A DNA stretch of 64,000 nt from positions 1 to 64,000 of the forward strand of contig CAIMZI010000079.1 of NCBI GenBank assembly GCA_903845935.1, read 5' to 3'. This stretch comes from an uncultured beta proteobacterium. GTDB taxonomy: Bacteria > Pseudomonadota > Gammaproteobacteria > Burkholderiales > Burkholderiaceae_C. Made by a program: the position numbers and the translations under genes. Shown here piece after piece: positions 1 to 64,000 of the stretch. A model generated the notes under the pieces. The model made no database searches and had not been told where the DNA came from. It worked only from the letters and a program-made list of their open reading frames with translations. Within the stretch, counting starts at the first letter, position 1, and each line of letters starts with the position of its first letter.

Positions 1-252
1 AACGGCCGCGCCCGTGCCTTAGGTGACACCACCGGTTTCGTCAAGTTCCTGGCCGATGCCACGACCGACGAAATCCTGGGCGTGCACATCGTCGGCCCAC
101 AAGCCAGTGAACTGATCTCCGAGGCCGTAGTGGCCATGGAATTCAAGGCCAGTGCCGAGGACATCGCGCGCATCTGCCACGCACACCCCAGCTTGAGCGA
201 GGCAACGAAAGAAGCCGCTCTGGCCGTGGATAAGCGCACCTTGAATTTCTAA
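1..252 (+). CDS. lpdA: Dihydrolipoyl dehydrogenase, C-terminal end (partial)
   Basis: Frame 1 is open from the first base to a TAA at 250-252 and encodes the last 83 residues of a dihydrolipoyl dehydrogenase, the E3 flavoenzyme that reoxidises lipoamide in 2-oxoacid dehydrogenase complexes. The C-terminal dimerisation domain is recognisable, including the HAHPSLSE segment that carries the active-site His and Glu of this disulfide oxidoreductase family. The 5' part, with the FAD domain and redox disulfide, lies outside the window. zapE starts 2 bases downstream, so the two are probably co-transcribed, perhaps behind sucAB, which cannot be seen here. Confidence 0.95.
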
Positions 253-254
253 CC

Positions 255-1358
255 TTGCCCAATAGCGTCAAGAAAACCTACGAAGCGGAACTGGCCGCCC
301 GTGGCTACCAGGCCGACCCGGCGCAGCTGCGCGCCGTGGAGGCGCTGGAGCGTTGCGCCCAGGAGTGGGCGGCCTACAAGGGCAAGCGCTCCAATGCCTT
401 CAAGAAGCTGATCAACCGCCCGGAGATTCCGCGCGGCGTTTACATGTACGGTGGGGTCGGGCGGGGTAAGAGCTTTCTGATGGATTGCTTTTTCAACGCC
501 GTGCCCTTGAAGCGCAAGACGCGCCTGCACTTTCACGAGTTCATGCGCGAGGTGCACCGCGAGCTGGCCGATCTGCAGGGCACCGTCAATCCGCTGGACG
601 AACTGGCGCGACGCATGGCGCTGCGCTACAAGCTGGTCTGCTTTGACGAATTCCATGTGGCCGACATCACCGACGCCATGATCCTGCACCGGTTGCTCTC
701 GGCCATGTTCGAGAACGGCGTGGGCTTTGTCACCACCTCCAACTTCAAGCCAGACGACCTCTACCCCAATGGGCTGCACCGTGCCCGCATACTGCCGGCC
801 ATCGAGTTGCTCAACAGCAGCATGGAAGTGCTGAGCGTGGACAACGGCACCGACTACCGCACCCGCACGCTTGAGGCCGTCAAGCTCTACCACTGCCCGC
901 TGGGCCCCGAGGCCGACGCGGCCATGATGGAGGCCTTTAACGCGCTGGCTGAGCAGCAGGATGAAGATCCGATCCTGAACATTGAATCGCGCCAGATCCG
1001 CGCCTGGCGCAAGGCCGGTGGCATGGTCTGGTTCAACTTCAAGACCCTGTGCGGTGGACCGCGTTCGCAAAACGACTACCTGGAAATCGCCTCGCGTTTT
1101 CACACCGTATTTCTCAGCGATGTGCCGCAGATGTCGGTGCGCCTGGCCTCCGAGGCGCGGCGCTTTACCTGGCTGATCGACGTGCTGTATGACCGGCGCG
1201 TCAAGCTGGTGTTGTCGGCCGAGGTGCAACCCGAAGAGCTGTACACAGAGGGCCCGATGGCGCATGAATTTCCGCGCACGGTGTCACGGCTTTCCGAAAT
1301 GCAGTCCAAGGAATACCTGGCGCTGGAGCGACGCCTGGTCGACACCGGACTCACCTGA
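255..1358 (+). CDS. zapE: Cell division ATPase ZapE (AFG1 family)
   Basis: This 367-aa protein is an AFG1-like P-loop ATPase. The Walker A loop GGVGRGKS lies near residue 70 and the Walker B LVCFDEF near residue 130. In E. coli ZapE associates with the Z-ring and influences FtsZ during constriction; that role is inferred here by family. Length is normal (E. coli about 375 aa). The start is a TTG at 255, two bases after the lpdA stop, so translational coupling is likely. Its TGA shares a base with the ATG of the next gene (TGATG). Confidence 0.93.
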   Translation: MPNSVKKTYEAELAARGYQADPAQLRAVEALERCAQEWAAYKGKRSNAFKKLINRPEIPRGVYMYGGVGRGKSFLMDCFFNAVPLKRKTRLHFHEFMREVHRELADLQGTVNPLDELARRMALRYKLVCFDEFHVADITDAMILHRLLSAMFENGVGFVTTSNFKPDDLYPNGLHRARILPAIELLNSSMEVLSVDNGTDYRTRTLEAVKLYHCPLGPEADAAMMEAFNALAEQQDEDPILNIESRQIRAWRKAGGMVWFNFKTLCGGPRSQNDYLEIASRFHTVFLSDVPQMSVRLASEARRFTWLIDVLYDRRVKLVLSAEVQPEELYTEGPMAHEFPRTVSRLSEMQSKEYLALERRLVDTGLT

Positions 1359-1936
1359 TGCGCAAGCTCTTGAGCCTGCTGGCGTTGCTCTGCGCCCCCG
1401 CCATGGGCGAGCCGATAGCGGGTGCGGCCGTCAGCGGCGCGGAGTACCAGCGCATAGACCAGCTTCGTGAGCGGGAAATGGCGGATTTCACGGCGCGTGA
1501 ATCGGCCTGTTACCAACGCTTTGCGGTCAATGACTGCCTGAAGGAGCTTCAGCCCGCGCACCGCGCCGTGCTGGCCGATCTGAAACGACAAGAAGTGCTG
1601 CTGCATGACCGTGAGCGCGCCCAGCAGGCTGTGCAGCAGTTGCAGCGTGCCGAACAAAAGGCCCTGGAAAAACAGCAAGCGGCCCAGCAGGCCGCGGCTG
1701 CGGCCACAGTTGCTGAAGAAAAATGGCAGGCGCAAGGGGCTAAGCAGGCAGCACACGCGCAGAACACTGCATCCGGCAGCCGCTCCATTGTGCTGCCTTC
1801 CGGCCCCAGCGCTGCCGAGCGTACGGCCAACGCCAAAAGCTATGCCGCCAAGCAGGCAGCAGCCGAGCAAAAACGCCAGCAAGTCGCCAAACGGCTCAAG
1901 CGGATTGAAAAACCGGTGGCACCGTTGCCTCCCTGA
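1358..1936 (+). CDS. Exported Gln/Ala-rich coiled-coil protein, unknown function
   Basis: A 192-aa protein that I do not recognise beyond its architecture. It opens with a Sec signal peptide (basic MRK, a Leu/Ala core, likely cleavage after PAMG). A mature segment with two Cys near residues 50 and 58 could form a disulfide. A long Gln/Ala/Glu/Lys-rich stretch from about 85 to 185 is probably helical coiled coil. It overlaps the zapE stop by one base, so it is translated in the same operon. Its stop lies two bases from the stop of the convergent phosphatase gene. A periplasmic location is inferred. Confidence 0.8.
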   Translation: MRKLLSLLALLCAPAMGEPIAGAAVSGAEYQRIDQLREREMADFTARESACYQRFAVNDCLKELQPAHRAVLADLKRQEVLLHDRERAQQAVQQLQRAEQKALEKQQAAQQAAAAATVAEEKWQAQGAKQAAHAQNTASGSRSIVLPSGPSAAERTANAKSYAAKQAAAEQKRQQVAKRLKRIEKPVAPLPP

Positions 1937-1938
1937 GC

Positions 1939-2700
1939 CTACTCCAGCCGCTCGAGCTTGACCACCACGATGGATAGGTTGTCACCGCGGCCCCGGGCGC
2001 GGGCACGGGCCTTGTCGATCAGGAATTCGCAGGCTTCGCGGGCCGACAGCGTCGCCAGCACCGAGCCGATTTCAGCGTTCGAGAAGTAATGCCAGACGCC
2101 GTCGCTGCAGGCCATCAGCGTGTCACCAGCGCGCAGTTGCGGGATCAGGTGGTGCTCCACCGGAGGCTCGCTTTCGCTACCCAGGCAGCCCATCAGAATA
2201 TTGGACTGCGGGTGTACGGTCGCCTGTTCTTCGGTGATCTCGCCCCGGTTCACCAGGGTCTGCACATAGGAATGGTCTATGGTGCGCTGGACCAAGCTGC
2301 TGCCGTTGAAATGGTATATGCGTGAATCACCGCTATGCGCCCAATGGCAGTCCCCGCCCGGGTTGATGAGGAAGGCGGCCAGCGTGCTGTGCGGTTCTTG
2401 TTCGGCGGAAATGGCGGTGAGCTTGATCACCAGATGCGCTTCGTCGACGATTTGCTGGAGTAAGGCGTCGGCATCTTCGGTGGCTGGGTCATAGCGCTCA
2501 AACACTTGCTTGGCCGTCATCATGACCTGGTCTGAGGCCTTGCGTCCGCCACTGCGTCCGCCCATGCCGTCAGCCACCACGCCCAGAATGCAGCCGTTGA
2601 CGCGCGGGTGCTTGAGCAGCGCCACCTGGTCTTGCTGGTAATTGCGATCGCCCTTGTGAATGCCCGTGGACGCGTGAAGTCGGTAGCCGTTTGTAGCCAT
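1939..2700 (-). CDS. PP2C-type serine/threonine protein phosphatase
   Basis: A metal-dependent PP2C (PPM) phosphatase of about 253 aa. The conserved acidic motifs are visible in order: GDRNYQQDQ near the N-terminus, VVADGMGGRSGG (metal-binding Asp and Gly), HSGDSRIY, ACSDGVWH and the terminal GRGDNLS. These residues coordinate the two Mn/Mg ions. The ORF track extends to 2793, but the first 31 residues lack family similarity, and the ATG at 2700 (MATNGYRL) fits the usual N-terminus. No partner kinase lies nearby. The gene is transcribed divergently from the ydcH/dinG pair. Confidence 0.88.
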   Translation of the reverse strand: MATNGYRLHASTGIHKGDRNYQQDQVALLKHPRVNGCILGVVADGMGGRSGGRKASDQVMMTAKQVFERYDPATEDADALLQQIVDEAHLVIKLTAISAEQEPHSTLAAFLINPGGDCHWAHSGDSRIYHFNGSSLVQRTIDHSYVQTLVNRGEITEEQATVHPQSNILMGCLGSESEPPVEHHLIPQLRAGDTLMACSDGVWHYFSNAEIGSVLATLSAREACEFLIDKARARARGRGDNLSIVVVKLERLE

Positions 2701-2828
2701 GTTAGCCGTGCCGTGAAGCAAACCTGTTGCTTGTCCCTGATCTAGTCGTATTATCAAGGCTGCGGCTGTCGTTCCCGTTGCGGCAGGCGGCAAATTTATT
2801 CCCCACCTTCCTTCTTTCGCTCTTCCCC

Positions 2829-3032
2829 TTGACCCTCAATTTGAATTCCCCGCAACGGCGCCTGATCGCATTGCGCATGGAGCATGGTGACCTGGATGCC
2901 CTGATCGACCAGGCCTCGGAAAAGCGTCCCATCGATGAGCTAATGATGCAGCGCCTTAAAAAAAAGCGCCTCGCCCTGCGCGATCAGATCGCCCGCGTAG
3001 AGCTTGAGCTGTCTCCCGACGAGCCGGCCTGA
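2829..3032 (+). CDS. YdcH family (DUF465/SlyX-like) small protein
   Basis: A short helical protein ending in the basic LKKKRLALRDQIARVELEL segment typical of the YdcH/DUF465 family, whose function is unknown. The start is uncertain. The track uses 2727, but that leader is hydrophobic and atypical. TTG at 2829 (about 67 aa) retains the SPQRRLIALRMEHGDLDAL part that fits relatives, and ATG at 2877 gives 51 aa. No convincing Shine-Dalgarno settles it. The stop is directly followed by the ATG of the DinG-like helicase, implying co-translation. The 128 bases separating it from the divergent PP2C gene should hold both promoters. Confidence 0.72.
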   Translation: MTLNLNSPQRRLIALRMEHGDLDALIDQASEKRPIDELMMQRLKKKRLALRDQIARVELELSPDEPA

Positions 3033-5042
3033 ATGGTCTTGCCCGTTCGCGTAGCTGCGGCCTTTGCTGTGGGCGGGCCCTTGGCCCTGTCGGTGGCCGA
3101 GTACCGGCCGCGCCAAGGCCAGCTGCAAATGGCGGCGGCCGTCGCCGAACTCATGCAGGCCGGCGGCATGCTGGTGGTGGAGGCTGGAACCGGCGTGGGC
3201 AAGACCTTTGCCTATCTGGTGCCGGCGCTGCTATCGGGCCAGCGCGTGTTGGTTTCCACCGCCACCAAGGCCTTGCAGGATCAGCTGTTTGGCCGTGACA
3301 TTCCCCATTTGCTCCAGCTGCTGGGTCTGGCGCTGCGGGTGGCCCTGCTCAAGGGACGCAGCAGCTACCTGTGCCTGAACCGCATGGAGTCGGCGCGTCA
3401 GGACTGGCGCATGGACGAACGATCAGCCCTACAGCAGCTGGCACGGGTTGAAAACTGGGCCCACGCCACCCGCAGCGGCGATCTGGCCGAGGTGGACGCG
3501 CTGGACGAAACTTCCCCCTTGCTGCCCCTGATTACCTCTACCCGCGAAAACTGCCTGGGTTCGCGCTGCCCACAGGCCAGCACCTGCTTTGTGAATCGGG
3601 CCAGGCGCGAGGCGCTGGCGGCCGATCTGGTGGTGATCAACCACCACCTGTTTTTTGCCGACCTGAATGTGCGTGAATCGGGCGTGGCGGAGTTGCTGCC
3701 CTCGGTGCATGCGGTGGTGTTTGACGAGGCGCACCAGCTCAATGAAATTGGTGTGCAGTTTTTGGGGCGGGCCTTGGGCACCGGGCAACTGAGCAGCTTT
3801 GCCCGTGACCTGGAGCAGCTGGCCCTGGCGCATGCCCGCGGTCTGGCACCCTGGGCGGATCTGGCACGAGCCGTAGAGCAGAGCGCGCAGGACATGCGCG
3901 AGCGCTTTCCACAGGGCGAGCGCGTGGAACGCATGGACTGGCGTGCGGTGGGCGCGCGCTGGCCATCCCTGATGCAATCGGTCTGTGCCGCACTGGAGGC
4001 GGCGCAAGCAGCACTCACTCTGGTGGCAGAAATGGCGCCCGAACTACAAAGCCTTCAGCTGCGTGCCGGCGACCTGCTGGAGCTGCAGACCCTGTTCCTG
4101 CAACCCGTTCCAGCGGACGCGGTGCGCTGGTTGGAGCTGGGTCGCCAGCTGCGCATGCTGCAGTCGCCGCTGGACGTGTCGCTGGCCATGCAAACCCGGG
4201 TGCTTCCGGCAGAAGGGGGCCAGGGCGGCAATAAGTCCTGGGTGTTTACCTCTGCCACCTTGGGTCACGACGCGCAGTTGAGCTGGATGGTCGACAGCTG
4301 TGGCCTGGCCGGTGCCCGTGTTCTCAAGGTGCCCAGTCCATTTGACTATGCGAAGCAGGCGGCATTGTACGTACCCAAGGACTTTCCCGCACCGGGCGAT
4401 CCACAGCACAGCCTGGCCGTGGCGCGGTTGGCGCTGCAAGGCGCGCTCACACTGGGGGGGCGCACCCTGGTGCTGACCACGACCCTGCGCGCCATGCGCA
4501 GCATAGGCGACGCCTTGGCACAGGGTCTGCAGGGCAGGGATGATCTGGAACTGTTGGTGCAGGGCGCTCGCCCCAAGCGCGAGTTGTTGTCACGCTTTTT
4601 GCAAGGTGGCATGCGGGGTCAGGGTGCCATCTTGGTGGCCTCGGCCACTTTCTGGGAAGGCATTGACATGCCGGGTGAGGCACTGCAGCTCCTGCTGATC
4701 GACAAGCTGCCGTTCAGCCCACCCGATGACCCGGTGCTACAAGCACGCTCCAAGGCGCTGGAAGAGCAGGGTAAGAGCGCCTTTAAACACCTGCATCTGC
4801 CGCAGGCGGCGGTGGCACTCAGGCAGGGCGCCGGGCGCCTGATACGCCGCGAATCCGATCAGGGCCTATTGGTGGTGTGCGATGCGCGCCTGAACCAAAA
4901 GGGCTATGGCCGTCAGTTGCTAGCGGCCTTGCCCCCCATGCGCAGGCTGTTGAGTCCGCAGGATTTCGAGGAAACCCTGGATGCCCTCAACTCAGTCAGC
5001 AGGTCTACCAGAATTTCCACCACGGATCATCCACCGTTTTGA
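3033..5042 (+). CDS. ATP-dependent DNA helicase, DinG/YoaA type (XPD-like)
   Basis: A 669-aa superfamily 2 helicase of the XPD/DinG group. Walker A is EAGTGVGKT near residue 50 and the DEAH box is FDEAHQLNE near 235. Between them are the cysteines expected to hold the 4Fe-4S cluster (CLGSRCPQASTC, plus an earlier Cys). C-terminal motifs include SATFWEGIDMPG and QGAGRLIRR. Such enzymes unwind 5' to 3' and act on replication-blocking structures. The length is closer to YoaA (about 636) than to DinG (about 716). Its last 38 bases overlap the 3' end of the convergent bamD gene. Confidence 0.93.
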   Translation: MVLPVRVAAAFAVGGPLALSVAEYRPRQGQLQMAAAVAELMQAGGMLVVEAGTGVGKTFAYLVPALLSGQRVLVSTATKALQDQLFGRDIPHLLQLLGLALRVALLKGRSSYLCLNRMESARQDWRMDERSALQQLARVENWAHATRSGDLAEVDALDETSPLLPLITSTRENCLGSRCPQASTCFVNRARREALAADLVVINHHLFFADLNVRESGVAELLPSVHAVVFDEAHQLNEIGVQFLGRALGTGQLSSFARDLEQLALAHARGLAPWADLARAVEQSAQDMRERFPQGERVERMDWRAVGARWPSLMQSVCAALEAAQAALTLVAEMAPELQSLQLRAGDLLELQTLFLQPVPADAVRWLELGRQLRMLQSPLDVSLAMQTRVLPAEGGQGGNKSWVFTSATLGHDAQLSWMVDSCGLAGARVLKVPSPFDYAKQAALYVPKDFPAPGDPQHSLAVARLALQGALTLGGRTLVLTTTLRAMRSIGDALAQGLQGRDDLELLVQGARPKRELLSRFLQGGMRGQGAILVASATFWEGIDMPGEALQLLLIDKLPFSPPDDPVLQARSKALEEQGKSAFKHLHLPQAAVALRQGAGRLIRRESDQGLLVVCDARLNQKGYGRQLLAALPPMRRLLSPQDFEETLDALNSVSRSTRISTTDHPPF

Positions 5043-5811
5043 ATCCCTTGGAGAGGAATTCGGACTGCGGATAGCTGGTCTCCAAAATACGGCGCGTATC
5101 GTCGCGCAGGGCCACCAAGCCTAGCGCATCGTAAGACTTGTAGGCGATAAACAGGGCTTCTTCCAGTGCCGGCACATCGCGGTAGTCGGCGATGGCAGTC
5201 TGGGCGCGATTCAGTGCCGCCAGATAGGCGCCACGTTTGAAGTAATAGCGCGCCACATGCACCTCGTACTGCGCCAGCGAACTGACGATGTAATTCATGC
5301 GCTGCGCGGCATCGGCGGAGTATTTGGATTGTGGAAAGCGGGCGATCAGCTCCTTGAAGGACTCAAAGGCTTCCTTGGATGCCTTCTGGTCGCGTTCGGA
5401 CAGATCCTGGCGCGAGATGGCAGAAAACAGCCCGAGGTCGTCATTGAAATTGATGATGCCCTTGAGATAGAGCGCATAGTCCAGCGCCGGACTTGCCGGA
5501 TGCAGCTTCATGAAACGGTCCAGCGTCGAAATCGCCTGGGCCGGTTCGCCGTTGCGGTACTGCGCATAGGCCTTGTCCAGCTGCGCCTGCTGTGCCAGTG
5601 GTGTGCCGGCAGCACGGGCTTCGAGCTTCTCCAGCAAGGGCACGGCCTTGTCATACTGGCCATTGTCCATGGAGTCCTTGGCCTCTGCATAGATGGCGTT
5701 GGGGCTCATGGCCAGGGTCTTGTCGACGACGGCCGTGGAGCAAGCGACTAGGCCCAGCGCCACGGTTATCAGCCCCATGGCATAAACAACCGATAATTTG
5801 ACTCGCAACAT
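5005..5811 (-). CDS. bamD: Outer membrane assembly lipoprotein BamD (ComL)
   Basis: A 268-aa TPR lipoprotein of the BAM complex, which folds beta-barrel proteins into the outer membrane. The lipobox GLVACS puts the lipidated Cys near residue 24. The following sequence reads as tandem tetratricopeptide helices (LEKLEARAAGTPLAQQAQLDKA and similar), matching BamD length and layout. The ATG at 5811 is preceded at 9 bases by a strong AAGAAGG ribosome site and by a consensus TATAAT, which supports this start. It is divergent from rluD and convergent with the dinG-like gene. Confidence 0.95.
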   Translation of the reverse strand: MLRVKLSVVYAMGLITVALGLVACSTAVVDKTLAMSPNAIYAEAKDSMDNGQYDKAVPLLEKLEARAAGTPLAQQAQLDKAYAQYRNGEPAQAISTLDRFMKLHPASPALDYALYLKGIINFNDDLGLFSAISRQDLSERDQKASKEAFESFKELIARFPQSKYSADAAQRMNYIVSSLAQYEVHVARYYFKRGAYLAALNRAQTAIADYRDVPALEEALFIAYKSYDALGLVALRDDTRRILETSYPQSEFLSKGFKTVDDPWWKFW

Positions 5812-6842
5812 TGTGGGAAACCTTCTTGAAACAGACCATTGGGATTATATCGGCCACCCCCCTGGACATTCAGGCGGAGGACGCTGAGGAGCTGGGGCCC
5901 GAATCGGACATCCGTGACCTGCAAGTGGGGACTGAGCAGCATGGCGAGCGCCTGGACAAGGCCTTGGCCCACAGTGTGCCCGAGTTTTCCCGCAGCTATT
6001 TGCAGCAGTTGCTGGAGTCTGGTTTTGTCAGCGTCAATGGCAAGACCGGTCTCAAGGCCTCGCACAAGGTCAAGGCCGGCGACGCCATCGCGGTGGAAAT
6101 GCGTCCTACGCCCCAAAGCCAGGCCTTCAAACCCGAAGCGGTGGATTTCGGCATCGCCTACGAAGACGCGCATATTTTGGTGGTCAACAAGCCGGCCGGC
6201 CTGGTGGTGCATCCGGCGCCCGGCAACTGGAGCGGTACCCTGCTCAATGGGCTGTTGGCCCATGCCCCGTGTTTTTTGATGGTGCCGCGCGCCGGCATCG
6301 TGCACAGGCTGGACAAGGACACCAGTGGTCTGATGGTGGTGGCCAAAAGCCGGGAGGTGATGGATGCCCTGGTCAAGGCGATTGCGGCGCGTGAGGTCAG
6401 TCGCCAGTATCTGGCCTTGGCCCATGGTGCATGGAGCGGCCCGGCCCGCAAAACGGTTGATGCGGCCATAGGGCGCGACCCGCGCAACCGTCTGCGCATG
6501 GCGGTGGTGGATCTGGCCACCCAGTCCGGTAAAACGGCACGCACCGATTTTGAACGCCTGGCCAGTGACGCCAGCAGCAGTTACGTGCGCTGCATTTTGC
6601 ACACCGGGCGCACGCACCAGATCCGCGTGCACATGGCGTCCCTCGGTCATCCCTTGATTGCCGACCAGGTATATGGCGGCTCCGCGCTGTTTGGCATGAG
6701 GCGCCAGGCCCTGCATGCCACGCGACTGGCTTTTTTGCATCCGATCAGCGCCGAGGCACTGCAGTTCGACTCGCCGGTTCCCGCCGACATGGCGCAGGCC
6801 TTGCTGCATTTCGGCCCTGCGTTACAATCGGGGCTAGCCTGA
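5811..6842 (+). CDS. rluD: 23S rRNA pseudouridine synthase RluD
   Basis: An RluA-family pseudouridine synthase of up to 343 aa. An N-terminal S4 RNA-binding domain (RLDKALA to LQQLLESGFVSVNG) is followed by the catalytic domain with the signature HRLDKDTSGLMVV, whose Asp is the nucleophile. RluD modifies 1911/1915/1917 in helix 69 of 23S rRNA. The start is uncertain: no in-frame ATG precedes the S4 domain. The tracked TTG at 5811 overlaps the bamD ATG on the other strand by one base. A GTG at about 5925 is possible but would clip the N-terminal tail. Head-to-head pairing with bamD implies closely packed promoters. Confidence 0.92.
   Translation: MWETFLKQTIGIISATPLDIQAEDAEELGPESDIRDLQVGTEQHGERLDKALAHSVPEFSRSYLQQLLESGFVSVNGKTGLKASHKVKAGDAIAVEMRPTPQSQAFKPEAVDFGIAYEDAHILVVNKPAGLVVHPAPGNWSGTLLNGLLAHAPCFLMVPRAGIVHRLDKDTSGLMVVAKSREVMDALVKAIAAREVSRQYLALAHGAWSGPARKTVDAAIGRDPRNRLRMAVVDLATQSGKTARTDFERLASDASSSYVRCILHTGRTHQIRVHMASLGHPLIADQVYGGSALFGMRRQALHATRLAFLHPISAEALQFDSPVPADMAQALLHFGPALQSGLA
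5844..5849 (-). promoter_or_regulatory. Putative bamD -10 element TATAAT
   Basis: Read on the minus strand, 5849-5844 is a perfect TATAAT about 33 bases upstream of the bamD ATG, followed by an AAGAAGG Shine-Dalgarno. The -35 region at 17-bp spacing (TGAATG) is weak. The element lies inside the 5' end of the rluD reading frame as tracked, so bamD transcription starts within or in front of rluD. Confidence 0.55.
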
Positions 6843-6851
6843 ACAGCTGAA

Positions 6852-6894
6852 GGCCTCACACTAGAGTGGAGGCCGCTGTGGGGTGCACCCCCAG
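6852..6894. repeat. Two adjacent inverted repeats between rluD and scpB
   Basis: The first dyad pairs GGCCTC(A)CAC with GTGGAGGCC around a TAGA loop (6852-6874). The second centres on the perfect palindrome GGGGTGCACCCC, extended by CTG/CAG (6876-6894). Neither is followed by a T-tract, so a classical Rho-independent terminator is unlikely. An mRNA hairpin or a protein site near the scpB start is possible. Confidence 0.5.
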
Positions 6895-6915
6895 CCATCC
6901 GAAGAAACCCCATTG

Positions 6916-7635
6916 ATGCGTCGCCGTGAGGGCGATGTTTTCCGGAAAATGCCTGCAATGAATTTGGCGGACGCAAAGCGGGTCCTTGAGACCGCACTGA
7001 TTTGCACTCAACAACCGATGCCCGTGCGTGACATGCGCAGCCTGTTTGCCGGCGCGCTGGGAGCCGATACGCTCAAAACCCTGCTGGAAGAACTGCGCGA
7101 CGATTGGTCGGGTAAGGGTGTGGAACTGGTCAGCGTGGCGACCGGCTGGCGCTTTCAGAGCCGCCCCGAGATGCGCGAATACCTGGACCGGGTGCATCCC
7201 GAAAAGCCGCCGCGTTACACCCGTGCGACGCTGGAGACTCTGGCCATCATTGCCTATCGCCAACCGGTGACGCGCGGCGATATGGAAGACATACGCGGCG
7301 TGACGATCAATTCGCTGTTGATCAAGCAGCTGGAAGACCGGGGCTGGGTGGAGGTGATTGGTCACCGCGAGGCGGCAGGGCGGCCGGCCTTGTTCGCTAC
7401 CACCAAACAGTTTTTGGATGATCTGGGCCTGGCCTCGCTGGACCAGCTGCCCATGCTGGACAGCCCCAACCAGGCATCTGCCGCGTTTGAGTCGCTAGTG
7501 CCGCTGGAAGAAGAATTGGCCTTGTCGCCTGCGCCCACAGCCGACCTGGCCGAGCCTGAATTGCAATTGGATATGCCCCTGGGCGCCCCTGAACCGGACG
7601 CGCCCCACTTTTGGATGGAAACACGCTATGAATGA
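6916..7635 (+). CDS. scpB: Segregation and condensation protein ScpB
   Basis: A winged-helix protein of the SMC-ScpA-ScpB condensin. The hallmark ScpB stretch is seen: ATLETLAIIAYRQPVTRGDMEDIRGV, then LEDRGWVEVIGHREAAGRPALFATT. The acidic Pro-rich C-terminal tail is unconserved. The track begins at a GTG at 6883, but that codon sits inside a palindrome. ATG 6916 has a GAAGAAA site upstream, and ATG 6958 (MNLADAKRV) would match the usual family start, so the first 14 residues are uncertain. The last 8 bases overlap rluB. No scpA is in the window. Confidence 0.92.
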   Translation: MRRREGDVFRKMPAMNLADAKRVLETALICTQQPMPVRDMRSLFAGALGADTLKTLLEELRDDWSGKGVELVSVATGWRFQSRPEMREYLDRVHPEKPPRYTRATLETLAIIAYRQPVTRGDMEDIRGVTINSLLIKQLEDRGWVEVIGHREAAGRPALFATTKQFLDDLGLASLDQLPMLDSPNQASAAFESLVPLEEELALSPAPTADLAEPELQLDMPLGAPEPDAPHFWMETRYE

Positions 7636-8923
7636 AACCACGCCCGCCCCGGATATCGAAGAACCCGTCGCAGAAGAGGCTGCCATTGTGTTCACGGTGG
7701 CTCCCGCTGTGGATGAGTCGCCTGTTGCGGCCAGTCTGCCCACGCGCTTTGATGACATCCTGTCGGGCCAGTTTGATGCCGATGAAGAGGTCGAAGAGCT
7801 GGCACCGCCTAAGCGGGTGTTGGCGCCCATGGCTGAAACCCCCAAGCTGCACAAGGTGTTGGCCCAGGCCGGCATGGGCTCGCGCCTGGAAATGGAGCAG
7901 CTGATCCTGGAAGGCCGCATTTCGGTCAACAATGAGCCGGCCCATATCGGCCAGCGCATCCAGTTTGGCGACAGCCTGAAGGTCAATGGCAAGCCGATTC
8001 GAGTGCGCATAGACCCGCCACCGGCCCGCGTGATTGCCTACCACAAGCCAGTGGGCGAGGTTGTCACCCATGACGATCCGCAGAATCGCCCCACGGTGTT
8101 TCGCAAGCTGCCCAAGCTGCCGCAAGGCAAATGGCAGTCGGTGGGACGTCTGGATCTGAATACTGAAGGCCTGTTGCTGTTCACCAGTTCGGGCGAGTTG
8201 GCCAACAACCTGATGCACCCCCGCTTTGGCCTGGAGCGCGAATACGCGGTGCGGGTGCTGGGCGCACTTACCAAGGACGAAAAGGCCATGCTGCTGTCCG
8301 GCGTCAAACTCGACGACGGTATGGCCCAGTTTGGCTCGATTGAAGACGGCGGCGGCGAGGGCTCCAACTGCTGGTACCGAGTCACCATTTCCGAAGGCCG
8401 CAACCGTGAGGTGCGCCGCATGATGGAGGCCGTGGGCCATGCCGTCAGCCGCCTGATCCGCATCCGCTATGGCGCCATGTTGCTGCCGCGCGGCCTCAAG
8501 CGCGGTGCCTGGATGGAACTCGACGACGCCGATATCCGCGGCCTGATGCAGGCCGCCGGTGGCGTGCGCGCTCCCGGCGAACGGGGTGATCAGCCGGCGC
8601 GTGAAGGCGCAGCAGGCAATACGCGCGGCAATCGCGGCCCGCGTGGCAACCGCCCGCGCTCGGGCGGACCGCGCGGCAATACCGATACCGGCCCAGGCCG
8701 CAATGCCCAGGGTCGAAACGGGGCAGGGCGCAGTGCCCGCCCGGAGCGCTCGGACGACCGACCTAGCGGCAATGCCCAACCCGATCCGATGAAGACCTCG
8801 CTGGGCTACATAGGCGCCGACAGTTTTAACCGCCAACGTCAGGATCGCGCGCAGCGCCCGGGCGGCACCGGCGGACCCCGGCGCAGCGGTGGTGGCGGTG
8901 GCGGACGTGGGCGGCCGGGCTAA
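7628..8923 (+). CDS. rluB: 23S rRNA pseudouridine synthase RluB, with Arg/Gly-rich tail
   Basis: A 431-aa RsuA/RluB-family pseudouridine synthase. An acidic N-terminal extension of about 70 residues precedes an S4 domain (KLHKVLAQAGMGSRLEMEQLI). The catalytic domain carries GRLDLNTEGLLLFT with the nucleophilic Asp and later EGRNREVRRMMEAVGH. The last 130 residues are low-complexity Arg/Gly/Asn/Pro, probably a disordered RNA-binding tail, making it longer than E. coli RluB (291 aa). RluB modifies U2605. It overlaps scpB by 8 bases, an scpB-rluB pairing common in bacteria. Confidence 0.93.
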   Translation: MNETTPAPDIEEPVAEEAAIVFTVAPAVDESPVAASLPTRFDDILSGQFDADEEVEELAPPKRVLAPMAETPKLHKVLAQAGMGSRLEMEQLILEGRISVNNEPAHIGQRIQFGDSLKVNGKPIRVRIDPPPARVIAYHKPVGEVVTHDDPQNRPTVFRKLPKLPQGKWQSVGRLDLNTEGLLLFTSSGELANNLMHPRFGLEREYAVRVLGALTKDEKAMLLSGVKLDDGMAQFGSIEDGGGEGSNCWYRVTISEGRNREVRRMMEAVGHAVSRLIRIRYGAMLLPRGLKRGAWMELDDADIRGLMQAAGGVRAPGERGDQPAREGAAGNTRGNRGPRGNRPRSGGPRGNTDTGPGRNAQGRNGAGRSARPERSDDRPSGNAQPDPMKTSLGYIGADSFNRQRQDRAQRPGGTGGPRRSGGGGGGRGRPG

Positions 8924-8939
8924 ATTCACCGGCTCGCAA

Positions 8940-8948
8940 TGCTAAAAT
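8940..8948 (+). promoter_or_regulatory. Putative extended -10 promoter of ndk
   Basis: TGCTAAAAT is an extended -10 (TGn plus TAAAAT) in the 75-base gap between rluB and ndk, 51 bases before the ndk ATG. No good -35 is seen at 16-18 bp, which is usual for extended -10 promoters. Confidence 0.5.
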
Positions 8949-8998
8949 GATAGGCTTTGCCACTCGGGCAAATTACTCAATCCAGATCAGGAATTTTC

Positions 8999-9424
8999 AT
9001 GACTATCGAACGCACTCTCTCCATCATCAAGCCTGACGCCGTTGCCAAAAACGTGATCGGTCAAATCTACGCCCGCTTTGAAGCCGCTGGCCTGAAGGTG
9101 GTTGCCGCCCGTATGGCGCATCTGTCTCGCCGCGAAGCCGAAGCGTTTTACGCGGTGCACGCAGCCCGTCCCTTCTTCAAGGACCTGGTGGAATTCATGA
9201 TCTCTGGCCCGGTGATGATCACGGCCCTGGAAGGTGAAAACGCCATCCTGAAGAACCGTGACCTGATGGGCGCTACCGACCCCAAGAAGGCCGACGCCGG
9301 CACCATCCGCGCTGACTTCGCTGACAGCATCGACGCCAACGCCGTGCACGGCTCTGACGCTGCGGAGACGGCTGCGGTGGAAATCGCATTCTTCTTCCCC
9401 GGCACCGACGTCTTCGCACGCTAA
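8999..9424 (+). CDS. ndk: Nucleoside diphosphate kinase
   Basis: A 141-aa NDP kinase that transfers the gamma phosphate between nucleoside di- and triphosphates via a phosphohistidine. The N-terminal [12 protein letters not shown] and the active-site segment NAVHGSD, with the phosphorylated His, are intact. The track starts at 8957, but the ATG at 8999 has an AGGA ribosome site and gives exactly the family length. A promoter-like sequence lies just upstream, and rlmN follows after 12 bases. Confidence 0.97.
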
Positions 9425-9436
9425 TCTGGCTTTTCA

Positions 9437-10585
9437 ATGACGGCCAACCTGCTTGATTACGATCTGGACGGATTGGCTGCTTTTTGCGAGCGGCTGGGTG
9501 AGAAGCGTTTTCGCGCCACCCAGTTGTTTCGCTGGATTCATCAAAAAGGCGCGGTCCAATTTGATGACATGACGGATCTGGCCAAGTCCTTGCGCGAAAA
9601 GCTCAAGACCACGGCGCATATCCAGGCGCTCACCGTTCTGTCCCAACATATTTCTTCTGATGGCACCATCAAGTGGCTGTTTGACGTGGGCGGCGGCAAC
9701 GCCATTGAGACGGTATTTATTCCCGAAGACGACAGAGGCACGTTGTGTGTGTCATCCCAGGCCGGTTGTGCCGTGGGTTGCCGCTTCTGTTCCACGGGGC
9801 ATCAGGGTTTCAGCCGCAATCTGACTGCAGCTGAAATCATTGGACAACTCTGGTTTGCCGAGCATTTCCTGCGCAAGTATCTGGGCGTGGAGGAACGCGT
9901 CATCTCCAATGTGGTGATGATGGGCATGGGCGAGCCGCTACAAAACTACCTGCCTGTGGTGCAAAGCCTGCGCGTGATGCTGGACGATCACGGCTATGGC
10001 CTGTCACGCCGCCGGGTCACCGTTTCCACCTCGGGTGTGGTGCTCAAAATGGATAGACTGGGCCAGGATTGTGCCGTGGCTTTGGCGGTTTCCCTGCACG
10101 CACCCAACGATGCCTTGCGCGATAACCTGGTGCCACTGAATCGGACCTATCCGCTAAAAGAATTGATGGCGGCCTGCCAGCGCTACTTGGAGTTTGCACC
10201 GCGCGACTTCATCACCTTCGAATATTGCATGTTGGATGGCGTCAATGACACGCCGGTCCATGCCCAGGAACTGGTGGAGCTGGTCCAGGCCCATGGCAAA
10301 AATGGCTGGTGCAAGCTCAACTTGATTCCCTTCAACCCATTTCCCGCCTCCGGACTGAAGCGCTCGAACCACAGCGCCGTGCTGGCGTTTGCACAGGTGC
10401 TGAGCGCCGCAGGCATTGTGACCACCGTGCGCAAAACGCGGGGCGACGATATCGATGCCGCATGCGGCCAACTGGCCGGCGATGTGCAGGACCGCACCTC
10501 GGTGCTCAAGCGCATGGCCAAGCAGCGCACCATCATGCTGACGCCGGTATCCGAGCCAGCGACGCTGCGAGAACCGGGCACATGA
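9437..10585 (+). CDS. rlmN: Dual-specificity 23S rRNA/tRNA (adenine-C2) methyltransferase RlmN
   Basis: A 382-aa radical SAM enzyme that methylates C2 of A2503 in 23S rRNA and of A37 in some tRNAs. The iron-sulfur motif CAVGCRFC lies near residue 115 and GMGEPLQNY near 175. The conserved methyl-carrying Cys is expected in the [14 protein letters not shown] segment near the C-terminus. The ATGA overlap with the next gene indicates coupling. This rlmN-pilW-rodZ-ispG-hisS order is typical of Beta- and Gammaproteobacteria. Confidence 0.97.
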
Positions 10586-11406
10586 AATTAAGCGGGCGCT
10601 TTCAAGTTGCGGCTCTGCTGGCCGCAGGCTTTATGGCCCTGCTGCTGTTGGGCGGCGGTCTGGCAGCTTGCGCGTCCGGTGCCACGTCTGCTTCCGCCAG
10701 TCCACCGACCTATACCGAGTCGGACGAGCCTGAGAGCCGCAAGCGCGCCACCAACCGCCTCAAACTCGCGGTCCTGTATTTTCAGGACGCCAAGTTGAAT
10801 TTCGCGTTGGATGAAGTCAAGCAGGCCATAGTCAATGACCCCAATTGGTTTGAGCCCTACGGCATGCGTGGCCTGATCTACCTGCAAACCGGCGAGTTCG
10901 CGCTGGCCGAGACCAGCTTTCAAAAGGCCTTGTCTATCAACCCGCAGTCCGCCGACACCATGCACAACTACGGCTTTCTGCTGTGCAAAATGAAGCGTCC
11001 CGCCGAGGCCATGAGGTGGTTTGCTGCGGCCCTGGCAGACCCCGGCTATGGCCAGCGCGCCAAGACCTGGAGCGCGCAGGGCAATTGCCAGCTTGCCAAT
11101 GGCCAGAGCGCTGATGCCGAGGTCAGCTACCTGCATTCCTTTGAACTCGATGCCGGCAATCCGGCCACTGGCTACAGCCTTGCTAGTCTGCTGTTTCAGC
11201 GCGGTGAAATGCAGAAGGCGCTGTTCTATGCCCGCCGTGTCAACAACGGTGAGCGCGCGACGGCAGAGTCGCTGTGGCTGGGCATCAAGATCGAACGCAG
11301 CCTGGGCAACCGGGACGCACAGTCGCAGCTGGAAGATCAATTGCGCAGGCGCTTTGGCCAATCAAGCCAGGCCCTGGCACTGGAGCGAGGAGCTTTTAAT
11401 GAGTGA
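10582..11406 (+). CDS. pilW: Type IV pilus biogenesis/stability lipoprotein PilW (PilF)
   Basis: A 274-aa TPR lipoprotein, the pilotin that helps the PilQ secretin assemble in the outer membrane. The signal peptide ends in the lipobox LAAC (Cys near residue 31). TPR units follow, such as [18 protein letters not shown]. The true start is the ATG at 10582, overlapping the rlmN TGA (ATGA); the tracked start at 10309 lies inside rlmN in another frame. It overlaps the rodZ-like gene by 8 bases. No other pilus genes are in this window. Confidence 0.93.
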
Positions 11407-12259
11407 AGATTTGCAGAACCTCGGCCCACCAGTCCAGACGGCCGGTGCGCTGTTGCGCCAGGCAAGGGAATCCACCGGTCTGCATATTGCAGCGCTGGCG
11501 GTTGCCATGAAGGTGCCGGTCAAGAAACTGGAGGCGCTAGAGGCGGACCGTCTGGACACGCTGCACGATGCGGTCTTTGTCCGCGCCCTGGCTGCCAGCA
11601 TGTGCCGCACCCTCAAGATCGACCCGTTGCCGGTGCTGGGTCTGCTGCCAAAGACCGTGGCGCTCCAATTTGAGCGCGATGACCGCGGCATTAACATGCC
11701 CTACAGCTCAGGCCTGTTGGCCGGCAATGGTCTCAGGGGGCTATTTGCCAAACCCGCCGTGCTGCTGGTAGCGGCGCTGGTGATAGGGGCATTGGCCGTG
11801 ATATGGGTTCCGCAATCGGGGGTCACCGAGCGCGCCGCGGAGCTGCTGGCTCAGCCCAAGGTAATGATTCCTGCCAATCCCGCCAGCGCGGCTGCAGCGA
11901 TTGCAGCACCTGAAGCCGCCACGCCCATGGCTTCCGCCGCAGCGTTGGCAATAGCGCCAGCGGCTTCTGCCAGTGTGGCCGTAGTGGCGCAAGCTGCGCC
12001 CGCCTCAGCGCCTGCTTCGGGCGCAGAGGCTGTGGTACTCAAGGCCAGTGGCAGTGCCTGGGTACGGGTCAGCGACAGCCGGGGCGTGGTTCAGTTTGAA
12101 AAGACGCTATCCGCTGGCGAAAGTGCTACGGCAGGCGGCGCCATGCCGCTGTCGGTGGTGCTTGGCAATGCGGCTGCGACCGCGGTGATGGTGCATGGGC
12201 AAGCTTTTGATCTGGTTGCCGTGACCAAAGACAATGTAGCCCGTTTTGAGGTGAAGTAA
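11399..12259 (+). CDS. rodZ: RodZ-like cytoskeletal membrane protein
   Basis: A 286-aa protein with RodZ layout. A cytoplasmic helix-turn-helix ([35 protein letters not shown]) is followed by a single transmembrane helix ([19 protein letters not shown], about residues 117-135). An Ala/Pro-rich periplasmic linker and a C-terminal DUF4115 beta domain complete it. RodZ links MreB to the elongation machinery. The start is the ATG at 11399 with GGAGCGAGGAG upstream, 8 bases inside pilW; the track's 11021 start is an extension through pilW. Its TAA shares one base with the ispG ATG. Confidence 0.92.
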
Positions 12260-13539
12260 TGCAAGAACAAAAGGCCATTGAGTTGGCGTCTCCTCGCGTG
12301 CGCAGCTCGTTGCGCGCCGACGTGGCATGGGGTAGTCGGGTGGTTTCCATGGGTGCTGGCGAGCCGGTGCGCGTGCAGTCCATGACCAATACCGATACCG
12401 AACAGGCGGTGGAAACGGCGCTGCAGGTCAAGGAGCTGGCGATCGCCGGTTCCGAGATGGTGCGCATCACCGTCAACACGCCGGAGGCGGCCCAGGCCGT
12501 GCCCTATATCCGCGAGCAGCTCGACCGCATGGGCATAGACGTGCCCCTGATTGGGGACTTCCATTTCAACGGCCACCGCCTGCTGACCGATTATCCGGAG
12601 TGCGCCCAGGCCCTGTCCAAGTACCGCATCAATCCCGGCAATGTGGGCAAGGGCGACAAGCGCGACCGCCAGTTCGGCCAGATGATTGAAGCCGCTGTGC
12701 GCTGGAATAAGCCGGTGCGCATTGGTGTCAACTGGGGCAGCCTGGACCAGGAGTTGCTGGCTTCCATGATGGACGAAAACAGTAGGCGCAAACAGCCCTG
12801 GGACGCCAAGCCGGTGATGTATGAAGCCTTGATCACCTCGGCCATCGCATCGGCCCAGCGCGCCGTGGAGATGGGACTGCCAGCGCATCAAATTTTGCTG
12901 TCCTGCAAGGTCAGCGGTGTGCGCGATCTGGTGGCGGTGTACCGCGAACTGGGCAAGCGCTGCGACTATGCGTTGCACCTGGGCCTGACCGAAGCCGGTA
13001 TGGGCACCAAGGGCACGGTGGCCTCCAGCACGGCACTCGCCATTTTGTTGCAAGAAGGCATTGGCGACACCATTCGCGTCTCGCTGACCCCTGCACCCGG
13101 CGAGTCGCGCACCCAAGAGGTGGTGATTGCCAACGAAATTTTGCAGTCCTTGGGCCTGCGCACCTTTGTGCCCAGCGTCACTGCTTGCCCCGGTTGTGGC
13201 CGCACCACCAGCACCACCTTCCAGGAGCTGACCCAGCAGATCGACGATTTTTTGCGCGCGCAGATGCCGGTCTGGCGGGTCCGCTATCCCGGTGTGGAAC
13301 ACCTCAAGGTGGCGGTGATGGGTTGCATTGTGAACGGCCCCGGCGAGAGCAAACACGCCGATATTGGCATCAGCCTGCCGGGCACCGGCGAGGCGCCTGC
13401 CGCTCCGGTCTTTATTGACGGTGAAAAGCGCATGACGCTGCGCGGCGAACACATCGCCACCGATTTCCAGAAAGTGGTGGAAGACTATATCGAGCAGCGC
13501 TTTGCGGTGGCTGCGACTTCCACTGCGATCGACACCTGA
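12259..13539 (+). CDS. ispG: 4-hydroxy-3-methylbut-2-enyl-diphosphate synthase (flavodoxin), IspG
   Basis: A 426-aa iron-sulfur enzyme of the MEP isoprenoid pathway that reductively opens the cyclodiphosphate MEcPP to HMBPP. The TIM-barrel N-terminal region ([21 protein letters not shown]) and the C-terminal 4Fe-4S cysteines in [10 protein letters not shown] and [11 protein letters not shown] are intact. It starts at the last base of rodZ (TAATG). hisS follows after 6 bases. Length is normal for proteobacterial IspG. Confidence 0.97.
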
Positions 13540-13545
13540 AAACGC

Positions 13546-14859
13546 ATGAACGAAAAAATCACTCCACGCAAAGTGGAAAAGTTGCTGGCCGTCAAAGGCA
13601 TGAACGACATCCTGCCGCCGGAATCGGCGCGCTGGGAAGCATTGGAGGAGCGGGTGCGCGAGCTGATGCGCCGCTTTGCCTATGAGAATGTGCGCACGCC
13701 TATCGTGGAACCCACCGCCCTGTTTGTGCGCGGCCTGGGCGAGGTGACCGACATCGTGGAAAAGGAGATGTACTCCTTTGACGACCGGTTGAACGGCGAG
13801 GCGCTGACCCTGCGCCCGGAAAACACCGCCGGTGTGGTGCGTGCCGCCATCGAGCACACGCTCTTGTATAACGGCCCCAAGCGGCTGTACTACATGGGGC
13901 CAATGTTCCGCCATGAGCGCCCGCAACGTGGCCGTTACCGCCAGTTCCACCAGATTGGCGCCGAGGCGCTGGGCTTTTCCGGCGGCGAGATCGATGCCGA
14001 GCTGATCCTGATGGCGCATGCGCTGTGGCAGGAGCTGGGCCTGACCGACGTGGCGTTGCAGCTCAATAGCCTGGGTCAACCCGATGAGCGCCAGCAGCAC
14101 CGCGCCGCCTTGATTCAGCACTTTGAAGCCCATCACGATCTGTTGGATGAAGAGGCCAAGCGTCGCCTGCACCTGAACCCGCTTCGCCTGCTGGACAGCA
14201 AAAACCCGGCCATGCAGGCGGTGATCGAAGCCGCGCCACGGCTGCTGGATTTTCTGGGCGAAGCCTCCAAGCGCCATTTGCAAAGCGTCACCGACGTGCT
14301 GGATGCCTGCGGCGTGGCCTACTCCATCAACCCGCGCCTGGTGCGCGGCATGGACTATTACAACCTCACGGTGTTTGAGTTCGTCACCACCAAGCTGGGC
14401 TCGCAGGGCACGATTTGCGCCGGTGGCCGCTACGACTACCTGTTTGAACAGGTGGGCGGCAAGCCCACGCCGGCCGTCGGTTGGGCGATTGGCATGGAAC
14501 GCGTGCTGGAGCTGCTCAAGGAGCAGGGCACGGCCGATTCCGGCCCCGCGCCCGATGCCTACGCGATTGTTCCGGACGCGGCTTTTCTGTCGACCGTGAT
14601 GGTTTGCCTGCAGGCCTTGCGCGCCCAAGGGGTGTCGGTTCAGATGCACGCCTCCAGCGCCGAGGGCATGGCCAGCATGAAGTCGCAGTTCAAGCGAGCC
14701 GACGCTTCGGGCGCTGCTTACGCCCTGGTGTTTGGTGCCGACGAGATGGCGCAGGGACAGGTCACGGTGAAGGCGCTGCGTGATGCGGGCATCGCACAAC
14801 TAAGCCATGCGCTATCCTGTGCGGCCGAATGGGCCAAGAGCCTACAATCCAACGCTTAA
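13546..14859 (+). CDS. hisS: Histidyl-tRNA synthetase
   Basis: A 437-aa class II aminoacyl-tRNA synthetase. Visible features are [11 protein letters not shown] at the N-terminus, motif 2 around [15 protein letters not shown], the histidine-specific [15 protein letters not shown] and GRYDYL, and motif 3 [13 protein letters not shown]. An anticodon-binding domain fills the last 100 residues. It is clearly distinct from the HisZ paralogue at 22.3 kb, which lacks the anticodon domain. Confidence 0.97.
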
Positions 14860-14871
14860 CTCATAAGTTCC

Positions 14872-15561
14872 ATGGCAAATCATCTAGACCTCGAAGAACA
14901 AGAACAGCTTGATGAAATCAAGCATTTCTGGAAGCAATACGGCAACGCCATCACCTGGGTTTTGATTGTCGTACTGGGCGCTTTTGCTGCCTGGAATGGC
15001 TACCAGTACTGGCAACGCAACCAGGCCGCACAGGCTGCCGCCATGTTCGATGAAATCGAAAAAGTGACGCGCGAGGGCGATGCCGACAAGATTAACCGCG
15101 CCTTCAAGGAGATGCAGGAGCGCTTTGCGTCTACCGCCTACGCGCCGCAGGCCGGGCTGCTGGTGGCCAAGACCCTGTACGAGTCTGGTAAGGTCGATCC
15201 TGCCAAGGCGGCACTGACCTGGGTGGCGGAAAAATCAAGTGATGCAGGTTATGCCTCGGTGGCACGCTTGCGTCTGGCCGGTGTGTTGATGGACGGCAAG
15301 GCCTATGACGAGGCCCTGAAGGTGCTGGACAGCGGCATCACGGAAGAATTTGCTGCGCTGCAGGCGGATCGCCGCGGTGACATCCTGCTGGCTCAAGGCA
15401 AGAAGCCCGAAGCCAAGGAGCAATACCTCAAGGCCTTCAAGTTGTTTGACGAGAGTACCGACTACCGCCGTCTGGTGCTGGTCAAACTCAATACCCTTGG
15501 CGTGGATCCGATGGTGGCAGACAAGCCTGTCGTCGTGCAAGCCGCCGTTGTAGCGAAGTGA
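14872..15561 (+). CDS. yfgM: YfgM family periplasmic TPR protein (SecYEG ancillary)
   Basis: A 229-aa protein with a short acidic cytosolic head, one transmembrane helix (AITWVLIVVLGAFAAWNGY, about residues 24-42) and a periplasmic TPR-like domain. In E. coli YfgM associates with the Sec translocon and PpiD and passes substrates to periplasmic chaperones. The hisS-yfgM-bamB-der order is the classical one and supports the name. The TGA stop overlaps the GTG of bamB. Confidence 0.93.
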   Translation: MANHLDLEEQEQLDEIKHFWKQYGNAITWVLIVVLGAFAAWNGYQYWQRNQAAQAAAMFDEIEKVTREGDADKINRAFKEMQERFASTAYAPQAGLLVAKTLYESGKVDPAKAALTWVAEKSSDAGYASVARLRLAGVLMDGKAYDEALKVLDSGITEEFAALQADRRGDILLAQGKKPEAKEQYLKAFKLFDESTDYRRLVLVKLNTLGVDPMVADKPVVVQAAVVAK

Positions 15562-16724
15562 ACCAAGTGAAGCAAGTGAAGCAAGTGAAGCACCTTCTGC
15601 TGCGTGGAGTCTCGGGACTGCGCTATCCGCTCGCTGCGGCTTTGGCCTTGACCCTGTTGGCCTGTGCCGGGCCCGAGCGACCCAAGCCCGCGCAGCTGGC
15701 AGCCAATGTGCCGCTGATCGGTGTGCGTGCCCTCTGGACCGCATCCATTGGGCCGGTAGATTTTCCGCTGGACATGCGTGTGGTGGAGGGCCGCGCCTAT
15801 GTGGCCAGCGGTGATGGCACGGTGGCTGCGATTGATACGCGCACTGGTGCCGACCTGTGGCGCACCGCACTTGATACGCGCTTGAGTGCCGGCGTCGGCA
15901 GCGACGGCCGCTACGCCGCCGTGGTGACCCGCGCCAATGAACTGGTGGTGCTGGATGCTGGCAAACTGGCCTGGCGCCAAAAGCTCAAGGCACTGACGCT
16001 GACGGCTCCGCTGGTGGCGGGTGGACGGGTGTTCACCCTCTCCGCCGACCGCAGCGTTTCCTCCTTTGATGCCGCCGATGGCCAACGCCTGTGGCAACAG
16101 CAAAAGTCTGCCGATCCGCTGGTACTGGGTCAATCGGGCTTGCTGACGGCCGTGGGCGATACGCTGATCGCAGGAATCGGCGGCAAGGTGGCGGGGCTGA
16201 ATCCTACCACCGGTGCCACGCGCTGGGAAACTGCGGTGGTGAGCGCACGCGGCACCAATGAAGTGGAACGGCTGGTGGATGTGGTGTCGGGCTTTAGCCG
16301 CGACGGTAAGCAGATCTGTGTGCGCGCCTTCCAATACGCCGTGTCCTGTGTCGATGCCAGCAGCGGTCGTGCCCTATGGAGCAAACCGGCCAGCGGCAGC
16401 AGCGGCATAACGGGCGATGCCGGCACCGTATTTGGTTCCGAGGCCGATGGCAAGCTCAGCGCCTGGAGCCGCAAGGACGGAGAAAAACTCTGGACGCTGG
16501 ACCGTTACCGCTTCCGGGTTCTGAGCGCTCCTCTGGTGGCGGGCAACACTCTGATCGTAGGTGACGATGCGGGCAATTTGCACTTCCTGTCCAAGCAAGA
16601 CGGTGCGCCTCTGAACCGGGTCGTCACCGATGATTCCGGCCTGTCTGTATCGCCCGTGTTGGCCGACAAGACCTTGCTGGTGGTAAGCCGTCGTGGCTCC
16701 ATCTATGCGTTCAAGCCTGAGTAG
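15558..16724 (+). CDS. bamB: Outer membrane assembly lipoprotein BamB (PQQ beta-propeller)
   Basis: A 388-aa BAM-complex lipoprotein. The signal peptide ends at the lipobox LLAC (Cys near residue 36). The rest is an eight-bladed beta-propeller of PQQ-type repeats such as TGADLWRTALD and DGQRLWQQQKS. It scaffolds BamA in outer-membrane protein assembly together with BamD, also in this window. The exact start is unclear because four in-frame GTG codons lie in a 9-bp tandem repeat at 15558-15587; the first overlaps the yfgM stop. N-terminal variation would only affect the cleaved signal peptide. Confidence 0.95.
   Translation: MNQVKQVKQVKHLLLRGVSGLRYPLAAALALTLLACAGPERPKPAQLAANVPLIGVRALWTASIGPVDFPLDMRVVEGRAYVASGDGTVAAIDTRTGADLWRTALDTRLSAGVGSDGRYAAVVTRANELVVLDAGKLAWRQKLKALTLTAPLVAGGRVFTLSADRSVSSFDAADGQRLWQQQKSADPLVLGQSGLLTAVGDTLIAGIGGKVAGLNPTTGATRWETAVVSARGTNEVERLVDVVSGFSRDGKQICVRAFQYAVSCVDASSGRALWSKPASGSSGITGDAGTVFGSEADGKLSAWSRKDGEKLWTLDRYRFRVLSAPLVAGNTLIVGDDAGNLHFLSKQDGAPLNRVVTDDSGLSVSPVLADKTLLVVSRRGSIYAFKPE
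15559..15590 (+). repeat. Tandem 9-bp repeat over the bamB start (AAGTGAAGC)
   Basis: The sequence around the yfgM/bamB junction reads GTGAACCAA GTGAAGCAA GTGAAGCAA GTGAAGCAC. This is a 9-bp unit repeated about four times, encoding Gln-Val-Lys repeats and giving four in-frame GTG codons. Repeat-number changes would keep the frame but lengthen or shorten the leader and move potential starts. Confidence 0.85.
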
Positions 16725-16742
16725 GCTGTTTTTAAAGCCTCT

Positions 16743-18080
16743 ATGAAACCCGTTATCGCGCTGGTGGGCCGACCCAATGTCGGCAAGTCCACCCTGTTCA
16801 ACCGCCTGACCAAGACCCGCGACGCCATCGTAGCGGATTTTGCTGGCTTGACCCGGGATCGCCATTATGGCAATGGCACGCAGGGCAAGCACGACTACAT
16901 CGTGATTGACACCGGCGGCTTCGAGCCCGACGCCGAAAGCGGCATTTACAAGGAAATGGCCAAGCAGACCCGTCAGGCCGTGGCCGAGGCCGACGTGGTG
17001 GTGTTTGTGGTCGATGCGCGTGCCGGTGTGTCCTCGCAAGACCATGACATTGCCAAGTATTTGCGCAAGCTCGGCAAGCCCTGTCTGCTGGTGGCCAACA
17101 AGGCCGAAGGCATGACCGAGGGCGTGCAGCTGGGCGAGTTTTTCGAGCTCGGTCTAGGTGAAGTCGTGCCGGTGTCTGCCTCGCACGGCCAAGGCATACG
17201 CACCTTGGTAGAGATGGCGCTGGCGCCCTTGAAGCTGCCAGATGAACCCGAAGAAATTGCCGAAGTAGACCCCGGCGTGATCAAGCTGGCGGTGGCTGGC
17301 CGACCCAATGTCGGCAAGTCGACGCTGATCAATACCTGGCTGGGCGAAGAACGACTGGTCGCATTTGACCTTCCGGGTACCACGCGCGATGCCATCTCGG
17401 TACCGTTTGAGCGCAATGGCCAACGCTTCGAGTTGGTCGATACGGCCGGTTTGCGCCGCAAGGGTCAGGTGTTCGAGGCCATCGAGAAGTTCTCCGTGGT
17501 CAAGACGCTGCAGGCCATTGAATCGTCCAGCGTGGTGCTGTTGCTGATCGATGCCACCCAGGGTGTGACCGATCAGGACGCCCATATCGCGGGCTACATT
17601 CTGGAGTCTGGCAGGGCGGTGGTGATTGCGGTCAATAAGTGGGATGCGGTGGACGAATACCAGCGCGAGCTGGTCAAGCGTTCACTGGAAACCCGCATGG
17701 GCTTTCTCAAGTTTGCCACCGTACACTTTATCTCGGCGCAAAAGCGCCAGGGCCTGGGGCCGCTCTGGGACTCCATCGCCCAAGCCCATCGTTCCGCCAA
17801 TTGCAAAATGCCCACGCCGGTGCTGACCCGGTTGCTGCTGGAGGCGGTGCAGTTCCAGACCCCCAAGAAGACTGGCATGTACCGGCCCAAGCTGCGCTAC
17901 GCCCATCAGGGCGGCATGAACCCGCCCATCATCATCATTCACGGCAATTCGCTGGAGCATGTCACCGAGTCCTATAAACGCTTTCTCGAAGGGCGTTTTC
18001 GCAAGGAGTTTGATTTGGTGGGAACGCCGCTGCGCATCCAGATGAAGAGCGCGTCCAACCCGTACGCGGACAAGGACTGA
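16743..18080 (+). CDS. der: Ribosome assembly GTPase Der (EngA)
   Basis: A 445-aa GTPase with two tandem G domains and a C-terminal KH-like domain, needed for 50S subunit maturation. G1 loops GRPNVGKST occur at about residues 8-16 and 185-193. DTGG and DTAG G3 motifs and NKAE/NKWD G4 motifs are visible. The C-terminal [15 protein letters not shown] is typical. It follows bamB by 18 bases in the conserved yfgM-bamB-der-hfq-hflX order. Confidence 0.98.
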
Positions 18081-18184
18081 GCCCGTTCAGTTGGCTTGCA
18101 AGGAATTTGCACAGCCCGGGTCTGAAGTCAGGCGAATTGTGCTATCGTTAGCGCTTATCAATTTTTTCGAACACGGAAAATATC

Positions 18185-18436
18185 GTGAATAATAAAGGCC
18201 AGCTCCTTCAAGACCCCTTCCTCAACGCTTTGCGTAGGGAGCACGTGCCGGTGTCCATTTATTTGGTCAACGGTATCAAGTTGCAGGGTCAAATCGAATC
18301 ATTTGATCAGTACGTGGTGCTGCTGCGCAACACCGTGACTCAAATGGTTTACAAGCACGCGATCTCTACGATCGTCCCCGGCCGTGCGGTAACCTTCAGT
18401 GCCGGCGGCGCCGAAGAGCAGCCTCCTGCAGCCTGA
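18185..18436 (+). CDS. hfq: RNA chaperone Hfq
   Basis: An 83-aa Sm-like hexameric RNA chaperone that promotes sRNA-mRNA pairing. Sm1 ([21 protein letters not shown]) and Sm2 ([10 protein letters not shown]) are intact, including the distal- and proximal-face residues, with a short acidic/Pro tail. The start is a GTG at 18185 preceded by GGAAAA. A 104-base gap separates it from der and may contain a promoter, but no convincing -35/-10 pair is visible. Confidence 0.98.
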
Positions 18437-18484
18437 TCTGACGGCAGCGCCCGAAACGGACGCTGCGGCGTCGACGCCCATACT

Positions 18485-19669
18485 TTGACCGCTCCATTGC
18501 AGAAAACCCGGGCCGCCACGATTCTGGTGGGTGTCGACCTGGGCCTTCCTCATTTTGATGCAGAGCTGGAAGAGCTGGGCCTGCTAGCGCAGACTGCTGG
18601 CATGCAGCCGGTGGCTCGCGTTACTTGCAAGCGCCGTGCGCCGGACGCTGCGCTCTTCATCGGCTCCGGAAAGGCCGACGAAATCAAACTTCTGGCAGCC
18701 CAAGTGGGTGCCACCGAAGTGCTGTTTGATCAGTCGCTCAGCCCCGGTCAACAGCGCAACCTGGAGCGACATCTGGAGCTGCCGGTCAATGACCGCACCT
18801 TTTTAATTCTGGAAATCTTCGCCCAGCGCGCCCGCAGCCACGAAGGCAAGCTGCAGGTCGAACTGGCCCGCCTGCAATACCTCAGCACGCGCTTGGTGCG
18901 GCGTTGGTCGCACCTGGAGCGCCAGAGTGGCGGCATCGGCATGCGCGGCGGCCCGGGCGAGGCGCAGATCGAACTCGACCGACGCATGATTGGTGAAACC
19001 ATCAAGCGCACCAAGGAGCGGCTCTCCAAGGTCAAGAAGCAGCGCCAAACCCAGCGCCGCCAGCGCGAGCGCCGCGATGCCTTCAATATTTCGCTGATCG
19101 GCTATACCAATGCCGGCAAGTCGACCCTGTTTAACGCCTTGGTCAAGGCGCGTGCCTATGCCGCCGACCAGTTGTTTGCCACGCTAGACACGACCACCCG
19201 CCAGCTGTATTTGGGCGAGGCCGCACGATCGGTGTCGCTATCGGACACGGTGGGCTTTATCCGCGACCTGCCGCACGGGCTGGTGGACGCATTTCAGGCC
19301 ACCTTGCAGGAAGCCGTTGATGCGGATCTGCTGCTGCATGTGGTGGATGCGTCCAATCCCGACCATGTGGAGCAGATTGCGCAGGTGCAGCGCGTGCTCA
19401 AGGAAATCGGCGCGCAGGACATCCCGCAACTGCTGGTCTTCAACAAGACCGATGCCTTAGATGCCGACCAACAACCTTTGCGTCTGGTGGATGAATACGA
19501 AATAGACGGCGTGCAAACCCCCCGGGTTTTTGCCAGTGCCAAGAGCCTCATTGGCTTGCCGGAACTGCGGCACAAGCTGTCTTCGATTGTGAGTGCCGCG
19601 GTGCCAGCAGAAGTTGTGGTACCGGATATCCGCCTGGATGACCCTGAAAATGACGGGGCTGCATTGTGA
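18485..19669 (+). CDS. hflX: GTPase HflX
   Basis: A 394-aa ribosome-binding GTPase of the Obg-HflX superfamily that rescues or splits stalled ribosomes. The N-terminal HflX domain includes GSGKADEIKLL and SHEGKLQVELARLQY, followed by GGIGMRGGPGE. The G domain carries GYTNAGKSTLFN and DTVGFIRDLPH. The start is a TTG at 18485, 48 bases after hfq. The 3' end overlaps the tracked hflK ORF, but the likely hflK start is further on. Confidence 0.96.
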   Translation: MTAPLQKTRAATILVGVDLGLPHFDAELEELGLLAQTAGMQPVARVTCKRRAPDAALFIGSGKADEIKLLAAQVGATEVLFDQSLSPGQQRNLERHLELPVNDRTFLILEIFAQRARSHEGKLQVELARLQYLSTRLVRRWSHLERQSGGIGMRGGPGEAQIELDRRMIGETIKRTKERLSKVKKQRQTQRRQRERRDAFNISLIGYTNAGKSTLFNALVKARAYAADQLFATLDTTTRQLYLGEAARSVSLSDTVGFIRDLPHGLVDAFQATLQEAVDADLLLHVVDASNPDHVEQIAQVQRVLKEIGAQDIPQLLVFNKTDALDADQQPLRLVDEYEIDGVQTPRVFASAKSLIGLPELRHKLSSIVSAAVPAEVVVPDIRLDDPENDGAAL

Positions 19670-19764
19670 TTGGGCACAATCAGCGCTCTGCCAATAAAGT
19701 TGAAGCAATGAAATTTCTACACTCCCGGTTGAACTGGGCCCTGCCTTTGCAGGGACTCCAACGT

Positions 19765-21078
19765 ATGTTCGGCATGTTCAATTTGAACGACTCCCGTTGG
19801 GGTCGTGGCGATGACAAGGCGGGCGAGTCCACCAAGCCCGTCGATGGCGCGTCCGAGCCGCAAGCACCCAAGCAGCCCACACCCGATCGACGCCCGCAAA
19901 CTGCCCAGTCCGGCCCACCGGACCTGGACGAGTTGTGGCGCGATTTCAACCGCAAGCTGGGCAGCCTGTTCGGCGGCAAGCCATCGGGCCCACAGGGCGG
20001 TGGTAGCACAGGTGGTGGCGGTTTTCAGCCCGATATGAAAAGCGCCGGTGTCGGCGTCGGCCTGATTCTTGGCGTGCTGGCCCTGATCTGGCTGGGCACC
20101 GGCTTCTTTATCGTGCAGGAAGGCGAGCAGGCCGTCATTACCCAATTTGGCCGCTACAAGACCACCGTCGGTGCCGGTTTCCAGTGGCGTCTTCCCTATC
20201 CGGTGCAACGCCATGAGGTGGTGTCGGTAACGCAAATTCGCTCGGTCGATATCGGCCGTGACACCGTGCTGAAGGCGACTGGCCTGAAAGAGTCGGCCAT
20301 GCTGACGCAGGACGAAAACATTGTGGACATCAAGTTCGCCGTGCAATACCGCTTGAACGACGCGCGTGCCTTCCTGTTTGAAAGCAAGAACCCGCAAGAG
20401 GCCGTGGTGCAGGCCGCCGAAACGGCGGTGCGCGAGGTGATAGGGCGCATGCGCATGGACGCCGCCCTGTCCGAAGAGCGCGACCAAATCGCGCCCCAGG
20501 TGCGCAAGCTGATGCAGGACATTCTGGACCGCTACAAGGTCGGCATCGAGGTGGTTGGCATCAATATGCAGCAGGGCGGTGTGCGTCCGCCCGAGCAGGT
20601 GCAGGCCTCGTTTGACGATGTGCTCAAGGCCGGTCAGGAACGCGAACGCGCCAAGAACGAGGCCCAGGCCTATGCCAATGATGTGATCCCGCGTGCGGTC
20701 GGTTCGGCCTCGCGTCTGAAGGAAGAGTCCGATGCCTACAAGGCCCGCGTGGTGGCCCAGGCCCAGGGCGATGCACAGCGCTTTCGCTCTGTCTTGACCG
20801 AATACCAGAAGGCGCCCCAGGTCACGCGAGACCGCATGTACTTAGACTCCATGCAGCAAATTTACAGCAATGTCACCAAGGTCGTCGTCGAATCGCGCCA
20901 GGGCTCCAGCCTTTTATATCTGCCGCTGGACAAGCTTTTGCAAAGCAGTAGCAGCCCTGCCCCTGCTGACAGTTCCGCGACGCAAGCTGTCACGGTGCTG
21001 CCGCCCCTGGGCAGCGCCAACACCTCGGACGCACGCACGCGTGATGCTGCACGCACCCGTGAACGTGACGTACGCTAG
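19765..21078 (+). CDS. hflK: FtsH modulator HflK (SPFH/band 7 protein)
   Basis: HflK pairs with HflC to form the large membrane cage around the FtsH protease. Features are a Pro/Gly-rich cytosolic head with PPDLDELWRDFNRKL, one transmembrane helix (VGVGLILGVLALIWLGTGFFIV) and a periplasmic SPFH domain with QEGEQAVITQFGRY. The track starts at GTG 19666 overlapping hflX. ATG 19765 has an AGGGA ribosome site and starts just before the family-like NLNDSRWGRGDD; ATG 19708 is an alternative. hflC follows after 9 bases. Confidence 0.95.
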   Translation: MFGMFNLNDSRWGRGDDKAGESTKPVDGASEPQAPKQPTPDRRPQTAQSGPPDLDELWRDFNRKLGSLFGGKPSGPQGGGSTGGGGFQPDMKSAGVGVGLILGVLALIWLGTGFFIVQEGEQAVITQFGRYKTTVGAGFQWRLPYPVQRHEVVSVTQIRSVDIGRDTVLKATGLKESAMLTQDENIVDIKFAVQYRLNDARAFLFESKNPQEAVVQAAETAVREVIGRMRMDAALSEERDQIAPQVRKLMQDILDRYKVGIEVVGINMQQGGVRPPEQVQASFDDVLKAGQERERAKNEAQAYANDVIPRAVGSASRLKEESDAYKARVVAQAQGDAQRFRSVLTEYQKAPQVTRDRMYLDSMQQIYSNVTKVVVESRQGSSLLYLPLDKLLQSSSSPAPADSSATQAVTVLPPLGSANTSDARTRDAARTRERDVR

Positions 21079-21087
21079 GAGCACCCC

Positions 21088-21993
21088 ATGAACCGTATTG
21101 GACTCATTTTTTCCTCCCTGCTGGTGCTGCTCGTGCTGGCCAGCTCCACTCTGTTTGTGGTCGATCAGCGTCAGTTCGGCGTGGTCTATGCCTTGGGTCA
21201 GATCAAGGAAGTGATCACCGAGCCCGGCCTGAACATCAAGTTGCCGCCGCCGTTCCAGAACGTCTCCTATATCGACAAGCGCCTGTTGACGCTGGATAGC
21301 AGCGATTCCGAGCCCATGCTGACCGCTGAAAAGCAGCGCGTGGTGATCGACTGGTATGTGCGCTGGCGCATCTCCGAACCGACCGAATACATCCGCAATG
21401 TCGGCCTGAACGAAGGTGCAGGTGCCAGCCAGATCAACCGCGTGGTACGCAATGCCTTCCAGGAAGAGGTGAACAAGCGCACCGTCAAGGAGCTGCTGTC
21501 GCTCAAGCGCGAGGCCCTGATGGCCGCGGTGAAGGCGGAGGTGCTGGCCCAAGTGCGCGGTGAAAAGCCCTGGGGCGTGGATGTGGTGGATGTGCGCATC
21601 ACCCGCGTCGATTATGTGGAAGCGATTACCGAGTCGGTCTATCGCCGCATGGAGGCCGAACGCAAGCGCGTGGCCAATGAGCTGCGCTCCACGGGTGCGG
21701 CCGAGGGCGAGAAGATTCGCGCCGATGCCGACCGCCAGCGCGAGGTGACGATTGCCAATGCCTACCGCGATGCACAGAAGGTCAAGGGAGAGGGTGATGC
21801 CGAGGCTGCGCACATCTATGGCGAAGCCTTTGGCAAGGATCCGCAATTTGCCCAGTTCTACCGCAGCCTGGATGCCTACAAGGCCAGCTTCGGCAACAAG
21901 AGCGATGTGATGGTGCTGGATCCATCCAACAGCGAGTTCTTCAAGGTGTTCCGCAATGGTGGGTCCGGCGCGAATGTGCCGGGCAAGAAGTAA
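21088..21993 (+). CDS. hflC: FtsH modulator HflC (SPFH/band 7 protein)
   Basis: A 301-aa partner of HflK. An N-terminal signal-anchor (IGLIFSSLLVLLVLASSTLFVV) is followed by the SPFH domain (VDQRQFGVVYALGQIKEVITEPGLNIKLPPPFQNV) and a long helical region. The HflKC complex controls FtsH access to membrane substrates. AGGAGC precedes the ATG. Its gene lies directly after hflK, as in most proteobacteria. Confidence 0.97.
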   Translation: MNRIGLIFSSLLVLLVLASSTLFVVDQRQFGVVYALGQIKEVITEPGLNIKLPPPFQNVSYIDKRLLTLDSSDSEPMLTAEKQRVVIDWYVRWRISEPTEYIRNVGLNEGAGASQINRVVRNAFQEEVNKRTVKELLSLKREALMAAVKAEVLAQVRGEKPWGVDVVDVRITRVDYVEAITESVYRRMEAERKRVANELRSTGAAEGEKIRADADRQREVTIANAYRDAQKVKGEGDAEAAHIYGEAFGKDPQFAQFYRSLDAYKASFGNKSDVMVLDPSNSEFFKVFRNGGSGANVPGKK

Positions 21994-22004
21994 GCGGTCT
22001 GCCG

Positions 22005-22196
22005 GTGGATAGCGACACCTTGTGGATGGCGCTGGCGCTGGTGCTGGTGATTGAGGGGTTGTTCCCCTTTATCTCCCCGGTTCAGTGGCGCCGCACGTTT
22101 TCCAAGTTACTGGAACTCTCGGACGGGCAGATCCGCATGTTCGCTGTGGTCAGCATTTCGGTGGGCTTATTGATGATTTGCTTGCTCGCACCCTGA
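22005..22196 (+). CDS. DUF2065 (YjeT-like) small membrane protein
   Basis: A 63-aa protein with two hydrophobic helices ([18 protein letters not shown] and [17 protein letters not shown]) joined by [21 protein letters not shown], the layout of DUF2065/YjeT. The GTG start lies 11 bases after hflC. This protein is regularly encoded between hflC and hisZ or purA in proteobacteria. Its function is unknown; association with the HflKC membrane complex is only a guess from gene order. Confidence 0.9.
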
Positions 22197-22249
22197 AAAC
22201 CGAGCCTGTCGCCGGTAAAATCCCTGTTTTAACAGCCTCCCTCAAATCC

Positions 22250-24797
<2,548 letters not shown>

Positions 24798-24852
24798 GCC
24801 GTGGGCGAATTCCGCAACCGCATCCAATCACCAACCTACAGGAGCCAACACG

Positions 24853-25377
24853 ATGTTGACTGAAGACGGCAAGCACCTTTATGTGAGCTACGACGAGTAC
24901 CACAACCTGATTGAAAAGCTGGCGATCAAGATTTTCCAGTCGGGCTGGGAGTTCGACACCATCCTGTGTCTGGCGCGTGGCGGCATGCGCCCCGGCGACA
25001 TTCTTTCGCGCGTGTTTGACAAGCCGCTGGCCATCATGTCTACCAGCTCTTACCGCTCCAACGCCGGCACGCAGCAGGAAAACCTGGACATCGCCCACTA
25101 CATCACCACGCCCAAGGGCGAGATCGCAGGGCGCGTTCTGCTGGTCGATGATCTGGCCGACTCCGGTGTCACGCTCAACGCGGTGATCCACCAGCTCAAG
25201 AACAACTACGCGCCGATTACCGAACTGCGCAGCGCCGTGATCTGGACCAAGGCCTTGTCCAAGTTCACGCCGGATTACCAGGTGGAATGTTTGCCCACCA
25301 ATCCCTGGATCCACCAGCCCTTCGAGAGCTACGACTCCCTGCGTCCGCAACAGCTGATCGAAAAGTGGAGTGTATAA
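24853..25377 (+). CDS. Purine-type phosphoribosyltransferase (COG2236-like)
   Basis: A 174-aa type I phosphoribosyltransferase. The PRPP-binding loop VLLVDDLADSGVTL (about residues 96-109) and the N-terminal CLARGGMRPGDIL loop are clear. The fold suggests salvage of a 6-oxopurine (hypoxanthine, xanthine or guanine), but substrate specificity cannot be read from sequence. Proximity to purA supports a purine role. An AGGAG site precedes the ATG. A GC-rich repeat element lies directly after the stop. Confidence 0.88.
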   Translation: MLTEDGKHLYVSYDEYHNLIEKLAIKIFQSGWEFDTILCLARGGMRPGDILSRVFDKPLAIMSTSSYRSNAGTQQENLDIAHYITTPKGEIAGRVLLVDDLADSGVTLNAVIHQLKNNYAPITELRSAVIWTKALSKFTPDYQVECLPTNPWIHQPFESYDSLRPQQLIEKWSV

Positions 25378-25379
25378 AC

Positions 25380-25461
25380 GGAGCCCCCACGCTCCGCCGC
25401 TGCGCGGGTCGCTGCCCCCTCAAGGGGCTAATTCCCCTTGGGGCGGCCCGGCGGGGAATTG
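25380..25461. repeat. GC-rich intergenic repeat (REP-like), Comamonadaceae type
   Basis: The gap between the phosphoribosyltransferase and metC holds CCCCCACGCTCCGCC, then an imperfect hairpin CCCCTCAAGGGG-CTAATT-CCCCTTGGGG, then CGGCCCGGCGGGG. I recall this block (CCCCCACGCTCCGCC...CCTTGGGGCGGCCCGGCGGGG) as a common dispersed intergenic element in Comamonadaceae genomes. It may act as a terminator or mRNA-stabilising hairpin for the upstream gene. Only one copy is in this window. Confidence 0.65.
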
Positions 25462-25483
25462 TTAACTCTCTTCGAGTGTCCAT

Positions 25484-26689
25484 ATGTCGCACCAAGTTAC
25501 CGAGCTGATTCACCACGCCTACGTTCCGCCTGAGGGCTTTGTGGCGCCGCAACCTGGGGTGTTCAAGGCCTCGACCGTGATCTTTCCGACGGTTGCCGCC
25601 ATGCGCAGCCGCGAGTGGAAGGACAAGTCGGCCTATACCTATGGCCTGCACGGAACGCCCACCTCCTACCAACTGGAGGAGCGTCTGTGTACCTTGGAGG
25701 GCGCGTTGCAATGCCTGCTGGTGCCCAGCGGCCTGGCGGCCCTTTCGCTGGTGGCGCTGTCGCTGCTGAAGTCCGGCGACGAGGTTCTGCTACCCGACAA
25801 CTCCTACGGTCCCAACAAGGCCCTGGTCGAGGGCGAACTGATGCACTGGGGCATTACGCACCAGTATTACGACCCTATGGACCCGCAGGATCTGGAGGCC
25901 CAGATTTGCAGCCGCACCAAGCTGGTCTGGTTGGAGGCTGCTGGTTCGGTGACGCTGGAGTTTCCCGATCTGTTGGCTCTGGTGCGCATTTGCAAAGCGC
26001 GCAAGGTGCTGACCGCACTGGACAATACCTGGGGCGCCGGTCTGGCCTTTAAGCCCTTTGACCTATTGCCCAACGAATCACCGGCCTTGGGTGTAGACCT
26101 ATCGGCCCATGCCCTGACCAAATACCCCAGCGGCGGCGGCGATGTGCTGATGGGCAGCGTCACCACCCGCGATGCAGGCTTGCACCTGCGCCTCAAGCTC
26201 ACCCATATGCGCCTGGGCCTGGGCGTGGGCATGAACGATGTGGAGGCGATTCTGCGCTCCCTGCCCAGCATGGCGCTGCGCTACCGGGCCCACGATGAAT
26301 CTACCAGGGTTCTGGCTTTGTGGGCCGACAGCCAGCCCGAGTTTGTGCAGGTGCTGCATCCGGCCTTGCCCGGCTCACCCGGTCACGCCCACTGGAAGGA
26401 CTTGTGCGTGCACACCTTCGGAGGTGCTGCCTGCCTGTTCAGCGTGATTCTGGACGAACGATTCAGCCGGGATCAAACCGACGCTTTTTGCGATGCGCTC
26501 AAGCTCTTCAAGCTGGGTTACAGCTGGGCTGGGCCCATCAGCCTGGTCGTGCCCTACGAACTGCAGTCCATGCGCACGGTCTGGCCCGCGCATATCGAAA
26601 AAGGCACGCTGGTGCGCTTCTCGGTGGGACTGGAAGCGGTGCAGGATTTGCAGCTGGACCTGGAGCATGCGCTGCGCGTGTTGCGGTAG
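25484..26689 (+). CDS. metC: Cystathionine beta-lyase (MetC-like, Cys/Met PLP family)
   Basis: A 401-aa fold-type I PLP enzyme of the Cys/Met metabolism family. Substrate and cofactor residues include YTYGLHGTPTSYQLEERL and DNTWGAG. The Schiff-base Lys lies in SAHALTKYPSGGGDVLMGS. It would cleave cystathionine to homocysteine, pyruvate and ammonia, though gamma-lyase or related activities cannot be excluded. The usual GHSD after the Lys is GGGD here. The ATG at 25484 follows the repeat element, and no strong ribosome site is seen. Confidence 0.88.
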   Translation: MSHQVTELIHHAYVPPEGFVAPQPGVFKASTVIFPTVAAMRSREWKDKSAYTYGLHGTPTSYQLEERLCTLEGALQCLLVPSGLAALSLVALSLLKSGDEVLLPDNSYGPNKALVEGELMHWGITHQYYDPMDPQDLEAQICSRTKLVWLEAAGSVTLEFPDLLALVRICKARKVLTALDNTWGAGLAFKPFDLLPNESPALGVDLSAHALTKYPSGGGDVLMGSVTTRDAGLHLRLKLTHMRLGLGVGMNDVEAILRSLPSMALRYRAHDESTRVLALWADSQPEFVQVLHPALPGSPGHAHWKDLCVHTFGGAACLFSVILDERFSRDQTDAFCDALKLFKLGYSWAGPISLVVPYELQSMRTVWPAHIEKGTLVRFSVGLEAVQDLQLDLEHALRVLR

Positions 26690-26762
26690 TTGGCGCTTTG
26701 GATATTTTTGGCTTGGTGTTTTCCTGAATAGGCAGGGCACTTGACTCAGGTTAATCTGGGTC

Positions 26763-27584
26763 ATGAGTTCACTCCCTGACTACGAAGCGCCTCCACCCTA
26801 TGTTCCGCCGCCGTCCGATGCGCCTTCCAAGACCATAGTCGCCCTGGGTTTTTTCGCCCCGTTCCAGTGGTTGCGTGCCGGCTGGGCAGACATGCGTGAA
26901 CATCCGTGCATCAGCGGTTTTTACGGCCTGGCCTTCTGGTTGATGGCGGTGGTGCTGGGCGCAGTGTTTCGCACCAGCCCTGAATACACGATGACGATTG
27001 CCTCCGGTTGCCTGTTGGTTGGCCCGTTTCTGGCCATGGGCCTGTACGAGGTGAGCCGGCGCCGCGAGGCCGGGCTGCAAGCCGATCTGTCGTCCTCGCT
27101 GACCTGCTGGGCCAGCCACATCAAAAGCATGGGCATGTTGGTGCTGGTGCTGATCGTGATGGAACTGCTTTGGGGGCGCTCGTCGCTGGTGGTGTTTGCG
27201 GTTTTTTTCAATACCGGCATGCCCTCGACCAGTGGCGTGATGGATGCCATCTTCAACCCCCAGAACTGGGAATTCGTGGCTGCCTATGCCATTGTGGGCA
27301 GCGCCTTTGCGGTGCTGGTGTTTTCCATATCCGCAGTCTCGATTCCCATGATCCTGGACCGCGATACCGATGCCATTTCGGCGGCCATCACCAGTCTGGA
27401 GGTAATGTTCCACAACACCGCCGTGATGCTCTTGTGGGGGGGGCTGATCGCTGGTCTGATCGCTGTTTCCCTGGCTCTGCCCTGGGGGCTGGGTCTGCTG
27501 GTTGCCGGGCCCTTGCTGGGCCACGGCAGCTGGTACGCCTACCGCGGCACGGTGCGTTGGCCGCAGGATGTTACAGTCCCATGA
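26763..27584 (+). CDS. DUF2189 integral membrane protein
   Basis: A 273-aa protein with a Pro-rich cytosolic N-terminus (YEAPPPYVPPPSD) and about six hydrophobic helices. The pattern PFQWLRAGWADMREHP, then AMGLYEVSRRREAGL and a final LLGHGSWYAYRGTV, fits the DUF2189 family. Its function is unknown; the fold suggests a small multi-pass inner-membrane protein. It stands in its own 70-base gap after metC and is followed 17 bases later by a Lys-rich small protein. Confidence 0.82.
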   Translation: MSSLPDYEAPPPYVPPPSDAPSKTIVALGFFAPFQWLRAGWADMREHPCISGFYGLAFWLMAVVLGAVFRTSPEYTMTIASGCLLVGPFLAMGLYEVSRRREAGLQADLSSSLTCWASHIKSMGMLVLVLIVMELLWGRSSLVVFAVFFNTGMPSTSGVMDAIFNPQNWEFVAAYAIVGSAFAVLVFSISAVSIPMILDRDTDAISAAITSLEVMFHNTAVMLLWGGLIAGLIAVSLALPWGLGLLVAGPLLGHGSWYAYRGTVRWPQDVTVP

Positions 27585-27601
27585 ATTAACGAAAGCAAAT
27601 C

Positions 27602-27796
27602 TTGGCAACTCCCAATTACGGATACGAAAAACGTCAGAAAGAACTGGCTAAAAAGAAGAAGAAAGAAGAAAAGCTCAAGGCCAAGTCTGAACGCAAAACG
27701 GTCGATGGCGTAGAGGTCGATTCGAACGAGCCTGATGCCGATGCGACAGAGACCACCAATGCCGCCGCACCGGCGGCCGACAGCGCCCAGAGCTAA
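27602..27796 (+). CDS. Lys-rich small protein, unknown function
   Basis: A 64-aa protein starting at a TTG with GAAAGCAA upstream. The N-terminal half is highly basic (EKRQKELAKKKKKEEKLKAKSERK) and the C-terminal half acidic and Ala-rich, suggesting a disordered, possibly nucleic-acid-binding, protein. It probably shares a transcript with the DUF2189 gene. Its stop lies 3 bases from the convergent tesA stop. I cannot name a function. Confidence 0.65.
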   Translation: MATPNYGYEKRQKELAKKKKKEEKLKAKSERKTVDGVEVDSNEPDADATETTNAAAPAADSAQS

Positions 27797-27799
27797 AAA

Positions 27800-28450
27800 C
27801 TACCTTAGCAATTTTTTAATGCTGGGCCACAGCGTATTCAGGATGATGGGATGCGCCTGAGCCAGCGGGTGGATGCGGTCGGCCTGAAACATCGTGGCCG
27901 CATTCGGTCCGTCTGCCACACCCTTGAGCAAGAAGGGCACTAGCGCCACCTGCTGCTCTTTGGCGACCTGGCTGAAACTGTCGGCAAACTGATTGGCATA
28001 GGCTTGTCCGTAATTGGGCGGCACTTGCATGCCCAATAGCAGCACCTTGGCACCCGCTGCCTTGGCAGCGACCGTCATGGCCTGCAGGTTGTCCTGCGTC
28101 ATGGCCAGGGGCAGACCGCGCAGGGCGTCGTTGCCGCCCAATTCGATCATCACCAGGTCTGGCTTGTGAAGAGCCAACAGGGCCGGCAATCGGCTGCGCC
28201 CACCCGACGTGGTGTCGCCGCTGATGCTGGCGTTGATGGCGTGGGCGGCTATTTTTTCCTGGTCCAGGCGTGCCTGCAGCAAGGCCACCCAGCCCTGTCC
28301 GCGTTGCAGGCCGTATTCAGCGCTCAGGGAGTCACCCAAGATCAGAATGCTGGCAGGGCGCGGGGTGGCGGCCCGCGCCAGGGATATCCCTGTCAGCAGG
28401 CTCAGGGCCATAAGCAGGCTAAAGTGTCGGCGAACCATTGGGAACTTCAT
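27800..28450 (-). CDS. tesA: Arylesterase / lysophospholipase L1 (TesA, SGNH hydrolase)
   Basis: An SGNH-family esterase of about 216 aa with a signal peptide (LLMALSLLTGISLARA). Block I GDSLSAEYG carries the nucleophilic Ser, block III GGNDALRG the oxyanion Asn, and DRIHP the catalytic Asp-His. E. coli TesA is a periplasmic thioesterase/protease I/lysophospholipase L1. The track's extension to 28675 is rejected because it is antisense to ybbA. ATG 28450 (MKFPM) or 28438 (MVRRH) are the possible starts. The start codon shares bases with that of ybbA on the opposite strand, as in the E. coli tesA-ybbA pair. Confidence 0.92.
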   Translation of the reverse strand: MKFPMVRRHFSLLMALSLLTGISLARAATPRPASILILGDSLSAEYGLQRGQGWVALLQARLDQEKIAAHAINASISGDTTSGGRSRLPALLALHKPDLVMIELGGNDALRGLPLAMTQDNLQAMTVAAKAAGAKVLLLGMQVPPNYGQAYANQFADSFSQVAKEQQVALVPFLLKGVADGPNAATMFQADRIHPLAQAHPIILNTLWPSIKKLLR

Positions 28451-29141
28451 GTCAGATACCATTATTTCCGTAGAGCATGTTTTTAAAAGCGTGACCGATT
28501 CCACCGGTACGCTGGAGATCCTGTCCGATATCGATTTTGCACTCAAGCGCCAGGAGACGGTGTCGATTGTGGGCGCATCCGGCTCCGGCAAAAGTACCTT
28601 GCTGTCCATCATGGCCGGTTTGGACACGCCCTCCAGCGGCACCGTGCGTTTGGCCGGGGTGGACCTGTTTGCCATCGACGAAGATGGCCGCGCCGCACTG
28701 CGGGCTCGTCAGGTCGGCTTTGTGTTTCAGAGCTTTCAGCTCTTGGGCAGCCTGACCGCCTTGGAAAATGTGATGCTGCCACTCGAACTCGATGGCCGCA
28801 AGGATGCGCGCAAGGCCGCCAGCGCCATGCTGGAGCGTGTCGGCCTATCGCAGCGCGTCAATGCCTACCCCAGGGTGCTTAGCGGCGGCGAGCAGCAGCG
28901 CGTGGCCCTGGCGCGTGCCTTTGTGGTTCACCCGGCGGTTCTGCTGGCCGATGAGCCCACCGGAAGCCTGGACTTTGCCACCGGCGAAAAAATTATGGAG
29001 CTGATGTTTGACCTGAATCGCGAGCAGGGCACCACCCTGGTTCTGGTGACGCACGACCGCGCGATTGCCGCGCGCTGCAATCGCAGCATCACCATCGAGG
29101 CGGGCAGGGTGCTGGACGAGGTCCTGGCGGCAACTGCTTAG
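28449..29141 (+). CDS. ybbA: ABC transporter ATP-binding protein YbbA (LolD/MacB type)
   Basis: A 230-aa ABC ATPase with Walker A GASGSGKST, signature LSGGEQQRVALARA, Walker B VLLADEPTGSLD and H-loop VTHD. It is of the LolD/MacB/YbbA class that partners FtsX-type permeases in envelope mechanotransmission. The divergent tesA neighbour identifies it as YbbA. The expected large permease YbbP is not adjacent; rlmB follows instead. The ATG at 28449 overlaps the tesA ATG on the other strand. Confidence 0.92.
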   Translation: MSDTIISVEHVFKSVTDSTGTLEILSDIDFALKRQETVSIVGASGSGKSTLLSIMAGLDTPSSGTVRLAGVDLFAIDEDGRAALRARQVGFVFQSFQLLGSLTALENVMLPLELDGRKDARKAASAMLERVGLSQRVNAYPRVLSGGEQQRVALARAFVVHPAVLLADEPTGSLDFATGEKIMELMFDLNREQGTTLVLVTHDRAIAARCNRSITIEAGRVLDEVLAATA

Positions 29142-29157
29142 CGTCGATAATCAGGCC

Positions 29158-29928
29158 ATGTCATCTTCCAAAGTTCTTTTCGGCTTTCATGCCGTGGGCG
29201 TGCGCCTGAAAACCGCGCCGAAATCCGTCATCGAAATTTTTTACGAGCCGACCCGGCGCGATGCCCGCATGCGACAGTTTATCGACAAGGTCAACGAAAG
29301 CGGCGTGCGTCTCGTGGAGGCCGATGGATTGCGTCTGTCCAAGCTGGCCGGCAACCATGGCCACCAGGGTGTGGTGGCAAGGGTCCAGGAGCTCAAGCAG
29401 GTGCATTCGCTGGACGAATTGCTGGAAAACCTGGAAGCCGCCAATGCCGAACTGCCACCGGCCGATCGCACACCGCCCCTGATTTTGGTGTTGGATGGTG
29501 TCACCGATCCGCACAATCTGGGCGCCTGCCTGCGCGTGGCCGACGGTGCCGGAGCCCATGCGGTGATTGCCCCCAAGGACCATGCGGCGGGCATAAACGC
29601 GACCGTGGCCAAGGTGGCCAGCGGCGCCGCCGAGACCATTCCCTACTTTATGGTCACCAACCTGGCGCGCACCCTGGGCGAGCTCAAGGAGCGCAACATC
29701 TGGGTGATTGGCACCAGCGACCAGGCCACGCAGACCCTATACCAGGCCGATCTGAAGGGCCCTGTGGCCCTGGTGCTGGGCGCCGAGGGTGATGGCATGC
29801 GCCAGCTCACCGCCAAGACCTGTGACCAACTGGTCAGCATCCCCATGCTGGGCGCGGTGGAAAGCCTGAACGTCTCGGTGGCCAGCGGCATTTGCCTGTA
29901 TGAGGCCGTGCGCCAGCGCAGCCACTAG
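29158..29928 (+). CDS. rlmB: 23S rRNA (guanosine-2'-O)-methyltransferase RlmB
   Basis: A 256-aa SPOUT-class methyltransferase. The N-terminal substrate-binding domain (VLFGFHAVGVRLK) is followed by the knotted SpoU domain with LVLDGVTDPHNLGACLRVADGAG, VLGAEGDGM and IPMLGAVESLNVSVASGI, the three family motifs. RlmB methylates G2251. The ATG at 29158 is 16 bases after ybbA; the tracked start at 29065 runs back through ybbA. It is convergent with prc. Confidence 0.95.
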   Translation: MSSSKVLFGFHAVGVRLKTAPKSVIEIFYEPTRRDARMRQFIDKVNESGVRLVEADGLRLSKLAGNHGHQGVVARVQELKQVHSLDELLENLEAANAELPPADRTPPLILVLDGVTDPHNLGACLRVADGAGAHAVIAPKDHAAGINATVAKVASGAAETIPYFMVTNLARTLGELKERNIWVIGTSDQATQTLYQADLKGPVALVLGAEGDGMRQLTAKTCDQLVSIPMLGAVESLNVSVASGICLYEAVRQRSH

Positions 29929-29974
29929 TTGCCGGTAACACTGCCCGGTTGCCGCGACAAGGGCGCTGGGCTAT

Positions 29975-32122
29975 TCAGTCGGGTCGTGACAAGCCGTTGC
30001 CAGAAGCCAATTGCGGTTCGGCTACATCCATCTCGTCGCTGAGCACGCGGGCCGCTTCAAATAGAAAAATATCCTTGGCATCCTTGCGCACCTTTTCGAC
30101 CGAGAGCGACTTTGCAAGGCTTCGCTCGTTTACCTGCAGTCCATCATCACGGTCGGCGTTGACATCCTCGGGCAAGGGCCTTGTCTGATCGGCTGCCTTG
30201 CGGGATGCCAGCAAAGCCTCTTGCGCGTCGCGCGCCTTGCGCCTATCTGCCTCATTCAGGGAAACTACGTTTTTCACGCGCTCGCGTTTGAGTTTCGCGA
30301 TATCCGCATATAGGTTTTTCAAGTCTGCATCGGCATGGGCTCGGGCTTCGTGCTTGGTCAACAGGGTCGGGAGGATGGACCGCAGGTCGCCGAGTGGCGC
30401 GTAGTCTGCGGGCTTTATTTGTGTCCATGGCAGTGCATTGCCAAAGCTGGCCTCTCCAAAGTTTCCTTCTTCGGTGCCGCCTTGCAAGGGGATGTCCGGC
30501 AGCACGCCGCGCAATTGGGTGGTGCCTCCATTGATACGGAAGAACTGTGCCACGGTCATCTTCAACTCGCCAAAGCGTGGTTTCTCATTCTTGGCGATCT
30601 GGTCCAGATTGACCATGGTCTGAACCGTGCCCTTGCCGTAGCTTGGGTCGCCAATGATCAGTGCCCGGCCATAGTCCTGCATCGCTGCGGCAAAAATTTC
30701 GGACGCCGAGGCCGAGCCCCGGTTGATCAGAATACCGAGCGGCCCATTCCATGCGAGCTTGGAATGTGCATCCTGTTCCACCGAGACGCTGCCGTTTGCC
30801 CTGCGTTGCTGGACCACCGGGCCGTCGCCCACAAATAGGCTGCTCAGCTCCACCGCCTCGGTTAGCGACCCGCCGCCGTTGTTGCGCAGGTCGACCAGCA
30901 GGCTATCGACATGCTGCTTTTTCAGGGCTTCCAGCAGTTTGCCCACATCGCGGGTGGCGCTGCTGTAATCCTTCTTGCCGGCCTGCTTGGCCGCAAAGTC
31001 TTCGTAGAACGAGGGCAGTGTGATGACGCCGATGCGGTGCGTGGCAGCACCATCCGAGATCGATTCAATAGACGACTTGGCGGCCTGCTCGTTCAGGTGT
31101 ACCGGCTTGCGTACCAGAGTCACCAGCTTATGCGCTGCGTCCGGTCCTGCCTGTGTCGGAAGAATATCAAGCCTCACGATGGAGTCGGTCGGGCCTCGAA
31201 TCAAGTCTACGGCGTCGTCTTGTCTCCAGCCAAGAATATCCACCATGGGGCCGGTCTCGCCTTGTGCCACGCCGACAATGCGGTCGCCCACCTGCAACTG
31301 ACCCGACAGGATCGCAGGTCCTCCAGCAATCAGATCCCTGATGATGGTGTAGTCCTCTGACTCGGCCAGGCTGGCACCTATGCCCGTCAGGGACAAGCGC
31401 ATCGATATGTCAAACTCCTCTGCAGCCCTGGGAACCATGTAGTTGGTGTGGGGGTCGATGGACATGGTGTAGGCGTTCATGAAGGTCTGGAACGCGTCCT
31501 CACTTTGGGTCTTGGACACGCGCTGCATGGCATGTGTATAGCGCTTGTCCAGTATCCCTGCAATGCTTGCGCTGTCCTTTCCTGCAATTTTGAGCCTCAG
31601 CCAGTCATTCTTGACCCGCCTGCGCCACAGGTCGCGCATGTCCGCGTCGCTTTGCGGCCAGGGCAACTTATCCCGTGTCAGCTCCAGCTCTTCATGCGCT
31701 TGAAAGTCCATCCCCTGCTTCAGCAGCGTTCTTGCATACGCGAAGCGCTCCAGCAGCCTCTGCTGGTACACGTTGAAGATGGAAAACGGCAGGCTCAGAT
31801 CCTCCTTCAGGATCGCGCTTCCAAGTTGGCCCCGCTGCGAAGCAAAGCGGTCGATGTCGGCTTGCACAAAGAAATACTTCTCGCCGTCCAGGGCCTTGAA
31901 ATACTGGTCAAAAATTTTCCCGGACAGAGCCTGGTCCAGCGGCGTCGCCTTGTAGTGGTAGCGCGAAAGGACCTCGGCGGCCAGATGTGCGGCCTGCGCC
32001 TCATAGCGCTCTGGTTTGATCTCTGGTGGGAGTTGCAATCCGGTATCGAGCGCAGCGCCTTGTGCAAGCGTGGCCAATCCCAGCGTCCAAACCAACCACA
32101 ACAGTTTTTGCCTCAATTTCAT
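29975..32122 (-). CDS. prc: Tail-specific protease Prc (S41 family, PDZ-containing)
   Basis: A 715-aa periplasmic C-terminal processing peptidase. A signal peptide (LLWLVWTLGLATLAQG) is followed by the N-terminal helical domain, a PDZ domain (SLTGIGASLAESEDYTIIRDLIAGGPA) and the S41 protease domain. The catalytic Ser lies in GSASASEIFAAAMQDY and the Lys in DPSYGKGTVQT. DUF3340-like C-terminal sequence completes Tsp layout. Prc trims penicillin-binding and outer-membrane proteins. ATG 32122 (MKLRQK) is preferred over the tracked 32155 because it starts the signal peptide and has GAGCG upstream. Confidence 0.94.
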   Translation of the reverse strand: MKLRQKLLWLVWTLGLATLAQGAALDTGLQLPPEIKPERYEAQAAHLAAEVLSRYHYKATPLDQALSGKIFDQYFKALDGEKYFFVQADIDRFASQRGQLGSAILKEDLSLPFSIFNVYQQRLLERFAYARTLLKQGMDFQAHEELELTRDKLPWPQSDADMRDLWRRRVKNDWLRLKIAGKDSASIAGILDKRYTHAMQRVSKTQSEDAFQTFMNAYTMSIDPHTNYMVPRAAEEFDISMRLSLTGIGASLAESEDYTIIRDLIAGGPAILSGQLQVGDRIVGVAQGETGPMVDILGWRQDDAVDLIRGPTDSIVRLDILPTQAGPDAAHKLVTLVRKPVHLNEQAAKSSIESISDGAATHRIGVITLPSFYEDFAAKQAGKKDYSSATRDVGKLLEALKKQHVDSLLVDLRNNGGGSLTEAVELSSLFVGDGPVVQQRRANGSVSVEQDAHSKLAWNGPLGILINRGSASASEIFAAAMQDYGRALIIGDPSYGKGTVQTMVNLDQIAKNEKPRFGELKMTVAQFFRINGGTTQLRGVLPDIPLQGGTEEGNFGEASFGNALPWTQIKPADYAPLGDLRSILPTLLTKHEARAHADADLKNLYADIAKLKRERVKNVVSLNEADRRKARDAQEALLASRKAADQTRPLPEDVNADRDDGLQVNERSLAKSLSVEKVRKDAKDIFLFEAARVLSDEMDVAEPQLASGNGLSRPD

Positions 32123-32256
32123 GCTCACGCTCGCTGCCTTTGATGTGACTGCCATGATGGCAATCTGAAGCGCCCCAGTATGGGCCGAACTCGTAACGGG
32201 CTGCTTCCGGTGGATGAAGATTTAGTAAAGTTGAAGCCTGGTGGTATCTTCGCTGC

Positions 32257-33322
32257 ATGTCAAGCCCGTTGCATCGCTTTCTCCCGCACTGGCCGGATTG
32301 GCGCGATCGATGGCAGCGCCTGGCCTGGCTTTCAATGATTCTATGGTCGGTTCTCGCGGGTCTGATTGGCGCTTTTGCCACAGAATCGTTCCGCCTGTCG
32401 ATGTATTGGGGTGATCGCGTTTTGCTGGGGCAGGGCGGAAGCCTGGTGGCACTGGCGCGCAGTCTGCCTCCGCTGCTGCGCGTGCTGGCACCGGCACTGG
32501 GTGGCGTGTTAGCCGGTCTGCTGTTGCTGTGGGTAAACCGATTCACGGTGGCCGGCAGCAAGACCGACTATATGGATGCCAGCACCATGGGGGACGGGCG
32601 TATACCGATTGCCTGCGCCTGTTGGCTTGCCCCTGCGCCTGGGGCTGGGCGGACTGGTGGTGGGACTGGTTTCCTGGGTCTGGCCCCAGGCGACTTCGGC
32701 TCCTTTCGCCTATGGCATTGTCGGCATGGGTGCATTCCTGGCCGGTTCCACACAGGCGCCCTTGATGGCCGTCCTGATGCTGTTTGAAATGACCCTGAGT
32801 TACCAGGTGATGTTGCCCTTGATGTTGAGCTGTGTGATGGCCTATTTTGTGGCGCGCGCCACCAATGCCGGCTCCATGTATGACATCACGCTGCGCAGAC
32901 TGGCCCAGAGTGACGAACGCCAGCGACTACGCAAGCAACTGGTACGCGACCTCATACAGCCAGCAGCCACTGTCGTGGCCTTGGACGCCGACCTGGATTG
33001 CATGGCCCGGCTGTTTGCGCTGCATCCGGTGAAGTACCTGTATGTGGTCGATGCCCAGGGCCGTTACCAAGGCGTGGTGCCACTGCGCAAACTCAGTGCC
33101 GCTGAAGCCGAGAGTGGACTGCAGGGTCACAGCGCATCGGATTTTCTGAGTCAGGAAATTCAGCCACTGACGAGTGACATGGCACTGGACACTGCCTTGC
33201 GGTGCTTTATGGCACACCCGGGTGAGCGTTTGCCGGTGGTCCAATCGTTGGCCTTGCCCCGTTTGATAGGGGTAGTGAAGAAAAGTGCCTTGCTGCAGAC
33301 CTTTGTGCGCTTGAGTGTGTGA
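32257..33322 (+). pseudogene. ClC-type chloride channel with two internal deletions
   Basis: Two ORFs in different frames are pieces of one ClcB-like chloride channel/antiporter. The first gives the N-terminal helices through YMDASTMGDGRIP. The second resumes at LPLRLGLGGLVVG and continues to two C-terminal CBS domains. Between them the chloride-coordinating GxxGREGP region is missing and the frame shifts by one near 32605. A second, in-frame deletion joins GLVVGLVS to WPQATSAPFAYG near 32675, removing the segment with the GxFxP filter motif. Roughly 200 or more residues are lost compared with my recollection of intact ClcB-like proteins. No functional channel can form. Confidence 0.85.
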
Positions 33323-33389
33323 TGGCGTAGCCCCGCGGGGTGGATGAATTTTTCAACAAGCTGGTGCGTGCCACTCAAGGATATGAAAT

Positions 33390-34214
33390 ATGCTGAACGT
33401 GAATCTAGGTCCCTTTGCTGTGCAAGTCAGCCACTTGCTTGGCTTGCTGTCCTTGTTGGTGGCGGCCGGTGTTGGACATCTGGTCGGACGGGCTCAGAAA
33501 ACGGGCATAGTCAAGGTCTTGGTGGACATGGTCTTGGTCGCCATGCTGGTGGCCCGCTTGGTATTTGTTGCAATCTGGTTTGACACCTATCGCCAAGCAC
33601 CCTGGTCCATTTTTGATATCCGTGACGGTGGCTTTACGCCCTGGGCAGGATTGCTTGCCGGTCTGCTGGTGGCCGTGATGCGCGCTAGCAAGAGCCCGCC
33701 ATTGCGCAAACCGCTGAGTCTGGGCCTGATAGCGGGAGTGCTGGCATGGGACATGTCGGGTGCGTCCGGAATGATCGGCCTACACACCTTGCCCACGCTT
33801 GGCTTTACGACGCTAGCGGGAGAGTCAACGCATCTGGCTGCCTTGTCTCAGGGCAAGCCCATAGTGGTCAATCTGTGGGCCACATGGTGCCCTCCCTGCC
33901 GCAGCGAAATGCCGGTTCTTGCCGCCGCGCAAAAACAGGAAACCGGGGTGCGTTTTGTCTTCGTCAATCAGGGCGAGGACAGGGCTGTGGTCCAGCACTA
34001 TCTCCGGTCTACCGGGTTCGAACTGGCCAACGTGCTGATCGATCCGAGCGCCGGCCTTGGTCACGAAATTGGCTCCAGTGCGCTGCCGACAACGCTTTTC
34101 TATGACAGCGCCGGACAGCTCATCGACACCCATCTGGGTGCGCTCTCGGCCGCCTCGCTCACGAGTCACTTGGCATCTCTGCTTGCCCTCAAAAATCCTT
34201 CCGCCAAGAAATAG
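33390..34214 (+). CDS. Membrane-anchored TlpA-like thiol:disulfide oxidoreductase
   Basis: A 274-aa two-part protein. Residues 1 to about 125 form several transmembrane helices. Residues about 135-270 are a thioredoxin-fold TlpA/ResA domain with the redox motif WATWCPPCRSEMP and the cis-Pro segment SALPTTLFYD. The thioredoxin domain should face the periplasm and keep cytochrome c or other cysteines reduced. It precedes the SQR-like/cytochrome bd region by 295 bases. A second TlpA-like gene sits at 46 kb in the octaheme cytochrome operon. Confidence 0.88.
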   Translation: MLNVNLGPFAVQVSHLLGLLSLLVAAGVGHLVGRAQKTGIVKVLVDMVLVAMLVARLVFVAIWFDTYRQAPWSIFDIRDGGFTPWAGLLAGLLVAVMRASKSPPLRKPLSLGLIAGVLAWDMSGASGMIGLHTLPTLGFTTLAGESTHLAALSQGKPIVVNLWATWCPPCRSEMPVLAAAQKQETGVRFVFVNQGEDRAVVQHYLRSTGFELANVLIDPSAGLGHEIGSSALPTTLFYDSAGQLIDTHLGALSAASLTSHLASLLALKNPSAKK

Positions 34215-34439
34215 ACGGACCATGCTTGCGACGCCATGTCGGGCACCTTCGGCAACGAGAAATTGACGACCCGGGCTTTGAAGGGTTTGCGGGCATGCGG
34301 AAATGACACGCTCTGGCCTAGTGCGCAGACTTAAGCAGGCCTTAATACGAGTTCTCCGTCACGAAACAGACACATGTAAATACTAACTTTTGGATTCCCT
34401 AAATCCGTGGGCATAACCGATGCTAGGGCAAACCCCTGG

Positions 34440-34468
34440 TTGCAATAATACTCTGTGGGGTATATGCT
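34440..34468 (+). promoter_or_regulatory. Promoter with overlapping ATACTC-N4-GGGTAT dyad upstream of SQR-like gene
   Basis: TTGCAA (34440) and TATGCT (34463) are spaced 17 bp and fit a sigma-70 promoter. Between them lies ATACTC-TGTG-GGGTAT (34448-34463), one mismatch from the perfect ATACCC-N4-GGGTAT dyads at 49953 and 51397. The dyad would block RNA polymerase if a repressor bound. It ends 46 bases before the ATG of the flavoprotein gene. Confidence 0.6.
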
Positions 34469-34509
34469 TCGTTTTGGAAGATTCGAAGCACGCAACGAGG
34501 AGACACGAT

Positions 34510-35967
34510 ATGGCGAGAATAGTAGTTCTGGGAGCCGGCATCGCCGGCCACACAGCGGCTAGGCATCTGCATTTATGGCTAGCCAAAGAACACGAGATCG
34601 TCGTCATCTCACCGAATCCCAAGTGGAATTGGATTCCCTCCAACATCTGGGTGGGCGTGGGGCAGTTGACCGAGAAAGATGTCACTTTCGATCTTGCGGA
34701 AATCTACAAAAAAACACGCATTGACTTTCATCAGGCCAAGGGCCTGTCAATTCATCCCGAGGGCAATGTGGCCAGCGCCCGCCCTTACGTCACCGTGGAG
34801 TCCACATCACCAGGGTCGGAAGGTCAGCTTGAAAACATCGACTACGATTACCTGATCAATGCCACCGGACCCAAGCTGAATTTTGGCGCAACTGAAGGGC
34901 TGGGCCCTGAGCACGGTCATACCGTGTCCGTATGTACTGCCGGTCACGCCAAAGAGGCCAATGACCAGCTTCAGGCCATTGTGGACTCACTCCAACGGGG
35001 CGAGAAGAAAACCATTGTGATCGGAACCGGTCACGGTACCTGCACCTGCCAGGGCGCAGCCTTTGAATACATCTACAACGTAGACCATATCCTTCGAGAA
35101 GCAGGCGTGCGTCATAACGCCCGCATCGTGTGGCTCAGCAATGAATTCGAATTAGGTGATTTCGGCATGGGCGGCGTTCATATCCAGCGCGGCGGTTACA
35201 TCACCAACGGGAAGACTTTCGCCGAATCCTTGATGGTTGAACGAGGCATCGAATGGATTATTCGTGCGCATGTGAGAAAGGTAGAAGCGGGCAAGATTCA
35301 TTACGAAACGCTGGATGGAATTTTCCATGAGCTGGATTTTGATTTTTCGATGCTCATTCCACCATTTAGTGGCGTTGGACTGAAAGCCTTCGACAAGGAG
35401 GATAAGGACATCAGCTCTCAGATATTTGCTGCCAGTGGTTTCATGAAAGTCGACGCGGATTACACGGCAAGGCCGTATGCAGAATGGAGCGCCAATGACT
35501 GGCCGCAGACCTATCAAAATCCCACGTATGGGAACCTCTTTGCCATTGGAATTGCATTTGCCCCACCGCACCTGATCAGCAAGCCCATGCAAAGTGCCAA
35601 TGGCACTCCCATAAACCCAGCACCGCCGAGAACGGGAATGCCTTCGGCTGCCATGGCGATTGCAGTTGCAAAAAGCATCAGGGACATGATTGCCGGCGCG
35701 AAGAAGCCCACCCACACAGCCTCTATGGCCAAGATGGGCGCCGCCTGTGTGGCTTCAACCGGCGCACATTTTTTCAGGGGCTCTGCGGCCACCATGACGG
35801 TTTACCCGATAGTGCCTGACTATGAAAAGTATCCGGAATACGGCCGCGACTTAGAACTCACCTTTGGTGAAATAGGACTTGCAGGGCATTGGATGAAAAC
35901 GCTGCTCCACCATACCTTTATCTATCAAGCACGCATGTTCCCCGGCTGGCGACTGCTTCCAGACTAA
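34510..35967 (+). CDS. Sulfide:quinone oxidoreductase-like FAD/NAD(P) flavoprotein
   Basis: A 485-aa flavoprotein of the two-dinucleotide-binding-domain family. The N-terminal FAD motif is GAGIAGHTAARHL. The PSNIWVGVGQ segment, paired cysteines (SVCTAGHA near 150, GTCTCQGAAFEY near 180), the FAIGIAFAPPHLISKP region and a C-terminal GAACVAST Cys resemble SQR/FccB-type sulfide dehydrogenases. The sulfide:quinone role is therefore likely but not proven. ATG 34510 has GAGGAG upstream; the tracked 34420 start lies before the promoter. A 52-aa protein follows, and a quinol-oxidising cytochrome bd operon lies beyond the regulator, which would complete a sulfide to quinone to oxygen path. Confidence 0.78.
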   Translation: MARIVVLGAGIAGHTAARHLHLWLAKEHEIVVISPNPKWNWIPSNIWVGVGQLTEKDVTFDLAEIYKKTRIDFHQAKGLSIHPEGNVASARPYVTVESTSPGSEGQLENIDYDYLINATGPKLNFGATEGLGPEHGHTVSVCTAGHAKEANDQLQAIVDSLQRGEKKTIVIGTGHGTCTCQGAAFEYIYNVDHILREAGVRHNARIVWLSNEFELGDFGMGGVHIQRGGYITNGKTFAESLMVERGIEWIIRAHVRKVEAGKIHYETLDGIFHELDFDFSMLIPPFSGVGLKAFDKEDKDISSQIFAASGFMKVDADYTARPYAEWSANDWPQTYQNPTYGNLFAIGIAFAPPHLISKPMQSANGTPINPAPPRTGMPSAAMAIAVAKSIRDMIAGAKKPTHTASMAKMGAACVASTGAHFFRGSAATMTVYPIVPDYEKYPEYGRDLELTFGEIGLAGHWMKTLLHHTFIYQARMFPGWRLLPD

Positions 35968-35997
35968 CCAGGTTTCAATGTCACCAAAGGATCAACC

Positions 35998-36156
35998 ATG
36001 AGCAAGCCCGTCAATAAAGAGCCCTATCAGCAAGCTTATTACCCACCCGTTCCCACGGGAATTACATGCCACATGCGAAGCAATGTCATCTGGCAAATTT
36101 TCAGATTTTTCGTCATCAACCTGAAAATGTTGAAGCTCATGAGGAAGTCTCACTAG
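35998..36156 (+). CDS. Small basic protein downstream of SQR-like gene (52 aa)
   Basis: Absent from the ORF track. ATG 35998 has an AAGGA ribosome site and opens a 52-aa frame ending at TAG 36154-36156. It starts MSKPVNKEPYQQAYYPPVPTG, then has one Cys and an amphipathic basic helix (IFRFFVINLKMLKLMRKSH). It lies 30 bases after the flavoprotein stop, so it is likely co-transcribed. A peripheral membrane partner of the oxidoreductase is a possible role (inference). Family unknown to me. Confidence 0.6.
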   Translation: MSKPVNKEPYQQAYYPPVPTGITCHMRSNVIWQIFRFFVINLKMLKLMRKSH

Positions 36157-36189
36157 CGCCCCTGTGTTCAAAATGCTGAACATCCATCT

Positions 36190-37542
36190 CTATGGCATGG
36201 ACTTCAGCTTGCGATACAGAGAACGCGTGCTGATTCCCAACTGGCGTGCCAGTTCGCTCCGACTGCCTGAGTGCTGGGCAACCAGTTGGGCCAGTGCAGC
36301 ACGCTCCGCATCCTTTAGCTTGGCCTGACTGGGAGCTTCAGAACGCACGGCTTGGCCGAGCTCTCCAGACTTCTTTGCGGGCAAGGAAATTCCCCCGACC
36401 CTCAGGGCACGTTCGAGATGGCTGCTTTCCAATACATCGCTATCGCACAGCAGTGAGGCCCGCTCAAGCATATTGCGCAGTTCGCGCACATTTCCAGGAA
36501 AGCGTTGCACCTGCAGCAAGTGCTGCGCGGAGGCGCTCAGGGACAGCTTACGTTGGGGACTCATGCGCTTCAATAGTGCCGAACTCAATAAGGGAATATC
36601 GTCTCTGCGCTCGCGCAGTGCCGGTAGGTAAATGGGAAAGGTGCTCAGGCGGTAATACAAGTCCTCGCGGAATGTGCCATCGGCCACCATCTGGCCTAAA
36701 TCCCTGTGGGTCGCCGAAACAACGCGAATATCCGCGTGGCGCAGCTCGGTGCTTCCCACTCTGCGGTAGGTACCGGATTCGAGCAGGCGCAGCAGTTTGA
36801 CCTGAATGGTCAGCGGAATATCACCCACCTCGTCCAGAAACAAGGTCCCGCCGCTGGCTGCCTCCACCAGTCCGCCGCGCGCGGTAGCGGCCCCGGTGAA
36901 TGCACCGCGTTCATGGCCAAACAATTCGGATTCAAACAGATTTTCCGGCATGCTGGCACAGTCCACGGCCACCAGTGGACGGTGCGCGCGCGCACTTGAT
37001 GCGTGTACCGCTTGTGCCACCAGCTCCTTACCGGTGCCAGACTCTCCCAGCAGCAGCACGGTGGCCATGGAGGGTGCCACACGCGCCACCAGGGCCAGCA
37101 TTTCCCGAAATACAGGTGATCTTCCGATGAGTCCTTTGCCCGCCGATCGCTCCTGCGTCACCCGCAAGGGCTCCATCTTTTCCACGTAATAGGCTTGCTT
37201 ACCAGCGGCATCGGCAATCGGAGTCAGCTCGATCTGTATGTACTCCTCACCCTTGGCTGTGTGGTGCAGATGCATGACGCGTTCGCGTTGCCCGGATGCA
37301 CGCGCCTGGGCCAGTGGGCAGGACTCTCCAGCCTGGTCACAGGGCATGCTGAAGTGATGGGACACCTCATAGCAGGTCCGTCCCACCACGCTTTGTGACT
37401 GGCTGAATTGCTGGCGGTATGCGGAATTGGCTGCCAGGATGCGATAGTTCGCATCAAACAATATGTGGGGTTCGCTTAAGCCCTCCAGGAAGGACATCAA
37501 CTCCGGCAGTGGCTTCACGAGAATCCTTTTTGGGGCGGTCAT
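36190..37542 (-). CDS. PAS-domain sigma-54-dependent activator (NtrC family)
   Basis: A 450-aa bacterial enhancer-binding protein. Residues about 15-120 form a PAS domain with three conserved-looking Cys ([21 protein letters not shown] spans them). The AAA+ domain follows with Walker A GESGTGKE, the sigma-54 contact loop GAFTGA and Walker [13 protein letters not shown] Fis-type helix-turn-helix ([20 protein letters not shown]) ends the protein. There is no receiver domain, so the PAS domain probably senses redox state or a ligand. It is divergent from cydP, with a sigma-54 promoter and paired dyads between them. Confidence 0.9.
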
Positions 37543-37547
37543 CAGCT

Positions 37548-37582
37548 TATGCCATCTACGGCATAGGGTGCCAATTATGGCA
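37548..37582. promoter_or_regulatory. Two TGCC-N6-GGCA dyads, putative activator binding sites
   Basis: TATGCC-ATCTAC-GGCATA (37548-37565) and TGCC-AATTAT-GGCA (37569-37582) are inverted repeats with the same half-site and 6-bp gap. Their centres are 19 bp apart, close to two helical turns. They begin just upstream of the activator start codon and about 90-120 bp upstream of the sigma-54 promoter, the usual place for enhancer sites. They may also serve autoregulation. Confidence 0.6.
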
Positions 37583-37669
37583 GCTTCCTTCTTGTCACTT
37601 TGTTTCGCTGGCCACCCGTCTGTGGCTCCAAGCCCATGAATTCATTGACCTTTCCCCCCACTTGGTTCA

Positions 37670-37685
37670 TGGCACGGTTCTTGAT
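37670..37685 (+). promoter_or_regulatory. Putative sigma-54 (-24/-12) promoter of the cydP-cydAB operon
   Basis: TGGCACGGTTCTTGAT matches the sigma-54 consensus TGGCACG-N4-TTGC(A/T), with GG and the -12 element separated by the required 10 bases. The only deviation is GA in place of GC. It lies 30 bases before the cydP ATG and downstream of paired dyads next to a divergent sigma-54 activator gene. Confidence 0.65.
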
Positions 37686-37714
37686 TGAAAATACTGGCAT
37701 ATGTATTGACCGTC

Positions 37715-37897
37715 ATGAACTTTTCCGACAAATCCCTGCTCAACAAACTGGCTGTGATGCTGGTTTTCAAGCTCGCCATCCTAGTGGCGCTGTGGTGGGT
37801 GTTTGTGCGGGAACAGCGCGTGACCGTCGATGACAGCGGCGTTGCCGCTCAACTTTTGCACCCCGCAATTGCTGCTACACAAGGAACAAATAAATGA
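37715..37897 (+). CDS. cydP: Cytochrome bd oxidase small subunit CydP
   Basis: A 60-aa single-span membrane protein. The pattern LLNKLAVMLVFKLAILVALWWVFVREQRVTVD is that of CydP, a small protein found in front of cydA in many Betaproteobacteria. The ATG at 37715 is used; the tracked 37685 start lies within the sigma-54 promoter. It overlaps cydA by 4 bases (ATGA), so translation is coupled. Confidence 0.85.
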   Translation: MNFSDKSLLNKLAVMLVFKLAILVALWWVFVREQRVTVDDSGVAAQLLHPAIAATQGTNK

Positions 37898-39453
37898 TTT
37901 CGGAACAACTGGTAGATCTGTCGCGGTTGCAGTTTGCCGCCACAGCGCTGTACCACTTTCTCTTTGTGCCACTCACCATCGGCATGGTGTGGATGTTGGT
38001 GATCATGGAGAGCGTCTATTTAATGACGGGCAATGTGATCTGGAAAGACATGACGCGCTTCTGGGGCAAGCTCTTTGGCATCAATTTTGCATTGGGCGTC
38101 ACCACCGGCATCACGCTGGAATTCCAGTTCGGCACCAACTGGGCCTATTACTCGCATTACGTGGGAGACATCTTTGGCGCACCCCTGGCCATCGAAGGGC
38201 TGATGGCCTTCTTCCTGGAATCGACCATGATTGGCCTGTTCTTCTTTGGCTGGGACCGGCTTAGCAAACCCCAGCATTTACTGGTCACCCTGCTGATGGC
38301 CGTGGGCACCAATCTGTCGGCGCTGTGGATTCTGATTGCCAATGGTTGGATGCAAAACCCAGTGGGTGCGGAGTTCAGCTACCAGACCATGCGCATGGAG
38401 ATGACCGATTTCTGGGCCGTGCTGTTCAACCCCGACGCACAGGCCAAGTTTGTGCACACGGTGTCGGCCGGCTATGCCACCGGCGCCATGTTTGTGCTGT
38501 CGATTTCCAGCTGGTATCTGCTCAAAAAGCGGAACGTGGAATTTGCCAAGCGCAGCTTTCGCGTGGCCGCCGCCTTTGGTCTGGCCTCGGTGCTGAGCGT
38601 CATCGTGCTGGGTGATGAATCGGGCTACACGGTAGGTGAGGCGCAGCAAACCAAACTAGCTGCCATGGAAGCCATGTGGGAGACCAAGCCTGCACCGGCA
38701 GGACTGACGCTGGTAGCCAGCATCAACGAGGTCGAACAGAAGAACAACTGGGAGATTGAAATTCCTTGGGTCATGGGCGTGATTGGCACGCGCTCGCTCA
38801 GCAAGGAGATTCCCGGCATTCACGAGATCAAGGCCAAGAACCGCGAGCGGATTGTGCGTGGCATCATCGCCGTCAATGCACTCGAAGCACTGCGCACCAA
38901 CCGGCAGGACGCGGTGGCCAAGCAGGTATTCGAGGAGCACAAGACAGACCTGGGTTTTGGCCTGTTGCTTAAAAAATACGTGGTCGATGTCAACACCGCC
39001 ACCCCCGAGATCATCGAGCGCGCCGTCAATGACACCGTGCCACGCGTCACTCCCATGTTCTGGGCCTTCCGTCTCATGGTCTCACTGGGATTTTCCATGC
39101 TGCTGCTCTTTGGTTTGGCCTTCTGGAGTACCTTGAAGTCGGCCTGCATGGGCAAGCCTTGGCTACTCAAAGTTGCGCTGTGGATGCTGCCCGCACCCTG
39201 GCTGGCCTGCGAGCTGGGCTGGTTTGTTGCCGAGTACGGCCGCCAGCCCTGGACCATCTATGGCGTGCTGCCCACGCACCTGAGTGTGTCAACACTAAGC
39301 GTCAACAGCCTGTATGGCTCACTGGCCGGATTCATCGGCTTCTACACCGTGCTGCTGGTGGTCGAGATGTTCCTGATGGTCAAGTTCGCCCGTATGGGCC
39401 CCGGCAGCCTGGGCACCGGTCGCTATGTCAACGAGCCGCAGTTTCATGCTTAA
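37894..39453 (+). CDS. cydA: Cytochrome bd ubiquinol oxidase subunit I
   Basis: A 519-aa heme-bearing subunit of cytochrome bd, the high-affinity quinol oxidase. Heme ligand and quinol features are visible: LQFAATALYHFLFVPLTIG at the N-terminus, GRQPWTIYGVLPT near residue 450 and a long Q-loop region between residues 230 and 380. Length is like E. coli CydA (522 aa), implying the long-Q-loop type. It follows cydP with overlap and precedes cydB by 11 bases. Confidence 0.97.
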   Translation: MISEQLVDLSRLQFAATALYHFLFVPLTIGMVWMLVIMESVYLMTGNVIWKDMTRFWGKLFGINFALGVTTGITLEFQFGTNWAYYSHYVGDIFGAPLAIEGLMAFFLESTMIGLFFFGWDRLSKPQHLLVTLLMAVGTNLSALWILIANGWMQNPVGAEFSYQTMRMEMTDFWAVLFNPDAQAKFVHTVSAGYATGAMFVLSISSWYLLKKRNVEFAKRSFRVAAAFGLASVLSVIVLGDESGYTVGEAQQTKLAAMEAMWETKPAPAGLTLVASINEVEQKNNWEIEIPWVMGVIGTRSLSKEIPGIHEIKAKNRERIVRGIIAVNALEALRTNRQDAVAKQVFEEHKTDLGFGLLLKKYVVDVNTATPEIIERAVNDTVPRVTPMFWAFRLMVSLGFSMLLLFGLAFWSTLKSACMGKPWLLKVALWMLPAPWLACELGWFVAEYGRQPWTIYGVLPTHLSVSTLSVNSLYGSLAGFIGFYTVLLVVEMFLMVKFARMGPGSLGTGRYVNEPQFHA

Positions 39454-39464
39454 CAGGACGCACT

Positions 39465-40601
39465 ATGTTTGACTATTCAACTCTCAAAATCATCTGGTGG
39501 CTGCTGGTCGGTGTTCTCTTGGTCGGCTTTGCCATCATGGATGGACACGACATGGGTGTGGGAACCCTGCTGCCCTTTGTTGGGCGCAACGATCTGGAGC
39601 GCCGCGTTGTCATCAACACGGTGGGGCCGCACTGGGACGGCAACCAGGTCTGGTTCATCACCGGTGGAGGCGCCATCTTTGCCGCTTGGCCTCTCGTCTA
39701 TGCCACTGCATTTAGCGGCTTTTACTGGGCCATGTTGGTGGTGCTGTGGGCGCTGTTCTTCCGCCCGGTGGGCTTTGATTACCGCAGCAAGATCCACAAC
39801 GCCACTTGGCGCAGCACCTGGGATTGGGGGCTGTTCATTGGCGGCTCGGTGCCTCCGCTGATCTTTGGCGTGGCCTTTGGCAACCTGCTGCAGGGGGTTC
39901 CCTTCCAGTTCGACCTCTACATGGTCTCCACGTATACAGGCAGCTTCTGGCAATTGCTCAACCCGTTTGCCCTGCTGGCCGGTGTCGTCAGCAGCGCCAT
40001 GATCACCCTGCAAGGTGGCGCCTATCTGGCCCACCGCACCGAAGGCATTATTCAGGAGCGCACCATCCGGGCGGCAACGGGTGCGGCGCTGCTGATGGTG
40101 CTGGCCTTTGTGGGCGCGGGCTTCTGGCTGCAAGGCATTGACGGTTACCGGATTGCCTCCGTCATCAGCACCAACGCCTTGCCAGACCCCATTGCCAAGA
40201 CGGTGGTCCGCGAGGCCGGTGCCTGGATGGTGAATTACGGCAAACAACCGCTGCTGTGGCTGCTGCCTGCTCTGGGCATTGGCGGTGCGTTGCTGAGCGC
40301 CTTGCTGCTTCGTCTGCGCTGGACCCTGAGTGGCTTCGTGGCCTCCTCGCTGGCCGTGCTCGGAGTCATCGGCACGGCGGGCGCGTCGATGTTTCCCTTC
40401 GTCATGCCGTCGAGTTCCATGCCGGCTGCGAGCTTGACGGTGTGGGACAGCGTGTCGAGTCACCTGACCCTTGGCATCATGTTCTGGGCCACCATGCTGT
40501 TCATGCCCCTCATCATCCTTTACACCTCCTGGGCCTATAGTGTCATGCGCGGCAAGGTGACGGCGGCCTACATCCGGGAGAACGACCATGCTGCTTACTA
40601 A
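39465..40601 (+). CDS. cydB: Cytochrome bd ubiquinol oxidase subunit II
   Basis: A 378-aa multi-pass membrane subunit of cytochrome bd. Typical features are LKIIWWLLVGVLLVGFAIMDGHDMGVG, VGPHWDGNQVWFITGGGAIFAAWP and FFRPVGFDYRSK. The ATG at 39465 begins the protein; the tracked 39159 start reads back through cydA. Its last 14 bases overlap a small downstream ORF with its own ribosome site. Confidence 0.97.
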   Translation: MFDYSTLKIIWWLLVGVLLVGFAIMDGHDMGVGTLLPFVGRNDLERRVVINTVGPHWDGNQVWFITGGGAIFAAWPLVYATAFSGFYWAMLVVLWALFFRPVGFDYRSKIHNATWRSTWDWGLFIGGSVPPLIFGVAFGNLLQGVPFQFDLYMVSTYTGSFWQLLNPFALLAGVVSSAMITLQGGAYLAHRTEGIIQERTIRAATGAALLMVLAFVGAGFWLQGIDGYRIASVISTNALPDPIAKTVVREAGAWMVNYGKQPLLWLLPALGIGGALLSALLLRLRWTLSGFVASSLAVLGVIGTAGASMFPFVMPSSSMPAASLTVWDSVSSHLTLGIMFWATMLFMPLIILYTSWAYSVMRGKVTAAYIRENDHAAY

Positions 40602-40737
40602 GCCGCCCGAGCAAGACAACGAACGCCGCAACGGCTGGGTCTTTAAAGACAAATCGGCACCTGCCAACTTGGAAGTGCCGCCGCATAAATACCTCACCGC
40701 CAGCAAGTTGCTGATCGGTGAAGACGACGCAGCCTGA
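40588..40737 (+). CDS. Small ORF in the cyd operon (49 aa), unknown
   Basis: Not in the ORF track. ATG 40588 is preceded by GGGAG at 7 bases and encodes 49 residues (MLLTKPPEQDNERRNGWVF...) ending at TGA 40735-40737. It overlaps the cydB 3' end by 14 bases and precedes cydX by 20 bases. It is hydrophilic with no membrane span. The ribosome site and position support translation, but I know no family. Confidence 0.45.
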   Translation: MLLTKPPEQDNERRNGWVFKDKSAPANLEVPPHKYLTASKLLIGEDDAA

Positions 40738-40757
40738 GCGCTGAGAAAGACAATCAC

Positions 40758-40877
40758 ATGTGGTACTTTGCCTGGATTTTGGGCGTCGGCTTTGCCGTCT
40801 TGCTGGCCATTTTGAATGCGATGTGGGGTGAAAACGAGGACGCGCGTGCCGCTGTGCGAAAGGGCAAAAAGCGGTGA
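40758..40877 (+). CDS. cydX: Cytochrome bd small subunit CydX
   Basis: A 39-aa single-helix protein, too short for the track. MWYFAWILGVGFAVLLAILNAMW followed by an acidic/basic tail is the classical CydX sequence pattern; CydX stabilises the CydAB heme centres. GAGAAAG precedes the ATG. Its TGA shares a base with the ybgE ATG (TGATG). Confidence 0.93.
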   Translation: MWYFAWILGVGFAVLLAILNAMWGENEDARAAVRKGKKR

Positions 40878-41167
40878 TGGCAAATAATGCGGTAGCCCCG
40901 GCGCCTGCGCCGAGCGCCATACACTTACCAAGCCTGCTCGCAGCACTTGCCATCATGCTGTTCGGCACCATCTATCCTCTGGCGCTCGCGCGTTCCAATG
41001 GCAGTGTGGACCATGGTTTTCTCGTAGCCCTGTTATGGGCCATGAGTGCCGGACTGGTGCGTGGCGTGGGCTTTGTGCCGCGCGCCCTCGGCTGGAAGCT
41101 ATTTTTTTCCGGCTGGTCTTGCGGGGCAGGTCTGCTTATGGCGGCAGGGTTGCGTTGGATTGTCTGA
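40877..41167 (+). CDS. ybgE: cyd operon protein YbgE
   Basis: A 96-aa membrane protein with three hydrophobic segments (SLLAALAIMLFGTIYPLAL, GFLVALLWAMSAGLVRGVGF, LFFSGWSCGAGLLMAAGL), matching the YbgE family encoded after cydX. The PRALGWKLFFS segment is family-like. Its exact role in cytochrome bd biogenesis is unknown. ATG 40877 overlaps the cydX stop by one base, so I prefer it to the tracked GTG 40874. Confidence 0.85.
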   Translation: MANNAVAPAPAPSAIHLPSLLAALAIMLFGTIYPLALARSNGSVDHGFLVALLWAMSAGLVRGVGFVPRALGWKLFFSGWSCGAGLLMAAGLRWIV

Positions 41168-41194
41168 GCCACTGATACGTAAAGAGATACGCCT

Positions 41195-41602
41195 ATGCCC
41201 ACTGAAACTACCATCTATGTCCAACTGGGCGGCGAAGCCGCCATCTATGCGCTGGTGAATCGCTTTTATGAACTGATGGACGCGCTACCAGAGGCGTACA
41301 CGGTGCGTCAGTTGCACCCTGAAAGCCTTGCGGGAAGTGCGACAAGCCTGTTTGAATATTTGTCAGGCTGGTTTGGTGGCCCAGCGCTTTATGTCGCCAA
41401 AAAGGGCCACCCCCGCTTGCGCATGCGCCATGCTCCCTATGCCGTGGGACCGGTGGTGCGGGATGAATGGATGCTGTGCATGACCCAGGCGCTTACCGAG
41501 CAGGTGACTGACATCGCGCTGCGCGACCAACTCATCCACACCTTTGACCAAATGGCCACCCATTTGATCAACACCGACGGCAGCCATAGTTGCGCTAGCT
41601 AG
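41195..41602 (+). CDS. Group II truncated hemoglobin
   Basis: A 135-aa 2/2 globin. The YLSGWFGGPALYV helix, proximal His in RMRHAPYAVG and the group II Trp in RDEWMLCM place it in the trHb2 (HbO) class, which binds oxygen or NO. AAGAGA precedes the ATG and the gene is 27 bases after ybgE, so it is likely part of the cytochrome bd transcript. That position suggests oxygen delivery to, or NO protection of, the oxidase (inference). Confidence 0.93.
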   Translation: MPTETTIYVQLGGEAAIYALVNRFYELMDALPEAYTVRQLHPESLAGSATSLFEYLSGWFGGPALYVAKKGHPRLRMRHAPYAVGPVVRDEWMLCMTQALTEQVTDIALRDQLIHTFDQMATHLINTDGSHSCAS

Positions 41603-41647
41603 TGCAGCTGAACCCTGAGGTTCATGAAATTTCCCCCTGGAGACCCT

Positions 41648-42121
41648 ATGAAAGCCTTTCAAGACTACTACCCCGAAAACGTCGCACAGTGTTACGGTTG
41701 CGGCTCCAACAACAGCCACGGCCACCAAATCAAGACGCATTGGGATGGCGAGGAAACGGTGACCTTTTTTACACCCGAGCCTTACCAGATGTCGGTGCCG
41801 GGTTTTGCCTATGGTGGATTGATCGCATCGCTGATTGACTGCCACGGCACAGCAACCGCCGCTGCCGCCATGTACCGGGAACAAGTGCGCGCAATGGACA
41901 GCCTGCCGCCGTTTCGCTTTGTGACAGGCTCACTGCATGTGGATTTCCTGAAACCCACGCCTATTGGGGGCGCACTGGAAATTCGCGGACGTGTCAAGGA
42001 GATCAAAGGCCGAAAAGTTATCGTGGAAATTTCGGTTTTGGCCAGCGCTGTGCTTACCGCGCGTGGCGAAGTCATCGCCGTCCAAATGCCCGAGAGCTTC
42101 GGCAGCAAACCAGGCGAGTGA
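41648..42121 (+). CDS. PaaI-like hotdog-fold thioesterase
   Basis: A 157-aa hotdog-fold protein. The core helix YGGLIASLIDCHGTATA carries the usual catalytic Asp, and LHVDFLKPTPIGGALEIRG is the central strand region. A CYGCGSNN segment near the N-terminus is common in a subclass of these enzymes. The substrate is presumably an acyl-CoA. The start is ATG 41648 with GGAGA upstream; the tracked 41624 adds eight unlikely residues. It is the last gene before a broken metal/efflux cassette. Confidence 0.85.
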   Translation: MKAFQDYYPENVAQCYGCGSNNSHGHQIKTHWDGEETVTFFTPEPYQMSVPGFAYGGLIASLIDCHGTATAAAAMYREQVRAMDSLPPFRFVTGSLHVDFLKPTPIGGALEIRGRVKEIKGRKVIVEISVLASAVLTARGEVIAVQMPESFGSKPGE

Positions 42122-42334
42122 TATGGCGGTATTGGGCTGATTCGTTCACTCTAGGAGCAGCGCGCACCCTCGCAGCGTGCATGGAACGTTGAAGGCAGTA
42201 GAACCTTGAGCTCTTTAGGAAGAATCACGCTTTTCATATGACTCGGATCATATGGTTATTCGTGTTTGTCATTCATACTTTTCCCATACGCAGTGAATCC
42301 GTTGCGCGCGGTCATCGCCCTGAAGGACATCGAG

Positions 42335-42552
42335 ATGAACATATCCATGCAAATCGAAATCGACAACCTCACATGTGGGCGATGCGAAAGATCGTCAAAG
42401 GCCTGTCAGCCATGCTGGAGGTCTCTGATCTCTTCGCGGATCGCGAACATCAGCTGGTGCAATTCACTGGTGCTGCCTGGCTTCGCGATGCAGTCGTCCA
42501 AAAGCTCCGAACCATGGGCTATCCGGAGAAGGCGATGCGAGAATCTATGTAG
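42335..42552 (+). pseudogene. Heavy-metal-associated (HMA) domain protein, frameshifted
   Basis: One frame reads MQIEIDNLTCGRCERS, the metal-binding CxxC head of a CopZ-like HMA domain. The rest, IVKGLSAMLEVSDLFADREHQLVQF to LRTMGYPEK, continues in another frame. The break lies near 42390-42400, next to GCGAAAGATCGTC. Neither frame alone encodes a full domain, so this is a pseudogene unless there is a sequencing error. The 213 bases upstream of it contain no gene that I can support. Confidence 0.75.
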
Positions 42553-42625
42553 AAGAAAATGAGCGTCAACAGATGCTGTAAAAGCGCATGGGCATGACGT
42601 CCATGTAAGGTTTGGCCAGCCGATC

Positions 42626-43930
42626 GTGCGGTCTAGTGGTGGCAGATTGACCCACGGGTTCGTACGTCCAATACGATGCGCGGTAGTCCCCAGCCTCAAC
42701 AACCATTCGAACGGACCGCCCGAGTCATTCTCCTCCTCGATCAAACGCCGCCTTCTGTTGGCTTGCTTAGCCGCGCTACTTATAGGTCTATTCCTCTTCG
42801 TGATGATGCGATCGGGTCCGCTGGCTCCCATCAAATTAACGATTGCCTGAGTCCAGGAGGGTAGCTTCGCCCCCGAGCTTTTTGGCATCGGCACCGTGGA
42901 GGCCCGACGCAACTGGATGATTGGCCCGACCGTCGCCGGGCGCGTGCTGAGCGTGAAGGTCGACGTGGGCGACGCGGTCAAAGCCGGACAGCTGCCTGCG
43001 GAGATGGACCCGGTGGACGTCGACCAGCGACTGGCATCACTGGATGCCGCCATTGAGCGAGCCCGAAGCGCACAGGCGGCAGCGACTGCTCTTCAAACGG
43101 ACGCTGCTGCCAGACGCGAATTGGCGAGTTCTAACATGCGCAGAAATCAGGACTTGGCGGACCAGCATTTCATCAGTTCGGGCGCCTTGGAGAGTTTCAT
43201 CCAAACCAAGGCGTCGGCCGATGCCACGCTGGATTCGGCACGCGCCAACGCGACGGGCGCCGTACAGGACTTGAACCGCGCCAAGGCGGATCGGGCTGCC
43301 TTGTTGCAGCAGCGTGCCAATGTGCGCTTGATTGCACCATCGGATGGCGTCGTGTCTGCACGCGATGCAGAGTCCGGCTCCACCGTCGTGGCGGGCCAAT
43401 CGGTGCTGCGCCTCATTGATCCGACCAGCCTGTGGGTCAAGTTGCGTGTGGACCAAGGCCGTTCCGGCGGACTCAAGCAGGGATTGAAGGCTCGGTTGGT
43501 CTTGCGTTCCCAGCCGCAAACCACCATCGACGGCACGGTGGCCCGGGTCGAGTTGCTCGGCGACAGTGTGACCGAAGAGCGCATCGCCCAGTTGGCATTC
43601 GACAAAGCGCCACTCGGGATGGCGGTGGGGGAAATGACTGAGGCACGCATTCAACTCCCGTCCATAGGCCAATCCCTCATCGTTCCGGCTGCGAGCATTC
43701 GGCACCAGGGCGGCACTACCGGCGTCTGGCGCATGGAGTCGGTCAAGCCTGTGTTCGCACAGGTAAAGCTAGGCGCCACCAGTCTGGATGGTCATACCCG
43801 AATTGTGGATGGTCTCAAAGCCGGCGACGAAGTCGTAGTCTACAGCCAGAAGCCCCTATCTGCCGGTGCTCGCCTACAGGTCGTGGACGCCATCGTCGCG
43901 CCCGCAGGCGTAGCCGGAGTGGCCCAGTGA
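42626..43930 (+). pseudogene. HlyD-family periplasmic adaptor interrupted by TGA
   Basis: A membrane-fusion (HlyD/DevB-like) adaptor. The N-terminal membrane anchor (RRLLLACLAALLIGLFLFVMM) is followed by PLAPIKLTIA, then a TGA at 42848-42850, then VQEGSFAPELFGIGTVEARR in the same frame. The barrel-sandwich and coiled-coil parts (VAGRVLSVKVDVGDAVKAGQ and onward) are intact to 43930. A C to T change in an Arg codon (CGA to TGA) would explain it. A GTG at 42896 could restart translation but would lack the anchor. It overlaps the permease gene by 4 bases. Confidence 0.8.
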
Positions 43931-45121
43931 TAAGCCTGGCAGGCCGCGATATCCTGCACGCGTGGCCCAAGTTTGTGTTGACGGGCATGGGCCTGGGACT
44001 GCTGATTGGCGTGACCTTGTCCATGGCCGGGGTGTATCGCGGCATGGTGGACGATGCCGAGGCCTTGCTGACCAACAGCGGTGCCGATCTGTGGGTAGTG
44101 CAAAAAGACACCCAGGGCCCTTACGCGGAGTCGTCCAGCCTCAAGGACGACGCAGTTCACGGCATCGAAGGCATGCCGGGCGTCTCGCTGGAGGCCAATG
44201 TGACCTATTTGAACATGCAGGTCCAAAGAGGCTCCGACGAGGCACGCGCCTTGGTGGTGGGCATAGAGCCAGGCAAACCCGGCAGTCCTGCGCAGCTGGT
44301 GGCGGGGCGATCTTTGACTCGCAGCCATTATGAAGCGGTGGCAGACGTGAAGACCGGCTTTGTCCTCGGGGACCGCATTCGCATCCGTCGCCATGCGTAC
44401 GACGTGGTCGGCCTGACCCAACGCATGGTGTCTTCGGGCGGCGACCCGATGGTTTTCATTCCACTGAAGGATGCCCAGGAAGCGCAGTTTTTTTAAGGAT
44501 AACGACGCTATCGTTAACGACCGCGCGCGCACTTCGGCCAACCCCGCGTTCAACCGTCCGGGTTTGCCGGGACTGTTGGATGCTGCCATTGCCAGCCAGA
44601 CCAGCAGCCATAGCGTGAACGCAGTGCTGGTGCGGGTGCGCGAAGGATATTTACCGGAACAGGTTGCCGAGCCGATACGGCGATGGAAGCACCTGGAGGC
44701 CTATGACCGAGCGGGTATGGAAGACATCCTGGTCGCCAAACTCATCGCCACCTCGGCCAAGCAGATCGGCATGTTTCTGGTCATCCTGGCCATCGTCAGT
44801 GCCGCCGTCGTGACCTTCATCATCTACACCATGACGATAGGAAAGATCCGCGAAATTGCGGTTCTAAAGCTCATTGGTACCAGCAACACGACCATCGCCT
44901 CAATGATTTTGCAGCAAGCCATGGGATTGGGATTGATCGGTTTCCTCGTTGGAAAGCTTGCGGCCACGCTATGGGCGCCGGTCTTCCCCAAATACGTGCT
45001 CTTATTGCAAAACGATGCCTTGCGCGGACTTGCGGCTGTGATGCTGATCTGCGCACTGGCGAGCACCCTGGCCATTCGCATCGCCATCAAGGTCGATCCA
45101 GCAGAAGCGATTGGAGGATGA
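43927..45121 (+). pseudogene. FtsX-type ABC permease (DevC-like), frameshifted at a T7 run
   Basis: The first part (GTG 43927, overlapping the adaptor stop) has an N-terminal helix FVLTGMGLGLLIGVTLSMAGV and a periplasmic MacB-like domain ending LKDAQEAQFF. A run of seven T (44488-44494) then gives TAA. With six T the frame would continue KDNDAIVNDRA into the second ORF, which holds three more transmembrane helices ending IKVDPAEAIGG. The single extra T breaks an otherwise complete permease. It may be a mutation, a sequencing error or slippage-tolerant expression. Confidence 0.82.
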
Positions 45122-45123
45122 AC

Positions 45124-45882
45124 ATGACATCCATCATCCAGCCAAGCATTCGGCAGGCCGGCATCGTTGTTCAGCGCTTGCGCAAGGTCTATGGTCGGGG
45201 CGACACCGCCGTCGAGGCGCTAAAAAGTGTTGACATGGTGGTTTGTCCTGGCGAGGTTGTGGGGCTCGTGGGGCCCTCGGGTTCAGGCAAGAGCACCTTG
45301 CTCAAATGCCTGGGTGCCATCATCGAGCCCACCTCGGGTCGCATGGTGTTGGGTGGCAACACGCTGTACGACAACGCATGGAAAACCAAGGACCTGCGTA
45401 CCTTGCGCCGCGACAACATTGGTTTTGTCTTTCAGGCGCCCTATCTGATCCCATTTTTGGATGTGACCGACAACGTGGCCTTGCTCCCTATGCTGGCCGG
45501 AATGCCCAATTCGCTGGCGCGGGCGCGGGCATTGGAACTGCTGAAAGAACTCGATGTAGCGCATCGCGCCAAGGCGGAGCCATCCCAGCTTTCGGGTGGC
45601 GAGCAGCAACGGGTGTCGATTGCCAGGGCTTTAGCCAACCGGCCACCCGTCATTCTGGCCGACGAGCCTACTGCGCCACTGAACAGTGAAAGGGCCTTGG
45701 CCGTGATGCGCATTCTCAATCGCATGGCCATCCAGTACCAAGCCGCAGTCATCGTGGTGACGCACGACGAAAAAATCATTCCCACCTTCAAGCGGATTTA
45801 CCACATTCGGGAGGGGCGGACGATGGAGGAGGCTGGGGAAGGCCGCTCGTTGGATCAAATGCGGCCGACTTTACCGTCCTGA
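45124..45882 (+). CDS. ABC transporter ATP-binding protein (DevA/MacB type)
   Basis: A 252-aa ATPase, the only intact gene of the HMA-HlyD-permease cassette. Walker A GPSGSGKST, Q-loop FVFQAPYLIPF, signature LSGGEQQRVSIARA, Walker B VILADEPTAPLNSE (usually APLDSE) and H-loop VTHD are present. ATG 45124 with GGAGG at 6 bases is preferred; ATG 45118 overlaps the permease stop. The last 12 bases overlap the convergent TlpA-like gene. With its permease and adaptor broken, its function is doubtful. Confidence 0.88.
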   Translation: MTSIIQPSIRQAGIVVQRLRKVYGRGDTAVEALKSVDMVVCPGEVVGLVGPSGSGKSTLLKCLGAIIEPTSGRMVLGGNTLYDNAWKTKDLRTLRRDNIGFVFQAPYLIPFLDVTDNVALLPMLAGMPNSLARARALELLKELDVAHRAKAEPSQLSGGEQQRVSIARALANRPPVILADEPTAPLNSERALAVMRILNRMAIQYQAAVIVVTHDEKIIPTFKRIYHIREGRTMEEAGEGRSLDQMRPTLPS

Positions 45883-46719
45883 TTTGGCCACTACATCCAG
45901 CAAGAAGGGCAAATAGTCAGGCCAACCGTCCAACGGCCCCGCGTGCGAGAAAACCACCATCCCCAGCTTGTCAAGTACATAGGTCGTCGGAAATGTGGTG
46001 GCCAAGTCTCGATCCGCAATTTTCTTGCCATTGGCCAAGGTCAAGAGCTTTGCGTTGTTGTCTTGCATGCCCGAATCGTGCAGCGGCAATGACAAATGCT
46101 GCCGCTGCATCCATTTGCTGGCAGTCGATATGTTTTCTCTCACCTGCAATAGCACCAGTTGGACCTCAGGGCCGTTTCCCAGCGCTTCGTGCAGCCTCTG
46201 CAACTGAGGCATCTCCAGTTGGCAAGGCTGACACCAAGACGCCCAAAAATGCAATACCAGCACTCGGCCGCGCAGTTCTGACAAGGTGATGGACTTACCG
46301 GTCGGACTGTTAAAGCGGAGATCAAAAAACCGCTCACCCCTGGCCTTGCCCACTCTGGAGTTCCTGGCATCTTTCGAGTTTGCATAGGGGCCCCATAGGG
46401 TGGGCCATTGTTGTGTATCGAACACGATACGGTCGTCAGTTGCGTACGGTGCGCAGATTTCCCCAGACTGCTCATGACAAGCCTGCAGCGCAGCCTTCAG
46501 CACGGTTGGAGCGTTGGCGCCGTCTGCTTTCCATGCCCAGCTGCCACCCGGTGCAATCACAAATGCCCGGTGCGTCCCCGCCTCAAGAAATGCCCGGTAC
46601 CCATCCCGCCCGCTGGAATCCAGATGAGGCACCGCCTCGGCACCAGACAAATTTGAGGCCAATGCGGCCGGCATGCAGCAGCTAACTATCAGCCAGGCTT
46701 CCAACGCCATCGAGCGCAT
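45871..46719 (-). CDS. Exported TlpA-like redox protein with CQPC motif
   Basis: A 282-aa protein with a signal peptide (MALEAWLIVSCCMPAALAS). A first domain of about 90 residues contains YRAFLEAGTHRAFVIAPGGSWAW and two Cys. A C-terminal thioredoxin fold has the redox motif FWASWCQPCQLEMPQ. The gene is 12 bases after the cytochrome b gene in the octaheme cytochrome operon, so it may reduce heme-binding cysteines or handle sulfur intermediates there (inference). It is convergent with, and overlaps, the ABC ATPase gene. Confidence 0.85.
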   Translation of the reverse strand: MRSMALEAWLIVSCCMPAALASNLSGAEAVPHLDSSGRDGYRAFLEAGTHRAFVIAPGGSWAWKADGANAPTVLKAALQACHEQSGEICAPYATDDRIVFDTQQWPTLWGPYANSKDARNSRVGKARGERFFDLRFNSPTGKSITLSELRGRVLVLHFWASWCQPCQLEMPQLQRLHEALGNGPEVQLVLLQVRENISTASKWMQRQHLSLPLHDSGMQDNNAKLLTLANGKKIADRDLATTFPTTYVLDKLGMVVFSHAGPLDGWPDYLPFLLDVVAKSGR

Positions 46720-46731
46720 CTGTGTGAACGC

Positions 46732-47364
46732 TCAGTCAGCGTCTTCCCAACCCGTGATCATTGCCTTGATGTGGGCAGTAGGCTTGTGGCCGATCGTTGC
46801 CAGGTAGATATGCACGATAAAAAAGACCAACATCATGAACGCGCCCGCCGTGTGGGCCCAAGCCACCCATTCCAGTTGCAACCAACTATCCAGCGAGACC
46901 CTAGCCCAGTTTGAACGAAACAGATACAGCAACCCTGATCCCCAGACCAGGGGAGAGATCATCGCCAGCAGTGCGAGATAGGCCAGTCGTTGCAAGGGGT
47001 TGTGCTTGTGCTGCAGGGTTTTGTGGAACGGATTGGGGGCATCTCTGAAGATGCCCCATGCGTAGTAGCGCACCATGGCATCTACCCGTTTGAGAGTGGG
47101 CAGATACTGGCGCCATTCGCCCGTGGTGAACTGCCAGAAAATGGTGAACGCCCACAGACTTAGCAGCAGCCAGGCAGATTGGGTGTGCAGATTCACGGCC
47201 GACTCAAAACCCAGCAGGTGGTAGCTGCCATGCACCTCGAAGCCGCTGAGCATCATGATGATCACCAGCACGGCTTGCGACCAGTGCCAAAAGCGTTCAT
47301 ACCGTTTGTACAAGTAGATGCGCGTTCCCACATCTTGTGGTGGGGTGTCTATGGCCTTATCCAT
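46732..47364 (-). CDS. Di-heme cytochrome b (cytochrome b561/thiosulfate reductase-like)
   Basis: A 210-aa four-helix membrane cytochrome b. Heme ligand His candidates occur in RYERFWHWSQAVLVII, NLHTQSAWLLL, WVAWAHTAGAFMML and FFIVHIYLATIGH. This fold delivers or accepts quinol electrons for periplasmic reductases. The ATG at 47364 has AAGGAG upstream; the tracked 47505 start runs into the octaheme gene. The 8-base overlap with the octaheme cytochrome gene indicates a membrane anchor/quinone partner for it. Confidence 0.9.
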   Translation of the reverse strand: MDKAIDTPPQDVGTRIYLYKRYERFWHWSQAVLVIIMMLSGFEVHGSYHLLGFESAVNLHTQSAWLLLSLWAFTIFWQFTTGEWRQYLPTLKRVDAMVRYYAWGIFRDAPNPFHKTLQHKHNPLQRLAYLALLAMISPLVWGSGLLYLFRSNWARVSLDSWLQLEWVAWAHTAGAFMMLVFFIVHIYLATIGHKPTAHIKAMITGWEDAD

Positions 47365-49054
47365 TTTTTTGCTCCTTGAGGTTGCGTTTGTGAGCCCACA
47401 TGCGAAGAAAGGCATGCAGCATGACGCCCGCCGCCGTAGCTGCAACTGCCAACCATCCCAGCCAATCAATCCACGGGTTGCTGTCGCGTGACGGCATGTA
47501 AACACCCTTGATGTCTTTCAGTCGCCCATGGGTGCTGTGGCACTGGGCGCAGGTGAGTGCATCGCCCTTGGGCGCGACCATATGGGTGATTGGCCATGTC
47601 ATCTCCGTGCTGACAAATCCATACTTGCCGCTGAAGGGCAGACCCGCCGCCTTCATGCCGGTGGTGATCGCTTTGCCCCAGTCATAGTTCTGCCACAAGG
47701 CCGTGTCATCTTCTCCTGCCGTATGCTGGACAGTGAGCACGTTGTTAACCATGTCATAGGGTTGTTTGCCGCGATGCACCTTGGTTGGCCAGATACGCGA
47801 GTCCGGGGCGTTGGGGCTGCCACCGACGACATTGATCTGCACGACTTTGGTCGGGTCGATTTTGTCGCCGATGACCTTGTAAGTGGAAACACCGTTGTAC
47901 CAGCGATACTCGGGAATGACATACGACTCCCAAACCCAGGCCCCTTTTTTGGAGTCAAAGGCTCTGCGACCGGCACTGTCTTTGCGGGCTGTAGGCTTGC
48001 CATTGGGTCCCATGACGGTAGCCTGTGACCAGTCCCAACTCATCTCCGTGCCAATGTCGTTGCGTGCGTATTCAGGAATGTGGCAAGTCTGGCAGGCTAT
48101 CTTGTCGGTATGCTCGTTCAGCTTGTCCATACTGGGCGGATGTGGTTTGTTGCTGTGGCAAGACTGGCAGGCAGCGGGAGAATCATCCAATTTGCCGCGA
48201 ATGTGGGCCTTGCCCGTAACTGCGGCTGCCACGTTGTACCGACTCCCGGACACTTCATGGCTGGATGTGGAGTGGCAATCTGCACAGCTGAAGTTGAGTC
48301 CTTTTTCGTTCATGTGCACATCGAGGTACTTGCCAGGATGTTGCAACGACGTATCCAGGTCGCCATGCTTGGCTCCATTGGCACCGGCGCCAAAAAAGTG
48401 ACAGGAACCGCAGTTGGTGCGACTCGGCATGGCAACCGATTGCGCTACCTTGTTCAGGTCCACCGCTTCCACGAACTTGCCCGATCCGGGCGGAAATTCC
48501 TTGCGTTCGTAGATTGGATGCCCGGAATCACCCGGCAACTTACGATAGGTGCCAGTGCTGTCGTGGCACACCAGGCAGTCCACGTTTTTGGCGCTCTTGA
48601 AGTCGAAGCTACTGTCTGCCCAACCCACGCCGGCATGGCAGGCCATGCAGTCTTTTTCGTTGGAGATGGGCGAGGTGCAGTAGTTATTGATGATGTTCTT
48701 TTTGCCGCGAATCTGCCCCGTCTTGGGGTCTGCCGATTCCCAGGTCCAGTGCTTGGTGTGCTGTACCTGGCTGGCAGCTTCGGTGTGGCAACTCAGGCAG
48801 GCGATGGTCACCTCGGACAGGACTTTGAACGATTGCTTGAGTTCCTTGAACTTGCTGTGGTCAGCTGTGGAATTGCTCTTCTTTCTGAGCGGCAAGGTGG
48901 CTGTCGGGAGCGCGCTGTTGGCAGTGGCTTGGCTGGCTTGTGGCGCAGGTGTGGATGCTGCAGGGGTCGGAACAGATGTTGCGAAGGAACTGAGTGTTGC
49001 CAAGAGGGCAGCAGATATCAGCGCCTTCAGCGCTACATGGGTTTTAGTGAACAT
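47357..49054 (-). CDS. Octaheme c-type cytochrome, tetrathionate reductase (OTR) family
   Basis: A 565-aa multiheme cytochrome with exactly eight CxxCH sites: CLSCH, CMACH, CLVCH, CGSCH, CADCH, CQSCH, CQTCH and CAQCH. It has a signal peptide (LKALISAALLATLSSFATS) and a C-terminal transmembrane helix (WLGWLAVAATAAGVMLHAFL). The heme spacing and the GADD-like AGEDDTALWQNYDWGKAI region resemble Shewanella OTR, which reduces tetrathionate, nitrite and hydroxylamine in vitro. The physiological substrate here is unknown. ATG 49054 with AAGG upstream is preferred to tracked 49078, and the next gene overlaps its end. Confidence 0.9.
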   Translation of the reverse strand: MFTKTHVALKALISAALLATLSSFATSVPTPAASTPAPQASQATANSALPTATLPLRKKSNSTADHSKFKELKQSFKVLSEVTIACLSCHTEAASQVQHTKHWTWESADPKTGQIRGKKNIINNYCTSPISNEKDCMACHAGVGWADSSFDFKSAKNVDCLVCHDSTGTYRKLPGDSGHPIYERKEFPPGSGKFVEAVDLNKVAQSVAMPSRTNCGSCHFFGAGANGAKHGDLDTSLQHPGKYLDVHMNEKGLNFSCADCHSTSSHEVSGSRYNVAAAVTGKAHIRGKLDDSPAACQSCHSNKPHPPSMDKLNEHTDKIACQTCHIPEYARNDIGTEMSWDWSQATVMGPNGKPTARKDSAGRRAFDSKKGAWVWESYVIPEYRWYNGVSTYKVIGDKIDPTKVVQINVVGGSPNAPDSRIWPTKVHRGKQPYDMVNNVLTVQHTAGEDDTALWQNYDWGKAITTGMKAAGLPFSGKYGFVSTEMTWPITHMVAPKGDALTCAQCHSTHGRLKDIKGVYMPSRDSNPWIDWLGWLAVAATAAGVMLHAFLRMWAHKRNLKEQKNG

Positions 49055-49071
49055 GATGGACCTTGCTTGGC

Positions 49072-49620
49072 TTAGCAACCACCCGCCGCTGTAGCACCGG
49101 CACCTCCACTGGCGCCGGGCGGGGCCGGCCTGACAATGGCAGGGGCCGGTTTGCTTGCGTCGAACAGAAGGAACTTGGCCTGGTCGGCCGACACATGGCT
49201 CATGATCTCTCCTATGTCTGAGCCAAACAGGCGCCCCAGAAAAGCGGCATTCATGGTGCCGATGTAGGTTTTTCCGTCGTTCTTTTTATAGACAGATACC
49301 TTGCACGGAATTAACAAAGAGAGGAATCTGACCTTGTCGTTCTTGAGGATGGGCCCCGAGTAGTTGGTACTGCATGCCTCTATCAGCATGACTGGCAAGA
49401 CATTGCCGCCGTCGTTTTGCACTGCTTTGGCCGGATCACGCAGGCCGACCAATGCCCAACCGTTGCCGACATTCTGGATGTTCTGTTGAATGCGTGCGAC
49501 CGTCTCCTCAACTCCAAATGGGCTGGGTGTTTCCTTGAACATCAGTCCGCCGAAGAGGTTGTAGACCAAGGAAAATACCAAGACCAGGCCCGCCATAAAG
49601 CCAGTGAAAAGTTTGATCAT
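49072..49620 (-). CDS. DUF302 exported/membrane-anchored protein
   Basis: A 182-aa protein with an N-terminal hydrophobic anchor (LFTGFMAGLVLVFSLVYNLFGGLMF). A DUF302 domain follows (VEETVARIQQNIQNVGNGW, ACSTNYSGPILKNDKVRFLSLLIPCKVSVY), then a Gly/Ala-rich tail ending in Cys. DUF302 proteins often sit in sulfur and redox loci, but their function is unknown. ATG 49620 has AAGGA; the tracked 49674 is too early. It heads the operon with the octaheme cytochrome (17-base gap). Confidence 0.85.
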   Translation of the reverse strand: MIKLFTGFMAGLVLVFSLVYNLFGGLMFKETPSPFGVEETVARIQQNIQNVGNGWALVGLRDPAKAVQNDGGNVLPVMLIEACSTNYSGPILKNDKVRFLSLLIPCKVSVYKKNDGKTYIGTMNAAFLGRLFGSDIGEIMSHVSADQAKFLLFDASKPAPAIVRPAPPGASGGAGATAAGGC

Positions 49621-49686
49621 GGAAAATCCTTTTGGTTTAAATTCCGTATATAAGCAATAAATGATGTAATCCACAGAAGACTTAAA

Positions 49687-49706
49687 GCTAGCGGGTTAAC
49701 CCTAGC
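49687..49706. promoter_or_regulatory. Palindrome GGGTTAACCC flanked by GCTA/TAGC
   Basis: GCTAGCGGGTTAACCCTAGC has a perfect 10-bp centre (GGGTTAACCC) flanked by complementary GCTA and TAGC with a 2-base asymmetry. It lies 67 bases upstream of the DUF302 ATG, where an operator for the octaheme cytochrome operon would be expected. No protein is known to me for this exact site. Confidence 0.45.
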
Positions 49707-49952
49707 TGCCAAGGCATTGCCTGCGCTAGGTCAAGATCAATGCCCTTAGTAGAGAAATTTCCGAATCACTTCATAAACTTGTCGCCTCAGTTCTCGCAAT
49801 CGGGGGCTTGAACGTCCAACGCAACAATCAACCAGTCGGCCCACCTGCAGGCACCATTTATACTTTCTCAGCTAACGGATATGGCATTCGCACCGAAAAA
49901 GCAATTCACGTCGAACTGGATCAACCGGACCATCTACTGGACATTCGTCCAT

Positions 49953-49968
49953 ATACCCCATAGGGTAT
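49953..49968. promoter_or_regulatory. Perfect ATACCC-CATA-GGGTAT dyad upstream of DUF3149/rhodanese
   Basis: A perfect inverted repeat with a 4-bp gap, 43 bases before the DUF3149 ATG. The same architecture occurs at 51397-51412 and, with one mismatch, at 34448-34463. GC-tract dyads of this kind are typical operators of CsoR/CstR-type repressors. A TGGACA (49938) could be the -35 of a promoter overlapping the site. Confidence 0.65.
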
Positions 49969-50011
49969 GATGCAAAAGTGCCAATCTACCTGAATCGCCA
50001 ATAGGATCCAC

Positions 50012-50179
50012 ATGAAGTTATTTGCCGACCTCTTCACCACCGACTACGGCTTGGTGGCGCTTGTCTTCACCTTGGCTTCCGTTGCGCTCGCCATAGCGAT
50101 GCGCCTCTTCATTGCAAAGAAGATGCGTGACAGCGACACCGCGCATCCATTGACCCAACCGTTGACCTCCAAGGACTGA
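50012..50179 (+). CDS. DUF3149 family small membrane protein
   Basis: Missing from the ORF track. ATG 50012 opens a 55-aa frame, MKLFADLFTTDYGLVALVF..., ending TGA 50177-50179. The motif DLFTTDYGL followed by one transmembrane helix and a basic FIAKKM segment is the DUF3149 pattern. AGGATCC precedes the ATG. It ends one base before the rhodanese ATG, so the two are co-translated, probably under the dyad at 49953. Function unknown. Confidence 0.8.
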   Translation: MKLFADLFTTDYGLVALVFTLASVALAIAMRLFIAKKMRDSDTAHPLTQPLTSKD

Positions 50180-50180
50180 A

Positions 50181-50537
50181 ATGAATTTCGCAAACGCGTT
50201 TGAACAGTATTGGCCCTTCTTTGCCCTGGTGCTCTGGTTTGGCTACAAGTGGTGGAACTCCAGACGCGTGGTGGCGCTGTTGCCGGAACTAAAAAGAAAA
50301 GGCGCACTGTTGATCGACGTGCGATCCGCGACGGAATTCGCCAGCGGCAACGCACCGGGAACCCTTAACATCCCACTTCAGGAACTGGGCAGCAGGCTGG
50401 CTGAGATTCCCAAATCGACCCCAGTGGTGTTGTGCTGCGCCAGCGGAACACGCAGTGGCATGGCCAAGCTGGTGCTTAAGAAAAATGGCTACCAACAGGT
50501 CTACAACGTCGGCACCTGGGGTAAGCTACTGGGGTAA
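50181..50537 (+). CDS. Membrane-anchored rhodanese-like sulfurtransferase
   Basis: A 118-aa protein with an N-terminal helix (YWPFFALVLWFGYKWW) and a single rhodanese domain. LLIDVRSATEFASGNAPGTLNIP leads to the active-site loop CCASGTRSG, where the second Cys forms the persulfide. It would transfer sulfane sulfur near the inner membrane. It is paired with a DUF3149 protein behind an ATACCC-N4-GGGTAT dyad. Confidence 0.9.
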   Translation: MNFANAFEQYWPFFALVLWFGYKWWNSRRVVALLPELKRKGALLIDVRSATEFASGNAPGTLNIPLQELGSRLAEIPKSTPVVLCCASGTRSGMAKLVLKKNGYQQVYNVGTWGKLLG

Positions 50538-50700
50538 TTTTCAGACCACCGCGACACCGACAGCCTAGCATGGCTTAAGTCAGGCATTCCTTCGCTTCAA
50601 TGCCTTGGCCATCCACGTAATTCAGGTTCGTGCAGAGCCCAGGCGCTGGTTAAACAATTCATGGTGACTGTCCACGTGCCTGGCGTTGTCGCAAAGGGCT

Positions 50701-51336
50701 TTAGCGTCGCACGCCAACCAGGCCAATGACGGCGGATTGGCCCTTGTGGCCGTCACCCTCTGTCAGCTCGGTCTCGTATTCATCCGTGACTTGAATGTCC
50801 AAATCGCCAAACGCCTCACGCAGCATGTCTTCGGTGTACAAATGCGACAGAACGGACGGTCCGCCGGTTCGGTATTCCAGTTGCTTGGGCGTGTAGCCCA
50901 GCAGGATGAGTGAGCCGCCGGGCTTGAGGCTGCGCACCATATTGCCAAAAAGCCTGGCGCGAAGCTCTGGATCGGCGAACTGCACAAATATGGTGGCGAT
51001 GCCGTCGTAATGATTCTGTGGCCAGGCAAAGTCGTCGCAAGTGGCGACGCTGAAGTTCACGCCGACCCGGCTATCCTCAGCAAGGCGTTTGGCCTTGGCT
51101 ACGCCCACCTCCGAGATATCAAAAGCGTCGACCTGGTGGCCTTGTTTTGCCAACCACACGCTGTTGCGGCCCTCACCATCGGCCACGCTCAGAATTCGGG
51201 AGCCCGGCTTCCAGATGGCTGCATTGCGCTGCAGCCATTCATTGGGCTCGGTGCCGAAGACATAACCGTCCTTGGAAAAGCGTGCATTCCAGGTCTGCGC
51301 GGGATCGGTAAAGGGTGTATTGCTTGAATGGGTCAT
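50701..51336 (-). CDS. Class I SAM-dependent methyltransferase
   Basis: A 211-aa methyltransferase. N-terminal GYVFGTEPNEWL is typical of a TehB-like/thiol-type subgroup. Motif I is ILSVADGEGRNSVWLA (D-G-E-G), motif II HYDGIATIFVQF and motif III LKPGGSLILLGY. The substrate is unknown; the subgroup includes enzymes acting on tellurite or small thiols, so a detoxification role is an inference. The dyad at 51397 sits 61 bases upstream of its ATG, linking it to the sulfur genes. Confidence 0.85.
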   Translation of the reverse strand: MTHSSNTPFTDPAQTWNARFSKDGYVFGTEPNEWLQRNAAIWKPGSRILSVADGEGRNSVWLAKQGHQVDAFDISEVGVAKAKRLAEDSRVGVNFSVATCDDFAWPQNHYDGIATIFVQFADPELRARLFGNMVRSLKPGGSLILLGYTPKQLEYRTGGPSVLSHLYTEDMLREAFGDLDIQVTDEYETELTEGDGHKGQSAVIGLVGVRR

Positions 51337-51396
51337 GCTGAAACTGCTTGCCTTGAAATTGAAGTATCCGTATCACATATACGTGGTGAGTCAAGC

Positions 51397-51412
51397 ATAC
51401 CCCAATGGGTAT
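51397..51412. promoter_or_regulatory. Perfect ATACCC-CAAT-GGGTAT dyad upstream of methyltransferase
   Basis: A perfect inverted repeat with a 4-bp gap, identical in half-sites to the one at 49953. On the minus strand it is followed two bases later by TTGACT, a good -35, so the site would abut the methyltransferase promoter. It lies between the methyltransferase and the patatin gene stop, so it can only serve the former. Confidence 0.65.
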
Positions 51413-51453
51413 GACTTAAGCCAGAGGCTCAATTCCGGCGGGAGCAGCGCAAG

Positions 51454-53994
51454 CTAATCCATGCCATGAGCGTGTACCCTACACCTGCAGTATTGCAGGC
51501 CGAACAGCAGGCGCGCCACCTGGTGCTTGGTTGGAGCCCTATATCCTTTTTCCGTCTGGTAGTGCTCTCCCAGCTCGGGGCCGCTGGCTTCGATTTCCTT
51601 GAGCATTTGGTAGGCGGTGATGTAGCCCAGCTCGCGGTAGGAGTCGAACTGCTTTTCATCAAAGAACTGGTCCAGGGTGGATTGGTTGGGAAATTCAGGG
51701 TGTTCCCTGCGGTAGCTGAACAAGTCTGCCGGCGCGCCCTTGAAGGCTGTGGCCTTGAGCAGGATGAGCGTGCCCACCTCGCGCTCGCTGTCTTGTTCTA
51801 CCCGCGTGGAGTAGCGGATGGGCGCAATCAGGTGGCCCTGTGCTGCGCGGGCTTGTGCGCAGTGGGCCTCTTGGGGCTGGGGTATGAGGGTGGCCAACTG
51901 GTCGTCGGTGATGTCGATCAGGGCGCCGAAATCCGCGCGTGCCTTCTGGATGGCGTTGGCCAAGTCGGTGAACTTAAAGTCCGGATCGGCGCTGGCGTCG
52001 CACACGATAATCAGTTTGAGGCGCCGGCGCACCAGCTCATACAGGCCCAGGTTCTCAAAATGTCCGCCGTCGGTGAGCAACGAGTAGCGTGCGCGCTCGT
52101 TCAGGTTAAAGCGCCCAAAGGACTCGAACAGCCCTGGATAGAGCTGGTTGGGCTTGCCCCACGAAAGACCCATGCCGCTGCTATCAGCCTTGGCGGCGCG
52201 CCTCGCATTGGTGGCCCAGTAGCCCAGCCGCAGATTGAGTAGGCCCATCAATACCGACAGCACCGGTTGCCGTGTGATGCCTTCGCCACCCGGCCCGGCA
52301 TTGGGGTTGACGGCCGCGCCTGAAATGGCCATGGCCGTGGCCAGCGTGAAGCCGCTGCCGGGCGTGCGGTCTGTGGCAGTCCAGCCGGTGGCCCGGCTGC
52401 CGCAGAACAGCGGGCTGAAAATGAAATTATCGCCACCTCTTGGCCGGTAACGCGGGTGCTGGGATGCCGTCAACACCACGTTGGCGTTGAGGATGGGGTA
52501 GGGGCCACGCAGCAGTTTGTTGCCGGAGTCGCTGAAGTTTGCTGGCTGGCACAGGTCGCCCAGCAGGGTAGCATCGCCAGGTTGGGGCCCGACGATGCGC
52601 CGGTAGAGCGCCTTCAAGCTGCCGACGATTCCGGACCAGACAGTGAGGTGCAAGGGCCGGGTGCTTGCCAGCATGTCGTCCTGTACCACCTGAAGATCGG
52701 GCAGAAACAGGTCCATCAGTCGGTCCCGGTAAAAGCGGTGCAGCGAGACGTAGTTGGCTTCCGGCAACCAGCCGAACATGAGCAGCAAGCTCCCCGCCAT
52801 CGCCAGTATTCCCCCATCGCCCCCCAATGCATGGTTCACACGCAGCCAGCCGGTCAGCATGTAGACCAGCAGCAGCAAGCCAAAGGACAGCAGCACTGAG
52901 GCCAGGCCCACCAGCAGCCCGGTTGGTATGCGGGGCTTGCTGCTGCTGCGTGCCTGCAGAAAGCCCCATAAGTTACCGATAATGCCGATGACCGTGGCCA
53001 CAATGCCGGTAGCCACCGGGTTGCTCTTGTCGCCCTTGTCCAGCATTTGGAACCAGCCCTGAATGTGGGTGAGGTGCAAGCCCGCCAGTAGTTCATAGAC
53101 CCAGGGCAGGCCGCCCAGCACCAACAGTGCAATGGCCGTCACAAACAAGTAATGCACAGCGACCTCATATTGGCGCCGCACCCAATAGGAGGAGCGTCGG
53201 CCACCGCGCTCCAGCAAATCAAAGCTGCGCGTCAACACGATGTAGAGCACCGACAACAGACTATAGGCCAACACGGCATCACCCGACAGGCTCAGAAACA
53301 CATTCGATGGTGGTATCACCAGCGCCGCTGCAGGGCTGACCGCGGCGGAGTCGGCATGGGGCAGGAAGACAAACCAGCCCTTTAGAAGCAGCAATTGAAA
53401 TAGAACCACCAGCAAGGCCACATGCACCACCAGGCTGCTGGTCAGATTGCGCAGCACTACCCCGGCCAGCGACAAGTACGTGATGCCATGTCCGGGCACC
53501 AGGTAGTTGGCGCTCTGGCGCAGGCGGCGCAGGAGTCTGCCCTTGAAGTTCTCATGGCGGCGCAGCTCCCGGTCCACCAAACCGCTGGCGGGATGCGAGG
53601 CCGCCACACCGGCCACACCCACCATGGGGTAGGCCACGTAGGGGAAGTTCTCCCGCGACACGTCAAACTTTGGCGCCCGCTTGAAGCCAGAGTCTGCCGC
53701 ACCCTTGGCCGATTGGTGCAACAGGTAGCTCAGCGAGGCACCGATGTAGCCACCGCCTGATACGCTGGACAGGTAGTCCACCTGGGGCAGAGCTCGCCGG
53801 TAGGCCAGCGCTTGTAGGACGCCAAGGCAGTAGCTGGCCGAGCGTATGCCCCCACCCGACAGTGCCAGCCCCACCAGTGGTTCGCGGCCTCGCCATTTTT
53901 TGAGGTGCTCGGTTTCGGCCTGAACAACCTCGGATGCACCGTCGTAGAAAAGATTTTCCGAACTGAATCGGTCCTGGCCTTCGCTTGCGTTCAT
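51454..53994 (-). CDS. Patatin-like phospholipase with embedded membrane domain
   Basis: An 846-aa protein. The patatin start is clear: oxyanion GGGIRS at residues 48-52 and the nucleophile elbow SVSGGG (Ser near 79). About 200 residues later begins a region with some six hydrophobic helices (residues about 185-410). The patatin fold resumes with the catalytic Asp in LLTDGGHFENLG near residue 640. The active-site dyad is thus split by a very large membrane insertion. It would hydrolyse membrane lipids. AGGAG precedes ATG 53994. It follows ybdD by 125 bases. Confidence 0.88.
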   Translation of the reverse strand: MNASEGQDRFSSENLFYDGASEVVQAETEHLKKWRGREPLVGLALSGGGIRSASYCLGVLQALAYRRALPQVDYLSSVSGGGYIGASLSYLLHQSAKGAADSGFKRAPKFDVSRENFPYVAYPMVGVAGVAASHPASGLVDRELRRHENFKGRLLRRLRQSANYLVPGHGITYLSLAGVVLRNLTSSLVVHVALLVVLFQLLLLKGWFVFLPHADSAAVSPAAALVIPPSNVFLSLSGDAVLAYSLLSVLYIVLTRSFDLLERGGRRSSYWVRRQYEVAVHYLFVTAIALLVLGGLPWVYELLAGLHLTHIQGWFQMLDKGDKSNPVATGIVATVIGIIGNLWGFLQARSSSKPRIPTGLLVGLASVLLSFGLLLLVYMLTGWLRVNHALGGDGGILAMAGSLLLMFGWLPEANYVSLHRFYRDRLMDLFLPDLQVVQDDMLASTRPLHLTVWSGIVGSLKALYRRIVGPQPGDATLLGDLCQPANFSDSGNKLLRGPYPILNANVVLTASQHPRYRPRGGDNFIFSPLFCGSRATGWTATDRTPGSGFTLATAMAISGAAVNPNAGPGGEGITRQPVLSVLMGLLNLRLGYWATNARRAAKADSSGMGLSWGKPNQLYPGLFESFGRFNLNERARYSLLTDGGHFENLGLYELVRRRLKLIIVCDASADPDFKFTDLANAIQKARADFGALIDITDDQLATLIPQPQEAHCAQARAAQGHLIAPIRYSTRVEQDSEREVGTLILLKATAFKGAPADLFSYRREHPEFPNQSTLDQFFDEKQFDSYRELGYITAYQMLKEIEASGPELGEHYQTEKGYRAPTKHQVARLLFGLQYCRCRVHAHGMD

Positions 53995-54119
53995 GAGGCT
54001 CCTCTTTGAAGTGCGACGCAGGCTTGGTGCTGGCCGTCACATCGTCAAATGGTGCGCAAGCGGTGAATCGACCGCTTGAGAATTCGCAACGAATTTCTGC
54101 GGCTGGCGCAGCCACCGGC

Positions 54120-54335
54120 TCAGCAGCAGCCGCCCGAGCGCCCCGATCCGTAGCGGGCCTCTTGGCGGTTGCGGATGAACTCCACCTCCGACAGAAAGGG
54201 CAGCTCGGAGTGCACCAATTTGCGGTGTCGAACGTAGGTAGCGTAATCGGGCACGCCCACCATCATTCTTGCTGCCTGCCCCAGGTACTTGCCCACCGTG
54301 GCCAGGTCGCTCTGAAGCAGGTTTTTGAACAGCAT
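54120..54335 (-). CDS. ybdD: YbdD/YjiX family small protein (DUF466)
   Basis: A 71-aa protein with the family pattern KYLGQAARMMVGVPDYATYVRHRKLVHSELPFLSEVEFIRNRQEARY and a Cys-Cys C-terminus. YbdD/YjiX proteins are encoded after cstA or btsT and are needed for, or modulate, pyruvate/peptide uptake. ATG 54335 lies one base after the cstA stop; the tracked 54419 start reads into cstA. Confidence 0.93.
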   Translation of the reverse strand: MLFKNLLQSDLATVGKYLGQAARMMVGVPDYATYVRHRKLVHSELPFLSEVEFIRNRQEARYGSGRSGGCC

Positions 54336-54336
54336 G

Positions 54337-56400
54337 TCAGGCAGCCGCTGCAGGCACCGCCTGGTACGGTGTTTCGCGGCTGGTGATCTTGTCGCTGTGG
54401 AGCGCCTTGAAGCAGGCAACGATGGTGTAGTACAGCATGCTGACCACTACGAAGATGAAGAACACTGCTAGGCCCGCATCCAGGTAGTTGTTGAAGACAA
54501 TCTGTTGCATCTGCTCCACGCTCTTGGCCGGGGCCAGCAGCGTGCCCTTGTCGATGGCGGCCTGGAACTTGTGGGCCAGCGCCAGGAAGCCGATCTTCGG
54601 ATTCGCGTCAAACACCTTTTCGTAGCCGGCCGCCAGCGTACAGATCAGCAGCCAGACGGTCGGCAAAATGGTGACCCAGGCATATTTCTGGCGCTTCATC
54701 TTGAACAGCACCACGGTGCACAACATCAGCGCCACGCCGGCCAGCATCTGGTTGGAGATGCCGAACAGTGGCCACAGGCTGTTGATGCCGCCCAGCGGAT
54801 CGACCACGCCCTGGTACAGGATGTAGCCCCAGGCGGCCACGCACAGGCCGGTGGCAGTCAAGCTGGCAGCCCAAGACTCAGTCCGTTTCATGGCCGGCAC
54901 AAAAGCTCCCAGCAGGTCTTGCAACATGAAGCGTCCGGCACGGGTGCCCGCGTCACAGGCGGTCAGGATGAACAGCGCCTCAAACAGGATGGCAAAGTGG
55001 TACCAAAAAGCCATCATGGCCTGGCCGCCTATGACTTGCGAGAAGATCTGGGCCATGCCCACGGCCAGCGTCGGGGCGCCACCTGCGCGCGACAGGATGG
55101 TTGTTTCGCCCACATCCTTGGCAGTTTGAATCAGCACGTCGGGGGTGATGACAAAGCCCCAGGCCGAGATCACTTGGGCCGCGCCTTCCACCGTGGTTCC
55201 GATGACGGCCGCCGGGCTGTTCATGGCAAAGAAGATGCCGGGGTCGATCACTGAGGCGGTGACGATGGCCATGATGGCCACAAAGCTTTCCATCAGCATG
55301 GCGCCGTAGCCGATCATGCGGGCATTGTCCTCGCTGTCCAGCAACTTGGGCGTGGTGCCCGAGGAGATCAGCGCATGGAAACCCGACACCGCGCCACAAG
55401 CAATGGTGATAAAGATGAAGGGAAACAGGCTGCCAGACCAGGCTGGGCCGCTGCCGTCGACAAATTGGGTGAAGGCCGGCATGCGTAAGTTCGGCGCCAC
55501 AAACACCATGGCCAAGGCCAGGCCGACGATGGTGCCGATCTTAAGGAAGGTGGACAGGTAGTCGCGCGGCGCCAGCAACAGCCACACCGGCAACACGGAG
55601 GCCACAAAGCCGTAGCCTATCAGCATCCAGGTCAGCTGCTTGGCATTAAAAGTGAACAGCGGCGCCCAGTCGGGGCTGGCAGCGACCTGGCCGCCCAGCA
55701 CGATGGAGCCGATCAAGAGCACCAGGCCGATGACCGACACCTCGCCCACTTGGCCGGGGCGTAGGTAGCGGTTATAGACGCCCATGAACAGGGCGATGAC
55801 GATGGTCGCCGCCACGGTAAAGGTGCCCCAGGGGCTGCCGGCCAGGGCCTTGACCACAATCAGCGCCAGCACGGCCAGGATAATGACCATGATGGCAAAG
55901 GTGCCCACTAGCGCAATCACGCCTGGCACCAGGCCCAGCTCTTCCTTGACCAGTTCACCCAGCGAGCGGCCGTCGCGGCGGGTGGAGACAAACAGCACCA
56001 TGAAGTCCTGCACGGCGCCTGCCAGCACCACGCCGACGATGATCCACAGCGTGCCCGGCAAATAGCCCATCTGCGCCGCAAGCACCGGACCGACCAGGGG
56101 GCCAGCGCCTGCGATAGCCGCAAAGTGGTGGCCGAACAGGATGTATTTGTTGGTCGGCACGAAGTCCAGGCCGTCGTTCTTGCGCACGGCTGGGGTGGCG
56201 CGGGTTGGGTCTATCTGCATCACCTTGTCTGCGATATACAGGCTGTAGTAGCGGTAGGCCACCAGGTAGATGGAAACGGCCGCGGTGATGATCCACAGGG
56301 CGTTAATGGTTTCGCCGCGCGACAAGGCCACCGTGGCGAGCGAAAACGCCCCGATCACGGTGAGCAGCCACCACAGGGCGTGTTTGCTTACGAAGTTCAT
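54337..56400 (-). CDS. cstA: CstA/BtsT family pyruvate (peptide) transporter
   Basis: A 687-aa multi-pass inner-membrane transporter. Hallmarks are TNKYILFGHHFAAIAGAGPLVGPVLAAQMGYLPG, QDFMVLFVSTRRDGRSLGELVKEELG and FGISNQMLAGVALML. In E. coli CstA and BtsT import pyruvate, as H+ symporters. GGAGAC lies before the ATG. A BtsR-type binding site lies 86-114 bases upstream and the btsSR genes sit immediately before it on the same strand, so pyruvate-induced expression is expected. Confidence 0.95.
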   Translation of the reverse strand: MNFVSKHALWWLLTVIGAFSLATVALSRGETINALWIITAAVSIYLVAYRYYSLYIADKVMQIDPTRATPAVRKNDGLDFVPTNKYILFGHHFAAIAGAGPLVGPVLAAQMGYLPGTLWIIVGVVLAGAVQDFMVLFVSTRRDGRSLGELVKEELGLVPGVIALVGTFAIMVIILAVLALIVVKALAGSPWGTFTVAATIVIALFMGVYNRYLRPGQVGEVSVIGLVLLIGSIVLGGQVAASPDWAPLFTFNAKQLTWMLIGYGFVASVLPVWLLLAPRDYLSTFLKIGTIVGLALAMVFVAPNLRMPAFTQFVDGSGPAWSGSLFPFIFITIACGAVSGFHALISSGTTPKLLDSEDNARMIGYGAMLMESFVAIMAIVTASVIDPGIFFAMNSPAAVIGTTVEGAAQVISAWGFVITPDVLIQTAKDVGETTILSRAGGAPTLAVGMAQIFSQVIGGQAMMAFWYHFAILFEALFILTACDAGTRAGRFMLQDLLGAFVPAMKRTESWAASLTATGLCVAAWGYILYQGVVDPLGGINSLWPLFGISNQMLAGVALMLCTVVLFKMKRQKYAWVTILPTVWLLICTLAAGYEKVFDANPKIGFLALAHKFQAAIDKGTLLAPAKSVEQMQQIVFNNYLDAGLAVFFIFVVVSMLYYTIVACFKALHSDKITSRETPYQAVPAAAA

Positions 56401-56485
56401 AGAGTCTCCTAGTTTGGTGCGCGTGCAATGTAGCGGTTACAGGTGCGTAAGGGTGTGTAAGGTGGCCAGCGGTCGAATGGCGGTT

Positions 56486-56514
56486 TAAGCGGTGTTTGGG
56501 CTAGCGTTAGCGGT
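56486..56514 (-). promoter_or_regulatory. BtsR (YehT)-type binding site upstream of cstA
   Basis: On the minus strand the sequence reads ACCGCTAA, 13 bases, ACCGCTTA. This matches the reported E. coli BtsR site in front of btsT/yjiY, ACC(G/A)CT(C/T)A-N13-ACC(G/A)CT(C/T)A, except for one base in the first half. Further ACCGC half-sites follow towards cstA. It lies 86-114 bases upstream of the cstA ATG. Confidence 0.75.
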
Positions 56515-56636
56515 GCATGGTAGGCACCTGAATTGCTCGGTTATTGATATTTTTCCAACTTGGAGCCAAGACACTTCTGGGCTCAAGATGAGACGCGCGC
56601 GTGCAATATTTGGTATTCGGTCATCGCGTGCCCAAT

Positions 56637-57359
56637 TCAGCCAATCAACAACCGGTCCTTCATTTCGCGCAGATAGCGGCGGCTCACCGGCAGGCGCTTG
56701 CCGCTGCGGGTGACGATTTCGGCCGCGCCGTTATCCAGCAGCCCGATCTCGGCAATCTGGTCGGTGTTCACCAGGTACTGCCGGTGGCAGCGCAACAGCG
56801 GGGTGCGCTCCTGCAGGATTTTTAGCGTGAGCTCGGTCGTGCCCTGGCGCTCAGGCCCCACCACCTGCACGCCGGCCACATCGGTGTACACATATTCCAC
56901 CTCGGCCAGTCCGAGCAGAAAAATCTTGCTGCGACCTATGCAGGGAATCTGGCGTAGCGGCTCGGCCCAGGCCATGGTGGGCAGCAACTGGCTGGGCGCG
57001 CGGGCGCCGCTGCGCAGCCAGTTTAGAGTCTTAGCCAGGCGCTGCGGGTCAATCGGCTTGAGCAGATAGTCGGTGGCATGCTCCTCAAACGCCTGGAGGG
57101 CGTGCTCGTCATGTGCGGTGACAAACACGATGTGTGGCAGGGCCGCAGGGTCAATCATGCCGGCCATTTCCAGTCCGCTCAGGCGCGGCATCTGGATGTC
57201 CAGAAACACCACCTGTGGGCGCAGCCGGTGGATGGCCGCCAGGCCTTCAATCGCGTTTGAACATTCGCCCAGCACCTCCACATCGGGCTCGGCCGACAGC
57301 AGCGCCCGCAGCTCCTCGCGCGAGGGTGCTTCGTCGTCAATGATCAGGGCGCTCAGCAT
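56637..57359 (-). CDS. btsR: LytTR response regulator BtsR
   Basis: A 240-aa response regulator. The receiver domain has ALIIDDEAPSRE, the phospho-acceptor Asp in VVFLDIQMPRLSG, the Thr in FVTAHD and the Lys in LLKPID. The LytTR DNA-binding domain follows (RSKIFLLGLAEVEYVYTD, LLRCHRQYLVNTDQI, LPVSRRYL). It is the partner of BtsS, overlapping its gene by 7 bases. The tracked 57587 start reads into btsS; ATG 57359 is correct by homology. A matching binding site precedes cstA downstream. Confidence 0.93.
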   Translation of the reverse strand: MLSALIIDDEAPSREELRALLSAEPDVEVLGECSNAIEGLAAIHRLRPQVVFLDIQMPRLSGLEMAGMIDPAALPHIVFVTAHDEHALQAFEEHATDYLLKPIDPQRLAKTLNWLRSGARAPSQLLPTMAWAEPLRQIPCIGRSKIFLLGLAEVEYVYTDVAGVQVVGPERQGTTELTLKILQERTPLLRCHRQYLVNTDQIAEIGLLDNGAAEIVTRSGKRLPVSRRYLREMKDRLLIG

Positions 57360-59059
57360 GGCACCACCTCTGGCTCCAGCGGCAGCGCAATCGCCACTCG
57401 GGTGAATCGCTCGGGCTCGAACGTGACCTGCACGCCGAAGGCCTCGCCATAGCGCAGCTTGATGCGCCGGTCCACCAAGTTCATGCCCAGGCCGTCGCTG
57501 CCGTGCTTTGGCTGGTACAGGCCCGCGCTGTCTTCCACGGTGACGGTCAGTAGCCCGTCGCTGCGCGCTGCACGAATAGTGATACATCCCGGCTCCAGCA
57601 TCTGCGAGATGCCGTGCTTGATAGCGTTCTCCACAATCGGCTGCAGCGAGAAGGCGGGCAGGTGAAGGCCCAGCAGCTCTGGCGCGATCGCAATGCGTAC
57701 GCGCAGGCGCTCGGCAAAGCGCGCCAGCTCGATGTTGAGGTAGGCGTTGACGTGCTCCACCTCATCGGCCAGCGTCACGTCATTGCCGGTGCGCTTGAGG
57801 CTCTTGCGGAAGAAAGTGGACAGGTACTGCACCAGTTGGCGCGCTTCCTCGGGTTTGCTGCGAATCACCGCGGCCAGGGTGTTGAGCGCGTTGAACAAGA
57901 AATGCGGGTCGATCTGCGCCTGCAGCAGCTTGATTTCGGACTGCACCAGCAGGCGCTTTTGCTCCTCGATCTTGCCGGCCAGCACCTGGTTGGAAATCAG
58001 CCGGGCAATACCCTCGCCTAGGGTGCGGTTGAGGGTCGAGAAGAATTTGGACTTGGGCTCGTACAGCTTGATGGTGCCAAATACCACATTGCCCTCGCCG
58101 CGCAGCGGTATCACCAGGCAGGAGCCTAATCTACAGTCCTTGTGCAGCGAGCAGCGGTAGGGCCTGCTGACGCCATCGGCGTAGACCACTGCGTTTTGGT
58201 GGATGGCGGCCAGCGTGTGCGGCGATGAAATCGGCGTGCCGCTCAGGTGGTGGTCTGAGCCTGTGCCGACAAAGCCGAGCAGCTTCTCGCAATCGGTAAT
58301 GGCTACTGCGCCCACGCCGGTCTCCTCCTGAATGATGCTGGCTAGGTGGCTGCAGTTCCGCGTGTTGAAGCCCTGCATCATCACGCCCACCGAGCGCTCG
58401 GCAATGCGCAGGGCCTTGGCTGAAAAGGCGATCGAATACTTTTCCAGCGTCTCGCGCCGGTCCAAGATCAGGCGCATGAACAGAGCTGCGCCAAACGAGT
58501 TGGTCAGCACCATGGGCAGGGTGATCTGGGCCACCAGGCGTGCCGCCTGATCGCTGGGCTTGGCCAGCAGCAGAATGATGAGCATCTGCGCGATCTCGGC
58601 CACCAGCGTAGTGCCAAAGGCAATCGAGGGCTTAAGCAGTCGGTCGGCCTGGTGGCGGCGCATCAGGATCAGGTGCAGGGCACCGCCAATGAGGCCCTCG
58701 GTCACGGTGGATACGGCGCAGGCCGTGGCCGAGAAGCCGCCTAGGGAATAGCGGTGCATGCCGCCGGTCAGCCCCACGGCCAGTCCCACCACCGGCCCAC
58801 CCAGCAGCCCGCCCAGAACGGCGCCAATGGCGCGGGTATTGGCAATCGCTCCTTCGATGTTAAAGCCCAAGTAGGTGCCCATGATGCAAAAGCCGGAGAA
58901 CACCAGATAGCAGACCAGCTTGTCGGGCAGGCGCACGGTCACCTGCATCAGCGGCGCAAACAGCGGCGTCTTGCTCAGCAGATACGCCACTACCAGATAT
59001 ACGCACATCTGCTGCATCAGCTCGCCGATCAGGGCGAGGTGGTTGATCTGCTCAAACAT
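57353..59059 (-). CDS. btsS: LytS-type histidine kinase BtsS (pyruvate sensor)
   Basis: A 568-aa sensor kinase. A six-helix 5TM-LYT domain (residues about 10-200) is followed by a GAF domain (about 225-360) and a His_kinase domain with the phospho-His in QIDPHFLFNALNTL and a GHKL ATPase with IVENAIKHGI and GLGMNLV. The four pyruvate-binding residues reported for E. coli BtsS (R72, R99, C110, S113) align here as R76, R103, C114 and S117 with identical spacing. It begins 6 bases after rlhA and overlaps btsR. Confidence 0.94.
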   Translation of the reverse strand: MFEQINHLALIGELMQQMCVYLVVAYLLSKTPLFAPLMQVTVRLPDKLVCYLVFSGFCIMGTYLGFNIEGAIANTRAIGAVLGGLLGGPVVGLAVGLTGGMHRYSLGGFSATACAVSTVTEGLIGGALHLILMRRHQADRLLKPSIAFGTTLVAEIAQMLIILLLAKPSDQAARLVAQITLPMVLTNSFGAALFMRLILDRRETLEKYSIAFSAKALRIAERSVGVMMQGFNTRNCSHLASIIQEETGVGAVAITDCEKLLGFVGTGSDHHLSGTPISSPHTLAAIHQNAVVYADGVSRPYRCSLHKDCRLGSCLVIPLRGEGNVVFGTIKLYEPKSKFFSTLNRTLGEGIARLISNQVLAGKIEEQKRLLVQSEIKLLQAQIDPHFLFNALNTLAAVIRSKPEEARQLVQYLSTFFRKSLKRTGNDVTLADEVEHVNAYLNIELARFAERLRVRIAIAPELLGLHLPAFSLQPIVENAIKHGISQMLEPGCITIRAARSDGLLTVTVEDSAGLYQPKHGSDGLGMNLVDRRIKLRYGEAFGVQVTFEPERFTRVAIALPLEPEVVPC

Positions 59060-59065
59060 CGGCAG

Positions 59066-61081
59066 TCAGTGCCCGAAGGCGCTATCGCTGGGCCGCTGCT
59101 TGTAAAACACCATGGACTGCTCCGCCTGCGCCAGCTGTTCCTTGGTCTGGCGCGCAATGGCCGTCTTCGCCCGTCCGACCACATGCATTTCGCAGGGCTT
59201 GCAATCAAAACGCAGGGTAAGTTTCTCTTTGCCGTTGATGAGTTGCAGCGGTTCGGCCTTGACCTGACCTTGCACGCCGGTCACGCCCTTGGCCTGCTTG
59301 GGGCACAGGCTGAGCGAAAAGCGTACGCAATGCTTGGTGATCATCAGGCTGACCTCGCCCAGCTCCTTCATCGCCTCGTATGCCGGGGCAATCACCTGGA
59401 CGCCATGCTTGGCGTAGAAGCGATGCGCGGCTTCATTGAACACATTGCCGAGGTAACTCAATGAGTCTTCTGGGAAAGGGGCGGGTGGCTCCACGGGTAA
59501 GGCGCGGGGCAGCCGGGTGAAGGCCTTGGCACGCGCCGACTCCAGCGATTCCACCGCCTCACGCCGCAACGCATTGAGCGCGGAGGCGGGCACAAACCAG
59601 GGCTGGCTGAAGTTCACCGCCACGTCCAGCGCCTGAAAAATGGTGTTTCCCAGGCGGCCGAGTTGTTCGCGCAAGGATTCCAGCGAGGCGTCGCTGTCCT
59701 TGGAAAGCTGGCGCTGCAGCGTACCGTGGGCTTTTGCGCTGTGGCCGTCTTCGTCGGTCAGCGTCAACGCCATGCCACGCTCGGTTTCATCCAGTGCCAG
59801 CCAGACACCAATGCGGCGGTCGCTGGATTTCTTCTCCAGCGTGCGCGTCCACTCCACATCGCGGTTGCGGTTGACCTGCGTACCCTTGCGTAAATCCTTC
59901 AGGCCCGCTACTGCATCCTTGGGGAAAATACGCCACTTGCCCTTGGCCGCACTCTGTACCTCGGAGCGGTTCACCGCCAGGCCCACCAGTTCTTTTTGCA
60001 GGTCGTAATAGCAAAGCCCGTCGCCGTTGTGCAGGCTGACGCTCTTGTCGTCGAGTTGCAGCTCCACCCAGTTCGGACCGACCTGGGTTACATAGCCTAT
60101 GGGTTGGCCCGGATTTTTTGGGCTGTCGAAGGCGCCAATGGTGTCCGATCGGCCATTGACAAAGTAGTCAGTGAACTCGCGGTTGAAGTTCTGGTCCGGG
60201 TCTGGCGTGAAGCTGAAGCTGGTGGTTCCGCTGCTGGAGCGTGCCAAGGGTTGGTCGGAGGACTGGCGCTCTTCGATCAGAACGTCGAGCAGCTTGCGGT
60301 AATGCGCCGTGATGTTTTTCACATAGCCCATGTCCTTGTAGCGGCCCTCGATCTTGAAGCTGCGCACCCCGGCATCCACCAGCGCGGCCAGGTTCTGGCT
60401 CTGGTTGTTGTCCTTCATGCTGAGCACGTGTTTGTCGTGCGCCACAAACCGGCCCTTGGAATCCACCACCTGATAAGGCAGGCGACACGCCTGGTTGCAT
60501 TCGCCCCGGTTGGCGCTGCGCCCGGTGTGTGCGGCGCTGATGTAGCACTCACCGCTATAGGCCACGCAGAGCGCGCCGTGCACAAAGAATTCCAGCGAAC
60601 AGCGCTCGGCATCGGTTGCTGCGCGGATGGCCGCAATCTCGCGCAGGTTCAGTTCGCGCGCCAGCACGATTTGCGACAGCCCCACGTCCTGCAGAAAGCG
60701 TGCCTTCTCGGGGGTGCGGATATCGGTCTGGGTGCTGGCATGCAGTTGGATAGGCGGCAGGTCGATTTCCAGCAGGCCCATGTCCTGAATGATCAGCGCG
60801 TCCACGCCGGCGTTATAGAGTTGCCAGGCGAGTTTGCGTGCGCCCTCGAGTTCGTCGTCACGTAGGATGGTGTTCAGGGTGACGAAGATGCGGCTATTGA
60901 AGCGGTGCGCGAATGTGGCCAGTTCGGCAATATCCGAGACGCTGTTGTCGGCGCTCGATCGTGCGCCAAAAGATGGGCCACCGATATACACGGCATCGGC
61001 GCCATGCCTGACGGCCTCCAGGCCGATCTCCAAGCTGCGCGCCGGAGCGAGTAATTCCAGTTGGTAATTCTGCAAGGACAT
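59066..61081 (-). CDS. rlhA: 23S rRNA C2501 hydroxylase RlhA (peptidase U32 family)
   Basis: A 671-aa U32-family protein. The family signature EFFVHGALCVAYSGECYIS and following cysteines (NRGECNQACRLPYQV) are iron-sulfur ligands in relatives. Length and domain order match E. coli RlhA/YdcP, which hydroxylates C2501 of 23S rRNA. The C-terminal FDCKPCEMHV adds further cysteines. ATG 61081 (MSLQNYQLELLAPA) is chosen over tracked 61117, which lies in the terminator stem. btsS follows after 6 bases. Confidence 0.9.
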   Translation of the reverse strand: MSLQNYQLELLAPARSLEIGLEAVRHGADAVYIGGPSFGARSSADNSVSDIAELATFAHRFNSRIFVTLNTILRDDELEGARKLAWQLYNAGVDALIIQDMGLLEIDLPPIQLHASTQTDIRTPEKARFLQDVGLSQIVLARELNLREIAAIRAATDAERCSLEFFVHGALCVAYSGECYISAAHTGRSANRGECNQACRLPYQVVDSKGRFVAHDKHVLSMKDNNQSQNLAALVDAGVRSFKIEGRYKDMGYVKNITAHYRKLLDVLIEERQSSDQPLARSSSGTTSFSFTPDPDQNFNREFTDYFVNGRSDTIGAFDSPKNPGQPIGYVTQVGPNWVELQLDDKSVSLHNGDGLCYYDLQKELVGLAVNRSEVQSAAKGKWRIFPKDAVAGLKDLRKGTQVNRNRDVEWTRTLEKKSSDRRIGVWLALDETERGMALTLTDEDGHSAKAHGTLQRQLSKDSDASLESLREQLGRLGNTIFQALDVAVNFSQPWFVPASALNALRREAVESLESARAKAFTRLPRALPVEPPAPFPEDSLSYLGNVFNEAAHRFYAKHGVQVIAPAYEAMKELGEVSLMITKHCVRFSLSLCPKQAKGVTGVQGQVKAEPLQLINGKEKLTLRFDCKPCEMHVVGRAKTAIARQTKEQLAQAEQSMVFYKQRPSDSAFGH

Positions 61082-61102
61082 GGCCGCATTATCCCCGCCA
61101 AT

Positions 61103-61130
61103 AAAAAACGCGGCCAAGGCCGCGTTTTTT
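61103..61130. terminator. Rho-independent terminator, bidirectional
   Basis: AAAAAACGCGGCC-AA-GGCCGCGTTTTTT is a perfect 13-bp stem with flanking A and T tracts, so it can terminate on either strand. Functionally it lies 20 bases after the ppiC stop on the minus strand and 22 bases before the rlhA ATG, insulating rlhA-btsSR from the ppiC operon. Confidence 0.9.
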
Positions 61131-61149
61131 GAGTGAGCGTTAAACCCGC

Positions 61150-61935
61150 TTATTCGATCTTGGCCTTGGCGCGCAGTTCTTCCTGGTACTTGGAGATTTT
61201 TTGCTGCGACAGTTGCTGGGAAATTTGCGGCTTGACATCTTCAAACTTCGGCAACTGGGCATCGCGCACATCGTCCAAGCGGATGATGTGGTAGCCAAAC
61301 TGGCTCTTCACCGGGGAGTCAGTCATCTTGCCCTTTTGCAGGCCGGTCAACGCTGCGGAAAATTCCTTCACGTAGTTGCCGGGGTTGGCCCAGTCCAGAT
61401 CGCCACCCTTGGCACCCGAACCTGGGTCCTTGGAAAACTTCTTGGCCAGGTCTTCAAACTTAGCGCCCTTTTTGATCTTGGCAATGATGTCATTGGCTTC
61501 GGATTCTTTTTCCACCAGGATATGGCGGGCCTTGTATTCCTTGCCGGCGTTGGTGGCGGCAAATTTGTCGTACTCTGCCTTGATGTCGGCATCGGTCACC
61601 GGGTTGCTCTTCTGGTACTCCGTGAACAGTTCGCGGATCAGGATCGACTGCTTGGTCAACTCGACCTGGTTCTTAAAGTCTTCTGTGGCGTCCAGGCCCT
61701 TGTTATGGGCTTCCTGGGCAAAAATTTCGCGGGCGATGACTTCGTCCTTCAACTGGCCCTGCATTTCGGGTGTGATCTGACGGCCGGAGCGAGCCACTTG
61801 CTGTGCCAGCGCTTCTACGCGGTCCTTGGAGACTGCCACGCCATTGACGATGGCCACGTTCTGGGCCAGAGCGGCGCCAGACAGGGCGCCCAGGCAGGCC
61901 GCTACGGTCAGGGCAGACAAGATTTGCTTTTTCAT
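61150..61935 (-). CDS. Periplasmic peptidyl-prolyl isomerase, parvulin type
   Basis: A 261-aa exported parvulin. A signal peptide (LSALTVAACLGALSGAALA) is followed by a SurA-like N-terminal helical part and one PpiC domain (KARHILVEKESEANDIIAKI, FSKDPGSGAKGGDLDW, VKSQFGYHIIRLDDVR). It assists folding of exported proteins. It follows bolA by 15 bases and ends just before a strong terminator, so it closes the selO-msrB-yciB-bolA-ppiC group. Confidence 0.94.
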   Translation of the reverse strand: MKKQILSALTVAACLGALSGAALAQNVAIVNGVAVSKDRVEALAQQVARSGRQITPEMQGQLKDEVIAREIFAQEAHNKGLDATEDFKNQVELTKQSILIRELFTEYQKSNPVTDADIKAEYDKFAATNAGKEYKARHILVEKESEANDIIAKIKKGAKFEDLAKKFSKDPGSGAKGGDLDWANPGNYVKEFSAALTGLQKGKMTDSPVKSQFGYHIIRLDDVRDAQLPKFEDVKPQISQQLSQQKISKYQEELRAKAKIE

Positions 61936-61950
61936 TCGGTTTCCTTGTAA

Positions 61951-62220
61951 TCAATCGAGGGTTTCAATGGCCAGGGCATGCACGCCATTGGCCATAAATT
62001 CTTGCAGTGCATCATACACAAGGCGATGACGCGCCACCCGGGCCTTGCCGGTAAATAAAGGTGAAGCAATGCGCACCCGGAAATGCGTTCCATGACCGGC
62101 ATCACCGGCACCGGCATGGCCGGCATGCTGCGCACTTTCGTCCAGCACTTCCAGTATGTGGGGCGCAAGGCTTTGCTGCAACCGCTCTTGCAAGGCCAGC
62201 GCCGTCGGCACGGCGCTCAT
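61951..62220 (-). CDS. bolA: BolA family protein
   Basis: An 89-aa BolA-fold protein. The helix-turn segment [28 protein letters not shown] is diagnostic, with a His that could be a cluster ligand with monothiol glutaredoxins. BolA proteins work in iron-sulfur trafficking and envelope stress. ATG 62220 overlaps the yciB stop by 4 bases; the tracked 62406 start reads through yciB. Confidence 0.9.
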
Positions 62221-62771
62221 TGCGAGGCTCCGTCTTCGGGTGCATCCTGGCCCTTGAGATAGGGGGCAATATAGAAGCCCTGCGCGATCAAGAACGTGAG
62301 CGGGAATACATAACCCCAGACCTTGAAGCTGACCCAGTCCGCCGTGCTGTAGTAAAGAACAACATAGGCGTTGCTGGCGGCCATAAAAAGGGTGTAAAAA
62401 ATCCAAGCGATATTGAGCCTATGCCACACGTTATCGGGCAATTCCAGCTGGGCCGACAGCATCAGTTTGAGGATGTTCTTGCGCATGCCCCACAGCGCAA
62501 CGGCCATCGCAATGGCCATGGCAAGGTACAGCACCGTGGGTTTCCACTTGATGAAGCGTTCGTCATGCAAGACCAGCGTCAAGCCACCAAAGACCAGCAC
62601 CAGACCCAAGGTGATCTTCTGCATGGTTTGCAGCTTCCCGTCCATCCGGTACACCAACAGCATCTGCAGCGCCGTGGCGGCCATTAGCACCGCCGTGCCG
62701 ACGTAGATGTCGTAGAGCTTGAAGGCGCCGAAGAAGAACAGAAAGGGAAGAAAGTCGATAAGTGTTTTCAT
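62217..62771 (-). CDS. yciB: Inner membrane septation protein YciB (IspZ)
   Basis: A 184-aa five-helix membrane protein. [24 protein letters not shown] at the start, [10 protein letters not shown] in the middle and [19 protein letters not shown] are the YciB family hallmarks. It influences septation and envelope synthesis. It overlaps msrB upstream and bolA downstream by 4 bases each, consistent with one operon. Confidence 0.95.
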
Positions 62772-63178
62772 TCAGGCATGAAGTGTAACGAGGCCGAGTT
62801 CATGCAGTAGCGCAGGCCGGTAGGCGCCGGGCCATCTTCAAACACATGGCCCAGGTGCGCACCGCAGTCGGCGCAGTGGACCTCGGTGCGTTTCATCCAC
62901 AGCACGCCGTCCACCTGGGTGGCCACCGCGTCCGCGCTAAGCGGCTGAAAGTAGCTGGGCCAGCCGCTGCCGGACTCGTATTTGGCCTCGGAAGAAAACA
63001 GGGGCTTGTCGCAGCAGATGCAGCGGTAAATGCCCGCGGCCTTGTTACTCTCCAGGCGGCCGGTGTAGGCGCGTTCGGTGGCTTCGCGGCGCGTCACATC
63101 AAAGGCCAGGGCCTCGGCATTTTTGGTCTGGAGCAGGGCTTTCCACTCTTCAGCAGACTTTTCAATTTTGAAGGTCAT
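62768..63178 (-). CDS. msrB: Peptide-methionine (R)-S-oxide reductase MsrB
   Basis: A 136-aa enzyme that reduces methionine-R-sulfoxide. Two zinc CxxC pairs ([21 protein letters not shown]) and [10 protein letters not shown] are intact. The catalytic Cys is in [12 protein letters not shown], and the resolving Cys position appears absent as in some MsrBs. ATG 63178 with family-like [11 protein letters not shown] is chosen over tracked 63238. yciB follows with a 4-base overlap. Confidence 0.93.
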
Positions 63179-63201
63179 GTGTGTCTCGAAAAAAGCGTGT
63201 T

Positions 63202-64000
63202 TCAGGAACTGCAGCTGATCGCTATGCCGCTGGCCCAATCGGGCGGGAAGCCGGCATAGGCTTCGTATTGTGAATGTTCGTCGAAGGGCGACTGCAAAAC
63301 TTTCAGCAAATCCGCTATCACGCTGAAATCTTTTTGCTGCGCCGCGCGAATGGCCAGCTCACCCAGATGGTTGCGCAGCACATATTTGGGGTTGGCCCCC
63401 AGCATGCGCCGTGAGGCCAGGCCGCGTGATTCCGGCGGATGCAGCTGCGCAAAGCGCGCCAGCCAGGCATCGATAGCGGCCCGGTCCAAGAACAAATCGC
63501 GTACCGAGCTATCTGTCGCATCCTGCGCTGCCACCCAGTGGCTAAGGCGGCGCCAGAAGATGGTGAAGTCCACGGCGTCGACCGCCAGCAGGTTGCGAAT
63601 GTCCTGCACCAGCGCGTCGGGTGCCGCTTGTCCGGCAGGCAGGCCGAGCTTGGCGCCAAAGCGCAGGGCCAAGGCCTGCGGAAAGTGGGTCTGGAATCCA
63701 TCGAGTGCGGCAACGGCCTCGTCCTGGTCCTGGATCAGTGGCAGCAGGGCCTGGCCCAGGCAATACAGGTTCCAATAGGCCACCTGTGGCTGTTGGTCAA
63801 AGGCATAGCGCCCCTGGTTGTCGGAATGGTTGCAAATGTGGCCGGGCGCATAGGCGTCCAGAAACTGGAACGGCCCGTAGTCCATGGTCAGACCCAGAAT
63901 GCTCATGTTGTCGGTGTTCATCACGCCGTGGCAAAAGCCCGTTGATTGCCAGTGCGCCACCATCTCGGCGCTGCGCTCGGTCACTGCCGCTAGCAATGCG
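63202..64000 (-). CDS. selO: SelO (YdiU) protein AMPylator, C-terminal part (partial)
   Basis: About 266 residues of the C-terminal half of SelO, a pseudokinase-like protein that AMPylates targets. The catalytic-loop/metal-binding region HGVMNTDNMSILGLTMDYGPF is visible, followed by RNHLGELAIRAA. The protein ends AISCSS, where other SelO proteins carry Sec or Cys at this position. The frame is open to the window edge, so the N-terminus lies outside. msrB follows after 23 bases, a pairing that fits a redox role. Confidence 0.93.
   Translation of the reverse strand, partial: ALLAAVTERSAEMVAHWQSTGFCHGVMNTDNMSILGLTMDYGPFQFLDAYAPGHICNHSDNQGRYAFDQQPQVAYWNLYCLGQALLPLIQDQDEAVAALDGFQTHFPQALALRFGAKLGLPAGQAAPDALVQDIRNLLAVDAVDFTIFWRRLSHWVAAQDATDSSVRDLFLDRAAIDAWLARFAQLHPPESRGLASRRMLGANPKYVLRNHLGELAIRAAQQKDFSVIADLLKVLQSPFDEHSQYEAYAGFPPDWASGIAISCSS

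Follow-up and report, generated by a model that had tools for sequence, protein, structure and literature searches.

A conserved, predicted sigma-54 control region between a FisR-like activator gene and the cytochrome bd genes cydPAB

The cyd operon and its neighbours

The window analysed here is a stretch of 64,000 nucleotides from an uncultured beta proteobacterium of the Burkholderiaceae_C (GenBank assembly GCA_903845935.1, contig CAIMZI010000079.1, positions 1 to 64,000), and it carries a cytochrome bd operon on the forward strand. The operon begins with cydP (37715-37897) for the small cytochrome bd subunit (NCBIfam small_CydP, 42.7 bits; cut-off 29.6), followed by cydA (37894-39453; PF01654) and cydB (39465-40601; PF02322 and TIGR00203). 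On the same strand follow an unassigned small ORF that begins MLLTKPPEQDNERRNGW (40590-40738), a cydX-like ORF of 39 amino acids, assigned by resemblance of its translation MWYFAWILGVGFAVLLAILNAMWGENEDARAAVRKGKKR (40758-40877), and a ybgE-like cyd operon gene (40874-41167; PF09600, 69 bits). The next gene, for a truncated globin (41195-41602, forward strand; PF01152), probably belongs to the operon; globin genes recur in the operons of relatives. Together with a thioesterase-like ORF it fills 41195-42121 after ybgE, and this forward-strand pair may be in the cyd operon. A second cyd-like operon lies elsewhere in the genome (G000:C98 around 40988, L135), apparently with the other type of cydA.

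Divergent from cydP is the gene of a regulator (36190-37518, reverse strand), which in turn lies tail-to-tail with a gene for an SQR-like flavoprotein whose family scores are weak (34420-35967, forward strand). Several related regulators have a relative of this flavoprotein (about 30% identity) as their divergent neighbour.

The divergent regulator

The original prediction described the divergent gene as encoding a PAS/AAA+ activator with a GAFTGA motif. Pfam bears this out: the product combines PAS_4, Sigma54_activat with GAFTGA present, an AAA lid and a Fis-type HTH_8 domain. Its reading frame extends to an ATG at 37542, but the likelier start is the GTG at 37518, because this is where homologues start and because AAGGA, a Shine-Dalgarno sequence, stands ahead of it. 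The intergenic region is then approximately 37519-37714.

The PAS domain contains the motif C-x10-C-x6-C (Cys49, Cys60 and Cys67 numbered from the GTG, spaced 11 and 7), which is kept in nearly all relatives (38-78% identity). In a separate clade of relatives (L165-L183 and similar) the triad takes the form PCSxxGEHC; the probes used recognised none of the genes divergent from these regulators. The C-terminal helix LGxSxRxLYRK is common to cyd-linked and dioxygenase-linked regulators, which fits a single binding motif. FisR senses through three conserved cysteines (PMC9774590), and its tetrasulfide forms between Cys53 and Cys64 (PMC9495516); these are 11 apart, as are the first two cysteines of the window regulator. 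FisR of Cupriavidus pinatubonensis and Acinetobacter baumannii (PMC7315123) also has an N-terminal regulatory domain, an AAA+ domain, a Fis-type HTH and three conserved cysteines, and it too faces a divergent target operon whose promoter is predicted to depend on sigma-54. The published target is persulfide dioxygenase plus SQR, whereas the predicted target in the window is cydPAB.

NorR, the sigma-54 activator that senses NO, likewise has AAA+ and HTH domains, a divergent layout and a respiratory detoxification target. It differs in its N-terminal domain, which is GAF and not a PAS with a cysteine triad, and the window regulator, at 312 bits, falls well below the cut-off of 476 of the NCBIfam NorR equivalog model. 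By its sequence, the activator is FisR-like. This point is absent from the original prediction, so that a likely reactive-sulfur signal and a shared regulon were missed there.

Elements of the intergenic region

A sigma-54 promoter had been placed at 37670, ahead of cydP, and the -24/-12 element TGGCACGGTTCTTGAT (GG-N10-GA) lies exactly there, at 37670-37685 on the forward strand, as seen by pattern scan and by conservation in relatives. TGGCACG-N4-TTG[AC][AT] has one match in 64 kb, where 0.08 are expected, and this match is TGGCACGGTTCTTGAT. The -24 half is perfect, and its GG is spaced correctly from the -12 half. The latter reads TTGAT, with A replacing the usual C, and so lacks the GC at -12. 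From GG at 37671-37672 and GA at 37683-37684, transcription is predicted to start at about 37695, which would give cydP a leader of about 20 bases. Another candidate that resembles a -24/-12 element, TGGCATATGTATTGAC at 37695, was set aside, since it extends to the cydP start codon and was not seen in relatives. Other TGGCAYGNNNCTTGA sites occur elsewhere in the genome, without upstream dyads. The genome contains rpoN.

Upstream lie two predicted activator sites, dyad 1 (TATGCC-ATCTAC-GGCATA, 37548-37565) and dyad 2 (TGCCAATTATGGCA, 37569-37582); the assignment draws on their sequence, on half-site enrichment in relatives and, for dyad 2, on the same or nearly the same dyads there. They do share half-sites and gap, as had been proposed, with the core TGCC-N6-GGCA at 37550-37563 and 37569-37582. 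They are spaced 19 bp from start to start, approximately 1.8 helical turns and not the roughly two turns first described. Relative to the predicted transcription start, the dyad centres fall at about -139 (dyad 1) and -120 (dyad 2). The tandem pair is unique in the window at up to two mismatches (0.15 expected). TGCCA-N4-TGGCA occurs 20 times genome-wide against 4 in the control, so a single dyad is not specific. Dyad 1 was also considered as a terminator hairpin, and rejected because no T run follows it.

Between dyads and promoter, 41 bp before the -24 element, lies an IHF-like site, CAAGCCCATGAAT (37629-37641, forward strand), with two mismatches to YAANNNNTTGATW. In 25 aligned promoters linked to the regulator, almost all of which precede cyd, a conserved block, cAAgyCyTTGAtTT, fits the IHF consensus. 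Sites with at most one mismatch occur in 23 of 55 related loci (about 1.9 expected), mostly at -31, -41, -51/52 and -62 from the -24 element, i.e. in steps of approximately one helical turn.

Conservation in related genomes

The family sample comprised 299 genomes, of which 56 have a relative of the regulator at E <= 1e-100. A comparison of this intergenic region across related genomes had been suggested as a check with the original prediction. Among 74 loci that combine a regulator relative with an identified divergent target (not independent, since nine come from Pseudomonas species close to one another and L070 represents the window itself), 63 contain TGGCAYR-N3-[CTA]TTG, against a mean of 0.28 after shuffling. 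In the same loci, TGCC-N6-GGCA is found in 16 (1.5 shuffled) and TGYCA-N4-TGRCA in 20 (0.4 shuffled), and there are 353 TGCCA/TGGCA half-sites versus 103 +/- 10. By this comparison, the promoter element and dyads are not chance occurrences. Many relatives have direct TGCCA repeats and no dyads; the paired dyads are thus one arrangement of a half-site array.

The base that follows TTG in the 63 elements is A in 51, T in 5, C in 5 and G in 2, and more distant members of the class mostly have TTGC or TTGT at -12. Canonical TTGC sites coexist in the window's own genome (16 versus 5 in the control), so that A at -12 characterises this group of promoters, and perhaps others too. A further sigma-54-like site of the TTGA type, TGGCACGCGACTTGA, is found at position 1500 of L133 (G000:C23:872-886), some 58 bp ahead of a gene that resembles aldehyde dehydrogenase in sequence; no TGCCA dyads accompany it.

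The regulator is divergent from cyd in many Comamonadaceae. Elsewhere in the class, 7 further family groups contribute 8 loci in which it lies beside cyd, 6 of them with the element, and it has the same neighbour in two Pseudoalteromonas records (41-43% identity). CydP has been reported as confined to Burkholderiales (PMC9104464); a CydP is annotated in Pseudoalteromonas (L130 4674-4829). The sequence comparison thus confirms a complete predicted sigma-54 control region, widely conserved, between the divergent activator gene and cydPAB.

Cyd promoters without the divergent regulator

Controls were provided by cydA upstream regions in which the regulator is not the divergent neighbour. In 24 cyd operons without a recognised cydP, the -24/-12 element was found in none. 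Eight further promoters precede cydP. Four of these are from genomes with a full-length relative of the regulator elsewhere or nearby (G053, G195, G075 and G082), and all four have the element and TGCCA clusters; the element of G082 (L231), TGGCACGGATCGTGCG, was found by eye, as the strict pattern missed it. The other four are from draft genomes in which no full-length relative was found, only partial matches to the AAA+/HTH part (G173, G038, G081 and G185), and none has an intact element. The cydP promoters of G173 and G038 contain nothing recognisable, and those of G081 and G185, which belong to one genus, retain degenerate remnants (AGGCACGAAACTTGGA in L236 and GGGCATGGAACTTGGA in L237). 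In both L236 and L237 a degenerate TGCCA array accompanies the -24/-12 remnant before cydP.

These controls bear on the possibility that the dyads function solely in autoregulation of the activator gene and that the -24/-12 match is fortuitous. The position of the dyads, approximately 31-64 bp upstream of the activator's likely GTG start, speaks for such a role. The element occurs far above chance in relatives, though, and it accompanies upstream half-sites at cydP promoters that do not adjoin the regulator gene, which makes this explanation extremely improbable.

Regulators such as FNR, ArcA or Anr usually control cydAB; they act at sigma-70 promoters and respond to oxygen or to the redox state. 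The window operon encodes an oxidase of that same kind, and its intergenic region contains no FNR-like box by the pattern used. Such boxes are present in 4 of 23 regulator-linked cyd promoters. In L009 and L010 the box (TTGATTTTTATCAA in L010) has the upstream sites on one side and the -24 element on the other, which suggests dual control in those species. It could be argued that cydPAB is transcribed mainly from a sigma-70 promoter under FNR/ANR-type control, with the sigma-54 site minor or a relic; the boxes just mentioned, the degenerate sites kept by two genomes in which no full-length regulator was found and the micro-oxic induction of cydPAB in Burkholderia cenocepacia (PMC9104464) are in line with this. 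Since the window's intergenic region shows no such box by that pattern, and the sigma-54 element, the upstream sites and the phased IHF site are all strongly conserved, such an arrangement seems highly unlikely. The core of the original prediction, that the local activator controls cydPAB through sigma-54, is strongly supported at the sequence level by conservation in family and class, by the shuffled sequences, by the cydP controls and by the presence of rpoN.

Targets of related regulators

Divergent targets with the same type of promoter comprise cydPAB, CIO-type cydA, ETHE1/Blh-like dioxygenases, SQR-like flavoproteins, Rieske, CcoG and globin. The bc1 Rieske protein (TIGR01416) and CcoG (TIGR02745) score above curated cut-offs. 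The dioxygenase of Pseudomonas has a strong match (385 bits) to one of the two domains of the Blh model, its dioxygenase part, and stays below the Blh cut-off because it is without the other. Several cyd-linked operons include dioxygenase-like genes; their shorter MBL-fold proteins score weakly, and their assignment as persulfide dioxygenase is likely but unproven.

A relative in Cupriavidus metallidurans (49% identity over 97% of the length) faces a persulfide-dioxygenase-like (pdo) gene followed by an SQR-like (sqr) gene, the same layout as published for FisR, and its locus contains TGCCA repeats and the element TGGCACGGGTTTTGAG. In a FastTree phylogeny of 125 regulators, the window regulator is in a different branch from this PDO/SQR-linked protein, on which its kinship with FisR was measured. 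The cyd label requires 20 changes on this tree versus 30.8 when shuffled: cyd linkage is clustered, yet targets have been swapped repeatedly.

Proposed mechanism and signal

The explanation that best accounts for the whole, with a probability of about 0.8, is that a FisR-type activator, together with sigma-54 and IHF, drives cydPAB in response to sulfane sulfur. Reactive sulfane sulfur (persulfide or polysulfide derived from sulfide) would be sensed by the three PAS cysteines, as in FisR. The activator would bind two TGCCA-N4-(T/C)GGCA dyads approximately 120-140 bp upstream of the start, IHF would bend the DNA 41 bp ahead of the -24 element, and the GAFTGA ATPase would remodel sigma-54 RNA polymerase at TGGCACG-N4-TTGAT. 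What the sequences show is that the elements exist, that they are conserved and phased, and that they occur together with the regulator; binding and transcription are predictions from these. The output would be a bd oxidase, and oxidases of this type have been reported as sulfide-insensitive, as is cytochrome bd in E. coli (PMC8657789).

Sulfane sulfur is the most likely signal, judging from the cysteine triad and the targets of relatives. The sulfide role is borrowed from these relatives, since no close SQR was found in the window's genome and no persulfide dioxygenase next to the window regulator. The same sigma-54 circuit might instead respond through its PAS cysteines to another poison or redox cue, such as NO, cyanide, the quinone pool or oxygen. 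The missing SQR would agree with this, as would the bd, CIO, bc1 Rieske, ccoG and globin genes found among the targets besides sulfur enzymes. Such a signal is nevertheless unlikely: the triad has FisR spacing and is nearly invariant, dioxygenase- and SQR-linked relatives included, and dioxygenase-like genes lie inside several cyd-linked operons.

Relation to known systems and significance

In several bacteria sulfide raises cydAB expression, and the literature found names no direct regulator. In A. baumannii, FisR drives the dioxygenase/SQR operon and cydAB is sulfide-induced; the text consulted does not state whether this induction needs FisR. The mostly open-access literature searched names no sigma-54 activator for cydAB, and an earlier description is possible. 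A CO-tolerant Cupriavidus (PMC10164946) was considered as a parallel and rejected, as its cydA2B2 mutation is read as making a sigma-70 promoter.

Terminal oxidases are seldom under sigma-54 control, so the case would be uncommon; the proposed circuit would tie sulfur sensing directly to a sulfide-insensitive oxidase, in a form open to testing. The promoter signature can be used to find the regulon in other genomes. More broadly, the FisR-type sensor could be a class-wide sigma-54 switch for respiration, acting on the sulfide-tolerant bd and CIO oxidases, spare bc1/cbb3 parts and sulfide-oxidising enzymes through TGCCA/IHF/TGGCAYG-N4-TTGA promoters in which A at -12 is functional; the balance for and against this wider proposal is even. 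For the bacterium itself, the circuit probably serves to bring a sulfide-proof oxidase into play once respiration is endangered by sulfur compounds.

Follow-up and report, generated by a model that had tools for sequence, protein, structure and literature searches.

A BtsSR-type operon with a putative phased array of BtsR half-sites upstream of cstA in an uncultured betaproteobacterium

The window analyzed here, a 64,000-nucleotide stretch from an uncultured betaproteobacterium (contig CAIMZI010000079.1), probably contains a self-contained BtsSR-type pyruvate-uptake operon in which the BtsR operator is a phased array of at least three boxes; judging from its sequence, we put the probability of this reading at roughly 0.8. 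Among bacterial pyruvate sensors BtsSR has been studied well, and BtsR serves as a model for LytTR proteins. The module adds a further member to this known system, and it is the phased multi-box operator that may be of wider interest. The original prediction, which held that a BtsSR-type circuit was preserved here together with its DNA motif and a CstA-type target, is partly supported and largely right: the system and a BtsR-like operator upstream of a CstA-type gene are present, but the site is a three-box array rather than a two-box one.

The btsSR-cstA module

The genes encoding the sensor, the regulator and the transporter adjoin one another on the minus strand, with the 29-bp site proposed earlier lying among them (Table 1). 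The btsR and btsS genes overlap by 7 bases, the 236-bp gap between btsR and cstA holds the putative operator, and a ybdD/yjiX homologue is located directly after cstA. The contiguity of sensor, regulator, site and transporter was thus correctly described, as was the separation of btsSR from btsT in E. coli, where the distance is approximately 2.4 Mb. The implied novelty of the arrangement does not hold, however. Outside E. coli, btsSR is commonly adjacent to the gene for its transporter, and a CstA-family gene is its neighbor in Tolumonas, Azospirillum, Chromobacteriaceae, Rhodocyclaceae, Dickeya and elsewhere. The CstA family also includes BtsT (PMC7730263). Since the targets belong to the CstA superfamily, with the subfamily varying by lineage, neither the contiguity nor the CstA-type target is unusual.

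Table 1. Genes and putative BtsR half-sites of the module, in positions of the window
Feature	Position	Strand	Basis
btsS, LytS-type sensor histidine kinase, 568 aa	57353-59059	minus	ORF, Pfam, residues, tree
btsR, LytTR response regulator, 240 aa	56637-57359	minus	NCBIfam BtsR equivalog
Putative BtsR half-site 1, ACCGCTAA	56507-56514	minus	Pattern match, comparison with relatives
Putative BtsR half-site 2, ACCGCTTA, 21 bp after box 1	56486-56493	minus	Pattern match, comparison with relatives
Putative BtsR half-site 3, ACCGCTGG, 20 bp after box 2	56466-56473	minus	Comparison with relatives; missed by the original prediction
cstA, CstA-subfamily transporter, 687 aa	54337-56400	minus	PF02554, NF011590
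ybdD/yjiX-like PF04328 gene, ~71 aa	54120-54335	minus	PF04328; tblastn to E. coli YjiX and YbdD

BtsR scores 352.9 bits, well above the cut-off of 246 for the NCBIfam BtsR equivalog. BtsS is 60% identical to its E. coli counterpart and has the Pfam domain order 5TMR_LYT, GAF, His_kinase, HATPase, in which the GAF and HATPase domains are in place but below gathering scores; H386 aligns with E. coli H382. In a quick tree the kinase falls inside the BtsS set, beside the BtsS proteins of Rhodoferax, Comamonadaceae and Propionivibrio, which are also the best named relatives, while PyrS forms a long and clearly separate branch far from it. With a kinase outside PyrS and boxes of the form RCCRCT, the module does not belong with PyrS/PyrR. 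As predicted, R76, R103, C114 and S117 align with R72, R99, C110 and S113, which form the site that binds pyruvate in E. coli BtsS (PMC10653868). All four are common to nearly all BtsS proteins and three of them are also present in PyrS, so that their retention is supportive rather than discriminating.

Some divergent relatives were also encountered. A second BtsS-like kinase (L026:8396-10048, in a genome shared with L024) has three of the four residues changed (R to P, C to A and S to D), which suggests a different ligand. In Yersinia, Serratia, Samsonia and Brenneria, a BtsR-like regulator that is 55-59% identical to BtsR from the window occurs with no BtsS nearby (L031:9977-10717, L044:9962-10717, and also L032-L036, L039 and L041). 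In the two loci that were read, L031 and L044, it is located beside tyrA- and aroF-looking genes, and in Yersinia rohdei it is followed by a DcuC-like gene.

The putative operator in the window and in E. coli

The 29-bp site predicted upstream of cstA, ACCGCTAA-N13-ACCGCTTA, is present on the minus strand at 56486-56514. It differs at one position from ACC[AG]CT[CT]A-N13-ACC[AG]CT[CT]A, taken as the BtsR consensus. In a pattern search the pair has no mismatches and is the only match in the window at up to two mismatches, a level at which approximately 0.9 per window would be expected by chance. The third box was first seen by looking at relatives; the three half-sites are in phase, with start-to-start distances of 21 and 20 bp, and box 3 lies 65 bases from the cstA start codon. 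It had been proposed that motif and spacer match those of E. coli exactly apart from one position. One position does differ, but the match in spacer is partly a coincidence of register, because the published E. coli pair is made up of boxes 2-3 of a 20/21 array and the pair in the window of boxes 1-2 of a 21/20 array.

The array upstream of cstA is the sole exact 21/20 triple in the 3.9-Mb genome, and a pattern scan found one exact 20/20 match on another contig. A wide regulon in this genome was considered and rejected: the other matches carry mismatches and are no more numerous than those of a reversed-pattern control. Autoregulation of btsS was likewise rejected, as just one isolated box is located upstream of that gene, and a possible fourth box at 56432-56437, 36 bp from box 3 and out of phase, was left uncounted. 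No sigma-70-like promoter was recognized downstream of the array, a result compatible with an activator-dependent promoter, and a search across arrays for a conserved -10 element anchored on box 3 gave no clear signal.

As published, the E. coli motif consists of two half-sites separated by N13 (PMC5552118, PMC4847170), and descriptions of LytTR operators give two repeats, with spacers of 11-13 bp (PMC4847170). Analysis of the sequence upstream of E. coli btsT nonetheless finds three in-phase boxes and a weaker fourth: GCCGCTCA is located 20 bp before the published pair, ACCGCTTA and ACCACTCA, and the weaker GTCACTTA a further 20 bp before GCCGCTCA. The yjiY DNA used in earlier binding work includes the third box (PMC4847170). 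This E. coli system (BtsS/BtsR-btsT, or YehU/YehT-yjiY) has the same sensor and regulator family, the same half-site sequence and a CstA-family target followed by a PF04328 gene. It differs from the module in the window, whose CstA-subfamily target adjoins btsSR and whose spacing is 21/20 rather than 20/21.

Vibrio BtsSR likewise has an RCCRCT array upstream of a CstA-superfamily gene, but the boxes there number 3-10 and mostly recur every 20 bp, and the 494-aa transporter, presumably BtsU, belongs to a much shorter subfamily. E. coli CstA is of the same subfamily as CstA from the window, and its gene is also followed by a PF04328 gene; unlike cstA in the window, however, it has no array upstream, and it is described as controlled by CRP and Fis independently of BtsSR (PMC7730263). 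E. coli PyrS/PyrR-yhjX (YpdA/YpdB) is also a LytS/LytTR pyruvate system with direct repeats approximately 21 bp apart, but it differs in its box sequence (GGCATTTCAT), its MFS target and its separate kinase branch. It may be that the multi-box layout extends to PyrR: the E. coli yhjX promoter DNA (PMC4847170) carries a degenerate third copy, CGTCATTCAT (6/10), one period upstream of the two PyrR (YpdB) repeats. A literature search, which did not include the original E. coli (2012 YehU/YehT) and 2021 Vibrio campbellii papers, returned no description of three or more BtsR boxes or of a betaproteobacterial BtsSR-cstA operon, so priority is uncertain.

Arrays across lineages

Promoter regions of CstA-superfamily genes, with few exceptions from alpha-, beta- and gammaproteobacteria that have BtsR, were scored for RCCRCT triples at 20 or 21 bp, with at least 16/18 counted as positive; promoters of one lineage are not independent of each other. 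Triples are present in 38 of 41 BtsR-type target promoters (6/6 btsSR-linked cstA, 20/20 btsT-type and 12/15 short CstA-like promoters), as against 1 of 26 cstA promoters unlinked to btsSR, which are mostly paralogues within the same BtsR genomes. The motif sought upstream of orthologous cstA genes is thus found wherever btsSR-linked cstA was examined and is absent from nearly all unlinked copies. For each of the 38 target promoters, the score was reached by at most 1 in 200 shuffles. The sole unlinked positive is the cstA of Formivibrio (L161), which has a 17/18 array at 20/20 spacing in a genome with BtsR; since this array lies away from btsSR, two BtsR targets may exist in that genome.

Distances between perfect half-sites cluster at 20 bp (n=33), 21 bp (n=32) and 40-42 bp (n=35), with 0-2 at each other value. 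The half-sites are directional (140 on the sense strand versus 19 on the opposite strand), and all four combinations of 20- and 21-bp spacing occur. Arrays precede CstA-subfamily genes in the window, in other Comamonadaceae and in two genomes of another family of the same order; BtsT genes in Enterobacterales; CstA-like genes of approximately 600 aa in Tolumonas, Azospirillum, Chromobacteriaceae and Rhodocyclaceae; and CstA-like genes of 484-494 aa in Propionivibrio and in Vibrionaceae. They also occur in Serratia genomes and in one Aeromonadaceae genome, some with mixed spacing or degenerate boxes. Conservation of the motif had previously been examined in gammaproteobacteria, and the motif was considered missing in Serratia marcescens and Aeromonas hydrophila (PMC5552118). 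A class-wide pattern scan of 369 sampled genomes was uninformative, because few of them have a close BtsR and many of the matches are simple tandem repeats.

It is conceivable, if rather unlikely, that BtsR occupies just two boxes, and that the third is a spare or alternative register (1-2 or 2-3) selected for fine-tuning and not occupied at the same time. The published pair would be in line with this, as would the variation of both intervals between 20 and 21 bp and the sequential binding of two sites by the LytTR regulator YpdB (PMC4847170). However, the CC and CT core is equally invariant in all three boxes (39 arrays), and the up to ten in-phase boxes of Vibrionaceae would be hard to reconcile with a single dimer.

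Function, distribution and significance

As read from gene order, protein families, sensor residues and the array with its conservation and specificity, the most likely function of the module is pyruvate-induced transcription of cstA by BtsR along the array. In both E. coli and Salmonella, BtsSR is pyruvate-responsive and acts as an inducer of btsT (PMC5431176, PMC9504724). External pyruvate would be sensed by the membrane domain of BtsS, which would then phosphorylate BtsR. BtsR would assemble on the three direct-repeat half-sites upstream of cstA, on one face of the DNA and two helical turns apart, and would activate cstA-ybdD, the product of which would import pyruvate. More generally, the BtsR operator would be a helically phased tandem RCCRCT array with a period of 20-21 bp and a minimum of three boxes (as many as ten in Vibrionaceae), and this array would stay with BtsR while the transporter subfamily that it drives changes between lineages. 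It is an evenly poised possibility that binding of BtsR goes beyond a simple pair, with cooperative assembly along 3-10 phased boxes on one face of the helix in an array whose length sets how steep or how strong the pyruvate response is, and that the operator is portable, keeping its regulator and swapping its CstA-superfamily transporter.

CstA from the window scores 857 bits against PF02554 and shares 70% identity with E. coli CstA and 64% with BtsT; it is thus not closer to BtsT. It seems distinctly improbable that this circuit, while BtsSR-like, has a different input (a pyruvate-like ligand such as lactate) or that CstA has a different output, such as peptides. The presence of most of the sensor residues in PyrS as well means that specificity is not fixed by them, CstA was originally described as a peptide transporter, and the score against the NF011590 equivalog (1144.5 bits) is slightly below the cut-off of 1188. 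Against this, all four residues are identical to those of the E. coli pyruvate site (PMC10653868), both E. coli CstA and BtsT carry pyruvate (PMC7730263), and the linked target in the loci examined is always of the CstA superfamily. A chance or compositional origin of the repeats, with no part in regulation, has a negligible probability: a two-box pattern with two mismatches is indeed expected about once per window, but the single exact 21/20 triple in the genome, the shuffles, the sharp distance spectrum and the near absence of arrays from unlinked cstA controls contradict it.

The module is rare in its genus: of 103 genomes, two have BtsS and three have cstA. Both genomes with BtsS carry the array, and the third cstA genome, without BtsS, has none. 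No shared neighbors were found among those tested for the two modules. In the other same-genus genome (L021:7430-11900), approximately 4.5 kb separate btsR from cstA, with the array remaining on the cstA side; this interval contains genes for a pyridoxal-phosphate-type enzyme, a secreted hydrolase-like protein and a lipoprotein-like gene. A sample of 400 genomes from the family yielded, besides the match of the window itself, only a single distant one, at 41% identity. Rarity within the genus and the two different contexts make the module look horizontally moved, and the pattern fits a rarely acquired, mobile module.

An operator with three or more phased boxes, such as the one at E. coli btsT, would call for a different model of BtsR binding and, if true, would depart from the two-repeat rule for LytTR regulators. 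The arrays could also bear on the published absence of the motif from Serratia marcescens and Aeromonas hydrophila (PMC5552118). As a genomic marker for BtsR targets the array is sensitive, and it shows a single switch attached to different transporter subfamilies.
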